Part shown: positions 1 through 64,000 of the stretch, piece after piece
Layout: each line of letters begins with the position of its first letter
Position numbering within the stretch: the stretch's first letter is position 1
NCBI GenBank assembly: GCA_016190005.1
Contig: JACPRK010000105.1
Location: 1 to 64,000 of the forward strand
DNA from: Candidatus Wallbacteria bacterium
Lineage (GTDB): Bacteria > Muiribacteriota > UBA6191 > JACPRK01
Direction: 5' to 3'
Length of the DNA stretch: 64,000 nucleotides
Program-made: the position numbers and the translations under genes
The notes under the pieces: model-generated
What the model was told of the DNA's origin: nothing
The model's database searches: none
The model's input: only the letters and a program-made list of their open reading frames with translations

Positions 1-91
1 CTACTGTCTACTGACTACTGGCTACTGGCTACTCCCTTCCACCTTCCACCTTCTATCTTCTATCTTCTACCTTTCCTCTTCTGTCTCCTAC
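1..91. repeat. Heptanucleotide tandem array (13 units)
   Basis: The first 91 bases parse without remainder into 13 heptamers: four CTACTGN, CTACTCC, two CTTCCAC, two CTTCTAT, CTTCTAC and three more degenerate units. The last unit contains the CTA that gives the minus-strand kinase its TAG stop. The CTACTGN-CTACTCC-CTTCCAC order recurs inverted at 5302-5357. The array may extend left of the window. Confidence 0.9.
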
Positions 92-2373
92 CCCAACGCC
101 GCCCTCAACTCGGCGCAGTCGCGGAACCGGCGGGCGGGGTCCTTTTCCATGCACTTCAAGATGGTCGCTTCGACGGGCTCGGAGAGGCCGGGCTGCCGTT
201 CGCGCGGGGCGGGCGGGGCCTTGCCCAGGACCTGACCGATGAGATCCTCCCCCTCGAAGGGAAGCGTGCCGGTCACCATCTCGTAGAGAGTGACCCCGAG
301 GGAGTAGATGTCTGTGACCAGCGTGACGGGCTCGCCGCAGACCTGCTCGGGCGCCATGTAGCCCGGCGTTCCCATCAGCGCGCCGGTCTTGGTCAACGCG
401 GTCTGGGTGTCTGCGTGCACCAGGCCGAAGTCGATCAGGACCACCCGGCCCCGCGTCTCGAGAAAGACGTTGGCGGGCTTCACGTCGCGGTGGATCAGCC
501 CCTTGTCGTGACAGTAGCCGAGCGCATCGGCCATCCGGGCCGCGATCCGCAGCGCCTCGGACTCGTCCAGCCGGCCTTCCTTGCGCAGCCGGTCTCCGAG
601 CGTTGTGCCCTCCAGGTACTCCATGGCGTAGTAGGGCACCGGCTTCTCGCTCACTTCAAGGATGCGCACCACACCCGGATGGGTCAGCTCCGAGAGCGTC
701 GAGGCCTCGCGCATGAAGCGGCGCCGGTGCTCGGTCTCACCGGCCACCATCGGGTTCAGCACCTTCACCGCGACGGCCTGGCCGGTGTCGATGTCGGTCG
801 CCCGATAGACCAGGCCCATCCCGCCCTGGCCGACCAGCCTGGGTGCCCGGTACCGCACACCCAGCGCTGCGGCCAGACTCTCCTCGAACTTCTGTCTCGG
901 GTCCTGCGCTGCGGACCGATCCAGCCGCACCAGGCAGAGCTCGACGTCCCGGAACATCCGGTCGTCGGCAGCTACCGAGGCATACAGACGCTTGGCTTCC
1001 TGGGGTCGCCCCGCGGCCTCCAGGTCGGCCGCGAGCTCGTAGCGCTGGTCCAGCAGCAGGTCTCCGGGGTCGAGCCTGTCCACGTGCTCCAGCGCCGGGT
1101 CCGGCGCCCCCGTCCTGAGGAAGGCCCGCGCCAGCAGGAGCCGCACGAAGGGCGACTGCTCCATCTTGGCGGTTTTGAGCGCCTCCTGCAGCGCCGAGAT
1201 GGCTCCCTGCAACTCGCCGCGCGCGAACATCCCCATCCCCTCGTCCAGCGCGGAGAGCTTGCGGCCACTGCGCTGCGCAGCCGTCGACTGCACCCGCAGC
1301 GCTTCGTCGATCTGCGCTATCGCCGCGTCGAGCGCGCTCGACTCGCCCCCCGCGGCCTTGCGTCTCAACAGGTCCGTCGCAAGCTCCGAGACCGTGCCGG
1401 CCGCGGCGTGGTGCTCGATCAGGAACCGGAAAAGCGCCGGGCATTCCGTGGTGCGATCAAGCGCCTCCGCGGCCATCACCAGCACCTTCTTCGTCTGCCC
1501 CTGCGCGGCCCTGAGGCGCACCACCAGAGTCAACAGGTCCGTTCGCTCGGGTCGCGTGCGGACGTGCTCCGCCACGCGCTCCGCGAATGGCTCCGCGACG
1601 TCGTCGAACTTCCGGTAGCAGTCGAGCAGCTCCCACACCTGGCCGATCAGCCGCACCGAAAGCACGGGCCTCGTGAGCCCCAGCTCCAGCGCCTTCAGCA
1701 CGATGGCCGCGTGTTCCTCCCGCCAGTCGGCCTTGAGCTCCTTGACGATCGGAAAAATGTCGTCCAGCCGGGCGGGCGCCTGCCGGGAGAGCGAGATCCG
1801 CGCCAGCAGCTCCCGCGCCGGGGAGGCGTCGCCCTTGAGCGCCCGCGCCTGCTTGGCGCGTAGGAACGCCGCGTCCAGGTCGCCGGCGGTCTCCAGCGCC
1901 CGGCCCACGGCCAGCAGAAGTTTCAGCCGTTCGGGCGGCGGGCTCGCCTCTATCAGCAGATCCAACACCGCCGGCTTGGGAAGCTCCTTGGCAAGGGTCG
2001 CATACTGCCCGGTCGCCGCCAGCTTCGACACCTTGTCCAGGAACTGCACCCGGTCGGGAATAGGCTCCTTCTTCGGCGCGGAAGCCGGGACCTCGGCGAG
2101 TTTCGGCGGCTCCACCCGCAGCTGCGGCACGTAGGGCCGTCCGTCGCGGGCCGCATCGAGCCGCGCCTCGAGATCGTCGGGCGGCGTGCTCCGCGCCAGC
2201 GCTTCGGTCACGATCCAGGCGATTGCCAGCGTCAACCCCGCCACGATCCCGGCCACCGGCCCGGGTAACGGAAGCTCCGCTGGCAGCGGGAGCCTGCCCG
2301 AGCCGTGCAGGTACGCCGCCGCGGCCACCGCGACGACGACGACGCGCACCACCCACATCCAGATTGTGAACAT
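88..2373 (-). CDS. Membrane Ser/Thr protein kinase, C-terminal kinase domain after TPR-like repeats
   Basis: Predicted Hanks-type Ser/Thr kinase of 761 aa. Two hydrophobic segments (about residues 5-22 and 38-58) anchor the N-terminus. Residues ~130-470 are Ala/Leu-rich helical repeats resembling TPRs. The kinase domain occupies ~505-760, with a Gly-rich loop (GQGGMGLVY), VAIK-type lysine (AVKVL), catalytic loop HRDVKPAN, DFG and an APE-type motif (APEQ). Most bacterial kinases of this family have the kinase first, so the order here is reversed and the kinase would follow the repeat scaffold in the cytoplasm. It is divergent from DAHP synthase. The stop codon lies inside the heptamer array. 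Substrate unknown. Confidence 0.9.
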   Translation of the reverse strand: MFTIWMWVVRVVVVAVAAAAYLHGSGRLPLPAELPLPGPVAGIVAGLTLAIAWIVTEALARSTPPDDLEARLDAARDGRPYVPQLRVEPPKLAEVPASAPKKEPIPDRVQFLDKVSKLAATGQYATLAKELPKPAVLDLLIEASPPPERLKLLLAVGRALETAGDLDAAFLRAKQARALKGDASPARELLARISLSRQAPARLDDIFPIVKELKADWREEHAAIVLKALELGLTRPVLSVRLIGQVWELLDCYRKFDDVAEPFAERVAEHVRTRPERTDLLTLVVRLRAAQGQTKKVLVMAAEALDRTTECPALFRFLIEHHAAAGTVSELATDLLRRKAAGGESSALDAAIAQIDEALRVQSTAAQRSGRKLSALDEGMGMFARGELQGAISALQEALKTAKMEQSPFVRLLLARAFLRTGAPDPALEHVDRLDPGDLLLDQRYELAADLEAAGRPQEAKRLYASVAADDRMFRDVELCLVRLDRSAAQDPRQKFEESLAAALGVRYRAPRLVGQGGMGLVYRATDIDTGQAVAVKVLNPMVAGETEHRRRFMREASTLSELTHPGVVRILEVSEKPVPYYAMEYLEGTTLGDRLRKEGRLDESEALRIAARMADALGYCHDKGLIHRDVKPANVFLETRGRVVLIDFGLVHADTQTALTKTGALMGTPGYMAPEQVCGEPVTLVTDIYSLGVTLYEMVTGTLPFEGEDLIGQVLGKAPPAPRERQPGLSEPVEATILKCMEKDPARRFRDCAELRAALG

Positions 2374-2445
2374 TCAGAGCGGCGCCCCGAGCCCAGGGGC
2401 GACGGGTTACAGCCTACAGCCTGGGCCTACCAGCCGGGAGTCCCG

Positions 2446-2454
2446 TGATAAACT
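2446..2454 (+). promoter_or_regulatory. Extended -10-like element for DAHP synthase
   Basis: TGATAAACT (TG-N-TAAACT) ends 7 bp before the ATG at 2462. Transcription would start at or beside the start codon, implying a leaderless or near-leaderless mRNA. No good Shine-Dalgarno precedes this ATG, which agrees. No clear -35 was seen. Confidence 0.4.
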
Positions 2455-2461
2455 GCGCGGC

Positions 2462-3571
2462 ATGATTGTCATCTTCAGCCCCGACGTCGTCCCGGGCGGC
2501 GAGGAGGTCCAGCGGCTCCTGGAGCGGGCCCGCCACTTCCCGAATGTCACGCCGCAGGTTCACGTCGTGCAGGGCGAGACCCGATCGCTCACCGAGGTCT
2601 ATCTGATTGGCGAAACGCGCGCCATCCCGGATGACGAGATGAGTGACCTGCCGGGGGTCGAACGGGTCGTGCGCGTCTCGGAAAAGTATCGCCTGATTGG
2701 CCGGCACAAGGGGCAGATGGAGGCGCTGGCCTGCGAGTACAACGGCGTCGGCTTCGAGCAGGGGACCTTCAACCTGCTTGCCGGACTCTGCGCGGTCGAC
2801 ACACGCGACAATGTCGAGAAGACCTTCCGCGCGCTGGAGGCGCTGGGGCTGGCCACCGCCCGCATGGGGGCTTACAAGCCCAGGACCAGCCCGTACGACT
2901 TCCAGGGGCGCGGGGGCGCCTGCCTCTCATACGTCTTCGAGCTGGCCGGCAAGTACGGCATCCGCATGATCGCGATGGAGGTGCTGCACGAGTCTCACGT
3001 CGAGGAGATCCTCGATGCGCTCCACCGCTCGGGCAACGCCACCGGAGTGATGCTGCAGATCGGCACGCGCAACGCCCAGAACTTCGAGCTCTTGCGCGCC
3101 GTCGGCCAGCAGCAGGAGCTGCCGGTCCTGGTCAAACGGGGGATGGGAATCACGCTCGAAGAGTCGCTCAACGCCTGCGAGTACGTGGCCGTCAACGGCA
3201 ACCGGCGCATCGTCATCTGCTTGCGCGGCGTCAAGACCCACCTGGGTGACCCCCACCGCAACTTCGTCGACTTCGCTCATGTCCCCGTCGTCAAGCGGCT
3301 CACCCGGCTGCCGGTCTGCGTCGATCCTTCGCACGCCGTCGGCCGCAAGGACCGCGCTCCCGACGGAATCACCGACCTGGCCCACGCGACCGCCCAGGGC
3401 ATCATCGCCGGCTGCGAGATGGTGCTGGCCGACGTCCATCCCAACCCGGCCGAGGCGCTCTGTGACGGGCCGCAGGCGCTCCTGCTCGAGGAGCTCCCGG
3501 GTTTCCTGGAGGACTGCCGCATCGTGCGGCGCGCCTACGAGCAGCGGGCCGCGCTGGCCGCCCGACATTGA
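2462..3571 (+). CDS. aroF: 3-deoxy-7-phosphoheptulonate (DAHP) synthase, type I-beta
   Basis: Condenses phosphoenolpyruvate with erythrose 4-phosphate, the first step of the shikimate pathway. The ATG at 2462 gives 369 aa; the longer track ORF adds 92 residues antisense to the kinase gene and is rejected. The N-terminal ~75 residues resemble the ferredoxin-like regulatory domain of type I-beta enzymes. The barrel follows with YKPRTSPYDFQG, LVKRGMGITLEE, VDPSHAVGRKD and a metal-site-like DVHPNP. LRGVKTHLGDPHRN replaces the usual ERG-type sequence, so it is a divergent member. EttA follows 42 bp downstream on the same strand. Confidence 0.88.
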   Translation: MIVIFSPDVVPGGEEVQRLLERARHFPNVTPQVHVVQGETRSLTEVYLIGETRAIPDDEMSDLPGVERVVRVSEKYRLIGRHKGQMEALACEYNGVGFEQGTFNLLAGLCAVDTRDNVEKTFRALEALGLATARMGAYKPRTSPYDFQGRGGACLSYVFELAGKYGIRMIAMEVLHESHVEEILDALHRSGNATGVMLQIGTRNAQNFELLRAVGQQQELPVLVKRGMGITLEESLNACEYVAVNGNRRIVICLRGVKTHLGDPHRNFVDFAHVPVVKRLTRLPVCVDPSHAVGRKDRAPDGITDLAHATAQGIIAGCEMVLADVHPNPAEALCDGPQALLLEELPGFLEDCRIVRRAYEQRAALAARH

Positions 3572-3613
3572 ACCTTCGACCGGACGGTCTCCGACCTCCG
3601 AAAGCGATTCTCC

Positions 3614-5290
<1,677 letters not shown>

Positions 5291-5301
5291 CGAGGAAGAA
5301 G

Positions 5302-5357
5302 GTGGAAGGTGGAAGGTGGAAGGGAGTAGTCAGTAGTCAGTAGTCAGTAGTCAGTAG
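5302..5357. repeat. Heptanucleotide array, inverted relative to 1-91
   Basis: Eight uninterrupted heptamers: three GTGGAAG, one GGAGTAG and four TCAGTAG. Read on the minus strand this is CTACTGA x4, CTACTCC, CTTCCAC x3, the same module order as positions 1-49. It begins 11 bp after the ettA stop. Confidence 0.9.
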
Positions 5358-5385
5358 GGGGCGCGGCCAGCAGAGCCCCGCCCAT

Positions 5386-5419
5386 CCTGAGCCGACCGCG
5401 CCAGCGGTCGTGTCGAAGG
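5386..5419. repeat. Short dispersed hairpin element, copy 1
   Basis: CCTGAGCCGACCGCG followed by CCAGCGGTCGTGTCGAAGG. The centre can form a GACCGC/GCGGTC hairpin. A near-identical copy lies at 23957-23988 beside a different repeat, so this is a dispersed intergenic element. Confidence 0.7.
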
Positions 5420-5442
5420 ACCCGCTCGAACACTGCCTCACT

Positions 5443-5484
5443 CCTGATCCCTGATCCCTGATCCCTGACGCCTGATCCCTGCCC
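5443..5484. repeat. Heptanucleotide array, CCTGATC type
   Basis: Six heptamers: CCTGATC x3, CCTGACG, CCTGATC, CCTGCCC. The CCTGATC unit recurs in the oleA-oleD junction at 59752-59800. With the array at 5302 and the hairpin at 5386 it fills most of the 282-bp gap after ettA. Confidence 0.85.
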
Positions 5485-5572
5485 CTGCATCCTTTCGCCG
5501 CCTCATCACGTAGTAGGTTCGAGCGGCCCTGACGAGGCCGCGGTTTCAAGTCGTTCCCACGAGAGGCCACCC

Positions 5573-6625
5573 ATGAAGCAGCTCCGATTCGGCATCACCC
5601 TGGTTCTGACGCTCACGATGCTCGCCGGCTGGGCACCGTGTGCGGCGCAGGATACGGAAGAGGGTCTCACCGACGAGATTCCCCTCACCGCGAAGAGCGC
5701 GGGCGCGCCGCCGCCAGCCGGCGGACCGGCTACCTTCCGAGCTGGCGATGGCCACGAGATCCCCATCCAGCGCGACTGGTCCACAGAAGAGGACCCGACC
5801 CGCTACGAATCGATGGCACTCGACCAGCAGCCGTTCCGCTTCGACCAGCGCCAGCCGTCGCACGTCTACACGGAGCAGCGGCCGGGCCAGCAGCCTCTCT
5901 ACTACTTCAAGGACGTCCGCTGGTACCAGTCGGACCGCGCAGAGGGCGCCAAGTTCGGCCGCAAGGCGTTCTTCACCACGGTGCGCGTCGACCTCGAGAA
6001 GGTCAAGGCGGCCTGGTTCTGCATGAAGCCCTTCGCTCCCAAGTTCGTCGCCGGGCATGCCGCACTGCTGCTCGAGTTCGAGCCGGGCGGCTTCGTCAAC
6101 CTCGACGGCCAGGAGAGCCCCGGGTTCGTGCTTTCCTACGAGGCCTATCTGAAGGCCAGCCAGCGCTACGGCATGATCGGCGGCCAGTTCAGCCGCAAGT
6201 TCCGCATCGTCTACGTCGTCAGCACCTGGCACGACTTCCTGGTCCGCAGCATCCGCTTCAACGGGAGCATCGTGAAGCGCTGGAAGCTGTCGCTCGACAA
6301 GACCCAGCTCCAGCACCTCTCCGTTGCCATCGGCAAGGTCGTCCTGGCCGATCACTCCGCAGAGCGATACAACACCACGCGCGCCTCCTGCGTGACGGCT
6401 GCGCTCGAGCTCGCCATGAGCATCTTGCCGCCGGAGCGCCGCTCCCCCGAGAAGTGGCTCTGGGGCCTGATCCAGAACCCGGGTTGGGCACTTCCGGTCT
6501 TCGCCGACAACGTCCTGCGCAACAAGGGCCTGATCCGCGACCCCAAAGAGACGATCAAAGAAGTGCCGATGGTCTCCGGCGCGACCGCCGCAGCTCCCAA
6601 CCCCGCCGACATCCGGCTGCGCTGA
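5573..6625 (+). CDS. Secreted protein with GHAALL/His and NTTRASC/Cys motifs, possibly DUF4105-like
   Basis: 350 aa with a signal peptide (hydrophobic ~7-24, cleavage probably near CAAQ). The start follows GAGAGGCCACC; the same 11-mer precedes the start at 8231. The body has GHAALLLEFEPGG (~160) and, ~100 residues later, YNTTRASCVTAAL. A His motif followed by a Cys motif recalls DUF4105 and circularly permuted papain/NlpC-like folds, but this rests on motif similarity only. No partner gene is obvious. Likely periplasmic or surface. Function unknown. Confidence 0.75.
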   Translation: MKQLRFGITLVLTLTMLAGWAPCAAQDTEEGLTDEIPLTAKSAGAPPPAGGPATFRAGDGHEIPIQRDWSTEEDPTRYESMALDQQPFRFDQRQPSHVYTEQRPGQQPLYYFKDVRWYQSDRAEGAKFGRKAFFTTVRVDLEKVKAAWFCMKPFAPKFVAGHAALLLEFEPGGFVNLDGQESPGFVLSYEAYLKASQRYGMIGGQFSRKFRIVYVVSTWHDFLVRSIRFNGSIVKRWKLSLDKTQLQHLSVAIGKVVLADHSAERYNTTRASCVTAALELAMSILPPERRSPEKWLWGLIQNPGWALPVFADNVLRNKGLIRDPKETIKEVPMVSGATAAAPNPADIRLR

Positions 6626-6634
6626 GCCGCCCGC

Positions 6635-6955
6635 TCAGCTCGTCTCTTCCTCGACCCAGTCGAGGTACCGCTTCTCGCCCTCGTCGGGCTTCAGCTCGAG
6701 CGAAATCACCTCGGGGACCTCGTACGGGTGGAGCTCCACCAGCCGCCTGGTGAGCGCCGCCATCCGCGCCGACCGCGTCTTGATGAGAAGCGTGCTCTCC
6801 CCATCCCGGCAGAGCTCGCCCTTCCACCGGTAGACGCTCACCACCCCTGGCACCACGTTCACGCAGGCCGCCAGACGCTCCTCCACCAGCGCCCGCGCAA
6901 TCCCCTCCGCCCTGTCCGGCGGACAATTGCAGATCACCATCCTGTACCCGCTCAT
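6635..6955 (-). CDS. cutA: CutA family divalent-cation tolerance protein
   Basis: Small trimeric cytoplasmic protein family linked to divalent-cation tolerance; the molecular role is unsettled. The ATG at 6955 is preceded by AGGAGCGAGGAA and gives 106 aa, the usual CutA length. Characteristic motifs are NCPPDRAEGIARALVEERLA, AACVNVVPGV, YRWKGEL and ELHPYEVPEVI. The track ORF starts 23 codons upstream, but those codons (DPVQVDAT...) are read from the palindromic-repeat arm at 6974-6996, so I exclude them. The gene converges with the secreted protein that ends at 6625. Confidence 0.93.
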   Translation of the reverse strand: MSGYRMVICNCPPDRAEGIARALVEERLAACVNVVPGVVSVYRWKGELCRDGESTLLIKTRSARMAALTRRLVELHPYEVPEVISLELKPDEGEKRYLDWVEEETS

Positions 6956-6973
6956 TTCCTCGCTCCTGAACTC

Positions 6974-6996
6974 GGTGGCGTCTACCTGTACCGGGT
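6974..6996 (+). repeat. Solo arm of family A palindromic element
   Basis: GGTGGCGTCTACCTGTACCG plus GGT is identical to one arm of the complete inverted repeat at 29714-29777. No matching second arm follows, so this is a half element. It lies just upstream of the cutA start. Confidence 0.8.
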
Positions 6997-7085
6997 CTTT
7001 CCTGCTGTAACCGGCAGCCCCCATTCTACAACCCGTTTCTCTCGCGGGGTTTTCGCTTCCGCGGGAGCCGTGGCATCATGGCCGC

Positions 7086-8141
7086 ATGAGCAGCCACGAG
7101 TTCGACCCCAATGCGGCGGCGGTTCCGGGTTCGGGAATCTTCGGGTTGCCCTTCGCCCCCGAAGAGGCAGCGCTGGTCCTGGTGCCCGTGCCGTGGGAGG
7201 CGACTACCTCCTATGGCGGCGGGACCTCGGAGGGGCCGGCCGCGATCCTCGATGCCAGCAAGCAGGTCGATCTCTTCGATCTCGAGTTGCCGTCGGCCTT
7301 CCGAGCCGGGATCGCCATGCTCCCCGAGCAGGACGACTTCCACGTCTGGAACGACGAGGCCAAGCACCTGGCCGCCCAGATCATCGAGGCTGGCGGCGCC
7401 CAAGCCGACGACCCTGAGCTGGGCCGGGCGCTCGAGCGCGTCAATGAGCTCTCCGCCCGCGTCAACGAGGCCGTCGCCGCACTGGCAGACGAGTGGCTGG
7501 ACGCCGGCAAGGTCGTCGGCGTCATCGGCGGCGACCACTCCTGCCCGCTCGGTGCCATCCAAGCTGCGGCCCGGCGCACTTCCGAGCTCGGCATCCTCCA
7601 CCTGGACGCCCACTCCGACACGCGCAAGGCCTACGAGGGTTTCACCTACTCCCACGCCTCCATCATGGAAAATGTCCTTCGGTTGGTCCCTCAGGTCACC
7701 AGTCTTGTGCAGGTCGGCATTCGCGATTTCTGCCAGGAGGAGTTCGACCGCATGAGCGCCCACCGCGACAGGCTCCATGTCTTCTTCGACGCCAGCCTGG
7801 CCGAGGCCCGCTTTACCGGCACTCCCTGGGGCCGGCTGGTCGACGGCATGATCCACGAGCTGCCTCAGGACGTGTGGCTCTCCTTCGATATCGATGGCCT
7901 CGACCCGTCCCTCTGCCCTCATACGGGAACGCCAGTGCCGGGCGGCCTGTCCTTTCAGGAAACCTGTTTCCTGATACGGGCCGTGGCGCGCTCGGGCCGC
8001 CGCATCGTCGGTTTCGACCTCTGCGAGGTGGCGCCCGGGGATGGCCCCGAGGAGTGGGACGCCAACGTCGGAGCGCGCCTGCTGTACAAGATGGCCATCT
8101 GGACCCTGGCCAGTCACGGAAAAGCCGAAGCGGGTTCGTGA
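7086..8141 (+). CDS. Ureohydrolase (agmatinase/arginase/formiminoglutamase family)
   Basis: Mn-dependent hydrolase of a guanidino or related substrate, 351 aa. The binuclear-metal motifs are GGDHS (~155), LHLDAHSDTR (~180) and SFDIDGLDP (~265). A ~40-residue insert around 105-145 is longer than in typical agmatinases. No ornithine, arginine or polyamine gene is nearby, so the substrate is undecided. The start codon lies 61 bp downstream of the end of the cutA-side ORF. Closest in feel to SpeB-like enzymes. Confidence 0.88.
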   Translation: MSSHEFDPNAAAVPGSGIFGLPFAPEEAALVLVPVPWEATTSYGGGTSEGPAAILDASKQVDLFDLELPSAFRAGIAMLPEQDDFHVWNDEAKHLAAQIIEAGGAQADDPELGRALERVNELSARVNEAVAALADEWLDAGKVVGVIGGDHSCPLGAIQAAARRTSELGILHLDAHSDTRKAYEGFTYSHASIMENVLRLVPQVTSLVQVGIRDFCQEEFDRMSAHRDRLHVFFDASLAEARFTGTPWGRLVDGMIHELPQDVWLSFDIDGLDPSLCPHTGTPVPGGLSFQETCFLIRAVARSGRRIVGFDLCEVAPGDGPEEWDANVGARLLYKMAIWTLASHGKAEAGS

Positions 8142-8230
8142 AACCATGACGGGTCGACGTCCGTAGTAGTTCGTGGCGCATGAGCGCAAATCCTCCGCTT
8201 ACGAGAACAGAGAGCATAGGAGAGGCCACC

Positions 8231-10846
8231 GTGAATCCTGCCCAGCCCTTCACCCGCTTCGCTTTCCGCCACGTCGCCCTGGCCGCGGCCGTGCTGACCG
8301 CCGGTCTGCTTCCCTGGCCTGCCCTCGCGGGCGGTCCCGATGAAGAGGAGGCCGCCGCGCTCGAGGAAGGCGTGGGCAAGCCGGACGCCGGCAAGCCGCC
8401 GCGCGCCAGCAGCCCCGACGACTTCGACTTCGGTGACCTGCGCGAACGCTCCCCCGAGCCTGCCGTGCAGCCCGTCGATCGCCAGCAGCAGACCGGCGAC
8501 GACAAGCCCAAGCCCAAGAAAGAGTACGACAAGGTCGACTGGGGTAACCAGGACGGTCCCTCCGAGGCCCGCGAGAAGCTGGCCGAGGTGATCGGCACCA
8601 GCCGCGTCGGCTTCGACCGGGAAACCCTGGCGCGCGCCAGCTACCGCGATCTGCAGCTCTTGAAGACCTGGTTCGGCCAGGTGCGCGAAGTCGCCCCCGA
8701 CTTCATCAAGAACACCGAACACGCCCGCAAGAAGATGAAGGGTGACCTGGCGTCGCAGACCAACTACTCGCTCTACAAGGCCCGAACGGACGGCGTGGGC
8801 GACAACCAGGACGACAAGGACGACTTCCGCGTCGTGTCGAGCTTCCTGCGCTTTACTCGCGACCAGCAGCCGCAGTCCCCGCTCCTCAAGAACGTTTCCG
8901 AGCACCTCCGTGACCTCATCGTCGCCTCTGGCCCGGCCTACAAGGTGCCGATCACGCCCGAGGAAGCGCTGGACCCCGACGTGCTCGCCAAGAAGTTCGA
9001 GCGTGATCTGGACAAGGGCGCCCTGCAGTACCCGGCCATCTATCTCCAGGCCCTGATGATCGACAACCGCGCCTTCGAGGCTGCGATGCACCTGAGCCAG
9101 ACCCCCGACGACATCCTCGGCTTCCTGAACCAGCCCGCCACGCGCTCCCGGTTCGACGACGGCTCCGACCGCTCGCAGCAACCAGGCGCCAACGAGCCGG
9201 CCGAGCTGGCGACCGCCCGCCGCGACGCCGCTGCCGCATCCGAGCGTGTGGCGCAGGCGGAGCGAGGCCTGGTCGAGGCGACCCAGGGATTGCCGCGCGG
9301 CGCCGGCCGGTGGACGCGCGAGGCGCTCCTGAACGCGATGATTCAGGACCCGAAGATCGACGGCGCGAAGATTGCCGCCGCCGCCCAGAAGCTAGCCGAC
9401 GCCCGCAAGGCCGATGCCATGGCCCGCCGGGATCTCGGCCGCATGCAGCAGGACGCCGCGGCGTCCCGTGAGGGCGGCGCCACTCTGGCGCGCCGTTACG
9501 AGCAGCTGGCGCAGGTCCTCGGCAAGACACCTGAAGGCGTCGAGCTGAAGGGTAACCTGGCCAAGCACCGCGAAGTCATCGAAAAGCGGCTGGCAGCGTC
9601 GAATCCGGACACCATCTCTCGCGCCATCTTCGAGGCCCGCCGCGATCCGGTGAAGGTCGCCCAGCTCGTGAAAGAGGCCGACCGGACCGAAAAGGCCGTC
9701 CACTATCAGGTCACCGCCGAGGACAGCATGAAGAAGCTGGCCGCCCAGAAGGCCGCGCTCACGCAGGCTGCCGAGGGTATCAAGCTGACGAGAGGTGCCC
9801 CTGCCGACCTGCAGGGGGAGGTCGACAAGATCAAGGCGGATCTGGCGGCCCAGACCTCCGCCACGTGGGAAGCTGCGTTCTGGGAGGAGCGCGGCGCCGC
9901 CGCCGTGCGTACCAAGGCCGACGCGCTCTCCAAGGACCTGGCCGCCATCGGCGATCGCATGAAGGCGCTCACCTCGCGCAGCCAGCAGGTGGCCGACCGC
10001 GAGCGGACCGAGCAGCAGATCAATCAGGCGCAGCGCACGCGGTTCCAGGAGGACCTGGCCGCGACGGATTCCACCGAGGTCACGCTGGCCTCACCGGTCC
10101 CCGGCAAGGTGAAGCCGCACGTGACTCGCGGGGTGCTGGTACTGGACCGCCAGGGCAACCGCGTGGGCGCTCTGCCGTCCGCAGAGAAGGCCGATATCGT
10201 CGGCGCGCTGCTCCAGTCGGCCGACGCCTCCAGCGCCGTGCGCGCCTTCCGGATCAAGATCCCCGAAAAGTTCCGCAAGATGAAGCGAGTCGAAGAGGGA
10301 TTCGTCCCTTCGCAGCACTTCGGGCCGGTCGATGCGGATGCAATGTCCGCCGCGCTGGCCGCTGCCAAGCCCGAAGCCGAGACCGGGGCTGGCGACGAGC
10401 CGGGCGGCGGCGAAGGTACTCCCAGCCCCGACCAGGAGAAGGATCGGCTGCTGGCCGAGGCTTCAGCCCAGTTCTGGAGCCGCCTGCAGATGGCATCAGC
10501 GGACCTGGAGCGGGGTATCGTGAAGTACGTAATGGAGGTCACCGACCGCACGTGGCCGGCCAACAACGCATGCCGCTTCAAGGACGTCACGCTCAAGCGG
10601 ATGCGCGATGCGCTCGACAAGTACGACAAGGCCGTCCCCGGCAGCGTCGACCGCGCGGCTTACGAGCAGCTGGCCCGGATGGAGAACTCCAAGGAGCTCT
10701 CCAACTCAAACCTCGAGAAGGAGGCCGCGGCCTATGGCAAGGAGCAGCTCAAGCGGCTCGAGGCGTCGGTCAAGGACGGTTCCGTGACCAAGCCGCCCAG
10801 CTTCTACCGCTGGGGCGTTGCGATGAGCGTCGTCGAAGCACGCTGA
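8231..10846 (+). CDS. Large secreted Ala/Lys-rich, coiled-coil-prone protein of unknown function
   Basis: I choose GTG at 8231 because GGAGAGGCCACC lies immediately upstream and the product then begins with a clean signal peptide (hydrophobic ~13-31, ALAGG). The track's ATG at 8180 lacks a Shine-Dalgarno. The mature part (871 aa with signal) has an acidic/Pro N-terminus, helical stretches rich in Ala, Glu, Lys and Arg (~320-620) and a Gly/Glu-rich linker near 735. I recognise no domain or catalytic motif. It is likely a periplasmic or surface structural protein. It ends at a strong bidirectional hairpin. Confidence 0.75.
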   Translation: MNPAQPFTRFAFRHVALAAAVLTAGLLPWPALAGGPDEEEAAALEEGVGKPDAGKPPRASSPDDFDFGDLRERSPEPAVQPVDRQQQTGDDKPKPKKEYDKVDWGNQDGPSEAREKLAEVIGTSRVGFDRETLARASYRDLQLLKTWFGQVREVAPDFIKNTEHARKKMKGDLASQTNYSLYKARTDGVGDNQDDKDDFRVVSSFLRFTRDQQPQSPLLKNVSEHLRDLIVASGPAYKVPITPEEALDPDVLAKKFERDLDKGALQYPAIYLQALMIDNRAFEAAMHLSQTPDDILGFLNQPATRSRFDDGSDRSQQPGANEPAELATARRDAAAASERVAQAERGLVEATQGLPRGAGRWTREALLNAMIQDPKIDGAKIAAAAQKLADARKADAMARRDLGRMQQDAAASREGGATLARRYEQLAQVLGKTPEGVELKGNLAKHREVIEKRLAASNPDTISRAIFEARRDPVKVAQLVKEADRTEKAVHYQVTAEDSMKKLAAQKAALTQAAEGIKLTRGAPADLQGEVDKIKADLAAQTSATWEAAFWEERGAAAVRTKADALSKDLAAIGDRMKALTSRSQQVADRERTEQQINQAQRTRFQEDLAATDSTEVTLASPVPGKVKPHVTRGVLVLDRQGNRVGALPSAEKADIVGALLQSADASSAVRAFRIKIPEKFRKMKRVEEGFVPSQHFGPVDADAMSAALAAAKPEAETGAGDEPGGGEGTPSPDQEKDRLLAEASAQFWSRLQMASADLERGIVKYVMEVTDRTWPANNACRFKDVTLKRMRDALDKYDKAVPGSVDRAAYEQLARMENSKELSNSNLEKEAAAYGKEQLKRLEASVKDGSVTKPPSFYRWGVAMSVVEAR

Positions 10847-10880
10847 GCTTTCGACGGGGACCATCTAGTCATCGATGGGT

Positions 10881-10913
10881 CGAAGGCCCGGGCCGGAAAG
10901 GCTCGGGCCTTCG
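10881..10913. terminator. Strong bidirectional hairpin between convergent genes
   Basis: CGAAGGCCCGGGCC and GGCTCGGGCCTTCG form a 14-bp stem with one G-U pair and a GGAAA loop. It sits between the plus gene ending at 10846 and the minus gene ending at 10928. There is no long U tract, but position and strength suit a shared terminator. Confidence 0.7.
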
Positions 10914-10927
10914 CGCTCTTGCCGCGC

Positions 10928-11743
10928 CTACTTCGCGACACGGAACCCGACATTGAAGTAGTTGAACGTGGGAAAGCTCCGCGCGAAGTCTCGCCGCGAG
11001 GCCCGCACCAGAGACGGAGCGCTCGCCCAGCTGCCGCCGCGCAGCACGCGCAGGCTGCCCTTCGTCGGTCCCTTGGGGTCGCGAGCGGGGCCCGTCAGGT
11101 AGTAGTCGGGATCGAATCGGTCTGCCACCCACTCGGCCACGTTGCCGGCCATATCCAGGCAGCCCCACGGCGAGGCTCCATCCGGAAGCCGGCCGATCGG
11201 CGAGGCCCACTCGAAGCCGTCCGATCCCCTGGAGGTCCCCGCGCAGTTGGCGCGCCAGTCTCCCTCCCAGCCTGCGGGTTCGTTGCCCCACGGGTAGATC
11301 CGCCCGTCGTCGCCTCGCGCCGCGAACTCCCATTCGGCCTCGGTGGGCAATCGCAGCCCCGCCCAGTTGCAGTAGGCCTCGGCATCTTCGAAGGTGACGC
11401 CGAAGACGGGGTAGTCGTCACGGTCACACCAGTCGGGCCGAGCGGGTTGGGGGTGTCGCGCTTGCTTGCAGAACTGGATGTACTGCTCCCAGGTAACCTC
11501 GGTCAGCCCAATGTGGTAGGGCGAGAGCATCACCTCGTGCACGGGCTGCTCGTGCGGGGCTCCGCGCTCGTCGCCCATCTGGAACTTGCCGCCCGGGATG
11601 TAGACGAGCACACTCCCATCACGGGGATTTCGGAACTCCTCGCCCTGCCCATATGCCTTGGCGTACGAAGACGTGATGGGGGTCTGAGCCATTGCGGGCG
11701 CCGCGGCCAACCATGCCGCCAGCAGCAACGACACCGCTTGCAT
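10928..11743 (-). CDS. Secreted FGE-sulfatase (SUMF1-like) domain protein, non-catalytic type
   Basis: 271 aa with a signal peptide (MQAVSLLLAAWLAAAPAMA). The SUMF1/FGE fold is marked by IPGGKFQMGDERG, TEVTWEQYI, RLPTEAEWEFAARG, YPWGNEP, DMAGNVAEWV, RVLRGGSWAS and a C-terminal NVGFRVAK. In true formylglycine-generating enzymes a Cys pair lies near the RGGS segment; here it reads RGGSWASAPSLVRASRRDF with no Cys, so catalytic FGE activity is unlikely. The ATG overlaps the upstream kinase stop (TGATG), so the two are probably co-translated. Kinase/FGE-like pairs occur in several phyla with abundant Hanks kinases. Confidence 0.9.
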   Translation of the reverse strand: MQAVSLLLAAWLAAAPAMAQTPITSSYAKAYGQGEEFRNPRDGSVLVYIPGGKFQMGDERGAPHEQPVHEVMLSPYHIGLTEVTWEQYIQFCKQARHPQPARPDWCDRDDYPVFGVTFEDAEAYCNWAGLRLPTEAEWEFAARGDDGRIYPWGNEPAGWEGDWRANCAGTSRGSDGFEWASPIGRLPDGASPWGCLDMAGNVAEWVADRFDPDYYLTGPARDPKGPTKGSLRVLRGGSWASAPSLVRASRRDFARSFPTFNYFNVGFRVAK

Positions 11744-14700
11744 CAGAAGCCGCTTCCGACCGCGCGGATGGCGGCCACGCCGGCGCCAAAGGCTGCCGTC
11801 GACATGGCGAGCCCGCAAAGCGCCGCAGCCAAGCGCCAGCGCTCGCCCTTCGGGTCCTTTCGAGCCATCGCGAATCGGGTGACGCCCGCAAGCCACTTGC
11901 CCGCCAGATAGCCCGCGGCGGCCATCGCGACCCAGGCAGCGAGCCCGCGTTTCGTGAAGGGGTCGAGACCCGGTACAGGTACTCCGAAGAACGGCATCAG
12001 CTCGGGCAGCAGCAGAAATGCTCCGGGCACCAGGGTCGCCATCCCCCACCGCCAGATCGCTTCGTCCAGGTTCGAGCGCGCGTTCATCGCAACGCGGCGC
12101 ACCAGGGAGTGCGGGTCGGTGGCGGCGAAGACGCGCGCAACGGGAGTAAGGGCCAGACGGTGGTCGACGGCGTCTCGTTCCTTGGAGCGTTCCAGCCCCT
12201 GATCCAGGCGGATGACGAGCTCCTCGGCCCACCGGTGCTTTTGTTTACGCAGCCAGGCCACGAGCTCCAGGGCGCGATTCACCTGGTCGGCTTCGCCGAC
12301 CCGCGAAAGCACGAACTTCTCCAGCTCACGCGACTGGTTCGAAACGGAGTCCCGGAGCCAAGGAATCTCTTGCATCTTGTGAGTCTTTAAGAAGCCGCTG
12401 ATTGCCTCGCTCTGGGCTTGCAGCTCTTCTGCCTTCCCGTCCAGCGCCAGCTGCGTCAAATGTGCCTGGAGCGCGGCCAGGATGTCGGCCACCGCGGAGT
12501 GGAGCGGCACCAGTGGCACCAGCAGGAAGAACGTCCGCCGGTAGGCGTCGAATTCGCCGCGCTCCCGCAGGGCCGTGATCGCTTCGCGGGCAGCGGCCTG
12601 GAACTTCTCCTCTCGCGCAGCCTGGATCAGCGGGCCAACCTCAGGGTGGTCACCGATGCCCTTGGCATGGGCCGCCAGCTCCAGCAGCGGCTGCGCCCGG
12701 TCGTGCATCGGCCCTCGCAGCACTGACTGCAGTACGGCCCAGAGCTGCCTCACGAAGCCCTGGGCCAGCACTTGCCGTGGGCACCACGCCTGCAGCCGCA
12801 TCCAGGCAGCTATCGCCCGGGCAACTTCCTGCTGCTGCTCCTCGGTGAGCGACTGGTTGGACGCGGACGGATCGTAGTTCGTCAACCTCGCCGAGAACGT
12901 GCGGTCGAAGGCGGCGGCCAGCGCGGCCACTCGCGGGTCCTCGTCGAGCTTGGCCTCGGGCAGACCCAGCAGCGCCATCGCGTCCGAGAACTGCTCGGGC
13001 TGCTCCAGCATCGAGACGATGGTGTCGATGAAGCCGTCCTCGTAGCCGTCCAGCATGTTCGCGAAGAGCGGCGAAAGGTCGGGCCGGATGTGCGAGAGCT
13101 CCTCCTGCAGCCGGCGTCCCCAGTGGCAGCCTCCAGCGATGCGGCCCGACTTCAGTTCCCCGCCCAGCCTCTTGCGGAACGCGCGCAGGGTCGCGGGCAG
13201 CGAGGACAACTCGGGGCAGAGGCCAATGAGCGCCGACAGGTCCCGATAAATGTGATCGGGTTTGCCACCCGTGTCGCACTGCCTCTGCAACGCCGCCGCG
13301 CGCTCCTGCAAGGCAGAGCTCCGCAGGCCGGACAGGGTCTCGTTGGCACCGCGGATGGGCCAGGCGACGCCCATCAACGCGTCTACCAGGTGGTCCGACT
13401 TTTCGAACTGCGCCTTGCGCAGCAATCCCTGAATTCGCTCCAGCGCCAGCTTGAAGAGCGTCTGGCCTTCCTGTGCCAGCATCTCCAGATCCGCCATCTG
13501 CGCCAGCGCCCGTGCCAGTGTGCCCGACGGATCGTCTCCTTCCAACGCGGTCTGCACTTCCTCGAGCAGTGAACGGCGATGGGCCACCAGGACCGCGGCC
13601 CAGCGAGTCTTCCACTGTCCCGAGGCGTCCAGCGCCACCAGCTCGGAGAAGGGCCGTCGCAAGTCCCGGAACTTCGCTGTCGCTCCAGTCGACAGCAGCC
13701 GCTGCGCCAGCGCGAGCGCCGCTTGCTGACATGGGTCCCGCCACTCGGGCGGCCCGTCCGCTCCCATCGCCTCCTGCGCCAGCGACAGCGCCTCCCCGGG
13801 GTCCGTGTCCCAGAGCGCCGGGTTTGTCATCAGCGGAACGGCTCGCCCCCGGATCATCTCCAGCAGCCGCGGTTCGCAGGTGGCGAAGCCGCCCTCGGGC
13901 ACGGCATCGACCGAGGCCTCCTCTCCCTCGAGCTCGCAGATGGCGTGGCCGAGCCAGGAGAAGTCGAGAGTCAGCTCGTCGTCCATCGAGGCCGACTCGC
14001 CCACCACGGTGGTCGACTCCAGCATCGTCTTGGCCCTCGGTGCCAGCTCCGGCCACGGGAAGGGCGATGGCAGGTCGGAGGCTGAAAGCACTCCGCCGTT
14101 CAGTCGCATCAATCTCTGGGTCGGGGCTCCTGCCAGATCCTCCTCCGTGACGTCGGCCTGCACAGGCGGCGGCTTGACGAACGCCCGCTCTTCGTGACGC
14201 TCCAGCCTGGCCACGATGAGCAGGTATCCTGCGCGGTCGCCCATCCCAGAGCATTCGGCGCACTCGGATTCGCCGGCGCCCTTGCAGACGTCGCAGAGCG
14301 GCGCGTCCTCGCCCTGACACTCCACGCAGGGGGCCTTGCCTCGACCCCGGCAGTTGAGGCACTTGACCTGCCGATCCGTGGAGGGAATCCGGAACTCGAA
14401 GAGTGGCTTCTGCTGATTGGGCCGCTCGATCGGGTAGACCGGGTCCCACGGGTCGATCTCGCCTGGCGAGTCGAAAACGGGCTTGGGAAAGCGCTGATTG
14501 CGGTAGGGTTCGAAGCGTTCGACGACCTCGCGCTTCTCGAAGCTCAGGGCGCGGCAGAGGAGAAACGCCGGGTGGCGGAAGGCGCTATCGATCTCGAGCT
14601 CCCCTGCGATTCGCTGTGCCAGCCGCGGCATCCCGGGTAGGGCCTGCGCGGCGATCGAACCGAGCAGCCGGCTCCCGCCCGGAAGGTGCCACTCCACCGA

Positions 14701-15702
14701 GGGCTGCGGCGTCAGCTCCGGATGGAGCTCGAGCACGACCGGGCGCGTCGCCGCTGCGTGGGCGCGACGCTTGCTCCCCGTGAACTGGGCGGTCTGCCGG
14801 CCGTCGCCCATATCGCGCCTGCCGGACAGCGTCGGCACCTTCTGGTTGCCCCGCGGACCCTGAGTTGCCGCCAGCGCCTCCTGGAGAGCCGCGCGCATCT
14901 GCTCGGCGGTCTCCCAGCGATCGTCGGGGCTCTTCGACAGGGCCTTGCCGAGAAAGTCGCGAAACGGGGGCGGCAGGTGGTCGGGGATGTCCGGGGCCTC
15001 CATCACATGGCCGCGCATGATCTCCACCGGCGTGCCGACGAATGGCCTGCGGCCGACGAGCATTTCGTAGGCCATGACGCCGGCAGCGTAGAGGTCGACG
15101 CGGTGATCGTGGCGGCGGCCGAACTGCTCCGGGGCCATGTAGGCGGGTGTGCCCTTGATAACGTCTTCGGAGGTCGTGGTCGCCGCGCGCGCCGACCGCG
15201 CGATGCCGAAGTCGGTGATCTTGAGCGTCCCGTCCGCGCGCGAGAGGATGTTCTCGGGCTTGAGGTCGCGGTGGACGACCTTGTGCGCGTGCGCGTGGGC
15301 CAGCCCCGCCATGACGTGATCCAGAAGCCGGACGGCGTCCTCGGGGGGGAGCGCGACTCCTTCCATGAGCAGCTTGTCCAGCGGCTTGCCATCGACGAAC
15401 TCGAGCACCAGCAACAGACCCTGCGCGGGCGGCGCCAGGGTGAGACTTGTGAGAAAGGTCACGATGTTGGGGTGGGGAGGCATCGCCGCCAGCGCCTGGG
15501 CTTCTCGCAGGATGGACGCCGGGTCGCCTTCGACCACCCACTTGACCGCCACGTCTCTGAGGCGCTCGCCGCCGAGCATCTCTTCGGCTCGGTAGACGAA
15601 GGCGAAGCTGCCGGCGCCCAGGAACTGCTTGAGCACGTAGCGGCCCTGCTGCAGGGACTTGCCTACGAGGGCCTTTGGATTGAAGCTACGTTTCGCCAGC
15701 AT
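11743..15702 (-). CDS. Giant Ser/Thr protein kinase with DnaJ-type zinc module and C-terminal membrane segments
   Basis: Predicted 1319-aa kinase. The ATG at 15702 is chosen over the track's GTG at 15726 because GGAG sits 5 bp upstream. The kinase domain (~20-280) has GAGSFAFVY, HRDLKPEN, DFG and MAPEQFG. Around 445-490 are four CxxCxGxG-type repeats (CLNCRGRG, CVECQGED, CDVCKGAG, CAECSGMG), as in the DnaJ zinc-binding domain. Residues ~560-1170 are long helical repeats without a recognised family. Two hydrophobic segments near 1230-1310 suggest membrane anchoring. It overlaps the downstream FGE-like gene. Confidence 0.9.
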   Translation of the reverse strand: MLAKRSFNPKALVGKSLQQGRYVLKQFLGAGSFAFVYRAEEMLGGERLRDVAVKWVVEGDPASILREAQALAAMPPHPNIVTFLTSLTLAPPAQGLLLVLEFVDGKPLDKLLMEGVALPPEDAVRLLDHVMAGLAHAHAHKVVHRDLKPENILSRADGTLKITDFGIARSARAATTTSEDVIKGTPAYMAPEQFGRRHDHRVDLYAAGVMAYEMLVGRRPFVGTPVEIMRGHVMEAPDIPDHLPPPFRDFLGKALSKSPDDRWETAEQMRAALQEALAATQGPRGNQKVPTLSGRRDMGDGRQTAQFTGSKRRAHAAATRPVVLELHPELTPQPSVEWHLPGGSRLLGSIAAQALPGMPRLAQRIAGELEIDSAFRHPAFLLCRALSFEKREVVERFEPYRNQRFPKPVFDSPGEIDPWDPVYPIERPNQQKPLFEFRIPSTDRQVKCLNCRGRGKAPCVECQGEDAPLCDVCKGAGESECAECSGMGDRAGYLLIVARLERHEERAFVKPPPVQADVTEEDLAGAPTQRLMRLNGGVLSASDLPSPFPWPELAPRAKTMLESTTVVGESASMDDELTLDFSWLGHAICELEGEEASVDAVPEGGFATCEPRLLEMIRGRAVPLMTNPALWDTDPGEALSLAQEAMGADGPPEWRDPCQQAALALAQRLLSTGATAKFRDLRRPFSELVALDASGQWKTRWAAVLVAHRRSLLEEVQTALEGDDPSGTLARALAQMADLEMLAQEGQTLFKLALERIQGLLRKAQFEKSDHLVDALMGVAWPIRGANETLSGLRSSALQERAAALQRQCDTGGKPDHIYRDLSALIGLCPELSSLPATLRAFRKRLGGELKSGRIAGGCHWGRRLQEELSHIRPDLSPLFANMLDGYEDGFIDTIVSMLEQPEQFSDAMALLGLPEAKLDEDPRVAALAAAFDRTFSARLTNYDPSASNQSLTEEQQQEVARAIAAWMRLQAWCPRQVLAQGFVRQLWAVLQSVLRGPMHDRAQPLLELAAHAKGIGDHPEVGPLIQAAREEKFQAAAREAITALRERGEFDAYRRTFFLLVPLVPLHSAVADILAALQAHLTQLALDGKAEELQAQSEAISGFLKTHKMQEIPWLRDSVSNQSRELEKFVLSRVGEADQVNRALELVAWLRKQKHRWAEELVIRLDQGLERSKERDAVDHRLALTPVARVFAATDPHSLVRRVAMNARSNLDEAIWRWGMATLVPGAFLLLPELMPFFGVPVPGLDPFTKRGLAAWVAMAAAGYLAGKWLAGVTRFAMARKDPKGERWRLAAALCGLAMSTAAFGAGVAAIRAVGSGF

Positions 15703-15925
15703 CGCCGCTCCGCGAGGTCTCCTCACGTGCCACCGGTTTGGAGCGCCTCCGGGAACCGCCTGCCCGGGATGCCCCCCGCGGCCGTTGGACTATACCCCGA
15801 GCAGGGGAGGGGACGCCAGGGGCAGCCGTTGAATGCATGCAATTCCCGGGCGCATTCAAGTCTCGCCTGCAGTTTTCCGAAAGGCTGATCTGGTGAGGTA
15901 GGCCGCTTCGCACAGTGTCTCCGTC

Positions 15926-18310
15926 ATGACGAGCGTACGCCCCAGGGACCCTTCGGTGCCGTTCCAGGGCACCGTTCTGCTCCTGAGTAGCCGCGACAGT
16001 GCTGCCCGGAAGGGGGTAGAAGCGGTCTTCGAGCGAACCACCGCCCTGCGCCTCCAGACCGCCGTCGTCGGCCCGGAGGACCTGGGCCCAGCGCGATTGG
16101 CGGAGCTGGCGGCGCGCGTGGCCGAGGCCAACCCGTGTGTCCTGCTGGTGGACGGCTCTCAGGCGGCGACCATCGTCGCCAGCTGGGGGCCCTACTACCC
16201 GCCGCCGACGCCGCGCTGTCTGAGGCTGGCCGCCACCGGGGAGAGCCCTCCGATCCTGGAAGACGGCAGCGAGCTCGAAGCCTGGATGCACTCGGGCGTC
16301 TGGCGCGGCGAAGCGTGGGCTTCGCGCCTGGGCGTCAGGGATGGCCGCGCAGTCGAGGGAGCTGCGGCGCTGCTGGCCACTCTCTCGAAGCTTGCGGCAG
16401 CCCCGGTGGAGCTGCTTCTGGGCTACGCCAAGGCCTGGCCAGGAAGCGACACGATGGGCAGCCTTGCTCTGCGGCTGGGAGAGACTGTCTGGGCCTACGA
16501 TCGATTGGCCCGGCCGGGGCCGGATGCGGGGCTCTTCACGCCCGTGTCGCTGATCGATCATCTCTACGGAACGCAATCGCCGCTGGCTCGCGTGGAGGTT
16601 ACCGAGACGGTTGGCGCCTGCTACGGCCGAAACGTTCTGGGTCTGCGCCTCTTCGGCGAATCGAGGCTGGCGCTCGAGGCGATGACCGAGGAGATTGGCA
16701 AGGTCAATCTGCAGTGGCGGGAGGGCCGCCTGACCGTCGGACGCATCCTCGGGAACGTGTCGGCCCTACTGAATCGGGCATTTCTCTCGGCTGGCTGGGG
16801 CGTTTCTCCCTGGTGGGCTCGCGGGCCGCTCGATCTGTTCCTGGCGCTCCTGGGCCTGGCCGAGTCGAGTCGCCGTGCGCACGTGCTCGTCCACTACCGC
16901 CGGGTGCCGGCTTCGCAGTCGTGCCACCGGCAGGACGTGTTTCCGTGGCGCATGTGGCGGCCGTGGAGCTCGGAGTCAGTGAGGCGCAGGCTCGAGACGA
17001 AGGCCTCGATTCGCGTGGAGGCGACCGAGGGGAAGTCGAAGCTCGAGCTGGACGTGCGGGGCTACGACTGGTCCGAGGCGATTGCAGGGCGCGGCCGCGT
17101 GCCGATCGCCCCCGGGCCGGCCAGGGCCAGCGAGCAGGTCGTCCGCCTCAGTGCTCGGCAGGTCACGCACCGTGAGCCCGAGTTCCCGGCCCTCTTCGAA
17201 GACGTCACCCGGAAGCTGCTGGCGGTCACCGGCGGGCAACCGGACCGTCATCAGGCGCTCCTGCTCGCTGGTTCCGGGTCGGCAGCCGTCGAAGCCTCGG
17301 TGGAGGCAATGGCTCGTTTGGGTCGATTGATCGTCGTGTCCAACGGCGAGTACGGCGATCGCCTGGCCGAGCTGGCGACGACGCACGCGCCCGGCTCCGC
17401 CCGGGTGATCGAGTTTCCCGCCGGCAGCCGCATCGACGGCTCCGCCGTCCGAAGGGCATTGAAGTCTCAAAAGAGCGCTTCGGTATTCTTGGCCGCCGTC
17501 CACCACGAGAGCGCGACGGGGATGCTCAACGACGCCGCCGAGCTCGCGGCGCTCTGCAGGGAAGCGGGCGCAGCGCTCTTCCTCGACGCGGTCGGCAGCT
17601 TGGGTGCCCACGAGCTGGACCTCTGCCGCGGCTCGGTAACGCTCGTCGCCGGCGCCCCTCACATGGCCCTCGGCGGCCTCCCGGGAATCGGGTTCGTCGT
17701 CGGCGAGCGGCAGCTCTTCCGTCGCCTGCAACAGACCCCGCCGCGCGTCCGAAGCCTCGACCTGGCCGCGCACTACAAGTGGGCCGTCGAGCGCGGGCAG
17801 ATGCCGGCCACGCCTCCCCTGGGCGCGATGCTAGCGCTATCCGCGGCGCTGGCCGAACTGCTCGCCAGAGGTCTCGACGCCGCGCGGACCCAGCTGGCCC
17901 GGCGCGCCGCGTCGCTCAGGCGCGGCTTGATGAGCGCGGGCTTCCAGTTCCCCATCGAGCTCGACTGGATGTCCAACGTCGTCACGCCCATCCTGGTTCC
18001 CCAGCCCGTGGCCGCCGCCGATCTGCACGAGGCCCTCATGGCGCACGGCTTCGTCACCGAACGACACGGGCCGCCGCACGCCGCCGATGGCCTGCTGCTC
18101 GGCCACGCAGGGGAACTTCGCTCCGACGACCTCGAGCGATTCGTGCGCGTCGCCGAGCAGGAGCTCCGCCGTTTGCACGCGCTGGCAGTGCGCGCAGCGG
18201 CCAAGGTCCCCGTCGCTACGCGGGCCATGCAGCCCGGGCCGCGAGCCGGCCGCATCTCACGCTCTGCGCCTGGCCTGTCGGTCGGAACATTTGCAGGCTC
18301 CGGCAAGTAG
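15926..18310 (+). CDS. PhnW-like class V aminotransferase domain lacking the PLP lysine, fused to an unknown N-terminal domain
   Basis: 794 aa. Residues ~400-760 follow 2-aminoethylphosphonate:pyruvate transaminase (PhnW) closely: LLLAGSGSAAVEA, VVSNGEYGDRL, AVHHESATGMLND, LFLDAVGSLGA, GLPGIGFVVGE, RSLDLAAHYKW and LLGHAGEL. At the Schiff-base position PhnW has SANKC; here the segment is VAGAPHMALGGLPG with Met580 aligned to the catalytic Lys and no Lys nearby. The PLP-pyridine Asp (LFLDA) is kept. Residues 1-395 match no domain I know. It is probably a pseudoenzyme or has changed chemistry. It is divergent from the giant kinase; the 200-bp gap between them holds a TTGAATGC/GCATTCAA dyad at 15829-15859. 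Confidence 0.82.
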   Translation: MTSVRPRDPSVPFQGTVLLLSSRDSAARKGVEAVFERTTALRLQTAVVGPEDLGPARLAELAARVAEANPCVLLVDGSQAATIVASWGPYYPPPTPRCLRLAATGESPPILEDGSELEAWMHSGVWRGEAWASRLGVRDGRAVEGAAALLATLSKLAAAPVELLLGYAKAWPGSDTMGSLALRLGETVWAYDRLARPGPDAGLFTPVSLIDHLYGTQSPLARVEVTETVGACYGRNVLGLRLFGESRLALEAMTEEIGKVNLQWREGRLTVGRILGNVSALLNRAFLSAGWGVSPWWARGPLDLFLALLGLAESSRRAHVLVHYRRVPASQSCHRQDVFPWRMWRPWSSESVRRRLETKASIRVEATEGKSKLELDVRGYDWSEAIAGRGRVPIAPGPARASEQVVRLSARQVTHREPEFPALFEDVTRKLLAVTGGQPDRHQALLLAGSGSAAVEASVEAMARLGRLIVVSNGEYGDRLAELATTHAPGSARVIEFPAGSRIDGSAVRRALKSQKSASVFLAAVHHESATGMLNDAAELAALCREAGAALFLDAVGSLGAHELDLCRGSVTLVAGAPHMALGGLPGIGFVVGERQLFRRLQQTPPRVRSLDLAAHYKWAVERGQMPATPPLGAMLALSAALAELLARGLDAARTQLARRAASLRRGLMSAGFQFPIELDWMSNVVTPILVPQPVAAADLHEALMAHGFVTERHGPPHAADGLLLGHAGELRSDDLERFVRVAEQELRRLHALAVRAAAKVPVATRAMQPGPRAGRISRSAPGLSVGTFAGSGK

Positions 18311-18396
18311 TGGGGCATGATCGGGCCCGCCGCGCGATCGGCATTTCCAGCCATCGCTTCCGGACCGGGCCATCCCCCCGGCTTGCCCCCTGCTCC

Positions 18397-20520
18397 ATGA
18401 GTGCCCCCACCTTCGCCCCAGAGAGTTCTGCGCGCGCGTCCCGGCTCGGCTTGGCGGCTCTCGTCGCGCTCCTGCTTGCGGTCGCATGCCCGGCCCAGGT
18501 CACCGCCGAAGGCTTCCTTCGCGATGCGATGGCCCCCTGGACCCAGATGGGTCGCGCCCTCCGCGAGGCGGGCGTCTATCACAAACGCCCCGTGATCCAG
18601 GCTGAGCTCGCCGCTGCCGGCGTCGAGATGGCGACGCTCGGCGGCCTCCGGACCAAGCCGCCCTCCGACCTTCTCAACGAGATTCTGGCCACGGCCGGCG
18701 TGCCGGCTGCCAAGCGTACGGCCCTCGTCGCCAAGTACGGCGGACCGGCCATCCACCGCCCGCTGCTCCTCACGTTCGGCGGCGAGCGGATCAACATCAA
18801 CGAGCCCTACCAGCTCGAGCGCCGGCTGACCGAGGCGCAGGTCTCCCCCGAGGCACGCCACGCCCTCATCGCCGAGCGCTCGCGCGGGGAGTTCAAGGAC
18901 CTGGCCGACTTCGAGGCTCGCCTCTCCAAGCAGTCCTCTCTCGACGGCGAAGTGGCCAAGACGGTCGCACGGGTCGTCGACGCCTCTCCGGCCGCCACCA
19001 CAGGCACCTCCCAGGCCCAGAACCCTGCCGGCCAATCGAAGGCGACAGCGCCCTCGGACGCTACTGCGGCCGGTGCCGCGCCCAAGGCGCCCGACGCCGC
19101 CCCCGCCAAGACGTCGACACCGCGCGGCGGGCCCGCCGGCCCGACGATGGGCGCCGGTTCCGCCGTCGTCGCCAAGCTGCCGGTGCGGCTCCGCGATTTC
19201 CTGACCCACCAGCCGAACGGCCGCAGCCTGCTTCCCAACGCCGCGCAGAAGTATTTCGCCAGCCCGATGCAGTCCCTGCTGACCCTGATGGTCTTCCAGG
19301 CGGCGATGCAGTACCGGGCCACCGGCCGCATCGACGTCGGAAAGGCGGTCGCCGCGACTCTGGATTCGCCCCAGGTCTGGGCGGGTCTCATCGCCGCCGG
19401 CGCCACGGCGCACATGGTCAACTCGCTCCGGGCGACGTTGGCCAAGGACACTGGCATGCGGGCGCTCTTCGGGCGCATGCTCGGGGGCTTGCCCGGCAGC
19501 ATAGCGGCCTTCGCCGCATGGGAGATCGGAGCAGGCTACATCTCCGCCGCCACCAAGGGAGTCCAGGTCCCGGGCAAGGAGAAGGGCGAAGAGGTCACCT
19601 TCAGCGACATGTTCCGCCATCCGGGCGTCGGCGCCGAGGTGCTCGGAAACCTCGGCAAGATCGCCATCAACCCGATGGCCCAGGCGCAGATCCTGGGGCG
19701 GGTGCTAAAGGACCGCATCCTGACGGCGGAGTTTTTCTTCACGGCTGCGGGCATGTGGGCCGGAACCAAGGTCGGCGCCTTCGCAGGCGTGAAGGTGGGG
19801 GCCTGGGCCGGTGCGGCCTTCGGTCCCGTCGGCATCGGCATCGGGGCGACTGCCGGCGGAATCCTGGGCGGCATTGCAGGTGGCGTGATCGGCGGCTTCG
19901 GCGGGGCGTGGGCCGGCTCGGCCGTGGACACCTGGATGGCCAGACGCGCCTACTCGAAGGCCAAGGAAGCGATCGAGAAGGCCGACGCGGACCCGGCGAA
20001 GCGCCGCGAGCTCGGCGCCAAGGGCATGGCACAGGCGCTCGATGCCTTCGACGAGGCCCGCCAGAAGCTGGTTGACAAGCTCACGACCGACTTTGCAGGC
20101 AAGGCTAAGCGATATCTGTCGGAGAAGGACCTCCCCAAGGCGCCGCCCGGCAAAGAGCCCTCCGAGGAGGAGGTCGCCCGCCGCAACCAGGGGATCATGT
20201 CGCGCCATCGTGAGGTCGAAGCCTCCCGCGTGGCCATTCTCGACCTCTTCCGCGAGGAGCTCGAGCTCCTGGCCAAGCTGATCGAGGGCGCCCGGAAACG
20301 TGGCGAGGACCCCGCGCCGCTCATCGAACGGGAGAATCGCGTCGTCATGGAAATGACTCTCTTCCTCGTGGGTACGTCGCAAGCCATCGGCGAGCTCAAG
20401 GAGCCGATGCCTGGCGACGCGATCGGTGTCTGGGGCGACGGACTCGATGCGCCGCGGCCCGAGGGTGCGCCAAGCTTCCAGGGTCTGGCCGCTCCCGCCG
20501 AGCCGGCCCCTGCGCACTGA
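18397..20520 (+). CDS. Secreted/membrane glycine-zipper protein of unknown function
   Basis: 707 aa from the ATG at 18397; the longer track ORF starts inside the upstream gene and is rejected. A signal peptide spans ~17-38 (LAALVALLLAVACPA). Pro/Ala/Thr-rich sequence (~195-245) precedes a more ordered middle. Residues ~445-510 form a long Gly/Ala zipper (GAFAGVKVGAWAG, GGILGGIAGGVIGGFGG) typical of glycine-zipper membrane segments. A charged helical C-terminus follows. No catalytic motif recognised. It converges with the small pilin gene, 15 bp apart. Confidence 0.75.
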   Translation: MSAPTFAPESSARASRLGLAALVALLLAVACPAQVTAEGFLRDAMAPWTQMGRALREAGVYHKRPVIQAELAAAGVEMATLGGLRTKPPSDLLNEILATAGVPAAKRTALVAKYGGPAIHRPLLLTFGGERININEPYQLERRLTEAQVSPEARHALIAERSRGEFKDLADFEARLSKQSSLDGEVAKTVARVVDASPAATTGTSQAQNPAGQSKATAPSDATAAGAAPKAPDAAPAKTSTPRGGPAGPTMGAGSAVVAKLPVRLRDFLTHQPNGRSLLPNAAQKYFASPMQSLLTLMVFQAAMQYRATGRIDVGKAVAATLDSPQVWAGLIAAGATAHMVNSLRATLAKDTGMRALFGRMLGGLPGSIAAFAAWEIGAGYISAATKGVQVPGKEKGEEVTFSDMFRHPGVGAEVLGNLGKIAINPMAQAQILGRVLKDRILTAEFFFTAAGMWAGTKVGAFAGVKVGAWAGAAFGPVGIGIGATAGGILGGIAGGVIGGFGGAWAGSAVDTWMARRAYSKAKEAIEKADADPAKRRELGAKGMAQALDAFDEARQKLVDKLTTDFAGKAKRYLSEKDLPKAPPGKEPSEEEVARRNQGIMSRHREVEASRVAILDLFREELELLAKLIEGARKRGEDPAPLIERENRVVMEMTLFLVGTSQAIGELKEPMPGDAIGVWGDGLDAPRPEGAPSFQGLAAPAEPAPAH

Positions 20521-20535
20521 GCGTCGCCCGCAGCC

Positions 20536-20793
20536 TCAGGACTGTTTGCGCGAAGTGGCGCCGACCCCGCCGCCGTCGTCTGTCGAGGAGAGCACCTCGC
20601 CCGTGTCGCTCCGACCCGCTGCGGCGTCTGTCGATGAGACAATCCCGCTGAGCATCCCTGAGACTCTTTGCCCCATCGTCGAGAGGGCAGCTGCGGCAAT
20701 GATGGCGATCAGGCTGATGCCGAGGCCCCATTCCACCAGCCCCTGACCTCGGCGCCGCCGGCGCGAGATGTGGCTTCGGACGGGCAGTTGCAT
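20536..20793 (-). CDS. Orphan Flp-type (type IVb) pilin
   Basis: 85 aa. A basic leader (SRRRRRG) is followed by QGLVEWGLGISLIAIIAAAA, with Glu at +5 after the predicted prepilin-peptidase cleavage and a hydrophobic helix, as in Flp/TadA-system pilins. The predicted leader is 16 residues and the mature pilin 69. I prefer ATG 20793 over the track's GTG at 20835, because a sigma-54 promoter at 20849-20863 would put the transcript start between ~20835 and 20840. No tad/flp assembly genes occur in the window, so secretion machinery must be elsewhere. The Ser/Thr/Asp-rich tail is probably surface exposed. Confidence 0.82.
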   Translation of the reverse strand: MQLPVRSHISRRRRRGQGLVEWGLGISLIAIIAAAALSTMGQRVSGMLSGIVSSTDAAAGRSDTGEVLSSTDDGGGVGATSRKQS

Positions 20794-20848
20794 CACGAAA
20801 GGGCTACCTGGGGTGGTGTGGGTCGAGTGGGGCACGGGCAGTTACGAA

Positions 20849-20863
20849 GCAAGTCGAGTGCCA
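20849..20863 (-). promoter_or_regulatory. Sigma-54 (RpoN) promoter for the Flp-type pilin
   Basis: The minus strand reads TGGCACTCGACTTGC: a full TGGCAC -24 element, five bases, then TTGC, giving the required GG-N10-GC spacing. It points at the pilin gene, with ~45 nt of leader before ATG 20793. An imperfect dyad (AGTGTGTGCT and AACACGCACT, 20869-20891) lies just upstream and could be an activator or repressor site. Confidence 0.82.
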
Positions 20864-20993
20864 CTATCAGTGTGTGCTCATAACACGCACTCGGCGCAGC
20901 CGCAATTGCGGGCAGGGGCAAGCCCGAGGCGCACCAAGAGTGCGCGACCGCGTAAAACGGTAGCTTCCGGACCGATCCGGGTAATCCCAGAGA

Positions 20994-21479
20994 TTACTTC
21001 GTCAGCTTCTCTTTCTGGAGCCAGCCCTTCACCGTTTCCCACGCCTCTTCGCCCGACGACAGCTTCTTCGCCTTCTTCGAGTAGAGAATCAGATGAGGGA
21101 TCGAGTGGATGTCGTACTTCTTCACGAAGGGGGCCTCCCAGTTGATGCCCCGGCCTTCCTTGGTCTCCACCGTGCCGATGTCGAGCTTCAGAATGCGCAA
21201 GCCCTTGCGCTTCTGCGCCAGCTGATCCAGCTTCGGCGACAGCTTGCGGCACGGGGGACAGGCCTCGCTGAAGATGTCCACGATGGTCGTGGCGCCCTTC
21301 TTCACCAGCTTGTCGATGTCATGGTCGCCGCTGGAGACATCCACCACGGTGACCGCTCCGCTGCTGGCGTGGGCCGGCGTCGCCTCGATGCGCTTGGACT
21401 CCTCGGCCCTGACAATGCCGGAATGGGTCACGAGCAGGGCGGCCGCAATCCCCACTCGGGTGATGATCCTGAAAAACAC
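20994..21479 (-). CDS. Secreted thioredoxin-fold protein (CPPC)
   Basis: 161 aa from GTG 21479, supported by a strong Shine-Dalgarno (GGAGGAG, 5 bp spacing) and a signal peptide (RIITRVGIAAALLVTHSG). The thioredoxin fold shows TTIVDIFSEACPPCRKLSP with a CPPC redox site, LRILKLDI, and the cis-Pro region HSIPHLILY. It probably acts as a periplasmic disulfide oxidoreductase or a partner for electron transfer to secreted proteins. The track ORF extends 67 codons upstream without support. It lies 100 bp downstream of another secreted-protein gene on the same strand. Confidence 0.88.
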   Translation of the reverse strand: MFFRIITRVGIAAALLVTHSGIVRAEESKRIEATPAHASSGAVTVVDVSSGDHDIDKLVKKGATTIVDIFSEACPPCRKLSPKLDQLAQKRKGLRILKLDIGTVETKEGRGINWEAPFVKKYDIHSIPHLILYSKKAKKLSSGEEAWETVKGWLQKEKLTK

Positions 21480-21579
21480 GTCTCTCCTCCGTTCGGGAGC
21501 GCTCGAGTGGCTCGAGGCTGGTAGGGGTCCCCCAGGAATCGCCAGGATACCATCTCGACGGATGGGAGAGCCCGACGAT

Positions 21580-23304
21580 TTACTGCGCCCCGGGGGGGGC
21601 GGCCGGAAGCTGTGACAGCTCATAGCTGCCGATGGCGGTGCGCCCGCCAGGCTCCCGGAAGTGCTCGCAATCGGCCGCAACGATCAGGCGTGCCGTTGGA
21701 TCGGCCTGGGCTGCTCTCGGGATGGTGATGCGGTATCGGCCCCGGTCCCGGCGCATCACGCTGAAGCCATGCGGCGTGCGACCGCCTAGCGAGACGCCGA
21801 CCGAGAGCGCTCCGCCCAGTCGCACGTCCAGCGCGTCCAGGTCCAGTGGCCCGCCGGCGGCGTTGGTCGACCGCAAGTCGAACTGGCCCGGTGCCGTCCG
21901 GCGCGTGAGCGATAGCTTCACATGGTGGGGGAAGGCGTAGGCCGTGTAGATCCGGTCGACCGGAATCGCCCGGTAGGCGAGCCGGGTGTCCCCGGCGAGC
22001 GGGAAGTCGATTCCGCGGTCGCACGAGACCTCGGCGATCAGCACGCACGGCTTGCCGTTGATGTCGGCCTTACCGATAGCCGCCCCGCCGTGCAGGGCGT
22101 ACGACTTGCGGCGCAACATCGTCGAGTCGAAGCGGATGAGCAGGATGCCGTGCGCCCGCAGGGCGCCTTCGATGCGGCTCGCGTTCTCAGCCACGGTGTG
22201 CCTGTCCCGCATCTCGCGGCTGAGGACCTCCACGTACTCGGCCTCCATCCCGTAGCGCCACGGGGCGGCGGCGTAGGTCGTCGGGTTCGTCACGCCGGCC
22301 CGCTCCAGCGGCTCCGCAAGCACCGGCTCGCGGACCTCGGTCAGCACCTTGCAAAACCCCTCCAGTCCCAGGGTCACCGATTCGCCCGTGACCGGGTCGC
22401 GCACGAAGGCCAGCGGCAGGCACGCCAGGCCCCGGTGCCGGTACTGGACCTCGACCTCACGCGGGTCGACGCCCGCTTGCGCAAGGCCGGTCAGCCAACC
22501 CGTGTGGGTCAGTGGAGGCATCTCCATCCGGCTCCGCCACCAGTCGGCCACGACCGACGCGCCGGCCGCGATGCTCTTCAGGGGTGGGTCGAGTTGACCC
22601 GGTCCGTAGCGCAGCGGCTGCCGCAGTCTGTTGGAGGCGTTCATCTGCGCTACGTGGTCGATGAGGGGGTCCTGCAGCTTGGCGAACTGCCTGTTCCATC
22701 CACGAATCAAGTACACGCCGGGCAGTCGGGTCGGATCGGCCACCGGGATCGGCTGGTAGCAGTTCTCGAGCCGAGGTTCCGGAAAGCGCATGCCGCGCTG
22801 TTGCTCCAGCCGGGCTAGAGCTTCAGCCTCGCTCAACAGCATCGCCGGCTGCGCTTCGGGCCGGAACGGGGGCCAGGCCAGGATAGTGCCGTTGGCGGGA
22901 TCGACGTGGAAGTAGCCGCAGACCCGCTCCGAGCGGTCGGGGAGCGCTCGGGTGAGCGCGGGCACCACGTACCTCACCAGTTGCCCGCCGCTCCGCATCG
23001 CGAAGGGGTAGCCTGCCCGGTCAATCTTCGCCACGAAACGGGCGCGTTGGGCCGCGAGCGGGTCGCCCGGGTCCGGTTTGCCCGCCTTGGCCGCCGAGAG
23101 CGCCTCGGCCAGCCGCCGAGAGATCTCTGCCGGTGGCAGGCTGGCGCGCTCCGGGGCGGCCGCCCGGGCGGGTGCCGTTGCGATGGACGTCTGGGGCTGG
23201 GCCGCTCTGTTGCGTGCCCGCCGGGTCCTGGCGGCGGCGGGGCCAGCCTCCGCCAGGACCAGTATCGCCATCAGCGCCAGGAGCAGGAACCGTCTCGAAC
23301 TCAC
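21580..23304 (-). CDS. Secreted protein of unknown function
   Basis: 574 aa from GTG 23304, preceded by GGGAGG ten bases upstream. Signal peptide ~5-26 (FLLLALMAILVLAEAGPAAA). A low-complexity Ala/Arg/Pro stretch follows, then a globular region (~70-574) with several Cys and aromatic residues (for example CGYFHVDPANGTILAWPPF, VVADWWRSRMEMPPL). No recognised catalytic motif. Its mature part may reach the periplasm together with the thioredoxin-like protein encoded just downstream, which could service its Cys residues; that link is inference. Confidence 0.72.
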   Translation of the reverse strand: MSSRRFLLLALMAILVLAEAGPAAARTRRARNRAAQPQTSIATAPARAAAPERASLPPAEISRRLAEALSAAKAGKPDPGDPLAAQRARFVAKIDRAGYPFAMRSGGQLVRYVVPALTRALPDRSERVCGYFHVDPANGTILAWPPFRPEAQPAMLLSEAEALARLEQQRGMRFPEPRLENCYQPIPVADPTRLPGVYLIRGWNRQFAKLQDPLIDHVAQMNASNRLRQPLRYGPGQLDPPLKSIAAGASVVADWWRSRMEMPPLTHTGWLTGLAQAGVDPREVEVQYRHRGLACLPLAFVRDPVTGESVTLGLEGFCKVLTEVREPVLAEPLERAGVTNPTTYAAAPWRYGMEAEYVEVLSREMRDRHTVAENASRIEGALRAHGILLIRFDSTMLRRKSYALHGGAAIGKADINGKPCVLIAEVSCDRGIDFPLAGDTRLAYRAIPVDRIYTAYAFPHHVKLSLTRRTAPGQFDLRSTNAAGGPLDLDALDVRLGGALSVGVSLGGRTPHGFSVMRRDRGRYRITIPRAAQADPTARLIVAADCEHFREPGGRTAIGSYELSQLPAAPPGAQ

Positions 23305-23490
23305 GCGCCGTTTGCCTCCCGGTCATCCGTTCCCGTCCACGCTTGACGGGAGCGGCGGCCAGTGTACCATACTCACCTCGCCCGGCCGGTGGACCCGCCA
23401 CTGCCGCGTCCGAAGCTCGCTCGTCGGTCTGCCTGGCTCGCCCGAAGTCAGACCCGCCCGGATTGGGGCCCCTGGCCCTGAGGTCTACAA

Positions 23491-23871
23491 ATGGACAGCA
23501 GAATGGTCACGACGGCCTTCCACCTCGAGGGATGGCGTACGGCCAAGCAGTACGGTGTGGTGCGCGGGATCTCCGTGCGCTCCCGTTCCATCCTGGGCAA
23601 CATCGCCGGGGGGCTCCAGACGCTCCTGGGCGGCGACATCAGCATCTACCGGAACCTCTGCGAAAAGGCTCGCAAGGAGGCCTTCGATGTCATGATGCAG
23701 CACGCCGAGGAGGTCGGGGCCAACGCCATCATCGGCATGCGTTACGACGCCAACGAGGTCATCGACGGTGTCACGGAGGTCCTCTGCTACGGCACCGCCG
23801 TGGGCGTCGAAAAGATCAGCGCGGAAGATACCCGCGGCGAGATCGGCGCCGAAGAGGTCATCCGCGGCTGA
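23491..23871 (+). CDS. YbjQ/UPF0145 family protein
   Basis: 126 aa. The signature region includes RGISVRSRSILGNIAGGLQT, CEKARKEAFDVMMQHAEEVG and ANAIIGMRYDANEV, typical of the YbjQ/UPF0145 (DUF74) family, a small oligomeric fold sometimes called a heavy-metal-binding domain. Biological role unknown. A second in-frame ATG lies four codons in. The 3' side is a run of short repeats (23875-23988) leading to a convergent gene. Confidence 0.9.
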   Translation: MDSRMVTTAFHLEGWRTAKQYGVVRGISVRSRSILGNIAGGLQTLLGGDISIYRNLCEKARKEAFDVMMQHAEEVGANAIIGMRYDANEVIDGVTEVLCYGTAVGVEKISAEDTRGEIGAEEVIRG

Positions 23872-23874
23872 GGC

Positions 23875-23949
23875 CCCCGCTCATTCTGGGCTTGTCGAAC
23901 CCCGCTCACGCTGAGCTTGTCGCACCCCGCTCATGCTGAGCTTGTCGAA
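23875..23949. repeat. Three tandem 25-bp repeats
   Basis: Three adjacent 25-mers of the form CCCCGCTCAYGCTGAGCTTGTCGMA (23875-23899, 23900-23924, 23925-23949) start 3 bp after the YbjQ-like stop. The GAGCTTGTCGAA core resembles an intergenic motif common in many bacterial genomes. Confidence 0.85.
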
Positions 23950-23956
23950 GCACCAC

Positions 23957-23988
23957 CCTGAGCAGACCGCGTAGCGGTCGTGTCGAGG
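23957..23988. repeat. Short dispersed hairpin element, copy 2
   Basis: CCTGAGCAGACCGCGTAGCG continuing GTCGTGTCGAGG matches the element at 5386-5419. GACCGC-GTA-GCGGTC is a self-complementary core. It lies between convergent genes, where a hairpin could help termination. Confidence 0.7.
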
Positions 23989-24001
23989 GCCCCCGCCCGG
24001 G

Positions 24002-24463
24002 TTACTTCCGCTTCTTCTTGCCCGCTCCGTTGGGCGGAAAGAGGACCTCGGCGCGGTCGACGAAGCTGGCCAGCATCTTCGGGAGCATCTGCTTGGTCAG
24101 CTGATCCATGATGAACCCCGGGACGAACAGGCCGAACCCGACTTCCAGGGAGTAGGTGACCTCCGTCTCGTCCCCGCCCAGCGCCTTGAGGTGCCAGGAG
24201 CCGTTGTTCTTTCGCAGCAGGTTGCTCTCCAGCAGTGTCCATTCGAGTGACTTGCCGGGCTTCTCGACGGTCTGGATGGTGTAGTCGACCTTCTTCATCA
24301 AGTCGAGTACGAACTTCACCTTGCAGCCTGACTTCTTGCGCTCGAGAATCGTGCATTCGGTCATCCCGTCCACGAACTCGGGATAGCGATTGTAGTCGCT
24401 GATGACGCTGTAAAAGTCCTGGATGGAAACCCGGACGATTGTCTGCTCGGTTGCCTGTGCCAT
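24002..24463 (-). CDS. SRPBCC/START-like (polyketide cyclase/COQ10-RatA type) protein
   Basis: 153 aa. The helix-grip signature appears as VSIQDFYSVISDYNRYPEFV near the N-terminus and VTYSLEVGFGLFVPGFIMDQ with a long C-terminal helix, as in the polyketide_cyc/COQ10 family that binds lipids or other hydrophobic ligands. Lys-rich tail (GKKKRK). Ligand unknown. It is divergent from the hydrolase gene at 24597; the 133-bp region between contains TATCAC/GTGATA and CAAGGA/TCCTTG inverted repeats that could hold regulatory sites. Confidence 0.85.
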   Translation of the reverse strand: MAQATEQTIVRVSIQDFYSVISDYNRYPEFVDGMTECTILERKKSGCKVKFVLDLMKKVDYTIQTVEKPGKSLEWTLLESNLLRKNNGSWHLKALGGDETEVTYSLEVGFGLFVPGFIMDQLTKQMLPKMLASFVDRAEVLFPPNGAGKKKRK

Positions 24464-24596
24464 CGGTTCCTTGCGGGGTAGCGGGGTCTGTGGAAAGCGG
24501 GTGAGATCCTATCACAAGGAGGCGCGCGGGTGATATCCTTGCGCCGCCTTCGGGAGCGGCTGTGAACCCGAAGGGCTGGATGAGCGGCGGGGAGCT

Positions 24597-25904
24597 GTGA
24601 CGGACACTCGGAAGGCGGTGCTTGCGAATCGGGGCGACAATCCCCGGGTTCGGGCGCGCCTGGAGTGCCGTCGATGGGCGGCGGGATTGCTGGTGGTCCT
24701 GCTCGCGGCGGCCGGCGGAGCCTGCTGGGCCCAGCAGGAGAGCGCGGAGCCGCCGGAGGTCCGCGAGATCCTCGAGGCGCGGGAGAGCCGGTCGGCCCAA
24801 GACGCCACGACGGCCACGAACTGGACCACCGAGGATTCCGGGCTGCTGGACGAGGTTGCCGAAGGGGCCAAGGGATTCGGACGCAGGGCGGGCCGATTCC
24901 TGGGACGTGTTGCGGCCAGCGTCGGCGATGGCGCCCGTCGAGCCGGCAGAAGTGTCGGACGCAACGCGCGCAAGCTGGCAAATCGGCTCTCCCACCGCCA
25001 GGTCGATCTCACCAAGCCGGGCGTCCCGTCCAACCTGGCGCTGGTGATCCCCGGGACCGACCTGGGTGTTCGCGTCCTCAAGCAGATCGACCGCTACGGC
25101 CACTACGATCCGGGCTGGGCGCACGCGCCCACCTTCATCGGCAGCATCCAGAAGCGGTGGCCGGATTCCCAGGTGAAGCTTTTCACCTGGCTGTCGGGCC
25201 CCGATCCCATCACCATCGACGCCGCCGCTAGCGGGCTCTACCACTTCATCCGCCAGTGGCGGACCGAGCACCCCCGCAAGCTGGTGCGCATCTACGCCCA
25301 CTCCAACGGAGGAAACGTCGCCCTGCACGCTGCCGCCAGGCACAAGCCCGGTCCGGGCGAGAGCCCCATCTTCATCGACGAGCTGATCACGGCAGGCACG
25401 CCGCTGAAGCCCGACGACGAGATGTCCACCCGCTTTGGCGCCATCGCGAAAATCGTCTTCGTGTTCACGCGCAACGACTGGGTGGCCGGCGACGTGCGGG
25501 GCAGCTCGATGGCCCACCGGGACCCGAGAATGGGGGTCGTGCCGAAGATCCTCGGCAGCGGCCACACGCCGGAGCTGGCGATCATGGCGAAGATGTTCAA
25601 GAGCGCGCCGGTCCAGTCCCCCACGACGCACCAGTACGTCGTGAGCCTCGACGCGACGACGGCCACGACCCGGACGGTCGACCAGACCCTGCGAGAGACT
25701 TACGGGCAGGACTTCTTCGAGCGCCGGGAGGCCGGAACCCTCGGCGAGGTCGACGCCAGCGACATCGCCGCGGGCCACTCCGACTACAACCGTCCGGAGG
25801 TCAACGTGGCCATCCTGGAGCGGGTGACAGCCTTCGACCGCGGGCAGTTCCCGGACGCGGCACTGGCCCCTATGACCCCGACGACCGGCGGCGCTCCGAA
25901 GTAG
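24597..25904 (+). CDS. Secreted alpha/beta-hydrolase-like protein
   Basis: 435 aa starting at GTG 24597 after GGGGAG. Signal or anchor segment ~29-45 (GLLVVLLAAAGGACWA; the Cys could be a lipobox, though the sequence is not classic). A ~150-residue Arg/Gly-rich region precedes a hydrolase-like domain (~150-370) with IYAHSNGGNVAL as a plausible nucleophile elbow and VFVFTRNDWVAGDV where the acid residue could lie. A catalytic His may be GHTPEL or HQYV. Substrate unknown; lipase or esterase is possible. Its 3' end overlaps the convergent MGMT gene by 35 bp. Confidence 0.75.
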   Translation: MTDTRKAVLANRGDNPRVRARLECRRWAAGLLVVLLAAAGGACWAQQESAEPPEVREILEARESRSAQDATTATNWTTEDSGLLDEVAEGAKGFGRRAGRFLGRVAASVGDGARRAGRSVGRNARKLANRLSHRQVDLTKPGVPSNLALVIPGTDLGVRVLKQIDRYGHYDPGWAHAPTFIGSIQKRWPDSQVKLFTWLSGPDPITIDAAASGLYHFIRQWRTEHPRKLVRIYAHSNGGNVALHAAARHKPGPGESPIFIDELITAGTPLKPDDEMSTRFGAIAKIVFVFTRNDWVAGDVRGSSMAHRDPRMGVVPKILGSGHTPELAIMAKMFKSAPVQSPTTHQYVVSLDATTATTRTVDQTLRETYGQDFFERREAGTLGEVDASDIAAGHSDYNRPEVNVAILERVTAFDRGQFPDAALAPMTPTTGGAPK

Positions 25905-26502
25905 TGGCGCGTGCCCAAGGACCGGCGGTCCGAGCGTCCGGGGCGAACCTCCGGATCCCTTCCAGAACGAGCAGCTTCTCCTTGAGGCAGATGCCGCCGG
26001 TGGCAGAGAAGCCCCCCACTCCGCTTGCGCCGAGCACGCGGTGGCAGGGCACCACGATCGGCAGCGGGTTCTTGCCCAGCGCTTGACCGATGGCGCGGGC
26101 GGCGCCCGGCTTGCCGAGCTCGCGCGCGATTCCGCCGTAGGTCGAGGTCATCCCCCACGGGATTCGGCGGGCGCAGTCGTAGACGGCACGTGCGAAGGGG
26201 GCGACGGCGGCCAAGTCGAGCTCGACGGTGTCGAAGTCGACCGGCTCACCGGCGGCGTAGCGGGTCAGCTGCTCGACAAGTCGGGCGGCCCTGCCAGAAG
26301 CGGTGCCCGGGCGGGCGCCCAGCTCCTCGGCGCGCGCCACGAGAGCCGCTCGGGTCGGCTCCGGCAACAAGATCCCGCGGATGCCTTGCGCTGTCCAGAT
26401 GAGGCCGCAGGTGCCGAGCGCAGTGCCGAACAGGCAGTACTCGGCCTCTGGGCCCTTCGATCGGGGGGGGAGTCTTGCCGATTGGGAGAAGAGAGAGCCC
26501 AT
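25870..26502 (-). CDS. ogt: Methylated-DNA--protein-cysteine S-methyltransferase
   Basis: Suicide DNA-repair enzyme that takes methyl groups from O6-methylguanine. 210 aa from ATG 26502; the 32 extra track codons overlap the divergent promoter region. The active-site PCHRVLG is preceded by GKNPLPIVV, and the DNA-binding helix region is PWGMTSTYGGIARELGKPGA. FSATGGICLKEKLLVLEG completes the domain. A C8 run in codons 11-15 is a potential slippage site. The gene overlaps the convergent hydrolase by 35 bp at their 3' ends. Confidence 0.92.
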   Translation of the reverse strand: MGSLFSQSARLPPRSKGPEAEYCLFGTALGTCGLIWTAQGIRGILLPEPTRAALVARAEELGARPGTASGRAARLVEQLTRYAAGEPVDFDTVELDLAAVAPFARAVYDCARRIPWGMTSTYGGIARELGKPGAARAIGQALGKNPLPIVVPCHRVLGASGVGGFSATGGICLKEKLLVLEGIRRFAPDARTAGPWARATTSERRRSSGS

Positions 26503-26555
26503 CGACTCGAGTGTACACCCCGCACGGCCGAGCGCCACTGCCAGGAGGAACGGAA

Positions 26556-26921
26556 ATGGCCCAGAAGAAGGATGCGAGTCGCCCCGTGGAACTGACACCC
26601 TACGAGACCAAGCTTGCTGGCAGGCACCCGGACGTCGAGGAGGCCATCGACACGCTCGATCCGATCGAAGCCGTCAGCTTCCGTCAGACGCTGCGGCTAG
26701 CGCTGGGCCACGCAGACGCCCGGCTGGCCCGATTGGCCGCGGATGCCATCTCGCGGGCGCGCGCCTGCCACACCCTCTTCGAGGTGAGCGATCTGCCCCG
26801 GCTACGCAAAGCCGCCGAAGCGGGCGACGCGGCCAACCGTCTCTACGCGACGGCCCTCTTGCTGGCGCTTTCAGGCTTCCGCTGGCACGTCGAGGAAGAA
26901 GAGCAGCTGCAGGCCGCGTGA
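26556..26921 (+). CDS. Small helical protein of unknown function
   Basis: 121 aa from ATG 26556, eight bases after AGGAGG. The sequence is mostly predicted helix (VEEAIDTLDPIEAVSFRQTL, ADAISRARACHTLFEV, RLYATALLLALSGFRWHVEE), with acidic/Gln ends and no signal peptide. No family recognised. It is divergent from MGMT with 53 bp between start codons, so the promoters must overlap. It converges with the MBL/cNMP gene. Confidence 0.7.
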   Translation: MAQKKDASRPVELTPYETKLAGRHPDVEEAIDTLDPIEAVSFRQTLRLALGHADARLARLAADAISRARACHTLFEVSDLPRLRKAAEAGDAANRLYATALLLALSGFRWHVEEEEQLQAA

Positions 26922-26936
26922 GCGGGGCGGTTCTCC

Positions 26937-29174
26937 CTACTGCTGCGTCCTGCCGGCCAGCGCGGCGGCACGCCAGGACGAGGTGACCTCGGCAAGCTGC
27001 ATGTAGGCCCCTGGGTTGTCCTGGAAGAACTTCGGCAGCCGCCGGCGGTCGAAGCGGAATCCGGCCACTCGGGTGACGGCCTCGAAGCGGTAGGGCGACG
27101 GCTGGTCGTGCACGAGTTGCTGGACGTCACCGGCGAAGGCGCCGATCTCGAGCAGATCGATGGGGGTGCCGTCGACCAGAACGCGCATCAGGCCGTTACT
27201 GAGGAGCAGTGGGTCGGCTCCCAGCACGGCGCCGACCTCCAGCGAGATTGGCTCCATCAGGGCCTGCAGCTGCGTCTTCTGGTTCGACGTGAAGTCGCGG
27301 AAGACGGGGCTCTCGGAGAGGAGCTCCCAGCTCGGAAGCTCGCGCAGCCTTGCCAGGTGGACGAGCCGATCGGGCAGATTGGTTCCCCGCAGCAGGTGCA
27401 GGAAGGCGGCCCGCTTGAGGGTCAGCACGGTGAGGACGGTCTTTGCCCGGACGTCTGCGATGCGGGGCTGGTCGAGCAACAGCGAGGTCTCGCCGAAGTA
27501 ATCGAAGGCGGAGTAGGTCTTGTACTCGCGCCCCTTCTTCAGGATGGCCGCCTGGCCGGAGAGGATGATGAAGAAGCGGTCGCCGCGCTCGCCCTTGCGG
27601 ACCAAGAGATCGCCTTCCTGGTAGTACTCCTTCTGCACCATGCGGAGGAACTCGGCCGCGCGCGGGGCGGGCAGCTCCGAGAAGAGCTCCACGCGGGCCA
27701 TGACGTCCAGGATCTCGAGCGCCTCCTGAAGGGGCAGATGGGCGGCCCCCAGGTCGATGGTGGCCTCGAGGCCCGTCGGGGCGACCGTGAGCCCCGAGCC
27801 GGGCGGCACGGCCTTTTCGGAGACGTGCACCAGCAGCGTCTTCTGCTTGATCTCCTCTTCGAGTGTCGAGAGGTACTCGATCGGTGTGTGGATGGGCGGT
27901 ATGCCGGCCTCGTGCAGAATCAGCGTGTGGTGCCAGGGAAAGTCGAGAAGCGTGTCGCGCCGCTGCCGGTCGACGACCCCCTGCTCGTGCAAGCGCTGAA
28001 TGGTGCGGGGCTCGTTGAGCGTGTCGGAGGGGTAGAGGAGGCTGCGCCCCCTGAGCTTCACGTCGAACCCGGCGCACGGGACCGAGTGGAAGGAGTACCG
28101 GAAGGTCGCCTCGGCCCCATGGAGGTAGACCGGCTCGCCGACCCTCACAGGCACGTAGTCGAAGAGCGATCGAAACCGCTCGGCGCCCAGGCCGGTCAGT
28201 GAGGCGTACTTGGTCACGAAGCTCCGCATCACCGTCGGAGTGGTGTAGATCGTGATGCGCCCTTCCTCGAGGATCTTCTGCAACGTTCCTGCGTCGTGGT
28301 CGGCGTGGCAGTGGGTGAGGATCAGGGTGTCGACCTGACGGGAGCTGATGTCGTAGCCGCGGAGCCAGTCGACGGAGTCGACGGGCGGATCGACCATGAC
28401 ACCGCGCCCTTCTATCCAGACGATGAATCCACTCGTCTTGTTGGCCGGATCGAAGCCGTGGCCGCTGCCGATGACGGAGAGCCCCAGGAGCGGCATCCAG
28501 AAGGCGCGGAGCGGACCCTCGTGGGGGCCGGACCTGGGCGGCAGCGGCGGATCCGCGGGGAAGCGGGCGCGCTGCACGCCCGATTCGAGCACCGCGATGC
28601 CACCGTCCTCCTGCAGGCAGATGGAGACCCCGGCGGACAGGCGCGCGATGCCGCTGGCGTCGAACTCGACGAACTCGACGATGTCCTCGAGCCTCATCAT
28701 CTCGTTGCCCCGTCTGGGATTGCGCCGGAAGTAGAGCATCTCGGACCGCAAGTCCGGCAAGTCGCGGGTCGGGCCGCCGGCGAACTCCACCGGGTCGAGC
28801 TCCTCGGGGCCGAAGACCGCCTCGGCGAGCACCTGCTCGAGCACGGGCCGCTGCGCGGACCTGCAGACGATGGTGGTCCGGCGGTTCTTGATGAAGAAGT
28901 TGAAGTAGCAGGGGAACTCGAGCTCCGCCAAGCTGATGCCGCGCTCGGTGCAGAAGAGACGCTGCGGCACGATGTAGGTGCACGGGACTCCGCCGGGCAG
29001 GACCATCGTGTCCTTGATGGTTTCCGGGACGACGCCGTACTGTATCCAGCCGGCGGCCGTGGGAAAGAGGAGGCCGCCACGGCCCAAGGGCAGTGCTTCG
29101 ATCGGAGGCGCCACTCTGCTCGATTCTATTGGAGCCGCCCCCGGATACTCAACGGTTCTCAGGTCGATTTGCAT
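26937..29174 (-). CDS. Metallo-beta-lactamase-fold protein fused to cyclic-nucleotide-binding domains
   Basis: 745 aa from ATG 29174. Residues ~230-480 are an MBL-fold hydrolase with LTLTHCHADHDAG-type metal ligands (seen as LILTHCHADHDAG) and later PSDTLNEP and FPWHHTLILHEAG. A cNMP-binding domain follows (~530-640: FFIILSGQAAILKKG, FDYFGETSLLLDQPRIADV), then a second, degenerate one (~650-740). Such fusions are thought to be cyclic-nucleotide-controlled hydrolases or phosphodiesterases; the substrate is unknown. The start codon overlaps that of the divergent gene at 29173 (CATG). The track's 142 extra N-terminal codons are antisense to that gene. Confidence 0.88.
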   Translation of the reverse strand: MQIDLRTVEYPGAAPIESSRVAPPIEALPLGRGGLLFPTAAGWIQYGVVPETIKDTMVLPGGVPCTYIVPQRLFCTERGISLAELEFPCYFNFFIKNRRTTIVCRSAQRPVLEQVLAEAVFGPEELDPVEFAGGPTRDLPDLRSEMLYFRRNPRRGNEMMRLEDIVEFVEFDASGIARLSAGVSICLQEDGGIAVLESGVQRARFPADPPLPPRSGPHEGPLRAFWMPLLGLSVIGSGHGFDPANKTSGFIVWIEGRGVMVDPPVDSVDWLRGYDISSRQVDTLILTHCHADHDAGTLQKILEEGRITIYTTPTVMRSFVTKYASLTGLGAERFRSLFDYVPVRVGEPVYLHGAEATFRYSFHSVPCAGFDVKLRGRSLLYPSDTLNEPRTIQRLHEQGVVDRQRRDTLLDFPWHHTLILHEAGIPPIHTPIEYLSTLEEEIKQKTLLVHVSEKAVPPGSGLTVAPTGLEATIDLGAAHLPLQEALEILDVMARVELFSELPAPRAAEFLRMVQKEYYQEGDLLVRKGERGDRFFIILSGQAAILKKGREYKTYSAFDYFGETSLLLDQPRIADVRAKTVLTVLTLKRAAFLHLLRGTNLPDRLVHLARLRELPSWELLSESPVFRDFTSNQKTQLQALMEPISLEVGAVLGADPLLLSNGLMRVLVDGTPIDLLEIGAFAGDVQQLVHDQPSPYRFEAVTRVAGFRFDRRRLPKFFQDNPGAYMQLAEVTSSWRAAALAGRTQQ

Positions 29175-29676
29175 GAAGCGACGGCATGACACTTCCAAGG
29201 TGATCTGGGATCTGGTCGCCTTTCTCGGTAAAAGAGGCTGGACGGTCGACCAGGTAGAGCCGCCTCCTGCAGTCTGCATGGCCGCCCGCTGGGTCATGGC
29301 GAGCGCCTTCGTCATGGTCTTCGTCGACGGCACGGCTCGCGGAAGTGGTCGCCCGGAGGAGCTAGTGACCGGATGGGTGGAGCGGCTGCCCGAGACCTTG
29401 AAGAAGCAGGCGAACACGGAGTTTTCCGGCGCCCTGTCGATCTTTCTGGCGGTGACCTTCTGCGACCTGACCGAGCCGTTGGCGACCGAGGCACTGGGCT
29501 GCAAGGACCTGCGCGTGTTTGCCGCGGTGCACGGCTTTTGCCGCGTGGTCGATTTCGAAGAGTGCACGATCCGGGAGCACTCCGGCGTCCCGTTCTTCAC
29601 GAGCTACGGCGCGCAGGACATCCGGGACTTCCTGGCCCAGTGGAAGGCCTTCATCGCCGGCGGGACCGGCGCCTGA
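29173..29676 (+). CDS. Conserved-looking 167-aa protein of unknown function, divergent from the MBL/cNMP gene
   Basis: The ATG at 29173 shares two bases with the opposite-strand ATG. The sequence has hydrophobic helical segments (CMAARWVMASAFVMVFVDG, SGALSIFLAVTFCDLTEP) and several Cys; the C-terminus is FTSYGAQDIRDFLAQWKAF. No clear Shine-Dalgarno, signal peptide or domain. Because of the shared start it may belong functionally with the MBL/cNMP protein, which is inference only. A complete palindromic element lies just downstream. Confidence 0.68.
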   Translation: MKRRHDTSKVIWDLVAFLGKRGWTVDQVEPPPAVCMAARWVMASAFVMVFVDGTARGSGRPEELVTGWVERLPETLKKQANTEFSGALSIFLAVTFCDLTEPLATEALGCKDLRVFAAVHGFCRVVDFEECTIREHSGVPFFTSYGAQDIRDFLAQWKAFIAGGTGA

Positions 29677-29713
29677 AGCTCGCGCGCGACACTCACGCTG
29701 TCCCGGGGCGAAA

Positions 29714-29777
29714 ACCGGTGGCGTCTACCTGTACCGGGTTTTTCTCGAAAAACCCGGTACAGGTAGACGCCACCGGT
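29714..29777. repeat. Family A palindromic element, complete 31-bp perfect inverted repeat
   Basis: ACCGGTGGCGTCTACCTGTA continuing CCGGGTTTTTC is followed after a TC spacer by its exact reverse complement (29747-29777). It forms a 31-bp stem with a 2-nt loop. Related copies lie at 36839-36900 (one mismatch) and, as a half copy, at 6974-6996. It sits between convergent genes and may terminate transcription both ways. Confidence 0.92.
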
Positions 29778-29817
29778 ATTGCGGCTCCCCGCCGTCCGTG
29801 AGCGCACCCACTGCCCT

Positions 29818-29866
29818 CTTCCCTCTTCCCCCTTCCCCCTTCTATCTTCTATCTTCCCTCTTCCTG
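29818..29866. repeat. Heptanucleotide array, CTTCNNN type
   Basis: Seven heptamers: CTTCCCT, CTTCCCC x2, CTTCTAT x2, CTTCCCT, CTTCCTG. The CTTCTAT pair matches 50-63. The CTA in a CTTCTAT unit is the TAG stop of the minus-strand transglutaminase gene, so its last residues (GRKREDRR) are read from the array. Confidence 0.88.
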
Positions 29867-31965
29867 CCCCGCAGCAGCGCGGCCAGCTCCTTGATGCGCA
29901 CTTCGGCCATCAGGCGATCGGCCTCCCCGAGCGGCGCGCCTGCGAACTCGACCTTGCAGTGCAGCAGGGCGAGCGCGCCGAGCGCGGGGGCCAGCTCGGG
30001 GCGCTCGCGCTCGACCGTGCGCGCGTACTCCAGCGGCGTCCAGTCCGGGCGGCGCTCCAGGCCGTGGGCCGCCAAAAGCTGCGCGGCGCGCGTGAAGGCG
30101 GTCACCCGGGCAGTGCGCGTTCCCCGGCGAGACTGGGAGGCGATAAGGCCTGCGATCAGCTCGAAGAGCCAGAGGCCCGCAGCGGCCGCGCGCTTGCGAC
30201 CGCCCGCCAGCGACACTGCCAGCACCGCGGTCAAGAGCGCCGCTAGTGGCGCCTTGCGATCGTGCACCCAGCTGCGGCCTCGATAGAACCTGGACTGGGC
30301 CGCGATGTAGAGGTCGTCGAAGAACTCGGCCACGCGCGCCATCAGCTCGCGCTGGCCGTCGGCCGAGTAGCTGACGACTTCCCGCTGCCACTGCGCGTCG
30401 AGCGAGTCGAGCCAGGCCTTCATCTGCAGCCAGGCCGCCGATTGCGTCAGCCCGAGCTGGTCCAGGAACCCCAGCGCCTCGGGCTCGTTGGAGCTTGCCG
30501 TTGGGTCGAACTCCCACCAGCCTATGCCCGGAAGGTAGGCTTCGACCCACGCGTGGGCGTCTTTCTCCCGGACGTTGTAGTAGCCGCCGAACGCGTTGTA
30601 CTCGCCGAAGGAGAACCCGGTCACCACGCGACTCGGGATGCCCTGCGAGCGCAGGAGCAGCGCCATGGCCGATGCGAAGTACTCGCAGTGGCCGCGCTTG
30701 GTCTCGAACAGGAAGGCCTCCACGGGGTCCCCCGCGCCGACTTCCGGCAGGTCGAGCGTGTAGGCGTATTTGTTCACCAGGTGCTCTTCGATGGCCGCAG
30801 CCTTCGCATACCAGCTGGCGCGGCCGCGCGTGAGCTCCCCTCCCAGCGCACGCAGCCGCTGCAATCCATCGGGCAGCTGCAGGTAGTCCTTGACCGAGTG
30901 CGCCACATTCAGCGGCCCGGTGGTCGCCTCCAGCTGGGTCTGGGTGGCCTGGGGCAGCTTCGACCAGACGCGGTACGTGATCTTCTGGAAGCGCGTGTCC
31001 CCGCCTCTCGAGAGCGTGTCTCCGACGCTATGGTTGACGGGGTAGCCGATCAGCTCGATGGCAGCCGGCTGGGCCGCGCTGAAGAGGGCGCGATTGGTGT
31101 AGGGCTCGATCAAGATCTCCTGAAGGAAGTAGTCGGCCAGCGGCGTCTGGTCGCCGGGGATGAGGCGTGCGGGGCGGCCGGGCTCGGCCTGAAGCGAGCG
31201 TGAAAGGCCCCGGCTTCCGCGCGAGGTCCACTTGCGGCCCGCGTAATGGTCGAGGACCTGGCCGCGCCACTTCTTCTGGTCCTTGGCGTAGACCCGCATG
31301 TAGAGCTTCGAGCTCTTCTTGATGCTGGCCATCTCGCCCAGGCTGACCTCGTCGCCAAAACCCGTGACGCTCGGCAGATTCGCCGGATTGAAGAGCACGA
31401 ACGGCGCTCTCGGCAGCACGAAGAAGAGCGGCCCCGCAACGGCGAAGCTCGCCGCGACGAAGGCGAGACAGACACCCACGTAGCGGCGTCTGAATCCGGC
31501 GGAGACCGTCTCGGGATGCGCCTCCCGCAGGAAGCAGATCAGGGTCGCCGTGGTGAACAGGATGAGGAAGAGCAGAAACGCCAGCTCCAGAGTCCGCGTG
31601 GAGACCACGAGCATGACGAGCGTCAGCACCAGATACAGTTGCCGGAGCGACCCGCGCCCGCGCCCCGTGTGCATGCTGATGGCGGCCAGCGAACAGAAGA
31701 AGAGGGCGAACCCGAGCACTCCGTCGCGGAACACGAGGTAGTCGACCAGGCAGCCGAGGGCGCAGACCAGTCCGACCCTGTTCTCGACCCCCTTCGGGAG
31801 CGCCTTGCCGGCGCGCCTGGCTGCCCAGTAGAAGAGGGCCGGCACGCCGAAGGCCACCAGCGCGCGCGGCTCGGCCAACGCCATCGCCACCATCGTGACC
31901 GACACGGCCAGCCACGCCCAGAGGTCCATCCGATCGAGGCCTTCCGTCCTGTCGTCGGGCTTCAT
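29842..31965 (-). CDS. Membrane transglutaminase-like protein (TgpA/DUF3488 type)
   Basis: 707 aa. About five to six transmembrane segments in the first ~190 residues resemble the DUF3488 region, then a periplasmic-type domain with a transglutaminase core: Cys in KRGHCEYFASAMALLLRSQG (~420), His in DAHAWVEAYLPG and Asp in WWEFDPTAS. A further hydrophobic segment (~590) and a DUF4129-like C-terminus follow. It is the last gene of a MoxR-DUF58-transglutaminase operon (15 bp after the DUF58 gene), a combination widespread in bacteria and thought to act on envelope proteins. The stop lies in a heptamer array. Confidence 0.92.
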   Translation of the reverse strand: MKPDDRTEGLDRMDLWAWLAVSVTMVAMALAEPRALVAFGVPALFYWAARRAGKALPKGVENRVGLVCALGCLVDYLVFRDGVLGFALFFCSLAAISMHTGRGRGSLRQLYLVLTLVMLVVSTRTLELAFLLFLILFTTATLICFLREAHPETVSAGFRRRYVGVCLAFVAASFAVAGPLFFVLPRAPFVLFNPANLPSVTGFGDEVSLGEMASIKKSSKLYMRVYAKDQKKWRGQVLDHYAGRKWTSRGSRGLSRSLQAEPGRPARLIPGDQTPLADYFLQEILIEPYTNRALFSAAQPAAIELIGYPVNHSVGDTLSRGGDTRFQKITYRVWSKLPQATQTQLEATTGPLNVAHSVKDYLQLPDGLQRLRALGGELTRGRASWYAKAAAIEEHLVNKYAYTLDLPEVGAGDPVEAFLFETKRGHCEYFASAMALLLRSQGIPSRVVTGFSFGEYNAFGGYYNVREKDAHAWVEAYLPGIGWWEFDPTASSNEPEALGFLDQLGLTQSAAWLQMKAWLDSLDAQWQREVVSYSADGQRELMARVAEFFDDLYIAAQSRFYRGRSWVHDRKAPLAALLTAVLAVSLAGGRKRAAAAGLWLFELIAGLIASQSRRGTRTARVTAFTRAAQLLAAHGLERRPDWTPLEYARTVERERPELAPALGALALLHCKVEFAGAPLGEADRLMAEVRIKELAALLRGRKREDRR

Positions 31966-31980
31966 GGCGAGGGTCTCGAT

Positions 31981-33378
31981 TCAGCAGAGCGCCGACGTTG
32001 CGCGCGAGTGGAGAAGCACGTGGCAGCCGCCCTCGGCCAGCCGCACGACGGCCGGCCGGGCGCGCTCCTTGCGGGCCTCGTCGCGGTCGGCCACGGTCAA
32101 GAGGGCGCTCACGTGGTAGCCCTTGCCCAAGAGCGAACCGATGGCCGCGCAGTCCTCATCGGTGGCACCTGGGAGCGCGAAGATGACGTAGGAGTCGGGG
32201 GCCAGGAGGCCGACCGTCCGGCCCAGCATGCCGGAGAGGCTTCCGCGGCGCGTGTAAGGGACGCTGCCCAGGTACCGCAACAACAGACCCAGCTCCGAGG
32301 CGGTGAAGATGGACGGCGAGGGCGCGAACTCGTCGGCCAGGAGCAGCACCTGGCTGTGGCAGCTGGCCGCCACCAGCTCCCGGCAAACCGTCGCCGCGAT
32401 CCGGATGCACTGTTCCAGCTTCTCGGGTCCCTTCCGACTGTCGGCCTTGCGCTCGTCCAGGTCCAGGAACAGGTAGTAGCGGGCCGAGCGATTCTGCTGG
32501 TGCTCCCGCACGACCAGTCGCTGGAAGCGGGCGCTCACTTTCCAGTGGATCGAGCGTGGCGGATCACCCGGCAGGTACTCGCGCAGGCCGTGGTAGTCGA
32601 GCCCCTCGCCGCGATGGGAGTCGACCAGGCTCTCCGTCGGCACCTCGATCTCGGAGGCGGTAGCCGCGGTGTAAAACGGGCGCAGCAGTGTCGGCACGAC
32701 CACCACGCGTCCGGCCGGCCAGTACGTCCAGGCCAGGTGCATCAACCGCATCGGGAAGCTGGTGTAGACGTCGACGCTCTCGAGCCTGTAATCGCCCCGG
32801 CGCTCGAGCTTGGTGCGGATCGACACGCGGGCGCTCTTGCCGGGGGGCAGGTAGAGGAGCCGCCCGGGCTGTCCCTCGCGAGGCTCTCCGGTGACGATCT
32901 GGCTCATCACGCGGGCCAGGTACGGGCCCAGTTGCGCCAGCGGGGGCACCAGCCTGCGCAGCCTGCGGCCGGGCTCGTAGTCGGCGGCGCCCACGAAGCG
33001 CGGTTTCACCTCGACGAAGTGGCGGCCGAATCGGCTCGAGTTGTGGACGACGGCCTCCCAGGTGAACTCTTCGCCTTCTGCGGCTTCGCGGTCCAGGTGG
33101 ACGGAGACTGATAGGCCGACCACGCTCACTGCGTTCACGAGGAACGAAAGCACGTAGACGCCCCCCATGACGCTGGCGAAGAGGTAGACGAGGTTCGTGC
33201 CCGAGTTGACCGCGGCGACGACGATGCAAAGAAACAAGATGAGGAAGTGAATGCCTTCGCGAGTGCCGCGCCAGCGCAGCCCGCGCTCGGCTCTGCGCCG
33301 ATTCGGACTCGATAGGGCCGCCGGCTCCCGTGACTCCGAGATGGCCCGCGCGGCTGCTCCCGCTGCGGCGCCGGTCAA
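31981..33378 (-). CDS. DUF58 domain membrane protein
   Basis: 465 aa. I choose TTG 33378, which overlaps the moxR stop (TTGA) and has GAGGAGG ten bases upstream; the track start lies far inside moxR. A hydrophobic pair of helices (~45-85, LILFLCIVVAAVNSGTNLVY) anchors the protein. The DUF58 signature is GEGLDYHGLREYLPGDPPRS followed by IHWKVSARFQRL. A von Willebrand A-like region follows (YYLFLDLDERKAD). DUF58 proteins accompany MoxR AAA ATPases and are presumed substrates or partners of their remodelling activity. Confidence 0.9.
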   Translation of the reverse strand: MTGAAAGAAARAISESREPAALSSPNRRRAERGLRWRGTREGIHFLILFLCIVVAAVNSGTNLVYLFASVMGGVYVLSFLVNAVSVVGLSVSVHLDREAAEGEEFTWEAVVHNSSRFGRHFVEVKPRFVGAADYEPGRRLRRLVPPLAQLGPYLARVMSQIVTGEPREGQPGRLLYLPPGKSARVSIRTKLERRGDYRLESVDVYTSFPMRLMHLAWTYWPAGRVVVVPTLLRPFYTAATASEIEVPTESLVDSHRGEGLDYHGLREYLPGDPPRSIHWKVSARFQRLVVREHQQNRSARYYLFLDLDERKADSRKGPEKLEQCIRIAATVCRELVAASCHSQVLLLADEFAPSPSIFTASELGLLLRYLGSVPYTRRGSLSGMLGRTVGLLAPDSYVIFALPGATDEDCAAIGSLLGKGYHVSALLTVADRDEARKERARPAVVRLAEGGCHVLLHSRATSALC

Positions 33379-34340
33379 GGCGAGGCGACCTCCTCGAGGA
33401 TCGAGCGCACCAGCTTGAACTGCTCCGCCAGGTCGGCCCGGAAGCCGGTGCGCGTCGTCAGCCGGTGGCCCAGGCATGGGCCGGCCAGCTCCTTGACGTC
33501 GTCAGGCATCACGTAGTCCCGCCCGCGGACCAGCGCGAAGGCCTGGCTCAGCCGACACAGCACCAGCGCCCCGCGCGGGCTGGCGCCCGCAGACAGGTCC
33601 TCACGGGTCCGGGACCGCTCCACGATCGCCAGCAGGTAGTCGAGAACCGTGTCTTCCATCCGCACGTCGGCCACGCGTTGCTGCAGGGAGAGCAGCTCCG
33701 AACGGCTCACGACCGGCGTCAGCTCATCCAGCGGCGAGGAATGCTCCCGGGCCCGGATCATCTCGCGCTCCTGGTTGCGGTCCGGATACCCGAGCGGGAT
33801 GCGTAGCGCGAAGCGGTCGAGCTGGCTCTCCGGCAGAAAGTATGTGCCGATCTGCTCGGCCGGATTCTGCGTGGCAATCACGAAGAACGGCGACTTCAGC
33901 GGATAGGTCCGCCCGTCCACCGTCACCTCGCACTCGGCCATCGCCTGCAGTAGGCTCGACTGCGTGCGCGGCATCGCCCGGTTGATCTCGTCGACCAGCA
34001 GGATGTTCGTGAAGACGGGCCCCTCGCGGAACTCGAACTCCTCCGACTTGCGGTTGAACACGGCCACGCCCGTGACGTCCGACGGCAAGAGATCGCTGGT
34101 TGCCTGGATGCGGCCGAAGTCGCAGTCGATGGAGCGGGCGATCGAGCGCGCCAGCGTCGTCTTGCCCACGCCCGGGACGTCCTCGATCAGCAGGTGCCCC
34201 CGGGCCAAGAGCGCCGTGACGGCCAGCTCGACCGCGTGGCGCTTGCCCACCATGACGCGTTCGATGTTGGTGACGAGCCGCTGCACGACGCCGGCGGCGG
34301 GGAGATCGGGATGGGACGCGAGCGATGCCGGAACGGTCAT
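33375..34340 (-). CDS. MoxR family AAA+ ATPase
   Basis: 321 aa from ATG 34340 (GGAGG four bases upstream), the first gene of the MoxR-DUF58-transglutaminase operon. Walker A is IEDVPGVGKTTLA, Walker B ILLVDEINRAMPRTQ, sensor 1 VIATQNPAEQ, and the arginine-finger region is ESQLDRFALRI. MoxR proteins are chaperone-like ATPases that assemble or activate partner complexes, often with DUF58 or VWA proteins. It is divergent from the DUF2400-like gene with ~95 bp between. Confidence 0.94.
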   Translation of the reverse strand: MTVPASLASHPDLPAAGVVQRLVTNIERVMVGKRHAVELAVTALLARGHLLIEDVPGVGKTTLARSIARSIDCDFGRIQATSDLLPSDVTGVAVFNRKSEEFEFREGPVFTNILLVDEINRAMPRTQSSLLQAMAECEVTVDGRTYPLKSPFFVIATQNPAEQIGTYFLPESQLDRFALRIPLGYPDRNQEREMIRAREHSSPLDELTPVVSRSELLSLQQRVADVRMEDTVLDYLLAIVERSRTREDLSAGASPRGALVLCRLSQAFALVRGRDYVMPDDVKELAGPCLGHRLTTRTGFRADLAEQFKLVRSILEEVASP

Positions 34341-34417
34341 GAGGCCTCCGCGGATAGGTCGCATACACGATAGCAGACGGCGCCCAGACGCCTCGGTTCA
34401 CGGAATTCTCGCCGGGC

Positions 34418-34426
34418 TGCTAGCCT
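34418..34426 (+). promoter_or_regulatory. Extended -10-like element for the DUF2400-like gene
   Basis: TGCTAGCCT (TG-N-TAGCCT) ends eight bases before ATG 34435. GGAG overlaps the expected start site, so a very short leader is implied. No convincing -35. Confidence 0.35.
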
Positions 34427-34434
34427 GGAGGGTG

Positions 34435-35298
34435 ATGGCGAGGCGCGCGTCATGGAACCGGCTGCGAGAGCACCTCGACGGCCTCCTCACGGTGTACGGG
34501 GCCCGGTTCCTCGACACCGACCCTCTGCGCTACGTACACCGCTACCACTCGGCCCCCGATCGCGAGATCGCTGCTCTGATCGCCTCGTCGCTGGCGTACG
34601 GGCAGGTGGGCCAGGTGCTGGCCAGCGTCGAAAACGTCCTGGCGCGGATGGGACCCGAGCCGGGCCGCTACGTGCGCGAGCTCCGCTGGCGGGACGCTCT
34701 CGACGACTTCCGCGGGTTCAAGCACCGCTTCAACGACGCCCGCGACATGGTCTGCTTGCTCGAGGCCGCCCGGCGGGCCCTCGACTCCCACGGCTCGCTC
34801 GGCGACCTCCTCGCTCGCGGCTTTCGACCCGATGACGAGGACACGGGCCCGGCGCTGGCAAAGTTCTCGGCTTGGATGATCGCCGCCATGGAGCCCGCGA
34901 TCTACCCGGCCAAGCAGCTCCCTGCGAGCGTTCGCTTCTTCTTCCCGTCACCGCCCGGCTCGGCCTGCAAGCGGCTCTGCCTCTTCGCCCGCTGGATGGC
35001 TCGGCCGGCGGACGGCCTCGATTTCGGGCAATGGAGGGGCGTCCCCCCGCGCGCCCTCGTGATTCCGCTCGACACGCACATCGCCCGCATCTGCTCCTAC
35101 ATCGGTCTCACGCGCCGCAGGACGATGGGATGGGAGATGGCCCGCGAGATCACGGCTGGCTTGCGGCGTCTCGACCCCGTCGATCCGATCAAGTACGACT
35201 TCGCCATCTGCCGGCTCGGCATTCTCGATCAGTGCCCCAGGAAGAGGGACCTGGACAAGTGCCGGCTCTGTCCGCTCCTGGCCGTCTGCTTGCTCTAA
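34435..35298 (+). CDS. TIGR02757/DUF2400-like protein with an endonuclease III-like Cys cluster
   Basis: 287 aa. The family-like core is DPLRYVHRYHSAPDREIAAL, CKRLCLFARWMARPADGLDF, VIPLDTHIARICSYIGL and RLDPVDPIKYDFAICRLG. The C-terminus ends QCPRKRDLDKCRLCPLLAVC, a C-x8-C-x2-C-x5-C spacing close to the [4Fe-4S] loop of endonuclease III-type HhH-GPD glycosylases. The LDTHIAR and DP segments also recall that superfamily, but no catalytic Lys/Asp assignment is secure. It may act on DNA or bind Fe-S only. Followed 29 bp later by the IMPDH-type gene. Confidence 0.82.
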   Translation: MARRASWNRLREHLDGLLTVYGARFLDTDPLRYVHRYHSAPDREIAALIASSLAYGQVGQVLASVENVLARMGPEPGRYVRELRWRDALDDFRGFKHRFNDARDMVCLLEAARRALDSHGSLGDLLARGFRPDDEDTGPALAKFSAWMIAAMEPAIYPAKQLPASVRFFFPSPPGSACKRLCLFARWMARPADGLDFGQWRGVPPRALVIPLDTHIARICSYIGLTRRRTMGWEMAREITAGLRRLDPVDPIKYDFAICRLGILDQCPRKRDLDKCRLCPLLAVCLL

Positions 35299-35316
35299 GG
35301 CCCGATCTGTTATCAT
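35289..35316 (+). promoter_or_regulatory. Candidate sigma-70 promoter before the IMPDH-type gene
   Basis: CTTGCT, 16 bases, TATCAT ends 11 bp before ATG 35328. The -35 lies inside the upstream gene's last codons. The -10 is reasonable and the -35 weak. Confidence 0.4.
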
Positions 35317-35327
35317 CCGGCCTCGCC

Positions 35328-36788
35328 ATGACAGCTTACGACTCGGCCGCCATTCCGTTCGCGCTTACCTATGACGACGTGCTCCTGCAGCCCAGGCGAT
35401 CGGCTGTCGTCAGCCGCAAGGACGTCGACACCTCCACCTGGCTGACGCGCAAGCTCAGACTGAACGCACCCGTGCTCGCGGCCAACATGGACACTGTCTG
35501 CGAGTCGAGGCTGGCCCGTGCCATGGCGCGCTGCGGCGGCCTGGGCGTCATCCATCGCTTCATCTCCATCGAGGACGAGGCCGCCGAGGTCGCCCGCGTG
35601 AAGCGGCCGGAAGTGGGCGGAACCCCGCGACTGCAGACCATCGGCCCCAACCGCACTGTCGGCGAAGCGACCAAGCTCCTTGGCCGGCACAACGTGCACA
35701 GCCTCCTGGTGGTCGGCGACGACGAGCGGCTCCTCGGCATCCTCACCAGCCGCGACCTGCTCTTCTCGGACAACCCGAGCGAGCGCGTCGCCGACCTGAT
35801 GACCGGCGGCGAGGACCTGGTCACCGCCCACGTCGGTACCACCGTCGAAGACGCCCGCCGCATCCTCCACCAGATGCGTCTCGAGAAGCTCCCGCTTGTC
35901 GACGAGGCGGGACGGCTGCGAGGCCTGATTACCAGCCGCGACGTCTTGAGGCTGGCCGAGAACCCCAACGCGGCGCGCGACTCCCACGGCCGTCTGCTGG
36001 TCGGCGCGGCCATCGGCGCGGTCGGCGACTACATGGAGCGCGCCGAGGCGCTCGTCGCCGCCGAGGCCGACGTGCTGGTCGTCGACATCGCCCACGGCCA
36101 CTCCGAGCACGCCCTGCGGGCCACGCGGCGCGTCAAGGAGAAGTTCCCGTCCGTCGAGCTCATCGCCGGCAACGTCGCCACGGCCGAGGGCGCGCTCGAC
36201 CTGATCGAGGCCGGCGCCGACGCCATCAAAGTCGGCGTCGGACCCGGCGCGGCTTGCTCCACCCGCATCGTCACCGGCGTCGGCGTGCCCCAGCTCACGG
36301 CGGTGATGGACTGCGCCCGGGTTGCCGCCGAGCGCGGCGTCCCCATTTGCGCCGACGGCGGCATCCGCTTCGCCGGCGACATTACCAAGGCCCTGGCCGC
36401 CGGTGCCTCCACGGTGATGATCGGAAGCCTCTTCGCTGCCACTGACGAGAGCCCTGGAGAGACCGTGGTCCGCAAGGGCGCCCGCTACAAGGTCTTTCGC
36501 GGCATGGCCTCGGCCGGTGCCACCGAGGCCCGTTCTCGCCGCGAGGAGAGCCAGGACGTGCTCGACGAGCTGGCCGCCAACGTCGTTGCCGAGGGAGTCG
36601 AGGCCGTCGTCCCCTACCGCGGCAGCGTCGCCGAGCTGATGCACCAGCTCGTCGGTGGCCTCCGCAGCGGCATGAGCTACCTCAACGCGCCCAGCATCGA
36701 GGCGCTCCGCGCCAACGCCCGCTTCGTGCGCATCACCGACGCCGGCTGGCGCGAGAGCTCCCCGCACGATCTCCAGCTGGCCGAGTAG
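35328..36788 (+). CDS. guaB: IMP dehydrogenase / CBS-containing GMP reductase family
   Basis: 486 aa from ATG 35328. A TIM barrel is interrupted by two CBS domains (~90-205). The catalytic-Cys loop reads [11 protein letters not shown] (Cys310), followed by [17 protein letters not shown] and [20 protein letters not shown]. The C-terminus has [16 protein letters not shown] dehydrogenases usually show GPGSICTTR and an Arg-Tyr dyad in the flap; here the loop is GPGAACSTR and no RY is evident. The MASxGATEAR region looks closer to actinobacterial GuaB1, a CBS-bearing GMP reductase. Purine-nucleotide interconversion is certain; direction is not. Confidence 0.85.
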
Positions 36789-36838
36789 GGCCGAGGGCTA
36801 GGGCAGGGGGGGGAACCCGGGGGCGCGGGGGCGGAAAA

Positions 36839-36900
36839 CCCGTGGCGTCAACCTGTACCGGGTTTTCAACTGAAAACCCGGTACAGGTAGACGCCACGGG
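36839..36900. repeat. Family A palindromic element, 30-bp inverted repeat with one mismatch
   Basis: Left arm 36839-36868 and right arm 36871-36900 share the GGCGTCNACCTGTACCGGGT core of 29714-29777; the only mismatch is GTCAACC against GTAGAC. The spacer is AC. The repeat ends 14 bp before the -10 of the GNAT gene and follows G-rich tracts after guaB. Confidence 0.9.
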
Positions 36901-36913
36901 ATTTCCTGGCGGA

Positions 36914-36922
36914 TGCTAGACT
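36914..36922 (+). promoter_or_regulatory. Extended -10-like element for the GNAT gene
   Basis: TGCTAGACT (TG-N-TAGACT) ends six bases before GTG 36929, implying a leaderless transcript. The -35 region falls inside the palindromic element and shows no consensus. Confidence 0.42.
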
Positions 36923-36928
36923 GGGCGC

Positions 36929-37465
36929 GTGGCGGAGATACTCCCGGTCGAAGGTCTGGCACCGCCGGTGGCGGGTTACGAGTTGACGCGCCTGGAGCCC
37001 GACCGGCAAGTTGAGGCAGCGGCGCTGGTGAGGCGCGTGATGGCGGAATTCGGGCGGACGGGGACGGGCTGCTCGTGCAACGATCCCGAGATGGAGGCAT
37101 TGGCCTCCGCGTACCAGCAGGCCGACCGCTTCTTCCTGGCGCTGCTTGGTCCGGCCGGCAACCTCGTCGGCACGGCGGGTGTGGCGCCGCTCCAGGGCGC
37201 CCCCCCGGAGCAAAAGGTCTGCGAACTGCGCAAGATGTACTTCACTCCCGAGGTCCGGGGGCTGGGGCTGGGCCGCTGGCTCCTTTCGCAGTGCCTCGCC
37301 GGCGCGCGCAGGCTGGGGTACCGCCGAGTGTATCTGGAGACCTGCGAAGGCATGCACGCGGCCATCCGGCTCTACCAGCGGAACGGCTTCCGTCGCCTCG
37401 ACGGGCCAATGGGCTCCACGGGACACAGCGGCGCGTGCAGTCTCTACTTCGCCATCGAGCTTTGA
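36929..37465 (+). CDS. GNAT family N-acetyltransferase
   Basis: 178 aa. The acetyl-CoA site is VCELRKMYFTPEVRGLGLGR continuing WLLSQCL (an R/Q-x-x-G-x-G/A motif), with a preceding beta strand LVGTAGVAPL and later GYRRVYLETCEGMHAAIRLY and GFRRLDGPMG. A GCSCNDPEME segment near residue 50 is unusual and Cys-rich. Substrate unknown. It starts from GTG without a Shine-Dalgarno and overlaps the next start codon (TTGA). Confidence 0.88.
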   Translation: MAEILPVEGLAPPVAGYELTRLEPDRQVEAAALVRRVMAEFGRTGTGCSCNDPEMEALASAYQQADRFFLALLGPAGNLVGTAGVAPLQGAPPEQKVCELRKMYFTPEVRGLGLGRWLLSQCLAGARRLGYRRVYLETCEGMHAAIRLYQRNGFRRLDGPMGSTGHSGACSLYFAIEL

Positions 37466-38334
37466 CCGCGGCGCTCGCATCGCTGCTGGCCCTCGCCGGT
37501 GCCACAACCGTCTGGGCTCAGCCGCATGTCCCGGCTCTCCCGTCGATCACGGCGATCCAGTGCAGCTTCGAAGGCGGCGGCCGGTTCTCGGGGCCCGACG
37601 ACCTGTCCCCGACTTGGGCGTCAGCGCGCGAGATGGCCCGCCAGCTCGCCGATCGGGTCCCCGACGCTGCCGTCGCCGGTGTCCAGGGGCTCGACAGCCG
37701 CGAGGCCGCCGGCAAGCTCCGGGAGCTCCTGTCCGAATCCACCCGCGGCCCGTGGCTGCACGCATGGACGGGGCAGGGCCGGCAAGGAAGTCCCGACGGC
37801 CTGGCGCTTTTGTGGCGCTCCGACCGAGTGACCCTGGAACGCGACCTCGGCAAGTCCCCGATCGACTTCCTGGACGACGGCGCCGTTCTCCATGTCATCG
37901 GCGGATGGTTCCGGCAGGTCGCCACCGGCCGGACGTTCGGGTTCTTCACCGCCCGGCTTGCACGCCCGCACGAGCGGCGGGGGGCGATGCCGGTCTCCCG
38001 GACCACCCAGCGCTGGGAGGCCTGGCGTGTGCGCGAGTTCGTCTGGGAGGCGATGATCCCGCACCCCGACGACGCCCGCATCCTGGCCATTGACCTCGAA
38101 TCCTCTTTTGGGTCGCCTGCATGGTTCGAGCTGAGGAAAGACTTCGAGCCCGACGGCGACAAGCGCTTCACGGTCGATTCCGACGCCGCCCTCTTCCACG
38201 GCAAGCGCTACGACTTCCTCTTCTGGGACGGCCACTCCGGCCCGAGATTCCCGGGCGGCATCCTCGGCAAGGCCGGCCGCAGCGAGCACTTCGGCTCCGC
38301 CCACCGCTTCGTCTGGGCCGCCCTGAAGCTGTGA
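37462..38334 (+). CDS. Secreted protein, possibly a distant endonuclease/exonuclease/phosphatase-like fold
   Basis: 290 aa if started at TTG 37462, which overlaps the GNAT stop (TTGA); the track's start lies inside the GNAT gene in another frame. The first ~20 residues (TAALASLLALAGATTVWAQ) make a good signal peptide. The body contains VAGVQGLDSREAA, SPDGLALLWRSDRV, ILAIDLESSF and a C-terminal YDFLFWDGHSG. The order of strands is reminiscent of EEP enzymes (QxxD, N-D-H), but key residues cannot be assigned. A perfect palindrome starts 8 bp after the stop. Confidence 0.68.
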   Translation: MTAALASLLALAGATTVWAQPHVPALPSITAIQCSFEGGGRFSGPDDLSPTWASAREMARQLADRVPDAAVAGVQGLDSREAAGKLRELLSESTRGPWLHAWTGQGRQGSPDGLALLWRSDRVTLERDLGKSPIDFLDDGAVLHVIGGWFRQVATGRTFGFFTARLARPHERRGAMPVSRTTQRWEAWRVREFVWEAMIPHPDDARILAIDLESSFGSPAWFELRKDFEPDGDKRFTVDSDAALFHGKRYDFLFWDGHSGPRFPGGILGKAGRSEHFGSAHRFVWAALKL

Positions 38335-38341
38335 AATGTAG

Positions 38342-38403
38342 GGAAATGTAGGGACACACGACTCATTTTCCTCAGAAAATGAGTCGTGTGTCCCTACATT
38401 TCC
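38342..38403. repeat. Family B palindromic element, 29-bp perfect inverted repeat
   Basis: GGAAATGTAGGGACACACGA continuing CTCATTTTC (38342-38370), a CTCA loop, then the exact reverse complement (38375-38403). The core GGGACACACGAC is shared with 52658-52720. It may terminate the upstream gene. Confidence 0.92.
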
Positions 38404-38435
38404 TCTCTGCGCGCACCCTGTGACCATCCTCACAC

Positions 38436-38464
38436 TCGACATCCCCTGAGGCGCGGTGTAGGCT
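38436..38464 (+). promoter_or_regulatory. Candidate promoter for the chemosensory operon
   Basis: TCGACA, 17 bases, TAGGCT ends nine bases before the cheW start at 38474. Match to sigma-70 is moderate; it is the only credible promoter seen ahead of the cluster. Confidence 0.35.
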
Positions 38465-38473
38465 TCGGACGAG

Positions 38474-39022
38474 ATGAGCTCGGGGGTCGAAAGCGAGAAC
38501 GGAGCAGCGAGAAAGCCCACAGACCAGGTTGGGGCGGTGCTCATTGTGCGCGCGGGCGAGCTGATCGCGGCGTTGCCCGTCGGGTCGTTGCTGGAAACGA
38601 TGCGCCCGTTGCCGGTGGCGCGCTTGGCCGGCGTGCCGCCTTTCGTCGCCGGCTCAGCCGTCGTGCGGGGAGAGGTCGCTCCCGTCGTCGATCTCGCGGC
38701 CCTGCTCACGGGAAGGCCGCTGGCTGCGACAGGCCGCTGGGTCTGCGTTCTTGCCGCCAACCGGCGCATAGCCGTGGGCGTGGACGCCGTCGAATCCGTC
38801 GCGCGCCTGCCGGCCGAGACACTCGAAGTGCTGCCCGGGCTGCTCGAGGGCGCGGCCGCTGGCGCCGTCGAGCGGCTGGCCGCGCATGACACCGACCTGC
38901 TCGTCCTGCTCCGGCTGTCCAGGCTGATCCCGCCGGAGGTCTGGGATGTGCTCGGCTCCTCGGGCGAGCGCGCGCGCGAAGGCTCGCCGCCACCAGCGCG
39001 GCCGGAGGCTCCGCGGCCGTGA
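38474..39022 (+). CDS. cheW: CheW-like chemosensory coupling protein (first copy)
   Basis: 182 aa. A single CheW domain (~18-150) is seen: VGAVLIVRAGELIAALPVGS, VARLAGVPPFVAGSAVVRGE, VAPVVDLAALL and RRIAVGVDAVESVARLP, matching the double beta-barrel pattern. It should bridge receptor and CheA. The C-terminal ~30 residues are Pro/Arg-rich and extra. It opens the chemosensory operon; its stop overlaps the cheR start. Confidence 0.9.
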   Translation: MSSGVESENGAARKPTDQVGAVLIVRAGELIAALPVGSLLETMRPLPVARLAGVPPFVAGSAVVRGEVAPVVDLAALLTGRPLAATGRWVCVLAANRRIAVGVDAVESVARLPAETLEVLPGLLEGAAAGAVERLAAHDTDLLVLLRLSRLIPPEVWDVLGSSGERAREGSPPPARPEAPRP

Positions 39023-40563
39023 ACGATTCCGCGGAGCCGGATGCCCTCCAGCGCTTTCGTTTGCTGGTTGCCCAGCGGCTGGGTCTCTACTTCGACGACT
39101 ACAAGACCGGGCAGCTGGCTAGCTTGCTCGAGCAGCGGTGCGCCGGCCTGGGCAACCTCTCCACGCCCGAGTACCTGGCCCTCCTGGAGGACGGCGCCGA
39201 GTCTGCCCGCGAGCTGCGCTGTTTGGCCCCGAAGCTGACGGTGGCCGAGACCTACTTCATGAGGAACTCGGCCAGCTTCGAGGCGCTGGTGTCTGAGGCC
39301 CTTCCTGCCCGGCTGGCTTCCGCTCCCGGCGGCGTGCGGATGCTGTCGGCGGGTTGCGCCTCTGGCGAAGAAGCCTACTCGATGGCCATCGCGGCGCTCG
39401 CGCTCGGGACCGACCCCGCGGCGGTGCGCATCCTTGGCGTCGACGTCAATCCGGCTGCCCTGGACCGGGCGCGGGCTGCCCGCTACTCCATTTGGTCCCT
39501 GCGCCAGACCCCCGATTCCCTGGCCGAGCGGTGGTTTCACCGCCGGGGCAAGGAGTTCGAGCTGGTCGAACCGGTCCGCCGGATGGTCGAGTTCCAGGAG
39601 GCGAATTTGCTGGACGGCGACGCGGCGTTCTGGAAACCCGCTGCCTTCGATGTCGTCTTTTGCCGAAACGTCCTGATGTACTTCACGCCCTCGGCAATGA
39701 AGGCGGTCGTCGACCGGATCGCCGAATCGCTCGCCCCGGGCGGATATCTGTTCCTGGGCGACGCCGAGACGCTCCGCGGCCTCTCGCACGCCTTCCAGCT
39801 CTGCCACGCGCGCGAGGCGTTCTTCTACAGGAAGAGGGCGAAGTCCTCCGGGCTTGCAGAAGTGCCTGCGGAGGCCCTGGCGCCGCCTGTGGCGCAACTC
39901 GACCCATCGCCGCGAGTCAACGGAGCGGCGGGGGCTCAGTTGCGTCCGCCGCCCGCTGGCCTGGACTCGAGCTGGATCGAGGCGATCCGTCAATCCTCCG
40001 ACCGCATCGAGCAACTCTCGATCCGGCCGGCTGCTGCAGATCTTCCAGCCCAATCGCCTCGCCAGGAGCTGGATGCCGCCGCGCGGCTGCTGGAGCAGGA
40101 ACGCTACTCGGATGCGCTGGAGCTGCTGGGCGCGATGCCGCCCGAGCGCGGCGACGATCCGGAGGCACTGCTCCTGCAGGGCGTGCTGCTGGTCCATCGC
40201 AACCGGCTCTCAGACGCCGAGGCCGTCTGCCGACGGCTACTGGCGCGGGACGACCTCAATGCCGGGGCGCACTTCCTGATGGCACTTTGCAGGGAGGGAG
40301 CAGGCGACTTCGCGGCCGCCGCCGAGCACGATGAGGCCGCCATCTATCTCGACCCGGGCTTCGCCATGCCGCAGCTGCACCTGGGGCGGCTGGCCCGGCG
40401 CTCAGGGGAGCTCGACCGGGCACGCCGGTGTCTCGAGCAGGCGCTGGACCTGCTGGCGCGGGAGGACTCCTCCCGGATTCTGCTGTTCGGCGGAGGCTTC
40501 GGCCGCGATGCTCTGGCGCAAGTCTGTCGCGCGGAGCTTCGCGCGTGCGGAGAGGGCGCATGA
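39019..40563 (+). CDS. cheR: CheR-type receptor methyltransferase with C-terminal TPRs
   Basis: S-adenosylmethionine-dependent methyltransferase acting on receptor glutamates. 514 aa from GTG 39019, overlapping the cheW stop. The CheR N-domain (~8-75) precedes the methyltransferase domain: VAETYFMRNSASFEALV, the SAM loop MLSAGCASGEEAYSMAI, ILGVDVNPAALDRAR, VVFCRNVLMYFTP and LAPGGYLFLGDAETL. After a linker (~275-350), residues ~350-500 are TPR-like repeats. CheR-TPR proteins are typical of non-flagellar or alternative chemosensory systems. Confidence 0.93.
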   Translation: MNDSAEPDALQRFRLLVAQRLGLYFDDYKTGQLASLLEQRCAGLGNLSTPEYLALLEDGAESARELRCLAPKLTVAETYFMRNSASFEALVSEALPARLASAPGGVRMLSAGCASGEEAYSMAIAALALGTDPAAVRILGVDVNPAALDRARAARYSIWSLRQTPDSLAERWFHRRGKEFELVEPVRRMVEFQEANLLDGDAAFWKPAAFDVVFCRNVLMYFTPSAMKAVVDRIAESLAPGGYLFLGDAETLRGLSHAFQLCHAREAFFYRKRAKSSGLAEVPAEALAPPVAQLDPSPRVNGAAGAQLRPPPAGLDSSWIEAIRQSSDRIEQLSIRPAAADLPAQSPRQELDAAARLLEQERYSDALELLGAMPPERGDDPEALLLQGVLLVHRNRLSDAEAVCRRLLARDDLNAGAHFLMALCREGAGDFAAAAEHDEAAIYLDPGFAMPQLHLGRLARRSGELDRARRCLEQALDLLAREDSSRILLFGGGFGRDALAQVCRAELRACGEGA

Positions 40564-41225
40564 ATTCATCGGAAGGCGGCTGGACGGGCCGGGCGGCCGA
40601 GCTTCGCAGGACGTTCGACGATTCGTTCGCGCGGCCCGCGAGCGCGGCCGGGGAGAGGCTCGAGGACTTTCTGGCGCTCGGGATCGCCCGTCAGGCCTAC
40701 GCCGTCGGCCTCTCCGACGTCAGGGGGCTGATGCGCATCCGGCTCGACAACGGGCTCGCAGCCCCGAGCGTCGAGCCGCATTCACCGGCTAACGACCGCT
40801 ACCTCCAGAGAAACGGCCACTCGCAGCCCGGCGAGTCCTCGGGGGCCGCAGCGGAGCTCAGAAGTGTTGTGCGAGTCCCCAGCTCCCGCCGAGAGCTCCT
40901 GGGGGTCTGCGGCCTTCGGGGCGCTCTGGTTCCCGTGTTCGATCTGGCCGCCCTACTGGGGCTCGAAACCGACACCTCGTCCGCGAGCTGGTGCGTGCTG
41001 GCCGGTGCAAACCATCTCGTCGGCTTCGCCTTCGAGCGGCTCGAGGGGTACGTGCGGACGCAGGACGGTAGCGTCGTCCCTGCGCCCGCGGCCTCGCACT
41101 GCGTGACTCAGCTGCTCCGCCATGATGGCGGAACGCGGAGCTTGATTGCTCTGCGAACGCTCGTAAGTTCACTCGAACGGGCGGCCGCCGGCCGACCCGA
41201 TGAAACTGGGGAGGCTTCCCGATGA
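40560..41225 (+). CDS. CheW-like coupling protein (second copy)
   Basis: 221 aa from ATG 40560 overlapping the cheR stop (ATGA). A CheW domain extends over most of the length, with [57 protein letters not shown] and [17 protein letters not shown]. An insertion (~75-100) is not usual for CheW. Two CheW proteins in one system suggest separate links to MCP and CheA, as in some Frz/Wsp-like pathways. Its stop overlaps the MCP start. Confidence 0.88.
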
Positions 41226-42706
41226 CCAGGTCATGGACCTTCGGACAGAAGATAGGTTTCGGTTTCGCGGCCATCCTGGCCCTCACGATCGTCATCTGCG
41301 TCGTCACCTACCAGGCGATGGGCGACGTGGTCGAGACGAAGGACCGGGTGATCGAGCGTATTGCCGGTTCGCTGGTGGACGTGGAGCGACTCAGCTCCGG
41401 CTTGAATCAGCAGATAGCGGCCATGCGAGGGTACGTACTCTCGAGAGAGGACGAGTACGCTTCCGAGCTCCGCGAGGCGCGGACCGCCATCTCTCAGGTG
41501 CTGGAGCGCCTGGCGCAGTCGCTCACCGTCGATTCGAACCAGCGGCTGCGCGGCCAGATCCAAAAGCTGGAGGTCGATTACGAAAGCGGCGTCGACGCTG
41601 TGTTCTCCGCCGCCCGCTCGGGCACCACGACCTCCGAGCTCGTCGCGTTGCGTCGCGACAAGGTCACTCCCGTGCGCAGGGAGATCGACTCCAAGATCAC
41701 CGCGCTGACCACGGGGATCATGACCGCGGTGCAAAAGGAGAGAGAGGACTCGACCCGGATGGCGGACCGGGCCAGCACCCTGGTGCTGGGACTGGCCGTG
41801 CTGTCGGCGCTGACGGCGCTGGCTCTGGCGGTGTTCCTCACGCGCGCCCTGGCGACCCAGATCGGATCGGCCGTCCAGCATGTCCAGTCCTCGTCCGCCG
41901 AGCTTCAGACTGCGGCCAACCAACAGGCCACGGGCGCGCGTGAGCAGTCGACGGCGATGGCCGAGATCTCGACGACCATCAGCGAGCTGCTGGCGACAGG
42001 CCGTCAGATCGCCGAGAGCGCCCGCCGCGTGGCGCAGATTGCCGGCGAGACCTCCGGCGCCTCCAGGGATGGCGACCAGATCGTGGTCCGTGCCCGCGAC
42101 TCCATCGAAGGGATCAAGCGCCAGGTCGACCTGATCACCACGCACATGCTGGACCTGGGCGGCAAGTCGCAACAGATCGGCGGCATCCTCGACGTCATCA
42201 ACGAGCTCTCCGAGCAGACGAACATCCTGGCCATCAACGCCAGCATCGAGGCCGCGGGCGCCGGAGAGGCGGGCAAGCGGTTCGCTGTCGTGGCCGACGA
42301 GATCCGCAAGCTGGCGGACCGGGTGGGAGGTTCCACCAAGGAGATCCGGCGGTTGATCGACGAAGTGCGGGCGGCAGTCAACACCACCGTGATGGCGACC
42401 GAGGGCGGGGCGAAGGCCGTGGATGCTGGGACTCGGCAGTTTGCGGACGTGACCACGTCGTTCCGGCGGATCACCGACCTGGTCGTGACCACGACCGAGG
42501 CGGCCCGGGAGATCGAGTTGTCGACCAAGCAGCAAGCCTCGGCCGTCGAGCAGGTCAGCACGGGCGTCGGCAACGTGGCGCAGGCGACTGCCGAGATGGA
42601 GACGAGCGCGGCGCAGACGCTCCAGACCGCGACGCAGCTGACGCGGCTGTCGCACGACCTGGCCCGCCTGGTGCGAGCCGATGCCGATCCGCACGGGAAC
42701 TGGTAG
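41222..42706 (+). CDS. Methyl-accepting chemotaxis protein, apparently without a HAMP domain
   Basis: 494 aa from ATG 41222 (ATGA overlap). TM1 ~13-33, a ~150-residue helical periplasmic region resembling a four-helix-bundle or CHASE3-type sensor, TM2 ~185-208, then a coiled coil leads to the conserved hairpin [20 protein letters not shown] and [20 protein letters not shown]. The ~50-residue HAMP usually found after TM2 is not evident: the sequence runs straight into Gln/Ala-rich coil. No CheR-binding pentapeptide at the C-terminus (ends PHGNW). It is likely the dedicated input of this operon. Confidence 0.92.
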
Positions 42707-42739
42707 AGGCGCCTGCGAACGCGAGGGAGCAGCCTGACG

Positions 42740-44842
42740 ATGGCCGGCGAGGACCGCTACAAGTACTTCCGCATCGAGTGCCGCGAGCTCTTGGAGGCGT
42801 TGTCGAGCGGCGTGCTCGAGCTCGAGCGGGGCGAGGCCGAGGCCGCGGCGGTGGGGCGGCTCTTGCGGGTGGCGCACACGCTGAAGGGGGCCTGCAGAGT
42901 CGTCCGTCAGCCGCGACTTGCCGAGCTGGCGCACGAGCTGGAGGACTTGCTGGGGCCGCTGCGGGAGGGCGGCAAGGTGGCCGAGCGGGTCCGGATCGAC
43001 CGGGCGCTCGCGCTGCTGGACGAGTTCGGAGCCGGAGTGAAGGCGCAGGACGCGCCAGCAGCCGTCGCAGTTGCCGAGGCGGTTTCGATGCGCCAGGAGC
43101 CGACCGTTGCGTCGCGGCAGCCCGTTGCGCAGGAAGAGGAGCCGATCGAGACGATCCGGGTGGAGCTGGCGGAGCTCGACGGATTGCTCGAAGATGCCTA
43201 CGAGGCGAGCGTCCAGACCTCGGCACTCAGGGTGGGGCTGCCGCAGCTGGAGAAGTCCCGCCGGCTGGTGGAATCGCTCAGGGAGCAGCTGGGCGGTCGC
43301 GGGGCGGCCGCGGCGGGCCGGCAGCGGGTGGAGCTGACGCTCTCCCGGGTGCGGGAGCTTGCTGCCCAAGCCTCCGAGCAGCTGGAGCGGGGGCTGGCCG
43401 CGATCCGTGCCGGAGTCGACCGGGTCGAGCGCGAGCTGGCGGACTTTCGGGGGCGGGCAAGCCACTTGCGGTTGGTGCCCGTCGCGGTGTTGTTCCACGG
43501 TCTGGAGCGGGCGGCGCGGGACGCCGCGCGGGCGCTGGGCCGGGAGGTCGAGGTGACGACGAGCGGCGGAGAGGTCCGGCTGGACGCCCACGTGCTCGCC
43601 GCGCTGCGGGAGGCGCTGCTGCACCTGGTGCGCAATGCCGTCGCGCACGGCGTGGAACCGCCGGCGGCGCGCGTGGCGGCGGGGAAGCCGGCCTGCGGAC
43701 GGGTGAGGATATCCGTGTCCAGGGAGCGCGGAGAGGCGCGGGTCGTCTGCGCCGACGACGGCCGGGGGCTGGACCAGGAAGCCATCTGGCGCGCGGCCAC
43801 GGCGCGAGGGTTGGCCCCCGCGGGCGGTGAGAGTCGAACTCTCGACGAGATGATTCGAGTCCTGATGCGCGGGGGCGTCAGTACGACCAGTGACGCCGAT
43901 CACCTTTCGGGGAGGGGCATCGGACTGGCAGCGGCGCAGGAGAGCCTGGCCCGCCTGGGTGGCGACATCGAGGTCCGCTCGGTGTCTGGTCAGGGAGTGA
44001 CGTTCGAGCTTCGCATGCCTATCACGATGTCGGCGCTGACCGCGCTGGACGTGACGGCCGGCGGCGTAGAGATATCCATCCCGCTCGACGCAGTGCGTCA
44101 GGTCGTCCGCGTCGGCAAGGGGGAGCTCTTCGAGTCGGGCGACGGGCTGGGTCTGACGCACGAGGGTGGCGTCGTCACCTTCGTCCCTCTGGCCAGGCTC
44201 CTGGGCCGGGAAGCGCCAGGCCACCCGCGCGAGCGGACGTGGTCCGCGGTGCTGGTGGAACGGGCGGGCCGCCGCGTGGCGATGGGCGTCGACCGCGTCC
44301 AGGGAATCGAGAACGTGGTCGTGCGCTCCATCCCCGCCGCGGCTGAAACGTCGCCCGTGGTGGCGGGCGCCTCGCTCGACGCATCCGGAAATCCCAGGCT
44401 GCTGGTCGATCCGGCCGCGGCGGTCGAGCTGGCTACCTCCGGGATGGTCGTGAGCAACAGCCCGGGAAGCCGGGAGCCGCTTCCCGTGCTCGTCGTCGAC
44501 GACTCCCTCACGACGCGCATGCTGGAGCAGAGCATCCTCGAAACTGCGGGGTACCAGGTCCACCTGGCCACGTCGGGTGAGGAAGCGCTCCAGATGGCCG
44601 GCCAGACGCACTATTCTCTCTTCGTGGTCGACGTCGAGATGCCGGGAATGGACGGCTTCGAGTTCGTGGAGCGCACGCGCGCTCACCCCGACTTCCGCCA
44701 GGTCCCCGCCATCCTCGTCACTTCTCGCTCCAGCCTCCAGGACCTCGAGCGTGGAAGCCGCGTCGGCGCCAGCGCCTACATCGTGAAGAGCGATTTCGAC
44801 CAGAACGTGTTGCTCCGCAAGATCCGGGAGCTGGTGAGCTGA
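42740..44842 (+). CDS. cheA: CheA-type hybrid histidine kinase with C-terminal receiver
   Basis: 700 aa. The Hpt domain has the phosphorylation site VAHTLKGACR (His46). A dimerisation region (~140-250) is followed by an HATPase (~285-430): HLVRNAVAHGVEPP, VVCADDGRGLDQEA, GRGIGLAAAQESLARLGGD. A CheW-like domain (~435-555) and a REC domain (~580-700; VVDVEMPGMDG) complete it. No clear CheY/CheB-binding P2 domain is seen. The fused receiver is a feature of Frz/Wsp-like or twitching/developmental systems and can act as a phosphate sink. Confidence 0.94.
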   Translation: MAGEDRYKYFRIECRELLEALSSGVLELERGEAEAAAVGRLLRVAHTLKGACRVVRQPRLAELAHELEDLLGPLREGGKVAERVRIDRALALLDEFGAGVKAQDAPAAVAVAEAVSMRQEPTVASRQPVAQEEEPIETIRVELAELDGLLEDAYEASVQTSALRVGLPQLEKSRRLVESLREQLGGRGAAAAGRQRVELTLSRVRELAAQASEQLERGLAAIRAGVDRVERELADFRGRASHLRLVPVAVLFHGLERAARDAARALGREVEVTTSGGEVRLDAHVLAALREALLHLVRNAVAHGVEPPAARVAAGKPACGRVRISVSRERGEARVVCADDGRGLDQEAIWRAATARGLAPAGGESRTLDEMIRVLMRGGVSTTSDADHLSGRGIGLAAAQESLARLGGDIEVRSVSGQGVTFELRMPITMSALTALDVTAGGVEISIPLDAVRQVVRVGKGELFESGDGLGLTHEGGVVTFVPLARLLGREAPGHPRERTWSAVLVERAGRRVAMGVDRVQGIENVVVRSIPAAAETSPVVAGASLDASGNPRLLVDPAAAVELATSGMVVSNSPGSREPLPVLVVDDSLTTRMLEQSILETAGYQVHLATSGEEALQMAGQTHYSLFVVDVEMPGMDGFEFVERTRAHPDFRQVPAILVTSRSSLQDLERGSRVGASAYIVKSDFDQNVLLRKIRELVS

Positions 44843-44845
44843 GCC

Positions 44846-45961
44846 ATGACGAAGGTCCGCGTGCTGGTCGTCGAGGACTCGACCACTGTGCGCCGCCACA
44901 TCGTCGACGCTCTCTCGAGCGATCCCGAGCTGGAAGTGGTCGGAGAGGCCGCCGACGGCGCCACCGCCATCGAGCACTGCAAGCGGCTGCGCCCCGACGT
45001 CATCACTCTCGACATCGTCATGCCCGGCGTGGACGGTCTCTCGGCCGTCGAACAGATCATGGGCGACTGCCCGACCCCGATCCTGATCGTTTCGTCGTCG
45101 ACCGAGCGCGGCGAGCTCTTCCGCACCTATGAGGCTTTGGCCGCCGGCGCCGTCGAGGTTCTCGAGAAGCCCGACGGCACGGAGCCGGAAGGCTGCTGGG
45201 AAGCCGAGCTCCGGGCCACCCTCAAGCTCGTAGCCAAGATCCGCGTCATCACCCACCCGCGCATCCGGCTCGAACGCGCCGCTACCCGCGCGCGCCCGGT
45301 AGCCGCTCCCCCCTTGGCGCCCGGCCTCAGGGCCGTCGTCATGGGCGCCAGCACCGGAGGACCCGCGGCCGTCCTCCAGATCCTGCGAGGGCTGCCCGCC
45401 GACTTCCCCCTGCCGATCCTCCTGGTCATACACATCGGCAAGCTCTTCGCCTCGTCGCTCGCGGAGTGGCTGGATGCTCTCTCTCCGCTTCCCGTCGCCT
45501 GCGCCCTCGATGGCGAACCGATGCCTCTGCCCGGCCGCGGGCGCGTTGTCATGGCCCCGCCGGGTTGTCACCTGGCCGTGCGCGACGGGAGGCTGCGACT
45601 CGAAGACGGGCCCGAACGCAACTACTGCAGGCCGTCCGTCGACGTCCTCTTCGAGTCGGCGGCGAGCGCCTTAGGTCCGAAGGCCGTCGGATGCCTCCTG
45701 ACCGGAATGGGACGCGACGGAGCCCGCGGCCTCCTGGCCCTCAAACAGTCCGGCGCTCCCACCATCGCGCAGGACGAGACCAGCTCGGTCGTCTTCGGAA
45801 TGCCCAAGGAGGCCATCGCACTCGACGCGGCAGTTCGGGTCCTCCCGGTCGATCGGATCGCGGCCGCCCTCCTGGAGCTCGCCCGCGGCGACCCCGCCAC
45901 GGTCGAGGTCATGGCGGCCTCGGCGGGCAACGGCCGCCCATCCAGGGGAGGTCCGGCTTGA
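44846..45961 (+). CDS. cheB: CheB receptor methylesterase response regulator
   Basis: 371 aa. N-terminal receiver (DVITLDIVMPGVDGL) and C-terminal methylesterase with the triad Ser in MGASTGGPAAV, His in LVIHIGKLFASSLAEW and Asp in LTGMGRDGARGL. It removes methyl groups from the MCP and opposes CheR. The motif GPERNYCRPSVDVLFESAA is typical of the family. It starts three bases after the cheA stop and its stop overlaps the next start codon. Confidence 0.94.
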   Translation: MTKVRVLVVEDSTTVRRHIVDALSSDPELEVVGEAADGATAIEHCKRLRPDVITLDIVMPGVDGLSAVEQIMGDCPTPILIVSSSTERGELFRTYEALAAGAVEVLEKPDGTEPEGCWEAELRATLKLVAKIRVITHPRIRLERAATRARPVAAPPLAPGLRAVVMGASTGGPAAVLQILRGLPADFPLPILLVIHIGKLFASSLAEWLDALSPLPVACALDGEPMPLPGRGRVVMAPPGCHLAVRDGRLRLEDGPERNYCRPSVDVLFESAASALGPKAVGCLLTGMGRDGARGLLALKQSGAPTIAQDETSSVVFGMPKEAIALDAAVRVLPVDRIAAALLELARGDPATVEVMAASAGNGRPSRGGPA

Positions 45962-48825
45962 AGACCTCCGTCCTGATAGTCGACGACAGCCTCACGGTCC
46001 GCATGGACCTGGCCGAGGTCTTCCAGCGAGCCGGGATGGACGCCACACTTTGCTCCTCGCTGAAGGAGGCGCGCGACGCGGTTGCGGCAGGTGCCTTCGA
46101 CCTGATCGTGCTGGACGTGCTCCTCCCCGACGGCGACGGTCTGACCTTCCTTCAGGAGCTCAGAGCCGCAGAACCGACCCGCGCCCTGCCGGTCATGCTG
46201 CTCTCTACCGAGTCCGAGGTCGCGGCCCGCATCCGCGGCCTGGAGTCCGGCGCCGACGAGTACCTGGGAAAGCCGTACGAGCCCGCCCAAGTCATCTCCC
46301 GGGCCCGTCAGCTCGTGCGGCGCCGACCGTCCTGGCCCGAGGGGCTGCGGCCGCCGACCGTCCTGGTCATCGACGACAGCCAGTCGGTGCGCCAGGAGCT
46401 GCGCCTGGTGCTCGAGAGCGCCGGCTACCGAGTGCTCCTGGCCGCCAGTGGCGAGGAGGGGCTGCGCACCGCGGCCGACACGCGCCCCGACGCCCTCATT
46501 GTCGATAGCGAGCTCCCCGGCATCTCGGGCACAACCGTCATCCGCAACGTGCGGCTCGACGCGGGCCTGCGCACCACGCCCTGTCTTCTCCTCACAGGCA
46601 GCGCTGGCTCCGAGGCCGAGGCTGGCGCCCTCGAAGCCGGCGCCGACGACTTCGCCCGCAAGGGTGGAGACGTGGAATTGCTGCTCACACGGCTGCGCCG
46701 GCTGGTCCGCCCTGGCGGCAGCCAAGCGCTCTCAGGCCCAACACCCAGCCTCGAGAGCCCCAAGCGCATCCTGGCTGTCGACGACAGCCCCACCTTCCTC
46801 CATGAGCTTGCCTCCGAGCTGCAGCGCGAGGGCTACGAGATCGTCTCGGCCCGCTCTGGCGAGGAGGCCCTGGGGCTCCTGGCGGCACAGCCCGTGGACG
46901 CCATCCTGCTCGACCTGCGCATGCCAGGACTGGACGGCCACGAGGTCTGCCGGCGCGTCAAGTCGCAGGCGGCGCTTCGCGACGTGCCTCTTCTGATGCT
47001 CACTGCGGCCGAAGAGCGCGAAGCGATGATCGAAGGCATCGATGCCGGCGCCGACGACTACATCAACAAGTCCGCCGACTTCGAGGTGCTCAAGGCCCGC
47101 CTGCGCGCGCAGCTCAGGCGCAAGCAGTTCGAGGACGAGACCCGGCGCATCCGCGAGGAGCTGGTCCAGAAGGCGCTGGAAGCCGCGGAAGCGCGCTCCG
47201 CCACCCGTCTGGCAGAGACGCGCGCGGCCTTCCTGGCAAACGTCGAGCAGAAGAACGAGGACCTCGCGCGCTTGAACGCGCAGTACCTGCGCGCCAAGGA
47301 GCAGGCCGAGCGCGAGAGTCTCTTCAAGTCGCGCTTCCTGGCCAGCATGTCGCACGAGTTGCGCACGCCGCTCAACGCCATCATCGGATTCTCAGAGCTG
47401 CTCATCGACGACGCCGTCGGCCCCCTCGACGAGGCCCAGCGGGACTACATGCAGAACGTACTCTCCAGCGGAAGGCACCTGCTGAACCTGATCAACGAGG
47501 TCCTGGACATCTCCAAGATCGAGGCCGGCAAGACGGAGCTACGCTGCGAGTGGGTGCCGATCGACGCCGTCGTCAACGCCGTCAAGGCCAGCGCGATGGC
47601 CCTCTCGCAGCGAAGGCGCATCACCGTCGAGTACACGCTCCCGGACCAGCAGGTCAGCATCTTCGCAGACCCCGTGCGGCTCAAGCAGGTTCTCTACAAC
47701 CTCCTCTCCAACGGTATCAAGTTCACCCCTGACGGCGGCCGAGTGAGCCTGCAGGTCCGGGCCGAGCCCGAGCGCGTCTACATCTCGGTTGACGACACCG
47801 GAATCGGCATCCGCCCCGAGGACCTCTCCCGGTTGTTCCGCGAGTTCGAGCGGCTCGAGGATCGGCCGAGCGAGCCGACCGAGGGGACCGGCCAGGGGCG
47901 GGCGCGGACCAAGAAGCTGGTGGAGCTGCACGGCGGTTCGATCGCCGCCGAGAGCCAGCCCGGCAAGGGCAGCCGTTTCACCGTGATGCTGCCGGTGTTC
48001 CTGAGGCAGGAGGTCGACTGGACCCGGCAGCTCAAGCGGGACGGGCCCGGAGAGAAGCCACTGGTGCTGGTCGTCGAGGACGACCCGAAGGCCGCCGACC
48101 TGATCGCGGGCCACTTGCGATCCGCGGGCTTCGGCATCGAGTTCGCGGCACACGCCGAGGAGGCCGTGAAGCTGGCGATCGAGCTGACACCGATAGCCGT
48201 CACGCTCGACATCATGATGCCCGGCACCGATGGCTGGACCGTACTGCGGCGACTGAAATCGCAGCCCGAGACAGCGGCGATCCCGGTGGTCGTGATCAGC
48301 GTGCTCGACCAGCCGAGCCAGGGCTACCTCCTGGGCGCCACGGACTACCTGGTGAAGCCGATCACGCGGGAGCAGATCCTCCAGAGTTTCAATTCGCTCG
48401 GGCTGATCGGGAGCGAGTTCTGGCACGAGGCGACCGGGCTGCCGTCGGCCGCGGCCCTCCAGATGCACGTGCGTACGCGCATCCAGCAGGCCGAGCGTGA
48501 GCTGAAACGGTTCGCCGTCGTGGGCTTCGCGCTCGCCGTACCGTCGCGACCGGCGCCGATCCCCTGGGCACGGCTCTTGCGGCCGGCGCTGAGGCCCGGA
48601 GATCTGATGGCGGTGGCCGGCGAAGGGGCACTGGCGCTGGTCAGCTACGGATTGCGCGACGGCGACGTGCCGGTGCTGACCGAGCGGATGAGCGACCTCA
48701 TCACCGCCTCGATGGAGACGCAGGTACGGTCCAGCGCCGCCGTCTGGTATCCGGACGACGGGAGCCATCCGGAGGAGCTGCTGGAGAAGCTCTGTCAGAG
48801 GATTGGAACTGAAAGGAGCCGCTGA
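45958..48825 (+). CDS. Multi-receiver hybrid histidine kinase, REC-REC-REC-HisKA-HATPase-REC-degenerate GGDEF
   Basis: 955 aa from TTG 45958, overlapping the cheB stop (TTGA) with GGGGAGG six bases upstream. Three receivers (~3-380: VLDVLLPDGDG, LIVDSELPGISG, LLDLRMPGLDG), a coiled coil, HisKA with SMSHELRTPLNAI (His466), then an HATPase with LLSNGIKFTP and DDTGIGIRPED. The ATP-lid reads GTGQGRARTKKLVELHGG instead of GTGLGL(A/S)LTKK, so ATP handling may be altered. REC4 follows (LDIMMPGTDG). The last ~130 residues resemble a GGDEF fold but have AGEGALA in place of GGDEF. Probably the signalling output integrator. Confidence 0.9.
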   Translation: MKTSVLIVDDSLTVRMDLAEVFQRAGMDATLCSSLKEARDAVAAGAFDLIVLDVLLPDGDGLTFLQELRAAEPTRALPVMLLSTESEVAARIRGLESGADEYLGKPYEPAQVISRARQLVRRRPSWPEGLRPPTVLVIDDSQSVRQELRLVLESAGYRVLLAASGEEGLRTAADTRPDALIVDSELPGISGTTVIRNVRLDAGLRTTPCLLLTGSAGSEAEAGALEAGADDFARKGGDVELLLTRLRRLVRPGGSQALSGPTPSLESPKRILAVDDSPTFLHELASELQREGYEIVSARSGEEALGLLAAQPVDAILLDLRMPGLDGHEVCRRVKSQAALRDVPLLMLTAAEEREAMIEGIDAGADDYINKSADFEVLKARLRAQLRRKQFEDETRRIREELVQKALEAAEARSATRLAETRAAFLANVEQKNEDLARLNAQYLRAKEQAERESLFKSRFLASMSHELRTPLNAIIGFSELLIDDAVGPLDEAQRDYMQNVLSSGRHLLNLINEVLDISKIEAGKTELRCEWVPIDAVVNAVKASAMALSQRRRITVEYTLPDQQVSIFADPVRLKQVLYNLLSNGIKFTPDGGRVSLQVRAEPERVYISVDDTGIGIRPEDLSRLFREFERLEDRPSEPTEGTGQGRARTKKLVELHGGSIAAESQPGKGSRFTVMLPVFLRQEVDWTRQLKRDGPGEKPLVLVVEDDPKAADLIAGHLRSAGFGIEFAAHAEEAVKLAIELTPIAVTLDIMMPGTDGWTVLRRLKSQPETAAIPVVVISVLDQPSQGYLLGATDYLVKPITREQILQSFNSLGLIGSEFWHEATGLPSAAALQMHVRTRIQQAERELKRFAVVGFALAVPSRPAPIPWARLLRPALRPGDLMAVAGEGALALVSYGLRDGDVPVLTERMSDLITASMETQVRSSAAVWYPDDGSHPEELLEKLCQRIGTERSR

Positions 48826-48830
48826 GTACC

Positions 48831-49223
48831 GTGAGAATCCTGCTCGTCGAGGACAACCGGTTGAACAGGGTGCTTGCCAGAGACATCCTGCAGCGGCGCG
48901 GACACGAAGTCGTGGAGGCCCAGGACCTCGATACCGCCCGGAGCGCTCTCGGCGCGGACGCGGTCGACCTGGTGCTGCTCGACATCCGGGTCCCGGGCGG
49001 GGGAGGGGAGGCGCTTCTGGCGGAGATTCGCGCCCAGCCGGCGCATGCGGCGCTTCCCGTGGTGGCCGTGACCGCCCAGGCGATGGCCGGCGACCGGGAG
49101 CGGCTGCTGGCCGCCGGCTTCGACGGCTACATTGCCAAGCCGATCTCCACGCGTTCGTTCGCCGCGGACGTGGAGGCGATTGCCGAGCGGGTCAAGGGGT
49201 GTCCTTCGACGAGTCCGGGATGA
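48831..49223 (+). CDS. Single-domain response regulator (CheY-like)
   Basis: 130 aa from GTG 48831, five bases after the kinase stop. A complete receiver: MRILLVEDNRLNRVLARDIL, phospho-acceptor in VLLDIRVPGGGGEALL, VVAVTAQAMAGDRE and AGFDGYIAKPIST with the conserved Lys. It is the last gene of the chemosensory operon and the probable diffusible output, though its target is not encoded here. Confidence 0.93.
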   Translation: MRILLVEDNRLNRVLARDILQRRGHEVVEAQDLDTARSALGADAVDLVLLDIRVPGGGGEALLAEIRAQPAHAALPVVAVTAQAMAGDRERLLAAGFDGYIAKPISTRSFAADVEAIAERVKGCPSTSPG

Positions 49224-49246
49224 CCCTTCGACACGGCGTCCAACGG

Positions 49247-49281
49247 CCTGAAACCTGAAGCCTGAAGCCTGAAGCCTGAGT
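49247..49281. repeat. Heptanucleotide array, CCTGAAG type
   Basis: Five heptamers (CCTGAAA, CCTGAAG x3, CCTGAGT) fill the space between the convergent response regulator and the aconitase-type gene, whose stop begins right beside the last unit. Confidence 0.85.
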
Positions 49282-49282
49282 G

Positions 49283-51265
49283 TCAGGCGCGGGCCCACAT
49301 GCCGGGGCGAAAGGCGACGATCCGGCCCTCGACGGCGGAGGCCGCGACGGTCAGGGGCGAGGCCAGATAGAGCTTGCCGGGGCCGCTGCGGCCTCGGTAG
49401 TTGCGGTTGATGGCGCTCACGGTGACCTGCTCGCCTCCGACGCTGACGCCCGGGCCGCAGCCGATGCAGGCGCCGCAGCCGGGCGGGATGACCTGCACGC
49501 CGGTGGCTTCGAAGACGGCCAGGTGGCCGCTTGCGCGCGCGTACGCTTCGACCGCGTGCGAACCGAACTGGATGTAGAAAGCGACTCCTTTTGCAACGCG
49601 CCGGCCAGCCGAAAGCGCCTCGCGCATCACGCGCGCGTAGAAGTCGACGTCGTCGTCCTTGCCGGCCGTGCAGCTGCCGCCGTAGGCGATGTCGATGACG
49701 ACCTCGCCGATGGCGTCAACGAAGGCGCCGTTGGTCGGGTCGGAGGGAATGCCGTGGTCCGGGTCGCCGGGGGTGGCCACCATCGGGCGCAGGCTCGAGA
49801 GGTCGATCGTGTGGACGCCGCCGGCGTACGTGGCGCCCGGGTCGGGGTGCACTGCCCGCCGGGCCAGCTCGGATGGGGTCAGCTCGGGCCGATTGCGTGC
49901 GAGCCACCGGTAGGTCGCTTCATCGGCCTCGACGACGCCGGCCGCGGCCGTGCACTCGGTGGCCATGTTGGCCATCGTCGCGCGCTCGTCCATCGTTAGC
50001 GACGCCAACCCAGGGCCGCCGAACTCCAGGATCCGGTCCAGCGTCTGCTGGGTGCGGGCGAAGTGGAGCAGGATGTGCAGCATCACGTCCTTGGCGGTGA
50101 CGCCGTCGGCCAGCTCGCCCACGAGCTCGAAGCGGATCGTCTCCGGCACCCGCGCAAAGGTGGAGCCGCTGTAGATGAGCGCGGCGTATTCGGTGGCTCC
50201 GACGCCGTACGCCAGCGCATTGTTGCCGCCGCCCATGCAGGTGTGGCTGTCGGTCGCCTGGATGAAGTCGCCAGGCAGGACGATCCGTTCCCGGGCCACC
50301 TGGTGGCAGATGCCGGGCGAGACGCCGTCTGTTGCCGAGTAATCGGCCACGCCCGTGTGGCGCTGGAACTCGCGCTGCATCCGGCGCAGCTCCTCGATCT
50401 TCGGCGAGAACTTCTTCATCGCCTCGACGCCGTCTGCGTAGATGAGGTGGTCCTCGAAGACGGCGAAACCGCGCGGCGTTGCGATCCGGTAGTCCTCGCC
50501 GTACTCCTGGCGAAGGAAGTGGTGGACCTGGGCTGTCGTGAACTCGTGGGAGTACCCGCCGTCGACCCGGACAATCAGGGCGTCCCCCGGCTTCACAGAA
50601 GCCCCAGGGCTGGCGATCAGCTTGGAGGCCAGCACCTTCTCGCCGATGGTCATCGGCCGCGGCGCGGTGTCCGGCAGCGGCACCTGCACGCGCCCCTCTT
50701 TCAGCGCGCGTGCGAAGGGGAAGAGACCCCCATGCTCGACGATCATGCGGCTCACCCCGTCCAGGCCACCCGTCAGCTCGGCCACGGACAGCGCCTCCCC
50801 GGCCTGCAGCCGCGCCAGCTGCGCGTGGTTCCCCATCAGCACGCCCAGGTTGATGTTGTTCCGGGCGTGGATCGGCGCAAAGGAGGCGGCCACGGCCATC
50901 CGGATGCCGGAGTACTTCTCGGCCTGAACCGCGGTCTCACGGGAGCTTCCGACTCCTTTGCGTTGGCCGCTCACGATGACCTCGAAGTTCCCCCGGGCCA
51001 GCGCACCCTCCTCGAACAGCCGCTTGCCGTCGACGATCAACCCCGCATATGCGTTACGCGCGATCTCCTCGGGGCGGTAGCTGAAGCAGACCCACGCCGG
51101 GGTCATCGCATCGGTGTTGATGTCGTCGAGGAGCTCCTCCACCGATAGCTGGCTCATCTGGAGATCGAGCTCGCCGGCCAGCTGACGCCGGATCAACGCC
51201 GGGTCCTTGGTGAGGAAAAGCACGCGCTTGCCGGGCGTGAGGCGAAACACCTGGTCCTGGCTCAT
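49283..51265 (-). CDS. Aconitase/isopropylmalate-dehydratase family hydro-lyase with N-terminal swivel domain
   Basis: 660 aa. Residues ~45-150 look like a LeuD-type swivel (DDINTDAMTP, GQRKGVGSSRETAV, RNNINLGVLMGN). The catalytic [4Fe-4S] domains (LeuC-like) follow, with Cys ligands in IQATDSHTCMGGG and IPPGCGACIGCGPG and the motifs AYGVGATEYA and YIQFGSHAVEAYA. In ordinary aconitase the swivel is C-terminal and in LeuCD it is a separate subunit; AcnB places it before the core, after a HEAT domain that is missing here. The substrate (citrate, homocitrate, methylcitrate or another) cannot be told. It heads a (-) group with the esterase and ArfB upstream. Confidence 0.85.
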   Translation of the reverse strand: MSQDQVFRLTPGKRVLFLTKDPALIRRQLAGELDLQMSQLSVEELLDDINTDAMTPAWVCFSYRPEEIARNAYAGLIVDGKRLFEEGALARGNFEVIVSGQRKGVGSSRETAVQAEKYSGIRMAVAASFAPIHARNNINLGVLMGNHAQLARLQAGEALSVAELTGGLDGVSRMIVEHGGLFPFARALKEGRVQVPLPDTAPRPMTIGEKVLASKLIASPGASVKPGDALIVRVDGGYSHEFTTAQVHHFLRQEYGEDYRIATPRGFAVFEDHLIYADGVEAMKKFSPKIEELRRMQREFQRHTGVADYSATDGVSPGICHQVARERIVLPGDFIQATDSHTCMGGGNNALAYGVGATEYAALIYSGSTFARVPETIRFELVGELADGVTAKDVMLHILLHFARTQQTLDRILEFGGPGLASLTMDERATMANMATECTAAAGVVEADEATYRWLARNRPELTPSELARRAVHPDPGATYAGGVHTIDLSSLRPMVATPGDPDHGIPSDPTNGAFVDAIGEVVIDIAYGGSCTAGKDDDVDFYARVMREALSAGRRVAKGVAFYIQFGSHAVEAYARASGHLAVFEATGVQVIPPGCGACIGCGPGVSVGGEQVTVSAINRNYRGRSGPGKLYLASPLTVAASAVEGRIVAFRPGMWARA

Positions 51266-51303
51266 CCGTCATCCAGCTCCTTTGTTGCGGGTCAAACCGT
51301 GGA

Positions 51304-52182
51304 TCACTCGTCCTCGCCCGGGTCTCCCCTGGAGAAGAGATGGACCAGCGCCGCGGGAAGGCGCTGCCGCCACGCGGATTCCGTGTGCTCCGCGCCCTCG
51401 TCGACGTAGAGCTCCACCGTGTGGCCCCGCACCTCCAGCGTCCGCGCCAGCGTGCGGACGGCCTCGATCAGGTCGAAGTCCTCCAGCCACTCGTCGCACT
51501 CCTCGTCGTCGTCGTCCTCCTCGGTGCCGATGTCGAGCCAGATCCTCAGCGGCGTGTCGGGGCCCCCGTCGGCCTCGACGATCGACTGCGTCACGTTCCG
51601 GTCCCACCAGAGCGAAGGGGACATCGCACCCACCAGGCCGAATCGATCCGGGTTGCGCCAGGCCAGGTGCAGGGCGGCCAGGCCGCCGAGCGAGCTGCCC
51701 AGGATGCCGGTGTTGCCGGGGTCGTCCAGCAGCCGGAAGCGTTGGCGCAGCCACGGGTCGATCTCCTCGAGCAGGAGCTTCTCCAGAAGGTCCAGGCGCC
51801 CGCCGCCCTCCTCCTCGTCGACCGTGGGCGTGTAGAGGAAATCGCGTTCGGCACCGCTACCGACGGCCGCGATGGCGATGGGCGGGATGAAGCCGCGGGC
51901 CACGAGTGCGTCGTGGATGCCGTCGGCGTCCCAGGCCTGCCCGAGGAACGAGGTCGCCGAGTCGAAAACATTCTGGCCGTCGAGCATGTAAAGCAGAGGA
52001 TACGGTTCCTCTTCCGAATCGTAATCCGGCGGCAGGTGCAGCTGCAGCCGCAAGCCCATCCCGATGGAGTGGAAACCGAACTTGCCCAGGTCCAGGACGT
52101 GCTCGTCGCGGGTCGAATGGCCGGACCGATGGCGGTGCCGGGCGCGCGCCATCGCGCTCTTGGACATCGGGCGAAAGCGCAA
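51304..52182 (-). CDS. Esterase of the enterochelin-esterase/esterase D family
   Basis: About 292 aa. An alpha/beta hydrolase with the nucleophile in GILGSSLGGLAALHLAW, an oxyanion-loop region LLYMLDGQNVFD, an acidic loop (LDIGTEEDDDDEECDEW) and His in DEGAEHTESAWRQRL. Start uncertain: TTG 52182 has GAGGA nine bases upstream and follows the arfB stop by one base, while ATG 52167 and 52152 lack a Shine-Dalgarno. No siderophore genes are nearby, so enterochelin is not implied. The Asp/Glu-rich loop is an unusual insertion. Confidence 0.85.
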   Translation of the reverse strand: MRFRPMSKSAMARARHRHRSGHSTRDEHVLDLGKFGFHSIGMGLRLQLHLPPDYDSEEEPYPLLYMLDGQNVFDSATSFLGQAWDADGIHDALVARGFIPPIAIAAVGSGAERDFLYTPTVDEEEGGGRLDLLEKLLLEEIDPWLRQRFRLLDDPGNTGILGSSLGGLAALHLAWRNPDRFGLVGAMSPSLWWDRNVTQSIVEADGGPDTPLRIWLDIGTEEDDDDEECDEWLEDFDLIEAVRTLARTLEVRGHTVELYVDEGAEHTESAWRQRLPAALVHLFSRGDPGEDE

Positions 52183-52183
52183 G

Positions 52184-52609
52184 TCAGGAGTCCTCGGCCG
52201 GTCGCGACGTCCGGCGTGACTTCACGGCGCCGCGGCGTTTCTTCGATTCGATACGGCGCTGGCGGGCTGCCCGCGAGGGCTTCGTCCGATGCCGTTCCCT
52301 GGGCTCCACCAGCGCAGCCAGGACGAGCTCCCTGAGCCGGGATAGGCAGGCCTCCCGGTTGGCCGACTGGTCCCGCGACTCCTGGCACGCCACCGTCAAC
52401 ACCCCCGCTGCCGAGACCCGCCGGCCTGCCAGCGTTCGCAACCGCTCGAGCACCTCCGGCGAGACCGGTATTGCCACCAGCTCCACCGACAGCTCCACCC
52501 GCGAGCTGACCTTGTTCACGTTCTGCCCCCCCGGTCCGCCCGCGCGCGTGAACCTCACCGACAGCGCCTCGTCGGGGATGCTCAAAGTGTCGTCGATTCG
52601 CAGGGCCAT
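52184..52609 (-). CDS. arfB: ArfB (YaeJ) peptidyl-tRNA hydrolase, ribosome rescue
   Basis: 141 aa. The class I release-factor GGQ domain is clear: FTRAGGPGGQNVNKVSSRVE, preceded by IPDEALSVRF. A C-terminal basic tail (RQRRIESKKRRGAVKSRRTS) is the ArfB feature that enters the empty mRNA channel of stalled ribosomes. It rescues ribosomes lacking a stop codon. The stop is followed one base later by the esterase TTG. Confidence 0.95.
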   Translation of the reverse strand: MALRIDDTLSIPDEALSVRFTRAGGPGGQNVNKVSSRVELSVELVAIPVSPEVLERLRTLAGRRVSAAGVLTVACQESRDQSANREACLSRLRELVLAALVEPRERHRTKPSRAARQRRIESKKRRGAVKSRRTSRPAEDS

Positions 52610-52657
52610 CTCGCTCCCACCCCCTCCCGGTCACCGGATGATACCAAAGAGAAAAAC

Positions 52658-52720
52658 CGGGAAAACCGGGGACACACGACCTATTTTGAAAAAATAGGTC
52701 GTGTGTCCCCGGTTTTCCCG
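52658..52720. repeat. Family B palindromic element, 30-bp perfect inverted repeat
   Basis: CGGGAAAACCGGGGACACAC continuing GACCTATTTT (52658-52687), GAA spacer, then its exact reverse complement (52691-52720). It shares the GGGACACACGAC core with 38342-38403. It lies between the divergent starts of arfB and the M1 peptidase, so it is not only a terminator. Confidence 0.92.
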
Positions 52721-52848
52721 TGGCTTGACTTCGGGGAGGGGGACGGCGATTATGGGCGGCCTGACGAGGGTAGGCGCGGAGGCAGCGAGCCCTCGGGCAG
52801 GTCGAGGCATGCCCGGAGACGCCGATCCTCCGGGGATAGGAGAAGTCG

Positions 52849-55476
52849 ATGGCCGAAGACGCCGTCACAGGTACCGTAACCACCGCTAAGTCGAAGCTCC
52901 CTCAGGCGCTGGCGTTGTTCCTGGCGTGTGGGGCAACCTCTTTCGCCGCGCCGCCGGACCTGTTGACAGAGGCGGAAGCGCGAGCCCGGGCGGCCCGCGT
53001 ACGCGATGTCTCGGTTAAGCTCTCGCTGGAGTTCCAGGCCGATGCGACCGAGTATCGTGGCCGCGCCTCGCTGGGGTTCCAGCTCCAGGACACGAAGGCC
53101 GACCTGCGCCTGGATCTGCGTTGCGGTCGCATCGAGCGGCTCTCCGTCAATGGGACGCCGGTGCCCACGAGCGCCTGGGACGGCAACCGCATCATGCTCC
53201 CGGCGGCGGCCTTGGCCGCCGGCGCGAACGCCGTCGAGATCGAGTACGCCACGCCCTACGAACGCACGGGCAACGGCCTGCACTACTTCAAGGACAGCGT
53301 CGATGGGCGCGAGTACCTCTACAGCAACTTCGAGCCCTTCACGGCCCACCGGCTGATTCCCTGTTTCGACCAGCCCGATCTGAAGACCGTCTTCCGGCTG
53401 ACCGTTGTCGCACCCAAGCGCTGGCGCGTCGTCGGCAACTCCCGTGAAAAGGAGACCCTTGTCTCGGGCAATTCTGCGACCCACGCGTTTGGCCCCACTC
53501 CGCCGCTTTCGAGCTACCTGCTGCTCTGCATCGCCGGGGAGTACGCGGCCTTCGTCGATCCGCGGGCAGACGTGCCCTCCCGCATCCTCTGCCGCCAGAG
53601 CATGACCCGCTACGTCGAGGCCGAGGAGATCTTCGACATCACGCGCCGCGGGCTCGAGTTCTTCGGCGACTACTATGGCACCCCCTATCCATTCGAGAAG
53701 TACGATCAGATCTGGGTCCCGGAGTTCAACGTCGGGGCGATGGAGAACCCGGGCGGTGTCACCTTCAACGAGCGTTCGCTCTTCCGCCACCAGCCGACGA
53801 CGCGGGACCGCATGGGGCGCGCCGAGGTCATCCTGCATGAGATGGCCCATATGTGGTTCGGGGACCTGGTGACGATGCGGTGGTGGGACGGCCTCTGGCT
53901 CAACGAGAGCTTTGCCACGTACATGTCGGCCATCGCCAGCGTCGAGGCCACGCGCTTCAAGGACGCCTTCGAGGAGTTCCTGACGGGTGAGAAGGGCTGG
54001 GCCTACTGGCAGGATCAGTTGCCGACGACTCACCCGATCGACGGCGCCGCTCCGGACACGGATTCGGCCTTCAGCAGTTTCGACGGCATCACCTACGGCA
54101 AAGGCGCCTCGATGCTCAAGCAGCTCGCCTTCTACGTGGGCGCAGACAAGTTCCGCGACGGCGTCCGGCTCTACTTCAAGAAGCACGCCTGGAAGAACAC
54201 GGAGCTCTCCGACTTCATGGCCGCCATCAGCGAGGCGTACGGCCAGGACCTGTCGGACTGGGCTCGCGCCCACCTGGAAACGGCCGGCGTCAACACGATC
54301 GTACCGGAGCTCGGAGTGGAAGGCGGAAAGGTCCGGTCGCTGGTCCTGCGTCAGCACGAGGGCAACGGGGACAAGAGGCTGCGTTCGCAGAGGCTCAATG
54401 TGGCGCTCTACAGGAAGACTCCCGAAGGCGGCCTCCAGCTGATCCGGGCCCTTCCCGCGCGCATCTCCGGGGCCAGCAACCCGGTTCCCGAAGCGGTCGG
54501 GCTGGAGGCGCCGGCCTTCGTCTGGGCCAATCATGGGGACCACGCCTACTTGCGGTGCTTCCTGGACCAGGCCTCGCTCGAGTATGCGCGGCAGCACCTG
54601 GAGAAGCTCCCCGATGCGCTCACCCGTCGCGGCGTCTGGATGACGCTCTGGGAGATGGTGCGCGACGGCCAGCTCGGCGCCGCGGGCTACCTCGACACGT
54701 TCCTGGCGAAGGCGCCTCTCGAATCGGACACCAAGATCCTCCAGGGCCTGTTCCGGGGAGTGAACCAGGCGCTGGGGCACTACCTGTCGAGTCCCGCACA
54801 GGCGGACTACTTCCGAAAGGTGCACACCCTCGCCTGGGAGCGGCTGGAGCGCGCCGAGCCCGGGACCGACGCGCAGAAGACCTGGTTCGAGCTGGTCGTC
54901 GACAGCGCCTTCGAGCCGGCCGGGCTGGCTCACCTGGAGGGGCTGCTCGACGGCTCGGTGAGCTTCGAGAAGCTGGAAATGGATCCGGAGAAGCGCTGGC
55001 GCACGGTGCAGCGGCTGGCTGCCTTCGACAGGCCCGGAGCCGCAGGCCGGCTGGCCTCCGAGCTGGCTCGGGACGGCACCGACCTGGGCAAGCGCCACGC
55101 GATTCGCGCGGAGGCCTCATTGCCTTCCGCCGCCAACAAGCAGACCTTCTGGAAGCGATTCGTGGAGGACGCGGGGACCTCGCTCGACATGCTGAGGTCG
55201 GCCATGAGCGGGTTCCACTGGTTCCACCAGGAGGCGCTGTCCAAGGGTTTCGTCGATGCGTACTTCCAGGCGATACCCAAGGTCCGGGCGTCCCGGGACC
55301 AGGAGTTCGCCAACAGCTTCGTCGAGGCTGCGTTCCCGTCCAATGTCCACGATGCCGCTCTGCTGAAGCGGGCTGAGGATTTCTTGAAGAGCTCCGGGGA
55401 TCTCCCGTCGGACCTCCGGAAGTCCTTGCTCAATTCCATGGACGAGCTGGCGCGCTGTCTGCGGCTCAGAAGCTGA
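52849..55476 (+). CDS. M1 family metallo-aminopeptidase, predicted secreted
   Basis: 875 aa. Zinc peptidase with exopeptidase motif VGAMENPGGVTFNERSLF and HEMAHMWFGDLVTMRWWDG continuing LWLNESF (HExxH-x18-E). The N-terminus carries a signal-like segment (KLPQALALFLACGATSFAAP), unlike cytoplasmic PepN. A beta-sandwich domain (~50-230) precedes the catalytic domain and an ERAP1-like helical domain occupies ~530-870. Length fits PepN-type enzymes. GGAG lies nine bases before ATG 52849. It sits 116 bp upstream of a secreted C25-type protease. Confidence 0.93.
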   Translation: MAEDAVTGTVTTAKSKLPQALALFLACGATSFAAPPDLLTEAEARARAARVRDVSVKLSLEFQADATEYRGRASLGFQLQDTKADLRLDLRCGRIERLSVNGTPVPTSAWDGNRIMLPAAALAAGANAVEIEYATPYERTGNGLHYFKDSVDGREYLYSNFEPFTAHRLIPCFDQPDLKTVFRLTVVAPKRWRVVGNSREKETLVSGNSATHAFGPTPPLSSYLLLCIAGEYAAFVDPRADVPSRILCRQSMTRYVEAEEIFDITRRGLEFFGDYYGTPYPFEKYDQIWVPEFNVGAMENPGGVTFNERSLFRHQPTTRDRMGRAEVILHEMAHMWFGDLVTMRWWDGLWLNESFATYMSAIASVEATRFKDAFEEFLTGEKGWAYWQDQLPTTHPIDGAAPDTDSAFSSFDGITYGKGASMLKQLAFYVGADKFRDGVRLYFKKHAWKNTELSDFMAAISEAYGQDLSDWARAHLETAGVNTIVPELGVEGGKVRSLVLRQHEGNGDKRLRSQRLNVALYRKTPEGGLQLIRALPARISGASNPVPEAVGLEAPAFVWANHGDHAYLRCFLDQASLEYARQHLEKLPDALTRRGVWMTLWEMVRDGQLGAAGYLDTFLAKAPLESDTKILQGLFRGVNQALGHYLSSPAQADYFRKVHTLAWERLERAEPGTDAQKTWFELVVDSAFEPAGLAHLEGLLDGSVSFEKLEMDPEKRWRTVQRLAAFDRPGAAGRLASELARDGTDLGKRHAIRAEASLPSAANKQTFWKRFVEDAGTSLDMLRSAMSGFHWFHQEALSKGFVDAYFQAIPKVRASRDQEFANSFVEAAFPSNVHDAALLKRAEDFLKSSGDLPSDLRKSLLNSMDELARCLRLRS

Positions 55477-55488
55477 CAAAATAGCGGC

Positions 55489-55517
55489 TTGCCATGCCGG
55501 GCGTGTGACCTTATAAT
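55489..55517 (+). promoter_or_regulatory. Strong sigma-70 promoter for the C25-type protease
   Basis: TTGCCA, exactly 17 bases, TATAAT: the best consensus promoter in the window. Transcription would start near 55524, giving a ~70-nt leader with a TGAGGG/CCCTCA hairpin before GTG 55593. Confidence 0.8.
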
Positions 55518-55592
55518 TCGCGGCTCCCTCGTTGAGGGCCCCTCAGGCCGCGCACCCGCGGCTGGGTAGCCCGGGAGCAAGGAAGGACCGAG

Positions 55593-57452
55593 GTGCTTCA
55601 CAGAGGTCTGGTCGCAATCGCTCTTCTACCCGCGTTGGCGCTGGGCGCACGGGCCGATGTCCCGGCGCGCGTGAGCGCTCGCAATGAGGTTTTCGTCGTC
55701 CACGTCGACAGCTCCAATCGAGAGAGTCAGCTCTCGGCCATCGCCGCCGCCAGCGCGGCCGTGCGCCACACAGCCTCCGGCGTCGAGCGCGCCCTGCTCG
55801 TCACGGACGACATCGAAAACGCCACTGTCCAGCGCACGCTGGAAGCCTGGAAGAAGATGTTCCAGGGCAAGGCCGTCGAGCGCGTCATCTTCGTCGGCAG
55901 CGTCTCCGAGGCGGCCCAGCAGTCGTTCATGGCCGGCCTGGGCACCACGCACTCGCAACTGCTGTCCGGCGACCCCGTCGCCGTGAGCGAGGGGCTGGCC
56001 GCCCTGTCGAGCCAGTCGGGGCTTCGCCGCACGAGCGATTCGATGCCCGAGATCCCGATCTCCACCTCCGTGACCGATGACGAGATCGTCTTCGCTGCCA
56101 ATGCCGCCGCGGCTGCATCGGCCAGCGGCTCGGTGCTGCGCTTCTCGCGAAATGCGCCGGCCGTCAGCACTGACGAGATCCGCCGCCGCATCCTCTCGGG
56201 CACGGCCAGCACTACGGTCTGCATCGTCGAGAACGCCGACCAGGCCCTGCCGGCGGCTCTGGCGGGCGCGCACTACCGCGGGGTCACCACGACCCTGCCC
56301 CAGAGCCTGCTGATCGCCGCCAACGGTGTCCACGCGCGCGTCGCGGGCAACAAGGCGCTGCACTCCATCGAGAAGCTCCAGGCGCGGCCTCCGCGAGAGC
56401 CCGGCCTTTTCGAGGCCGAGCGCACCGCCGCCAGCGCCTTCTTCGCCTGGCTCGAGGCTCAGGGCTTGGAGCGGGCCGATTCGCTCGAGACGGTCATGAT
56501 CTTCGCCAAGTCCCCTCCGGGCGGCAACGGCATCCCGCTCTCGTTCGACCGCTACCTCATGGGCTCCCCTCAGGAGCCGGACAAGAAGGGCGCCAACGTC
56601 GGCCGCATGCCGCTGTCGGCCTCCGAGAACCTCTGCGTCATCAATCGCTCCACCCTGCAGACGGAGCTGGCCAAGGTGTCGCCGGCCCGGGGGCGCGCCG
56701 AGCTGTCCTTCGTCGCCTTCGAGTCCAACCACGCCGCCGGCGGCAGCTACGGCCCCTGGACGGACAACTTCGGTAAGTCCCACGTCGTCAACGAGCTGGT
56801 GGGCTGCCCGAGCAAGAAGGACCAGGGAATTCACCCAGCACTGAAGGCGGCCGGCTTCAAGCAGTTCTACTGCAACGGCTGGGACCCGGCGACCAATCCG
56901 CAGAAGGACCCGCTCGAGCAGAGCGAGCAGTACGGCTTCCTGCGCCGGCTCAACGACGGCGCCACGCTCTTCTACTCCAGCAGCCACGGCGACGACGACG
57001 CCTTCTTCCCCTACGAAAAGGACAAGTCCATCACCGCCGACGTCGCCTTCGGCGACCCGAAGTGGCCCTCCCGCCGCGGCCGCTTCACGACGATGGGCGC
57101 CGACTGCACCTCCGCCGACATGGATTCGAAGCTCCAGGAGCTCAACGGCACGATCGCGATCTTCAACGCCTGTCTCGTGGCTAACGGCAACATGCCGACC
57201 CGGCTGCTGCGGCACGGCGCGGGCTCGGTCATCGCCAGCTACATCTCGGTCAGCTTCGACGGGGCCGGCTGGTGGGGCGTCGTGGCAGTCGATTCGCTCG
57301 CCAAGGGCGACTCGGTGGCCAAGGCGGTCGGAGTCGCTTATCGCGCGACTTCGGACATCTTCCCGCAGGGGCTGCAGGGCGTGGATGACACGCTGCGGTA
57401 CGTCATCTTCGGCGACCCGCACGTGACGATGCAGATGCCCGTCGCCCAGTAG
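55593..57452 (+). CDS. Secreted gingipain-like (C25) caspase-fold cysteine peptidase
   Basis: 619 aa from GTG 55593. Signal peptide at the N-terminus (VAIALLPALALGARA). The catalytic pair of clan CD is recognisable as His in LFYSSSHGDDDAFFPY and Cys in IAIFNACLVANGNMPTRLL, and the C25 terminal strand YVIFGDPHVTMQ follows. Residues ~30-270 form a prodomain-like or N-terminal Rossmann region rich in Ala/Val. Probably an exported arginine/lysine-type protease; no Por/T9SS C-terminal sorting domain is seen. It is preceded by a strong promoter and followed by a terminator hairpin. Confidence 0.82.
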   Translation: MLHRGLVAIALLPALALGARADVPARVSARNEVFVVHVDSSNRESQLSAIAAASAAVRHTASGVERALLVTDDIENATVQRTLEAWKKMFQGKAVERVIFVGSVSEAAQQSFMAGLGTTHSQLLSGDPVAVSEGLAALSSQSGLRRTSDSMPEIPISTSVTDDEIVFAANAAAAASASGSVLRFSRNAPAVSTDEIRRRILSGTASTTVCIVENADQALPAALAGAHYRGVTTTLPQSLLIAANGVHARVAGNKALHSIEKLQARPPREPGLFEAERTAASAFFAWLEAQGLERADSLETVMIFAKSPPGGNGIPLSFDRYLMGSPQEPDKKGANVGRMPLSASENLCVINRSTLQTELAKVSPARGRAELSFVAFESNHAAGGSYGPWTDNFGKSHVVNELVGCPSKKDQGIHPALKAAGFKQFYCNGWDPATNPQKDPLEQSEQYGFLRRLNDGATLFYSSSHGDDDAFFPYEKDKSITADVAFGDPKWPSRRGRFTTMGADCTSADMDSKLQELNGTIAIFNACLVANGNMPTRLLRHGAGSVIASYISVSFDGAGWWGVVAVDSLAKGDSVAKAVGVAYRATSDIFPQGLQGVDDTLRYVIFGDPHVTMQMPVAQ

Positions 57453-57474
57453 TCGCCCGGTATCGGGGGGGGGG

Positions 57475-57526
57475 CAGGACACGCAGTCGGTTTCCGTTGG
57501 ACGGACCCCGCTGCGTGTTCTGTTTT
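57475..57526 (+). terminator. Rho-independent terminator after the C25 protease gene
   Basis: CAGGACACGCAG (57475-57486) pairs with CTGCGTGTTCTG (57511-57522) through one G-U pair. The loop contains an inner TCCGT/ACGGA stem. The 3' side runs into TTTT. Confidence 0.8.
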
Positions 57527-57532
57527 CCCGGC

Positions 57533-57651
57533 AGGCTTGAGGAGTGAGGCTTCAGGAGTCAGGCTTCAGGAGTCAGGAGTCAGGCTTCAGGAGTCAGGCT
57601 TCAGGAGTCAGGAGTCAGGCTTCAGGAGTCAGGAGTCAGGAGTCAGGGAGC
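57533..57651. repeat. Heptanucleotide array of 17 units (AGGAGTC/AGGCTTC)
   Basis: Seventeen consecutive heptamers, AGGAGTC and AGGCTTC in mixed order, starting AGGCTTG-AGGAGTG; the same opening occurs at 59753. This is the longest array in the window and lies in the convergent space after the C25 protease gene. Confidence 0.92.
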
Positions 57652-57689
57652 AGGGCTGGTGCAGGGAAAGCGTCCTGCATGCTCCGTCC

Positions 57690-57710
57690 CTACTGGCTAC
57701 TGGCTACTCC
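57690..57710. repeat. Three-unit heptanucleotide array at an EEP gene stop
   Basis: CTACTGG, CTACTGG, CTACTCC: identical in order to 15-35. The CTA of the last unit (57704-57706) is the TAG stop of the minus-strand EEP hydrolase. Confidence 0.85.
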
Positions 57711-58507
57711 AGGTCGGCGACGACGGGATAGTGGTCGCTGGCGCTGTCGGCGGGCGGGTCGGTGACGACACGGCTCCCCCGAAGGCGGGGGACGAGCGAG
57801 GGGCCGAGCAGGATGAAGTCGATGCGGAGGCGAGCCTGCTCGGGGGACGCGTGGACGGGGGTGGGGTCCGTGGGGCCTGGGAGCTCGGGGTTGGCGTGGC
57901 GGAAGGCGTCGATGAGGCCGGCGCGGGCCAGCAGTGCGCCGGGAGTCGTGTCGAGCAGGCCGTCCGGTGTCAGGAGCCGCAGGGGCCAGCCGCCGGGGGG
58001 AGGGGGCAGCTTGGGGCGGTCGAACGGGGAGATGCTGTTCAGGTCTCCCATGAGGACGAGATCGGCCGAGGGCTCGACATGGCCCGCGAACCAGGAGAGG
58101 CATTCGGCCTCGGCGGAGCGCATCGTCGAGCTGAAGGGGTGAAGGTGCGTGGCCACCACCACCAGGGGCCGGTTCCGGCCGGTCTCGACCGTGACGGCCA
58201 GGGCAGCGTGGTGGAAAGTGCCCCGGACTGCGTCGGCCCGTGCTACGGGCAGAGGCGGTCGCACGAAGACCCCGACGAAGTAGCTGCTTTCGGTCGGAAG
58301 GATGAATCCGCGCAGGCCGGTCAGCCGTTCGAAGGTGTAAAGGCGCTCGGAGCTGGCGCCGGGTCCGCCCGCGGCATGGAAACCGCAGGCTTCCGAAACG
58401 GCCAGGATGTCGGGCGCTTCGGAGCGGACCACTCGGGCCAGAGAGGTGAGCCGGTCGCCTCCGGGACCCAGTCCTCCATCCATCAGGTTGTACGTCATGA
58501 AGCGCAT
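57704..58507 (-). CDS. Endonuclease/exonuclease/phosphatase family hydrolase
   Basis: 267 aa from ATG 58507 (MRFMTYNLMDGG), preferred to the track's extra 19 codons because it is the standard EEP N-terminus. A TAGACT -10-like element (58518-58523 on the minus strand) sits ten bases upstream. The Mg-dependent active site is seen in MTYNL, VSEACGF, ATHLHPFSS, MGDLNSISPFDR, LRIDFILLG and SASDHYPVVAD. It could cleave DNA, RNA or phosphoinositide-like substrates. Its stop lies in a heptamer array. Confidence 0.9.
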   Translation of the reverse strand: MRFMTYNLMDGGLGPGGDRLTSLARVVRSEAPDILAVSEACGFHAAGGPGASSERLYTFERLTGLRGFILPTESSYFVGVFVRPPLPVARADAVRGTFHHAALAVTVETGRNRPLVVVATHLHPFSSTMRSAEAECLSWFAGHVEPSADLVLMGDLNSISPFDRPKLPPPPGGWPLRLLTPDGLLDTTPGALLARAGLIDAFRHANPELPGPTDPTPVHASPEQARLRIDFILLGPSLVPRLRGSRVVTDPPADSASDHYPVVADLE

Positions 58508-58538
58508 CTTCGAGGGCAGTCTACACCCGGTTGGGAAG

Positions 58539-58581
58539 ATATCCACAACGCCATTTGTGCCCAAACTGCGAATGTGGATAA
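58539..58581. promoter_or_regulatory. Pair of DnaA-box-like 9-mers in the EEP-oleA intergenic region
   Basis: TGTGGATAA (58573-58581) is a perfect DnaA box on the minus strand (TTATCCACA). ATATCCACA (58539-58547) differs from it by one base on the opposite strand, so the two face each other. The region is A+T-richer than its surroundings. It may control one or both divergent genes. Confidence 0.5.
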
Positions 58582-58733
58582 CCGCGTCAAAGGTAGACTG
58601 ATAAAGCCATCATGCAAGTCGACTGGGGAGTCGGGAGCTGGGCCCGTCGAGGTTGAAACCGAAATCTCTCGCATGCCGGTGGCGCATGGCGTAGAATCGG
58701 ATGTCGACACTCCACGGAGGGCCCAAGATCTCC

Positions 58734-59753
58734 ATGCTCTACGATCGCGTCCACATCGAATCGCTAGCCCACGAGTTGCCGCCCCTGGTTGTCACCTCCG
58801 AGCAACTCGAGGAGAGGATTGCGCGCTGCTACGAGAAACTGGGAATGAAGCCCGGCTTCCTTCGCGAGAAGACCGGCATCGGGGAACGGCGTCTCTGGGA
58901 GCGCGGTGATCTGCTCAGCCGCTCCGCATCTTCGGTTGCCCGGCTTGCACTGGACCGCACGAACCTGCAACCCCATGACATCGGCGCCATCGTGGTCTGC
59001 TCCATCTCCCACGAGAATGTGGAGCCAGCGACCGCCGTCATCTGCCACGAGAACCTGGGTCTGCCGTACACGGCGGACGCCCACGACATTACCAACGCCT
59101 GCGCCGGCTGGGTCAACGGGCTACTCGAGGTCGCTAACAAGATTCAGCTCGGCCAGATCAAGGCTGGAATTGTCGTCACCTCCGAAGACATCTACCCAGC
59201 GCTGGATGCGACCATCAAGCAGCTGAACGACAATCCGGCCAAGGCCTTCTTCGAGAAGACCTTTGCGACCCTGACGATGGGTTCCGGGGCCGCCGCCGCC
59301 GTCCTCACGGATCGCTCGATCTCCAGCACGGAACACCGGTTCCTGGGCGCCACCCAGATGACCTTTTCGCAGCACAACCGGCTCTGCCGCCTGCAGGTCC
59401 CCGATGGGCCCGTTTTGACGGACTGCTGGGGGCTGCTGATGGCGGGCCTGGAGCCTGCCAAGAAGTGCTGGGAGGCTTTCCAAAGTGAAGTCGGTTGGAA
59501 GTCCTCGGATGTGGGCCTGTCGCTCTTCCACCAGGTGAGCCGCATGCACCGGGACCTGATGTGCGACAACCTGGGGCTCAGCAAGGAGACCAACCCCACG
59601 ACCTTCGAGCGCCTGGGAAACATCGGCACCTGCACCGTGCCGATCACGTGGTCCCTCGCCCAGGAGCAGGGCTTGCTCCAGACCGGTCAGAAGATCGCCA
59701 TCAACTCGATTGGTAGCGGCATCGTGGTCATCATGGGCGGGGCAATCTGGTGA
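58734..59753 (+). CDS. oleA: OleA, acyl-CoA head-to-head condensing thiolase
   Basis: Condenses two fatty acyl-CoAs to a beta-keto acid, the first step of long-chain olefin synthesis. 339 aa from ATG 58734, with GGAGG ~13 bases upstream; the track's earlier ATG 58701 overlaps a -10-like TAGAAT. Thiolase fold with active-site Cys in DITNACAGWVNG, His in LSLFHQVSRMHRD and Asn in ERLGNIGTCTVP. It resembles OleA more than FabH in the C-terminal region. It converges with oleD; the stop touches the heptamer array that ends at the oleD stop. Confidence 0.9.
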   Translation: MLYDRVHIESLAHELPPLVVTSEQLEERIARCYEKLGMKPGFLREKTGIGERRLWERGDLLSRSASSVARLALDRTNLQPHDIGAIVVCSISHENVEPATAVICHENLGLPYTADAHDITNACAGWVNGLLEVANKIQLGQIKAGIVVTSEDIYPALDATIKQLNDNPAKAFFEKTFATLTMGSGAAAAVLTDRSISSTEHRFLGATQMTFSQHNRLCRLQVPDGPVLTDCWGLLMAGLEPAKKCWEAFQSEVGWKSSDVGLSLFHQVSRMHRDLMCDNLGLSKETNPTTFERLGNIGTCTVPITWSLAQEQGLLQTGQKIAINSIGSGIVVIMGGAIW

Positions 59754-59800
59754 GGCTTGAGGAGTGAGGCTCGAAGCCTGATCCCTGATCCCTGAAGCCT
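59752..59800. repeat. Seven-unit heptanucleotide array forming the whole oleA-oleD junction
   Basis: GAGGCTT, GAGGAGT, GAGGCTC, GAAGCCT, GATCCCT, GATCCCT, GAAGCCT. It starts inside the oleA TGA and ends inside the oleD stop (CTA at 59799-59801). No other intergenic DNA separates these convergent genes. Confidence 0.9.
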
Positions 59801-60782
59801 ACTGCTGCGTCTTCCACCAGGCGGCGAGGCGGTCCAGGCCCTCGGCGGTGGAGACTCGGGGGGTGTAGCCGAAGTCTCGGCGGGCGCGCTCGATGCTGTA
59901 GTAGTGGGAGTGGGCCAGCTCGCAAGCGAGGAAGCGGGTCATGCGCGGTTCGCCAGCCAGGCCGAGCGCTCGATAGGTCGCTTCGCTGGCGGCGCCCAGG
60001 GCGTAGGCTGCCGAAAAGGGGATGCGCGCCCGCACTCCGGGCAGGTCCAGCCGCTTCAGCAGGTCGCCAATGAAGTCCCAGAGCCGCACGGGCTGGCCCT
60101 GAGTGATGAAGTACGCCTTTCCGGCGACCTCCTCGGACGCGGCAGCCTGCATGTGGGCTTCGGCGGCGTTCTCGACATAGACCACGTCGACGAGGTTCGA
60201 ACCGTCGCCGACCTGCAAGAGCTGGCCGCGGCGCGCCCGATCGACCAGCCTGGGCAGCAGGCTCGCGTCCCGGGGGCCGAAGATGATGTGGGGCCTCAAC
60301 GCGGTCGTGGTCAGGCCGCCGATGCCGTTGGCTGCCAGCACGCGCCGCTCCGATTCTGCCTTCGTCTCCGGATAGAGCGCCAGGAAGCTAGCAGGGTAAG
60401 GCGTGGATTCGTCCAGCCCAGCCTGGTCGTGACCGTCGAAGATCACGCTGGGCGAGCTGGTGAAGACGAGCTTGCGCACTCCGGCCTCCCGGCACGCTTC
60501 CAGTACGTTGTCTGTGCCGGCCACGTTGGAGGCCCAGAAATCCTCGCGACTCCCGGCGAACCCGACGCGCGCCGCCACGTGGAAGACCGTGTCTCGGCCC
60601 TCGCACGCCTTCCGCACCGCGGCGCGGTCCGCAATGTCGCCGCGCGCGCAGCGCACGCCCAATCGCTCCAGGTCGGGATAACTGCCCCTGGCCAGCACGG
60701 TGACGTCATCGTTCTGCGCCCTCAGCCGCTCGACGATGAATCGGCCGAGGAACCCGCCGCCGCCCGTGACCAGGGCTTTCAT
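59799..60782 (-). CDS. oleD: OleD, NAD(P)-dependent 2-alkyl-3-ketoacid reductase
   Basis: Reduces the OleA beta-keto acid to the beta-hydroxy acid. 327 aa, extended short-chain dehydrogenase of the 3-beta-HSD type: cofactor loop VTGGGGFLGRF, VFTSSPSV, catalytic YPETKAESE, and LRPHIIFGPRD. ATG 60782 overlaps the oleC stop (ATGA). It is last in the pcs-oleB-oleC-oleD string. Its stop codon is supplied by the heptamer array. Confidence 0.92.
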   Translation of the reverse strand: MKALVTGGGGFLGRFIVERLRAQNDDVTVLARGSYPDLERLGVRCARGDIADRAAVRKACEGRDTVFHVAARVGFAGSREDFWASNVAGTDNVLEACREAGVRKLVFTSSPSVIFDGHDQAGLDESTPYPASFLALYPETKAESERRVLAANGIGGLTTTALRPHIIFGPRDASLLPRLVDRARRGQLLQVGDGSNLVDVVYVENAAEAHMQAAASEEVAGKAYFITQGQPVRLWDFIGDLLKRLDLPGVRARIPFSAAYALGAASEATYRALGLAGEPRMTRFLACELAHSHYYSIERARRDFGYTPRVSTAEGLDRLAAWWKTQQ

Positions 60783-62443
60783 GAGGTCGGCAACTGCCCG
60801 GCCGCCCAGACGGCCAGGTCCTCCCGGCGGATTTTGGCGTTGTGGCGCACGTCGACGGGAAAGCCCGGGTGGAAGAGCACGTGGTCGATGGGAACCGACC
60901 GCGCCCGGGCGCGCTCCAAGAGCTCGCGGGCCCAGCTCTGGCGATCGCGCGAGAAGCCCGGCTCGGGCTCGACGACCAGCACCGCAGCCTGGCCGAGCGT
61001 CGGAGACGGCACGCCGACCAGCGCGGTCCGGAAGACGCCTTCCGTGCCGTTGAAGTGGCCCTCGACCTGCACCGAGAAGAGCACCCGACCCTGCCGCGTG
61101 ACCCGGTGCGCCTTGCGGCCGCAGAACCAGAGCCGCCCACGCTCGTCGAAGTAGCCCAGGTCCCCCATCCGGTGCCAGAAGCCGTCGCCGTCGGCGATCT
61201 TGGACAGCCGCGTGTGGTCGGGGCGCTCGAGGTACTCCCGGGCCGCCAGCGGCCCCCGCACTGTGATCTCGCCGACCTCTCCGCCCGGCATCTCGTGCGG
61301 CCCCCAGCCCTCGGGGCCCAGCGCCACGGGCTCTTCGGTGATCCTCAGGATGCGGACCTGGTTTTCGGGGAGCGGATGGCCGACGCAGGTGCCGGCGCCC
61401 TCCCGGCTGGCCGCCCACGTCTCGTCGAGCACCTCCGAGCCCGAGATGGTGCTGACTCCCAGGCACTCGGTGGCGCCGTAGGGGGTGTGCACCTCACCGT
61501 TGGGGAGGAGCTTGCGCCAGGTCTGGAGGAGCTTCCCGGGGACCGGAGCGCCTGCCATCAGGATGCGCCGCACGGACGGCAGCTGGATGTTCCGTTCCTC
61601 GCACCAGCGGCCGACCCGGGTCCAGATTGCCGGGGAGCCGAAGGTGTGCGTAACTCCCTGGTTCTCGATCGCTTCCACGATCCGGGCCGGATCGACCTGG
61701 GCCGGCCGCGTCGGGTCCATGTCGGGGATGACGGCCGTCGCCCCGAAGGCCGTGCTGAAGAGCACGAAGACCGGAAACGCGGTCAGATCTACTTCGTCGC
61801 TTCCGATGCCGTAGGCGCGCTGCTGCAACGAAACCTGGCCCTGGATCATCCCGTGAGTGAAGGGCACTCCCTTTGGCACGCCGGTGCTGCCGGAGGTGAA
61901 GAAGATTGCGGCCGTCTCGTCGGCGCCCGTGTCGGCGACGGGGAACTCGCCCGTTTTGCCGGCGCCGAGCCTTTCCAGCGGAGTGGCGCCTAGCCCCCAG
62001 CCGCCTCCGACCAGGATCGGAATCGTCACGCTGCGGAAGGCCGATGGAAACAGGAACCGGGCCAGCTGCGCGCGTGCGATTCCGATGAACCCCTTCGGCG
62101 CGGCTTCCCGGAAGCAGGCCAGCATCGCGCCGCGCCCCATCCCCGGGTCCACGAAGATCGGCACGGCGCCGACCTTGAAGAGCGCGAACGCGATCGCCAC
62201 GAACTCCAGCGAAGGGCGCACCATCATCGCCGTGCGCACGCCGCGCCCCAGCCCCAGTTCCACGAAACTGTGCGCTAGCCGGTCGGCCTCGCGGTCGAGC
62301 TGCGCGAAGGTCAGATGCGAGTAGGCGACACGGCCGGCGGCGTCCCGGCTCGCAGGGAAGACGACGGCTCGCTTGTGGGGCGTCTGGCGCGCTCTCAGCG
62401 GCAGGTAGGCGGCGACGTTGACGCCTCCGATGGCCGTCGTCAC
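60779..62443 (-). CDS. oleC: OleC, beta-lactone synthetase (adenylate-forming)
   Basis: Uses ATP to close the beta-hydroxy acid into a beta-lactone. 554 aa from GTG 62443, overlapping the oleB stop (GTGA). The AMP-binding motifs are FFTSGSTGVPKGVPFTH, YGATECLGV, MGDLGYFDERGRLWFCGRK and a C-terminal domain. N-terminal GGVNVAAYLPLRARQTPHKR is family-typical. The longer track ORF upstream overlaps oleB in another frame and is rejected. Confidence 0.93.
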   Translation of the reverse strand: MTTAIGGVNVAAYLPLRARQTPHKRAVVFPASRDAAGRVAYSHLTFAQLDREADRLAHSFVELGLGRGVRTAMMVRPSLEFVAIAFALFKVGAVPIFVDPGMGRGAMLACFREAAPKGFIGIARAQLARFLFPSAFRSVTIPILVGGGWGLGATPLERLGAGKTGEFPVADTGADETAAIFFTSGSTGVPKGVPFTHGMIQGQVSLQQRAYGIGSDEVDLTAFPVFVLFSTAFGATAVIPDMDPTRPAQVDPARIVEAIENQGVTHTFGSPAIWTRVGRWCEERNIQLPSVRRILMAGAPVPGKLLQTWRKLLPNGEVHTPYGATECLGVSTISGSEVLDETWAASREGAGTCVGHPLPENQVRILRITEEPVALGPEGWGPHEMPGGEVGEITVRGPLAAREYLERPDHTRLSKIADGDGFWHRMGDLGYFDERGRLWFCGRKAHRVTRQGRVLFSVQVEGHFNGTEGVFRTALVGVPSPTLGQAAVLVVEPEPGFSRDRQSWARELLERARARSVPIDHVLFHPGFPVDVRHNAKIRREDLAVWAAGQLPTS

Positions 62444-63336
62444 CGCAGCGGATTCTCCTCCAGGAAGCGGGCGATCCGGGGAACGATCCGCTCGTGGGCG
62501 TCCTCCAGGACGTAGTGGCCTGCGTCGGCGAACCGTTCCACCGCTGCCGCCGGGAAGAGCTCGATGAACCGATCGAGGAACCCCGGATGGAAGCAGAAGT
62601 CCTTCATCCCCCAGGCGATGAGCATCGGACGATCGCGCAGGGCTGGGAGCGCTTGCTCGATGCGCTGGATTTCGACGAAGCTCGGGTCGGAAGGACCGAA
62701 GGGAATGTCCTGGACGAAGCGGTGCACGGCGACGCGGTTGGCCCAGGAGTCGTACGGAGCGAGGTACCCCGCCTTCACATCTGGAGTCAATCGCTCCGGA
62801 TGGGCGGTTGCCCAGTGAAGCGCCGCCAGGCAGAAGGTGTTCATGCCCCGGATGGCCAGATCGCCGAAGACCGGAATACGGCAGCTCTGGATGGTCCAGG
62901 GGAAGTAGAGACCGGCCGGGCGCGTATAGGCGGCCGTATTCAACAGGACGATTCGCCGGACCCTCCCGGGATTGCGCGTGGCGAAACCCATCCCGATGGG
63001 CCCGCCCCAGTCGTGCAGTACCAGCGTGATCCGGTCGAGCTCGAGCCGCTCGACCAGCCGCTCCACGTTGGCGACATGCGTGGCGAGCGTGTAGGCGTAC
63101 TCCTGGGGCTTGTCGGAGAGGCCGCATCCTACGTGGTCGAGGGCGATGGCGCGCCAGCGGTCCCTCAAGCCGAGTACCAGATTCCGGTAGTAGAAGGACC
63201 AGGTCGGGTTCCCGTGCAGCATCAGGACGGGCTCCCCGCTTCCCTCGTCGACGTAATGCTGACGAGCGCCGGGCGTCTCTGACCAATGCGACTGGAAAGG
63301 GTAAAGATGTCTGAATGGCGCAGTGTCCGGGATCAT
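62440..63336 (-). CDS. oleB: OleB, beta-lactone decarboxylase (haloalkane dehalogenase-like)
   Basis: Removes CO2 from the beta-lactone to give the cis-olefin. 298 aa from ATG 63336, overlapping the upstream stop (ATGA). Alpha/beta hydrolase with oxyanion loop VLMLHGNPTWSFYYR, nucleophile Asp in LVLHDWGGPIGMGF, LIAWGMKDFCFHPG and His in FADAGHYVLEDA. This is the haloalkane-dehalogenase-related OleB type. Confidence 0.92.
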   Translation of the reverse strand: MIPDTAPFRHLYPFQSHWSETPGARQHYVDEGSGEPVLMLHGNPTWSFYYRNLVLGLRDRWRAIALDHVGCGLSDKPQEYAYTLATHVANVERLVERLELDRITLVLHDWGGPIGMGFATRNPGRVRRIVLLNTAAYTRPAGLYFPWTIQSCRIPVFGDLAIRGMNTFCLAALHWATAHPERLTPDVKAGYLAPYDSWANRVAVHRFVQDIPFGPSDPSFVEIQRIEQALPALRDRPMLIAWGMKDFCFHPGFLDRFIELFPAAAVERFADAGHYVLEDAHERIVPRIARFLEENPLR

Positions 63337-64000
63337 GCTGGGGTCGCCTCCGGCGAGCTGGCGGCCCCGAACTGGAGCCAGAACGACATCCCGAAGTAGT
63401 ACGCCACATACGCCAGCGAGGCCGTGACGAGCCCCCTGGGCGGGTGATCGAGCTGGAGCAGCACGACGAAGATGGCAAAGAACCAGACGCACGTGAGCAC
63501 AACGTTGAGCTTCTGGAAGTGCGGGGTCTTCGACGGGTAGAGGCACTTGAGGGGAGCGAACACCGCGAGCGCCAGGAGCGCGAAGACCAGCGCGTTGGTC
63601 CAGCGGGGCAGCCCGAGCAGATAGGCGTAGAGCACGGCGACGTTCCAGTACGACGGAAACCCGGTGAAGTAGCCGTCGTCGGTCTTCGCGCGCTCCGAGC
63701 AGAAGCCGTAGCCGCTGGCCAGCAGTGCGAGCAGGAGCGCGGGAAGCCCCGTGTCGCCGACTAGCTCCAGGCGCCACGCCAGATAGAGCGGCACGAAGAC
63801 GTAGTTGAGGTAGTCGGTGATGTCGTCCAGCTTTCGCCCGTCGAAATCGGGAGTGCCCCGGCGAACGTCCACGGCGCGGGCGAGCGTGCCGTCGGTGCAG
63901 TCGATGAAGAAGGCCGCAAACATCCACCAGAAGGCGGCTCGGGCATCGGCGTTCACGGCGGCCAGGAGCCCCAGGAACGCGATCGGCAGCCCCAGCCCCG
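63333..64000 (-). CDS. pcs: Phosphatidylcholine synthase-like CDP-alcohol phosphatidyltransferase, 5' end outside the window
   Basis: Partial: at least 221 codons without a stop, continuing past 64000. Catalytic motif DGTLAR, then 12 residues, then GRKLDDITD, the DG-x2-AR-x12-G-x3-D-x3-D spacing of bacterial phosphatidylcholine synthase (CDP-diacylglycerol plus choline). Hydrophobic segments surround it. The track's GTG start is inside a membrane helix and is not real. It overlaps oleB by 4 bp, so phospholipid and olefin synthesis are transcriptionally linked. Confidence 0.82.
   Translation of the reverse strand, partial: GLGLPIAFLGLLAAVNADARAAFWWMFAAFFIDCTDGTLARAVDVRRGTPDFDGRKLDDITDYLNYVFVPLYLAWRLELVGDTGLPALLLALLASGYGFCSERAKTDDGYFTGFPSYWNVAVLYAYLLGLPRWTNALVFALLALAVFAPLKCLYPSKTPHFQKLNVVLTCVWFFAIFVVLLQLDHPPRGLVTASLAYVAYYFGMSFWLQFGAASSPEATPA

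Follow-up and report, generated by a model that had tools for sequence, protein, structure and literature searches.

A fused PhnW-like protein of Candidatus Wallbacteria that lacks putative catalytic residues in two enzyme-like parts

Background

What becomes of an aminotransferase fold once the lysine that holds its PLP cofactor has gone? The question is raised by one gene in the 64,000 nucleotides analysed here from contig JACPRK010000105.1 of Candidatus Wallbacteria, the whole of which we call the window. The original prediction, made from the letters of this DNA, had described the gene product as a PhnW-like aminotransferase domain with a replaced Schiff-base lysine, fused to an N-terminal half that matched nothing known. 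The analysis reported here points to a protein in which two unrelated enzyme scaffolds, each having lost its putative catalytic residues, are fused and kept under selection in a genome where no active homologue was found.

A fused gene conserved in one genus

Inspection of the open reading frame gave a product of 794 aa with an ATG start and no internal stops (Table 1). The draft genome to which the window belongs (G000; 4.48 Mb) is one of three MAGs of the genus, all from groundwater Candidatus Wallbacteria, and the other two, G001 and G002, each carry an orthologue; completeness is 72.7%, 83% and 74%, respectively. The fused protein is real, is restricted to the genus and is conserved there. 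By eye it has no signal peptide, and it is therefore likely to be cytosolic. The gene order around it is the same in all three MAGs: one flank has a divergently oriented Ser/Thr kinase gene and a gene whose product carries an FGE-sulfatase domain, and the other flank has a gene for a secreted-looking protein. These neighbours do not suggest a pathway.

Table 1. Coordinates in the window of the fused gene, its parts and diagnostic codons, and of other genes mentioned in the text
Feature	Position	Strand	Remarks
Whole gene	15926..18310	+	Two-domain protein; orthologues in G001 (91% identity) and G002 (59%)
Residues 1-130	15926..16315	+	Conserved (53% to G002)
Residues 131-345	16316..16960	+	Divergent GH...NC family member; His replaced by Ser179, Cys by Val278 (Ser in G002)
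PhnW/AepZ-like fold-type-I domain, residues 394-745	17105..18160	+	Profile, PDB and tree evidence
Asp554 codon	17585..17587	+	Kept pyridine-nitrogen aspartate; homologue alignment
Met580 codon	17663..17665	+	ATG in place of PLP Schiff-base lysine; alignment to 1m32 and homologues
Leu724 codon	18095..18097	+	Place of substrate-carboxylate arginine; homologue alignment
Lnb_N protein gene	5573-6622	+	PF13387 match, its His and Cys present; also in G001
FGE-sulfatase domain protein gene	10928-11743	-	Adjoins the kinase gene; PF03781, 3.1e-58
Ser/Thr kinase gene	11743-15726	-	1327 aa; DnaJ-like cysteine-motif cluster, hydrophobic C-terminus; syntenic in the three MAGs
Secreted-looking protein gene	18397-20520	+	Glycine-zipper-like stretches; no Pfam match; kept in 3/3 MAGs

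The PhnW-like domain has lost its lysine and a substrate arginine

The C-terminal half of the protein is homologous to PhnW. The family model TIGR03301 (PhnW-AepZ) matches residues 395-744 with an E-value of 8.8e-59 and a score of 199.7 bits, which does not reach the equivalog cut-off of 360.8 bits; PDB PhnW chains, including 1m32 and 9kk8, match at about 1e-31 to 1e-28, and the class-V aminotransferase model PF00266 covers residues 411-671 at 46.8 bits, above its gathering score of 21.5. The domain that had been placed at residues 400-760 is thus real, with bounds closer to 394-745. Class-V homologues were gathered within the phylum and, more widely, in about 380 genomes spread over the domain, and 59 of these were aligned with the three orthologues of the genus (the trio). 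The trio formed one clade (100/100) in the maximum-likelihood tree, on the PhnW/AepZ/PntC side (100/99), and its nearest intact relatives score 296-490 bits against the PhnW/AepZ models. The branch leading to the trio is long (1.53 substitutions per site), the composition of the trio was flagged as unusual by the tree tool, and a placement on so long a branch is to be taken with care.

When the domain is aligned to 1m32, with the query GAPHMALGGLPG under SSANKCIQGVPG, the PhnW lysine (SSANKC) falls on Met580. This column holds Met in each member of the trio (APHMA, APHMA and APDMA) and Lys in all 59 other aligned homologues, so that the predicted replacement stands and the search for further Lys-to-Met homologues finds them in both other MAGs of the genus. 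A sequencing error at 17660-17665, which the original prediction had named as a possible source of the Met codon, is ruled out, since the presence of Met in three separate MAGs excludes a base-calling error for practical purposes. No substitute for the lost residue was recognised in the alignment. Three lysines of the domain are conserved in the trio, K430, K513 and K618, and none of them looks like a relocated catalytic lysine, because homologues with an intact Schiff-base lysine often carry Lys at the same positions.

A second loss in this domain had been overlooked. The column of Leu724 holds Leu in the whole trio and Arg in 57 of the 59 other homologues, and in this superfamily it is that arginine which contacts the carboxylate group of the substrate. 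Because the lysine and the arginine are both gone, it is very unlikely that the protein is still a transaminase.

The cup that receives PLP, by comparison of the same sequences, is kept: the GSG loop, Arg479, Glu528, Asp554 and Thr629 are all in place, and S450, G451, D554 and T629 are identical across the trio, the last two being unvaried among the 59 homologues too. Ten columns are invariant in all 53 non-redundant homologues (P396, G397, P398, G474, R479, E528, D554, K/M580, G587 and T629), and nine of them are kept in the trio, the sole loss being that of the lysine. Where the trio departs from clade-conserved columns elsewhere, it does so mostly on the side of the substrate (G557, T711, E712, H714, L723 and L724). 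Retention of the cup is judged from three related sequences only.

The N-terminal half contains a divergent member of a phylum-specific family

The claim that the N-terminal half matches nothing known was right as far as the public models go, as residues 1-391 match nothing in Pfam and nothing credible in NCBIfam, but it does not extend to residues 131-345, which are homologous to the stand-alone members of a family from the same phylum, here called the GH...NC family (alignment A3). Members of other families within the phylum gave weak but recurrent matches to residues 131-243 (E 7.5e-6, 6.4e-5 and 3.9e-4), and the matched proteins stand alone, are about 345-410 aa long and carry the motifs GGHxSVAV or AGHLALxV and NCA. 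By eye they have a probable signal peptide, and they are probably secreted. When the combined alignment was used as the query, 12 out of 40 genomes from the phylum proved to carry the family, each with a single copy. In the reciprocal direction, a profile built from seven stand-alone members only picked out the window gene as its sole match in G000 (6.5e-7) and the orthologue as its sole match in G001 and in G002, the reciprocal matches spanning 1.5e-8 to 5.8e-6, and it had no match in 370 other genomes. Finally, hhalign aligned residues 131-345 to the stand-alone family over 207 columns with a probability of 97.9% and an E-value of 4.6e-13. By these profile comparisons, residues 131-345 are a newly found divergent member of an unnamed family that otherwise stands alone.

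Among the stand-alone members 36 columns are invariant, of which the trio keeps 13, mostly Gly or Arg. Whereas the stand-alone members have a putative signal peptide, an invariant His and an invariant Asn-Cys, the fused protein has none of these; the trio has Ser179 in place of His, and Val, Val and Ser in place of Cys. The N-terminal half thus holds a second, putative former active site, which shows up only by comparison with the stand-alone relatives of the same phylum and which the original prediction missed. Taken together, the losses of Lys and Arg and of His and Cys leave both halves of the protein without putative catalytic residues. Across genera, the stand-alone genes have no conserved neighbours beyond those shared by sister species. 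One of them (L076, 11395-12471 on contig C8 of G014) is split by a single in-frame TGA shortly past the NCA motif, which is either a mutation or an assembly error.

The order and spacing of the motifs in the stand-alone proteins offer a lead to a papain-like fold. In the permuted NlpC/P60 papain-like proteins (YiiX, LRAT) the His likewise comes first and the Cys about 100 residues later, as with His49 and Cys154 of the Bacillus cereus enzyme (PMC3142127), and the stand-alone member L061 has its His at 98 and its Cys at 199. On the other hand, no profile match links the two groups, and the window protein has neither the His nor the Cys. Pfam and PDB searches gave no credible match for the window part or for the seven stand-alone members. 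Comparison of the family with Lnb_N (PF13387) and Peptidase_C92 by hhalign stayed below 1%, but a positive control, Lnb_N against C92, likewise failed, so that this negative carries little weight. AlphaFold, run with three sequences, modelled the full-length protein at a pLDDT of 37 and residues 130-355 at 36.5, too poor for either pocket or fold. Lnb_N itself, thought to be papain-like, is encoded elsewhere in the window and has matches in 31 of the 57 relatives searched, with at most five per genome.

For residues 1-130, relatives outside the genus were not detectable. To the eye, with no tool in support, this segment has an alternating beta/alpha look with hydrophobic strands (TVLLLSS, PCVLLVDG), and it is perhaps a degenerate receiver-like domain. 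Viral contigs held no relatives of either half.

Selection on the gene

The gene is under purifying selection and is not decaying. Between the window and G001, Nei-Gojobori (NG86) dN/dS is 0.11 for the PhnW-like part, 0.16 for residues 131-345 (the papain-like part), 0.19 for residues 1-130 and 0.44 for the tail. Values of 0.11-0.16 argue against decay, and the earlier suggestion that the conserved scaffold reflects selection is borne out.

What the fused protein may do

The best explanation, which we put just below an even chance, is a genus-specific cytosolic double pseudoenzyme with a ligand-binding pocket. Its C-terminal half would descend from a PhnW/AepZ-type aminotransferase, having lost the Schiff-base lysine and the substrate arginine and kept the pocket for the PLP phosphate and the pyridine ring, and its central part would descend from a probable permuted papain-like hydrolase, minus His and Cys. 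Each half belongs by descent to a family whose defining catalytic residues it is missing, and the protein is counted as a functional member of neither; transamination and thiol hydrolysis would no longer be catalysed. A PhnW-type dimer would probably still form, and the fused protein would work as a binding module in which PLP/PMP, or a phosphorylated ligand like it, most likely sits non-covalently in the kept pocket, while the dead papain-like part presents a partner-binding or ligand-binding surface. From the sequence, a ligand-binding role for the fused protein may be true or false with about equal probability. It can be further speculated, as a rather unlikely case, that the protein is a receptor for vitamin B6 (PLP/PMP) or a phosphorylated metabolite, i.e. 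a non-catalytic signalling or storage protein made from two fused dead enzymes with no living counterpart in the genome.

The kept cup tips the balance only slightly towards a bound ligand and away from a pure scaffold, three related sequences being too few to establish this, and a purely structural, cofactor-free role, in which the dead aminotransferase fold serves only to dimerise the N-terminal half or as a platform for a partner, is a possibility of clear weight, though below that of the reading just given. It would account for the loss of both putative catalytic residue sets, for the long branch to the trio and for the failure to find a phosphonate pathway or an active PhnW in the genus, and the conserved pocket residues could themselves be structural; but it is not obvious what Asp554 and the GSG loop would do for the structure once the cofactor is gone, and the retention of nine of the ten universally invariant columns also speaks against it. 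The same cup, together with several conserved His residues, could instead serve an enzyme that works without the lysine, doing PMP/PLP-dependent chemistry with another general base. In the ColD-type sugar dehydratases a His takes the place of the lysine. Such an enzyme is improbable here, because position 580 is Met and the neighbouring His of two orthologues is Asp in the third; the substrate arginine and the lid motif have been replaced as well.

The other two accounts have very little probability. The protein could be imagined as the inactive, regulatory half of a heterodimer whose other subunit is an active homologue, by analogy with SPTLC1/SPTLC2 of serine palmitoyltransferase, and such Lys-less subunits of fold type I are known. 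The original prediction had seen no phosphonate genes nearby, and a search of the three genus genomes (73-83% complete) agrees: PEP mutase has no match, phosphonatase gives only sub-cut-off HAD-like background, and canonical PhnW was not detected, the best other TIGR03301 match reaching 46 bits against the cut-off of 360.8. The protein is therefore unlikely to be the inactive partner of a working PhnW, given that these three incomplete genomes yielded neither a further good PhnW match nor a PEP mutase. Least probable of all is that the gene is decaying or the sequence an artefact. This would explain the loss of both active sites, but not the same residues in three separate MAGs, a frame open throughout and a low dN/dS.

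Comparison with known systems

Within a genus-specific double pseudoenzyme as favoured here, the likeness to PhnW/AepZ (TIGR03301, TIGR02326; PDB 1m32, 9kk8) is one of whole-domain homology, with the GSG loop, NGxYGxR, Asp554, Thr629 and the order of the motifs kept, while Met stands for the Schiff-base Lys, Leu for the substrate Arg, VTERHG for the lid VIYPGK and DAVGS for DAxSS. We found no bacterial Lys-less PhnW, and no such fusion, in the open-access literature. An aminotransferase fold minus its PLP lysine is otherwise seen in the fold-type-I pseudoenzymes SPTLC1 and GcvPA, which occur as subunits in complexes where the partner is active, and it is mainly beside such partners that Lys-less proteins of this fold are known. 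The window protein differs in that no PhnW-type partner was found for it, and it offers a simple testable case of the use to which a PLP fold is put once its chemistry is gone, while also drawing attention to a still unnamed family of proteins from a phylum about which little is known. A parallel in architecture is given by the PntC-like nucleotidyltransferase-aminotransferases (PDB 6pd1; copy L013 in G014), where a PhnW-like domain is likewise C-terminal in a fusion, and likewise in this phylum, but where the N-terminal domain is a nucleotidyltransferase and the lysine is present (TSNKC).
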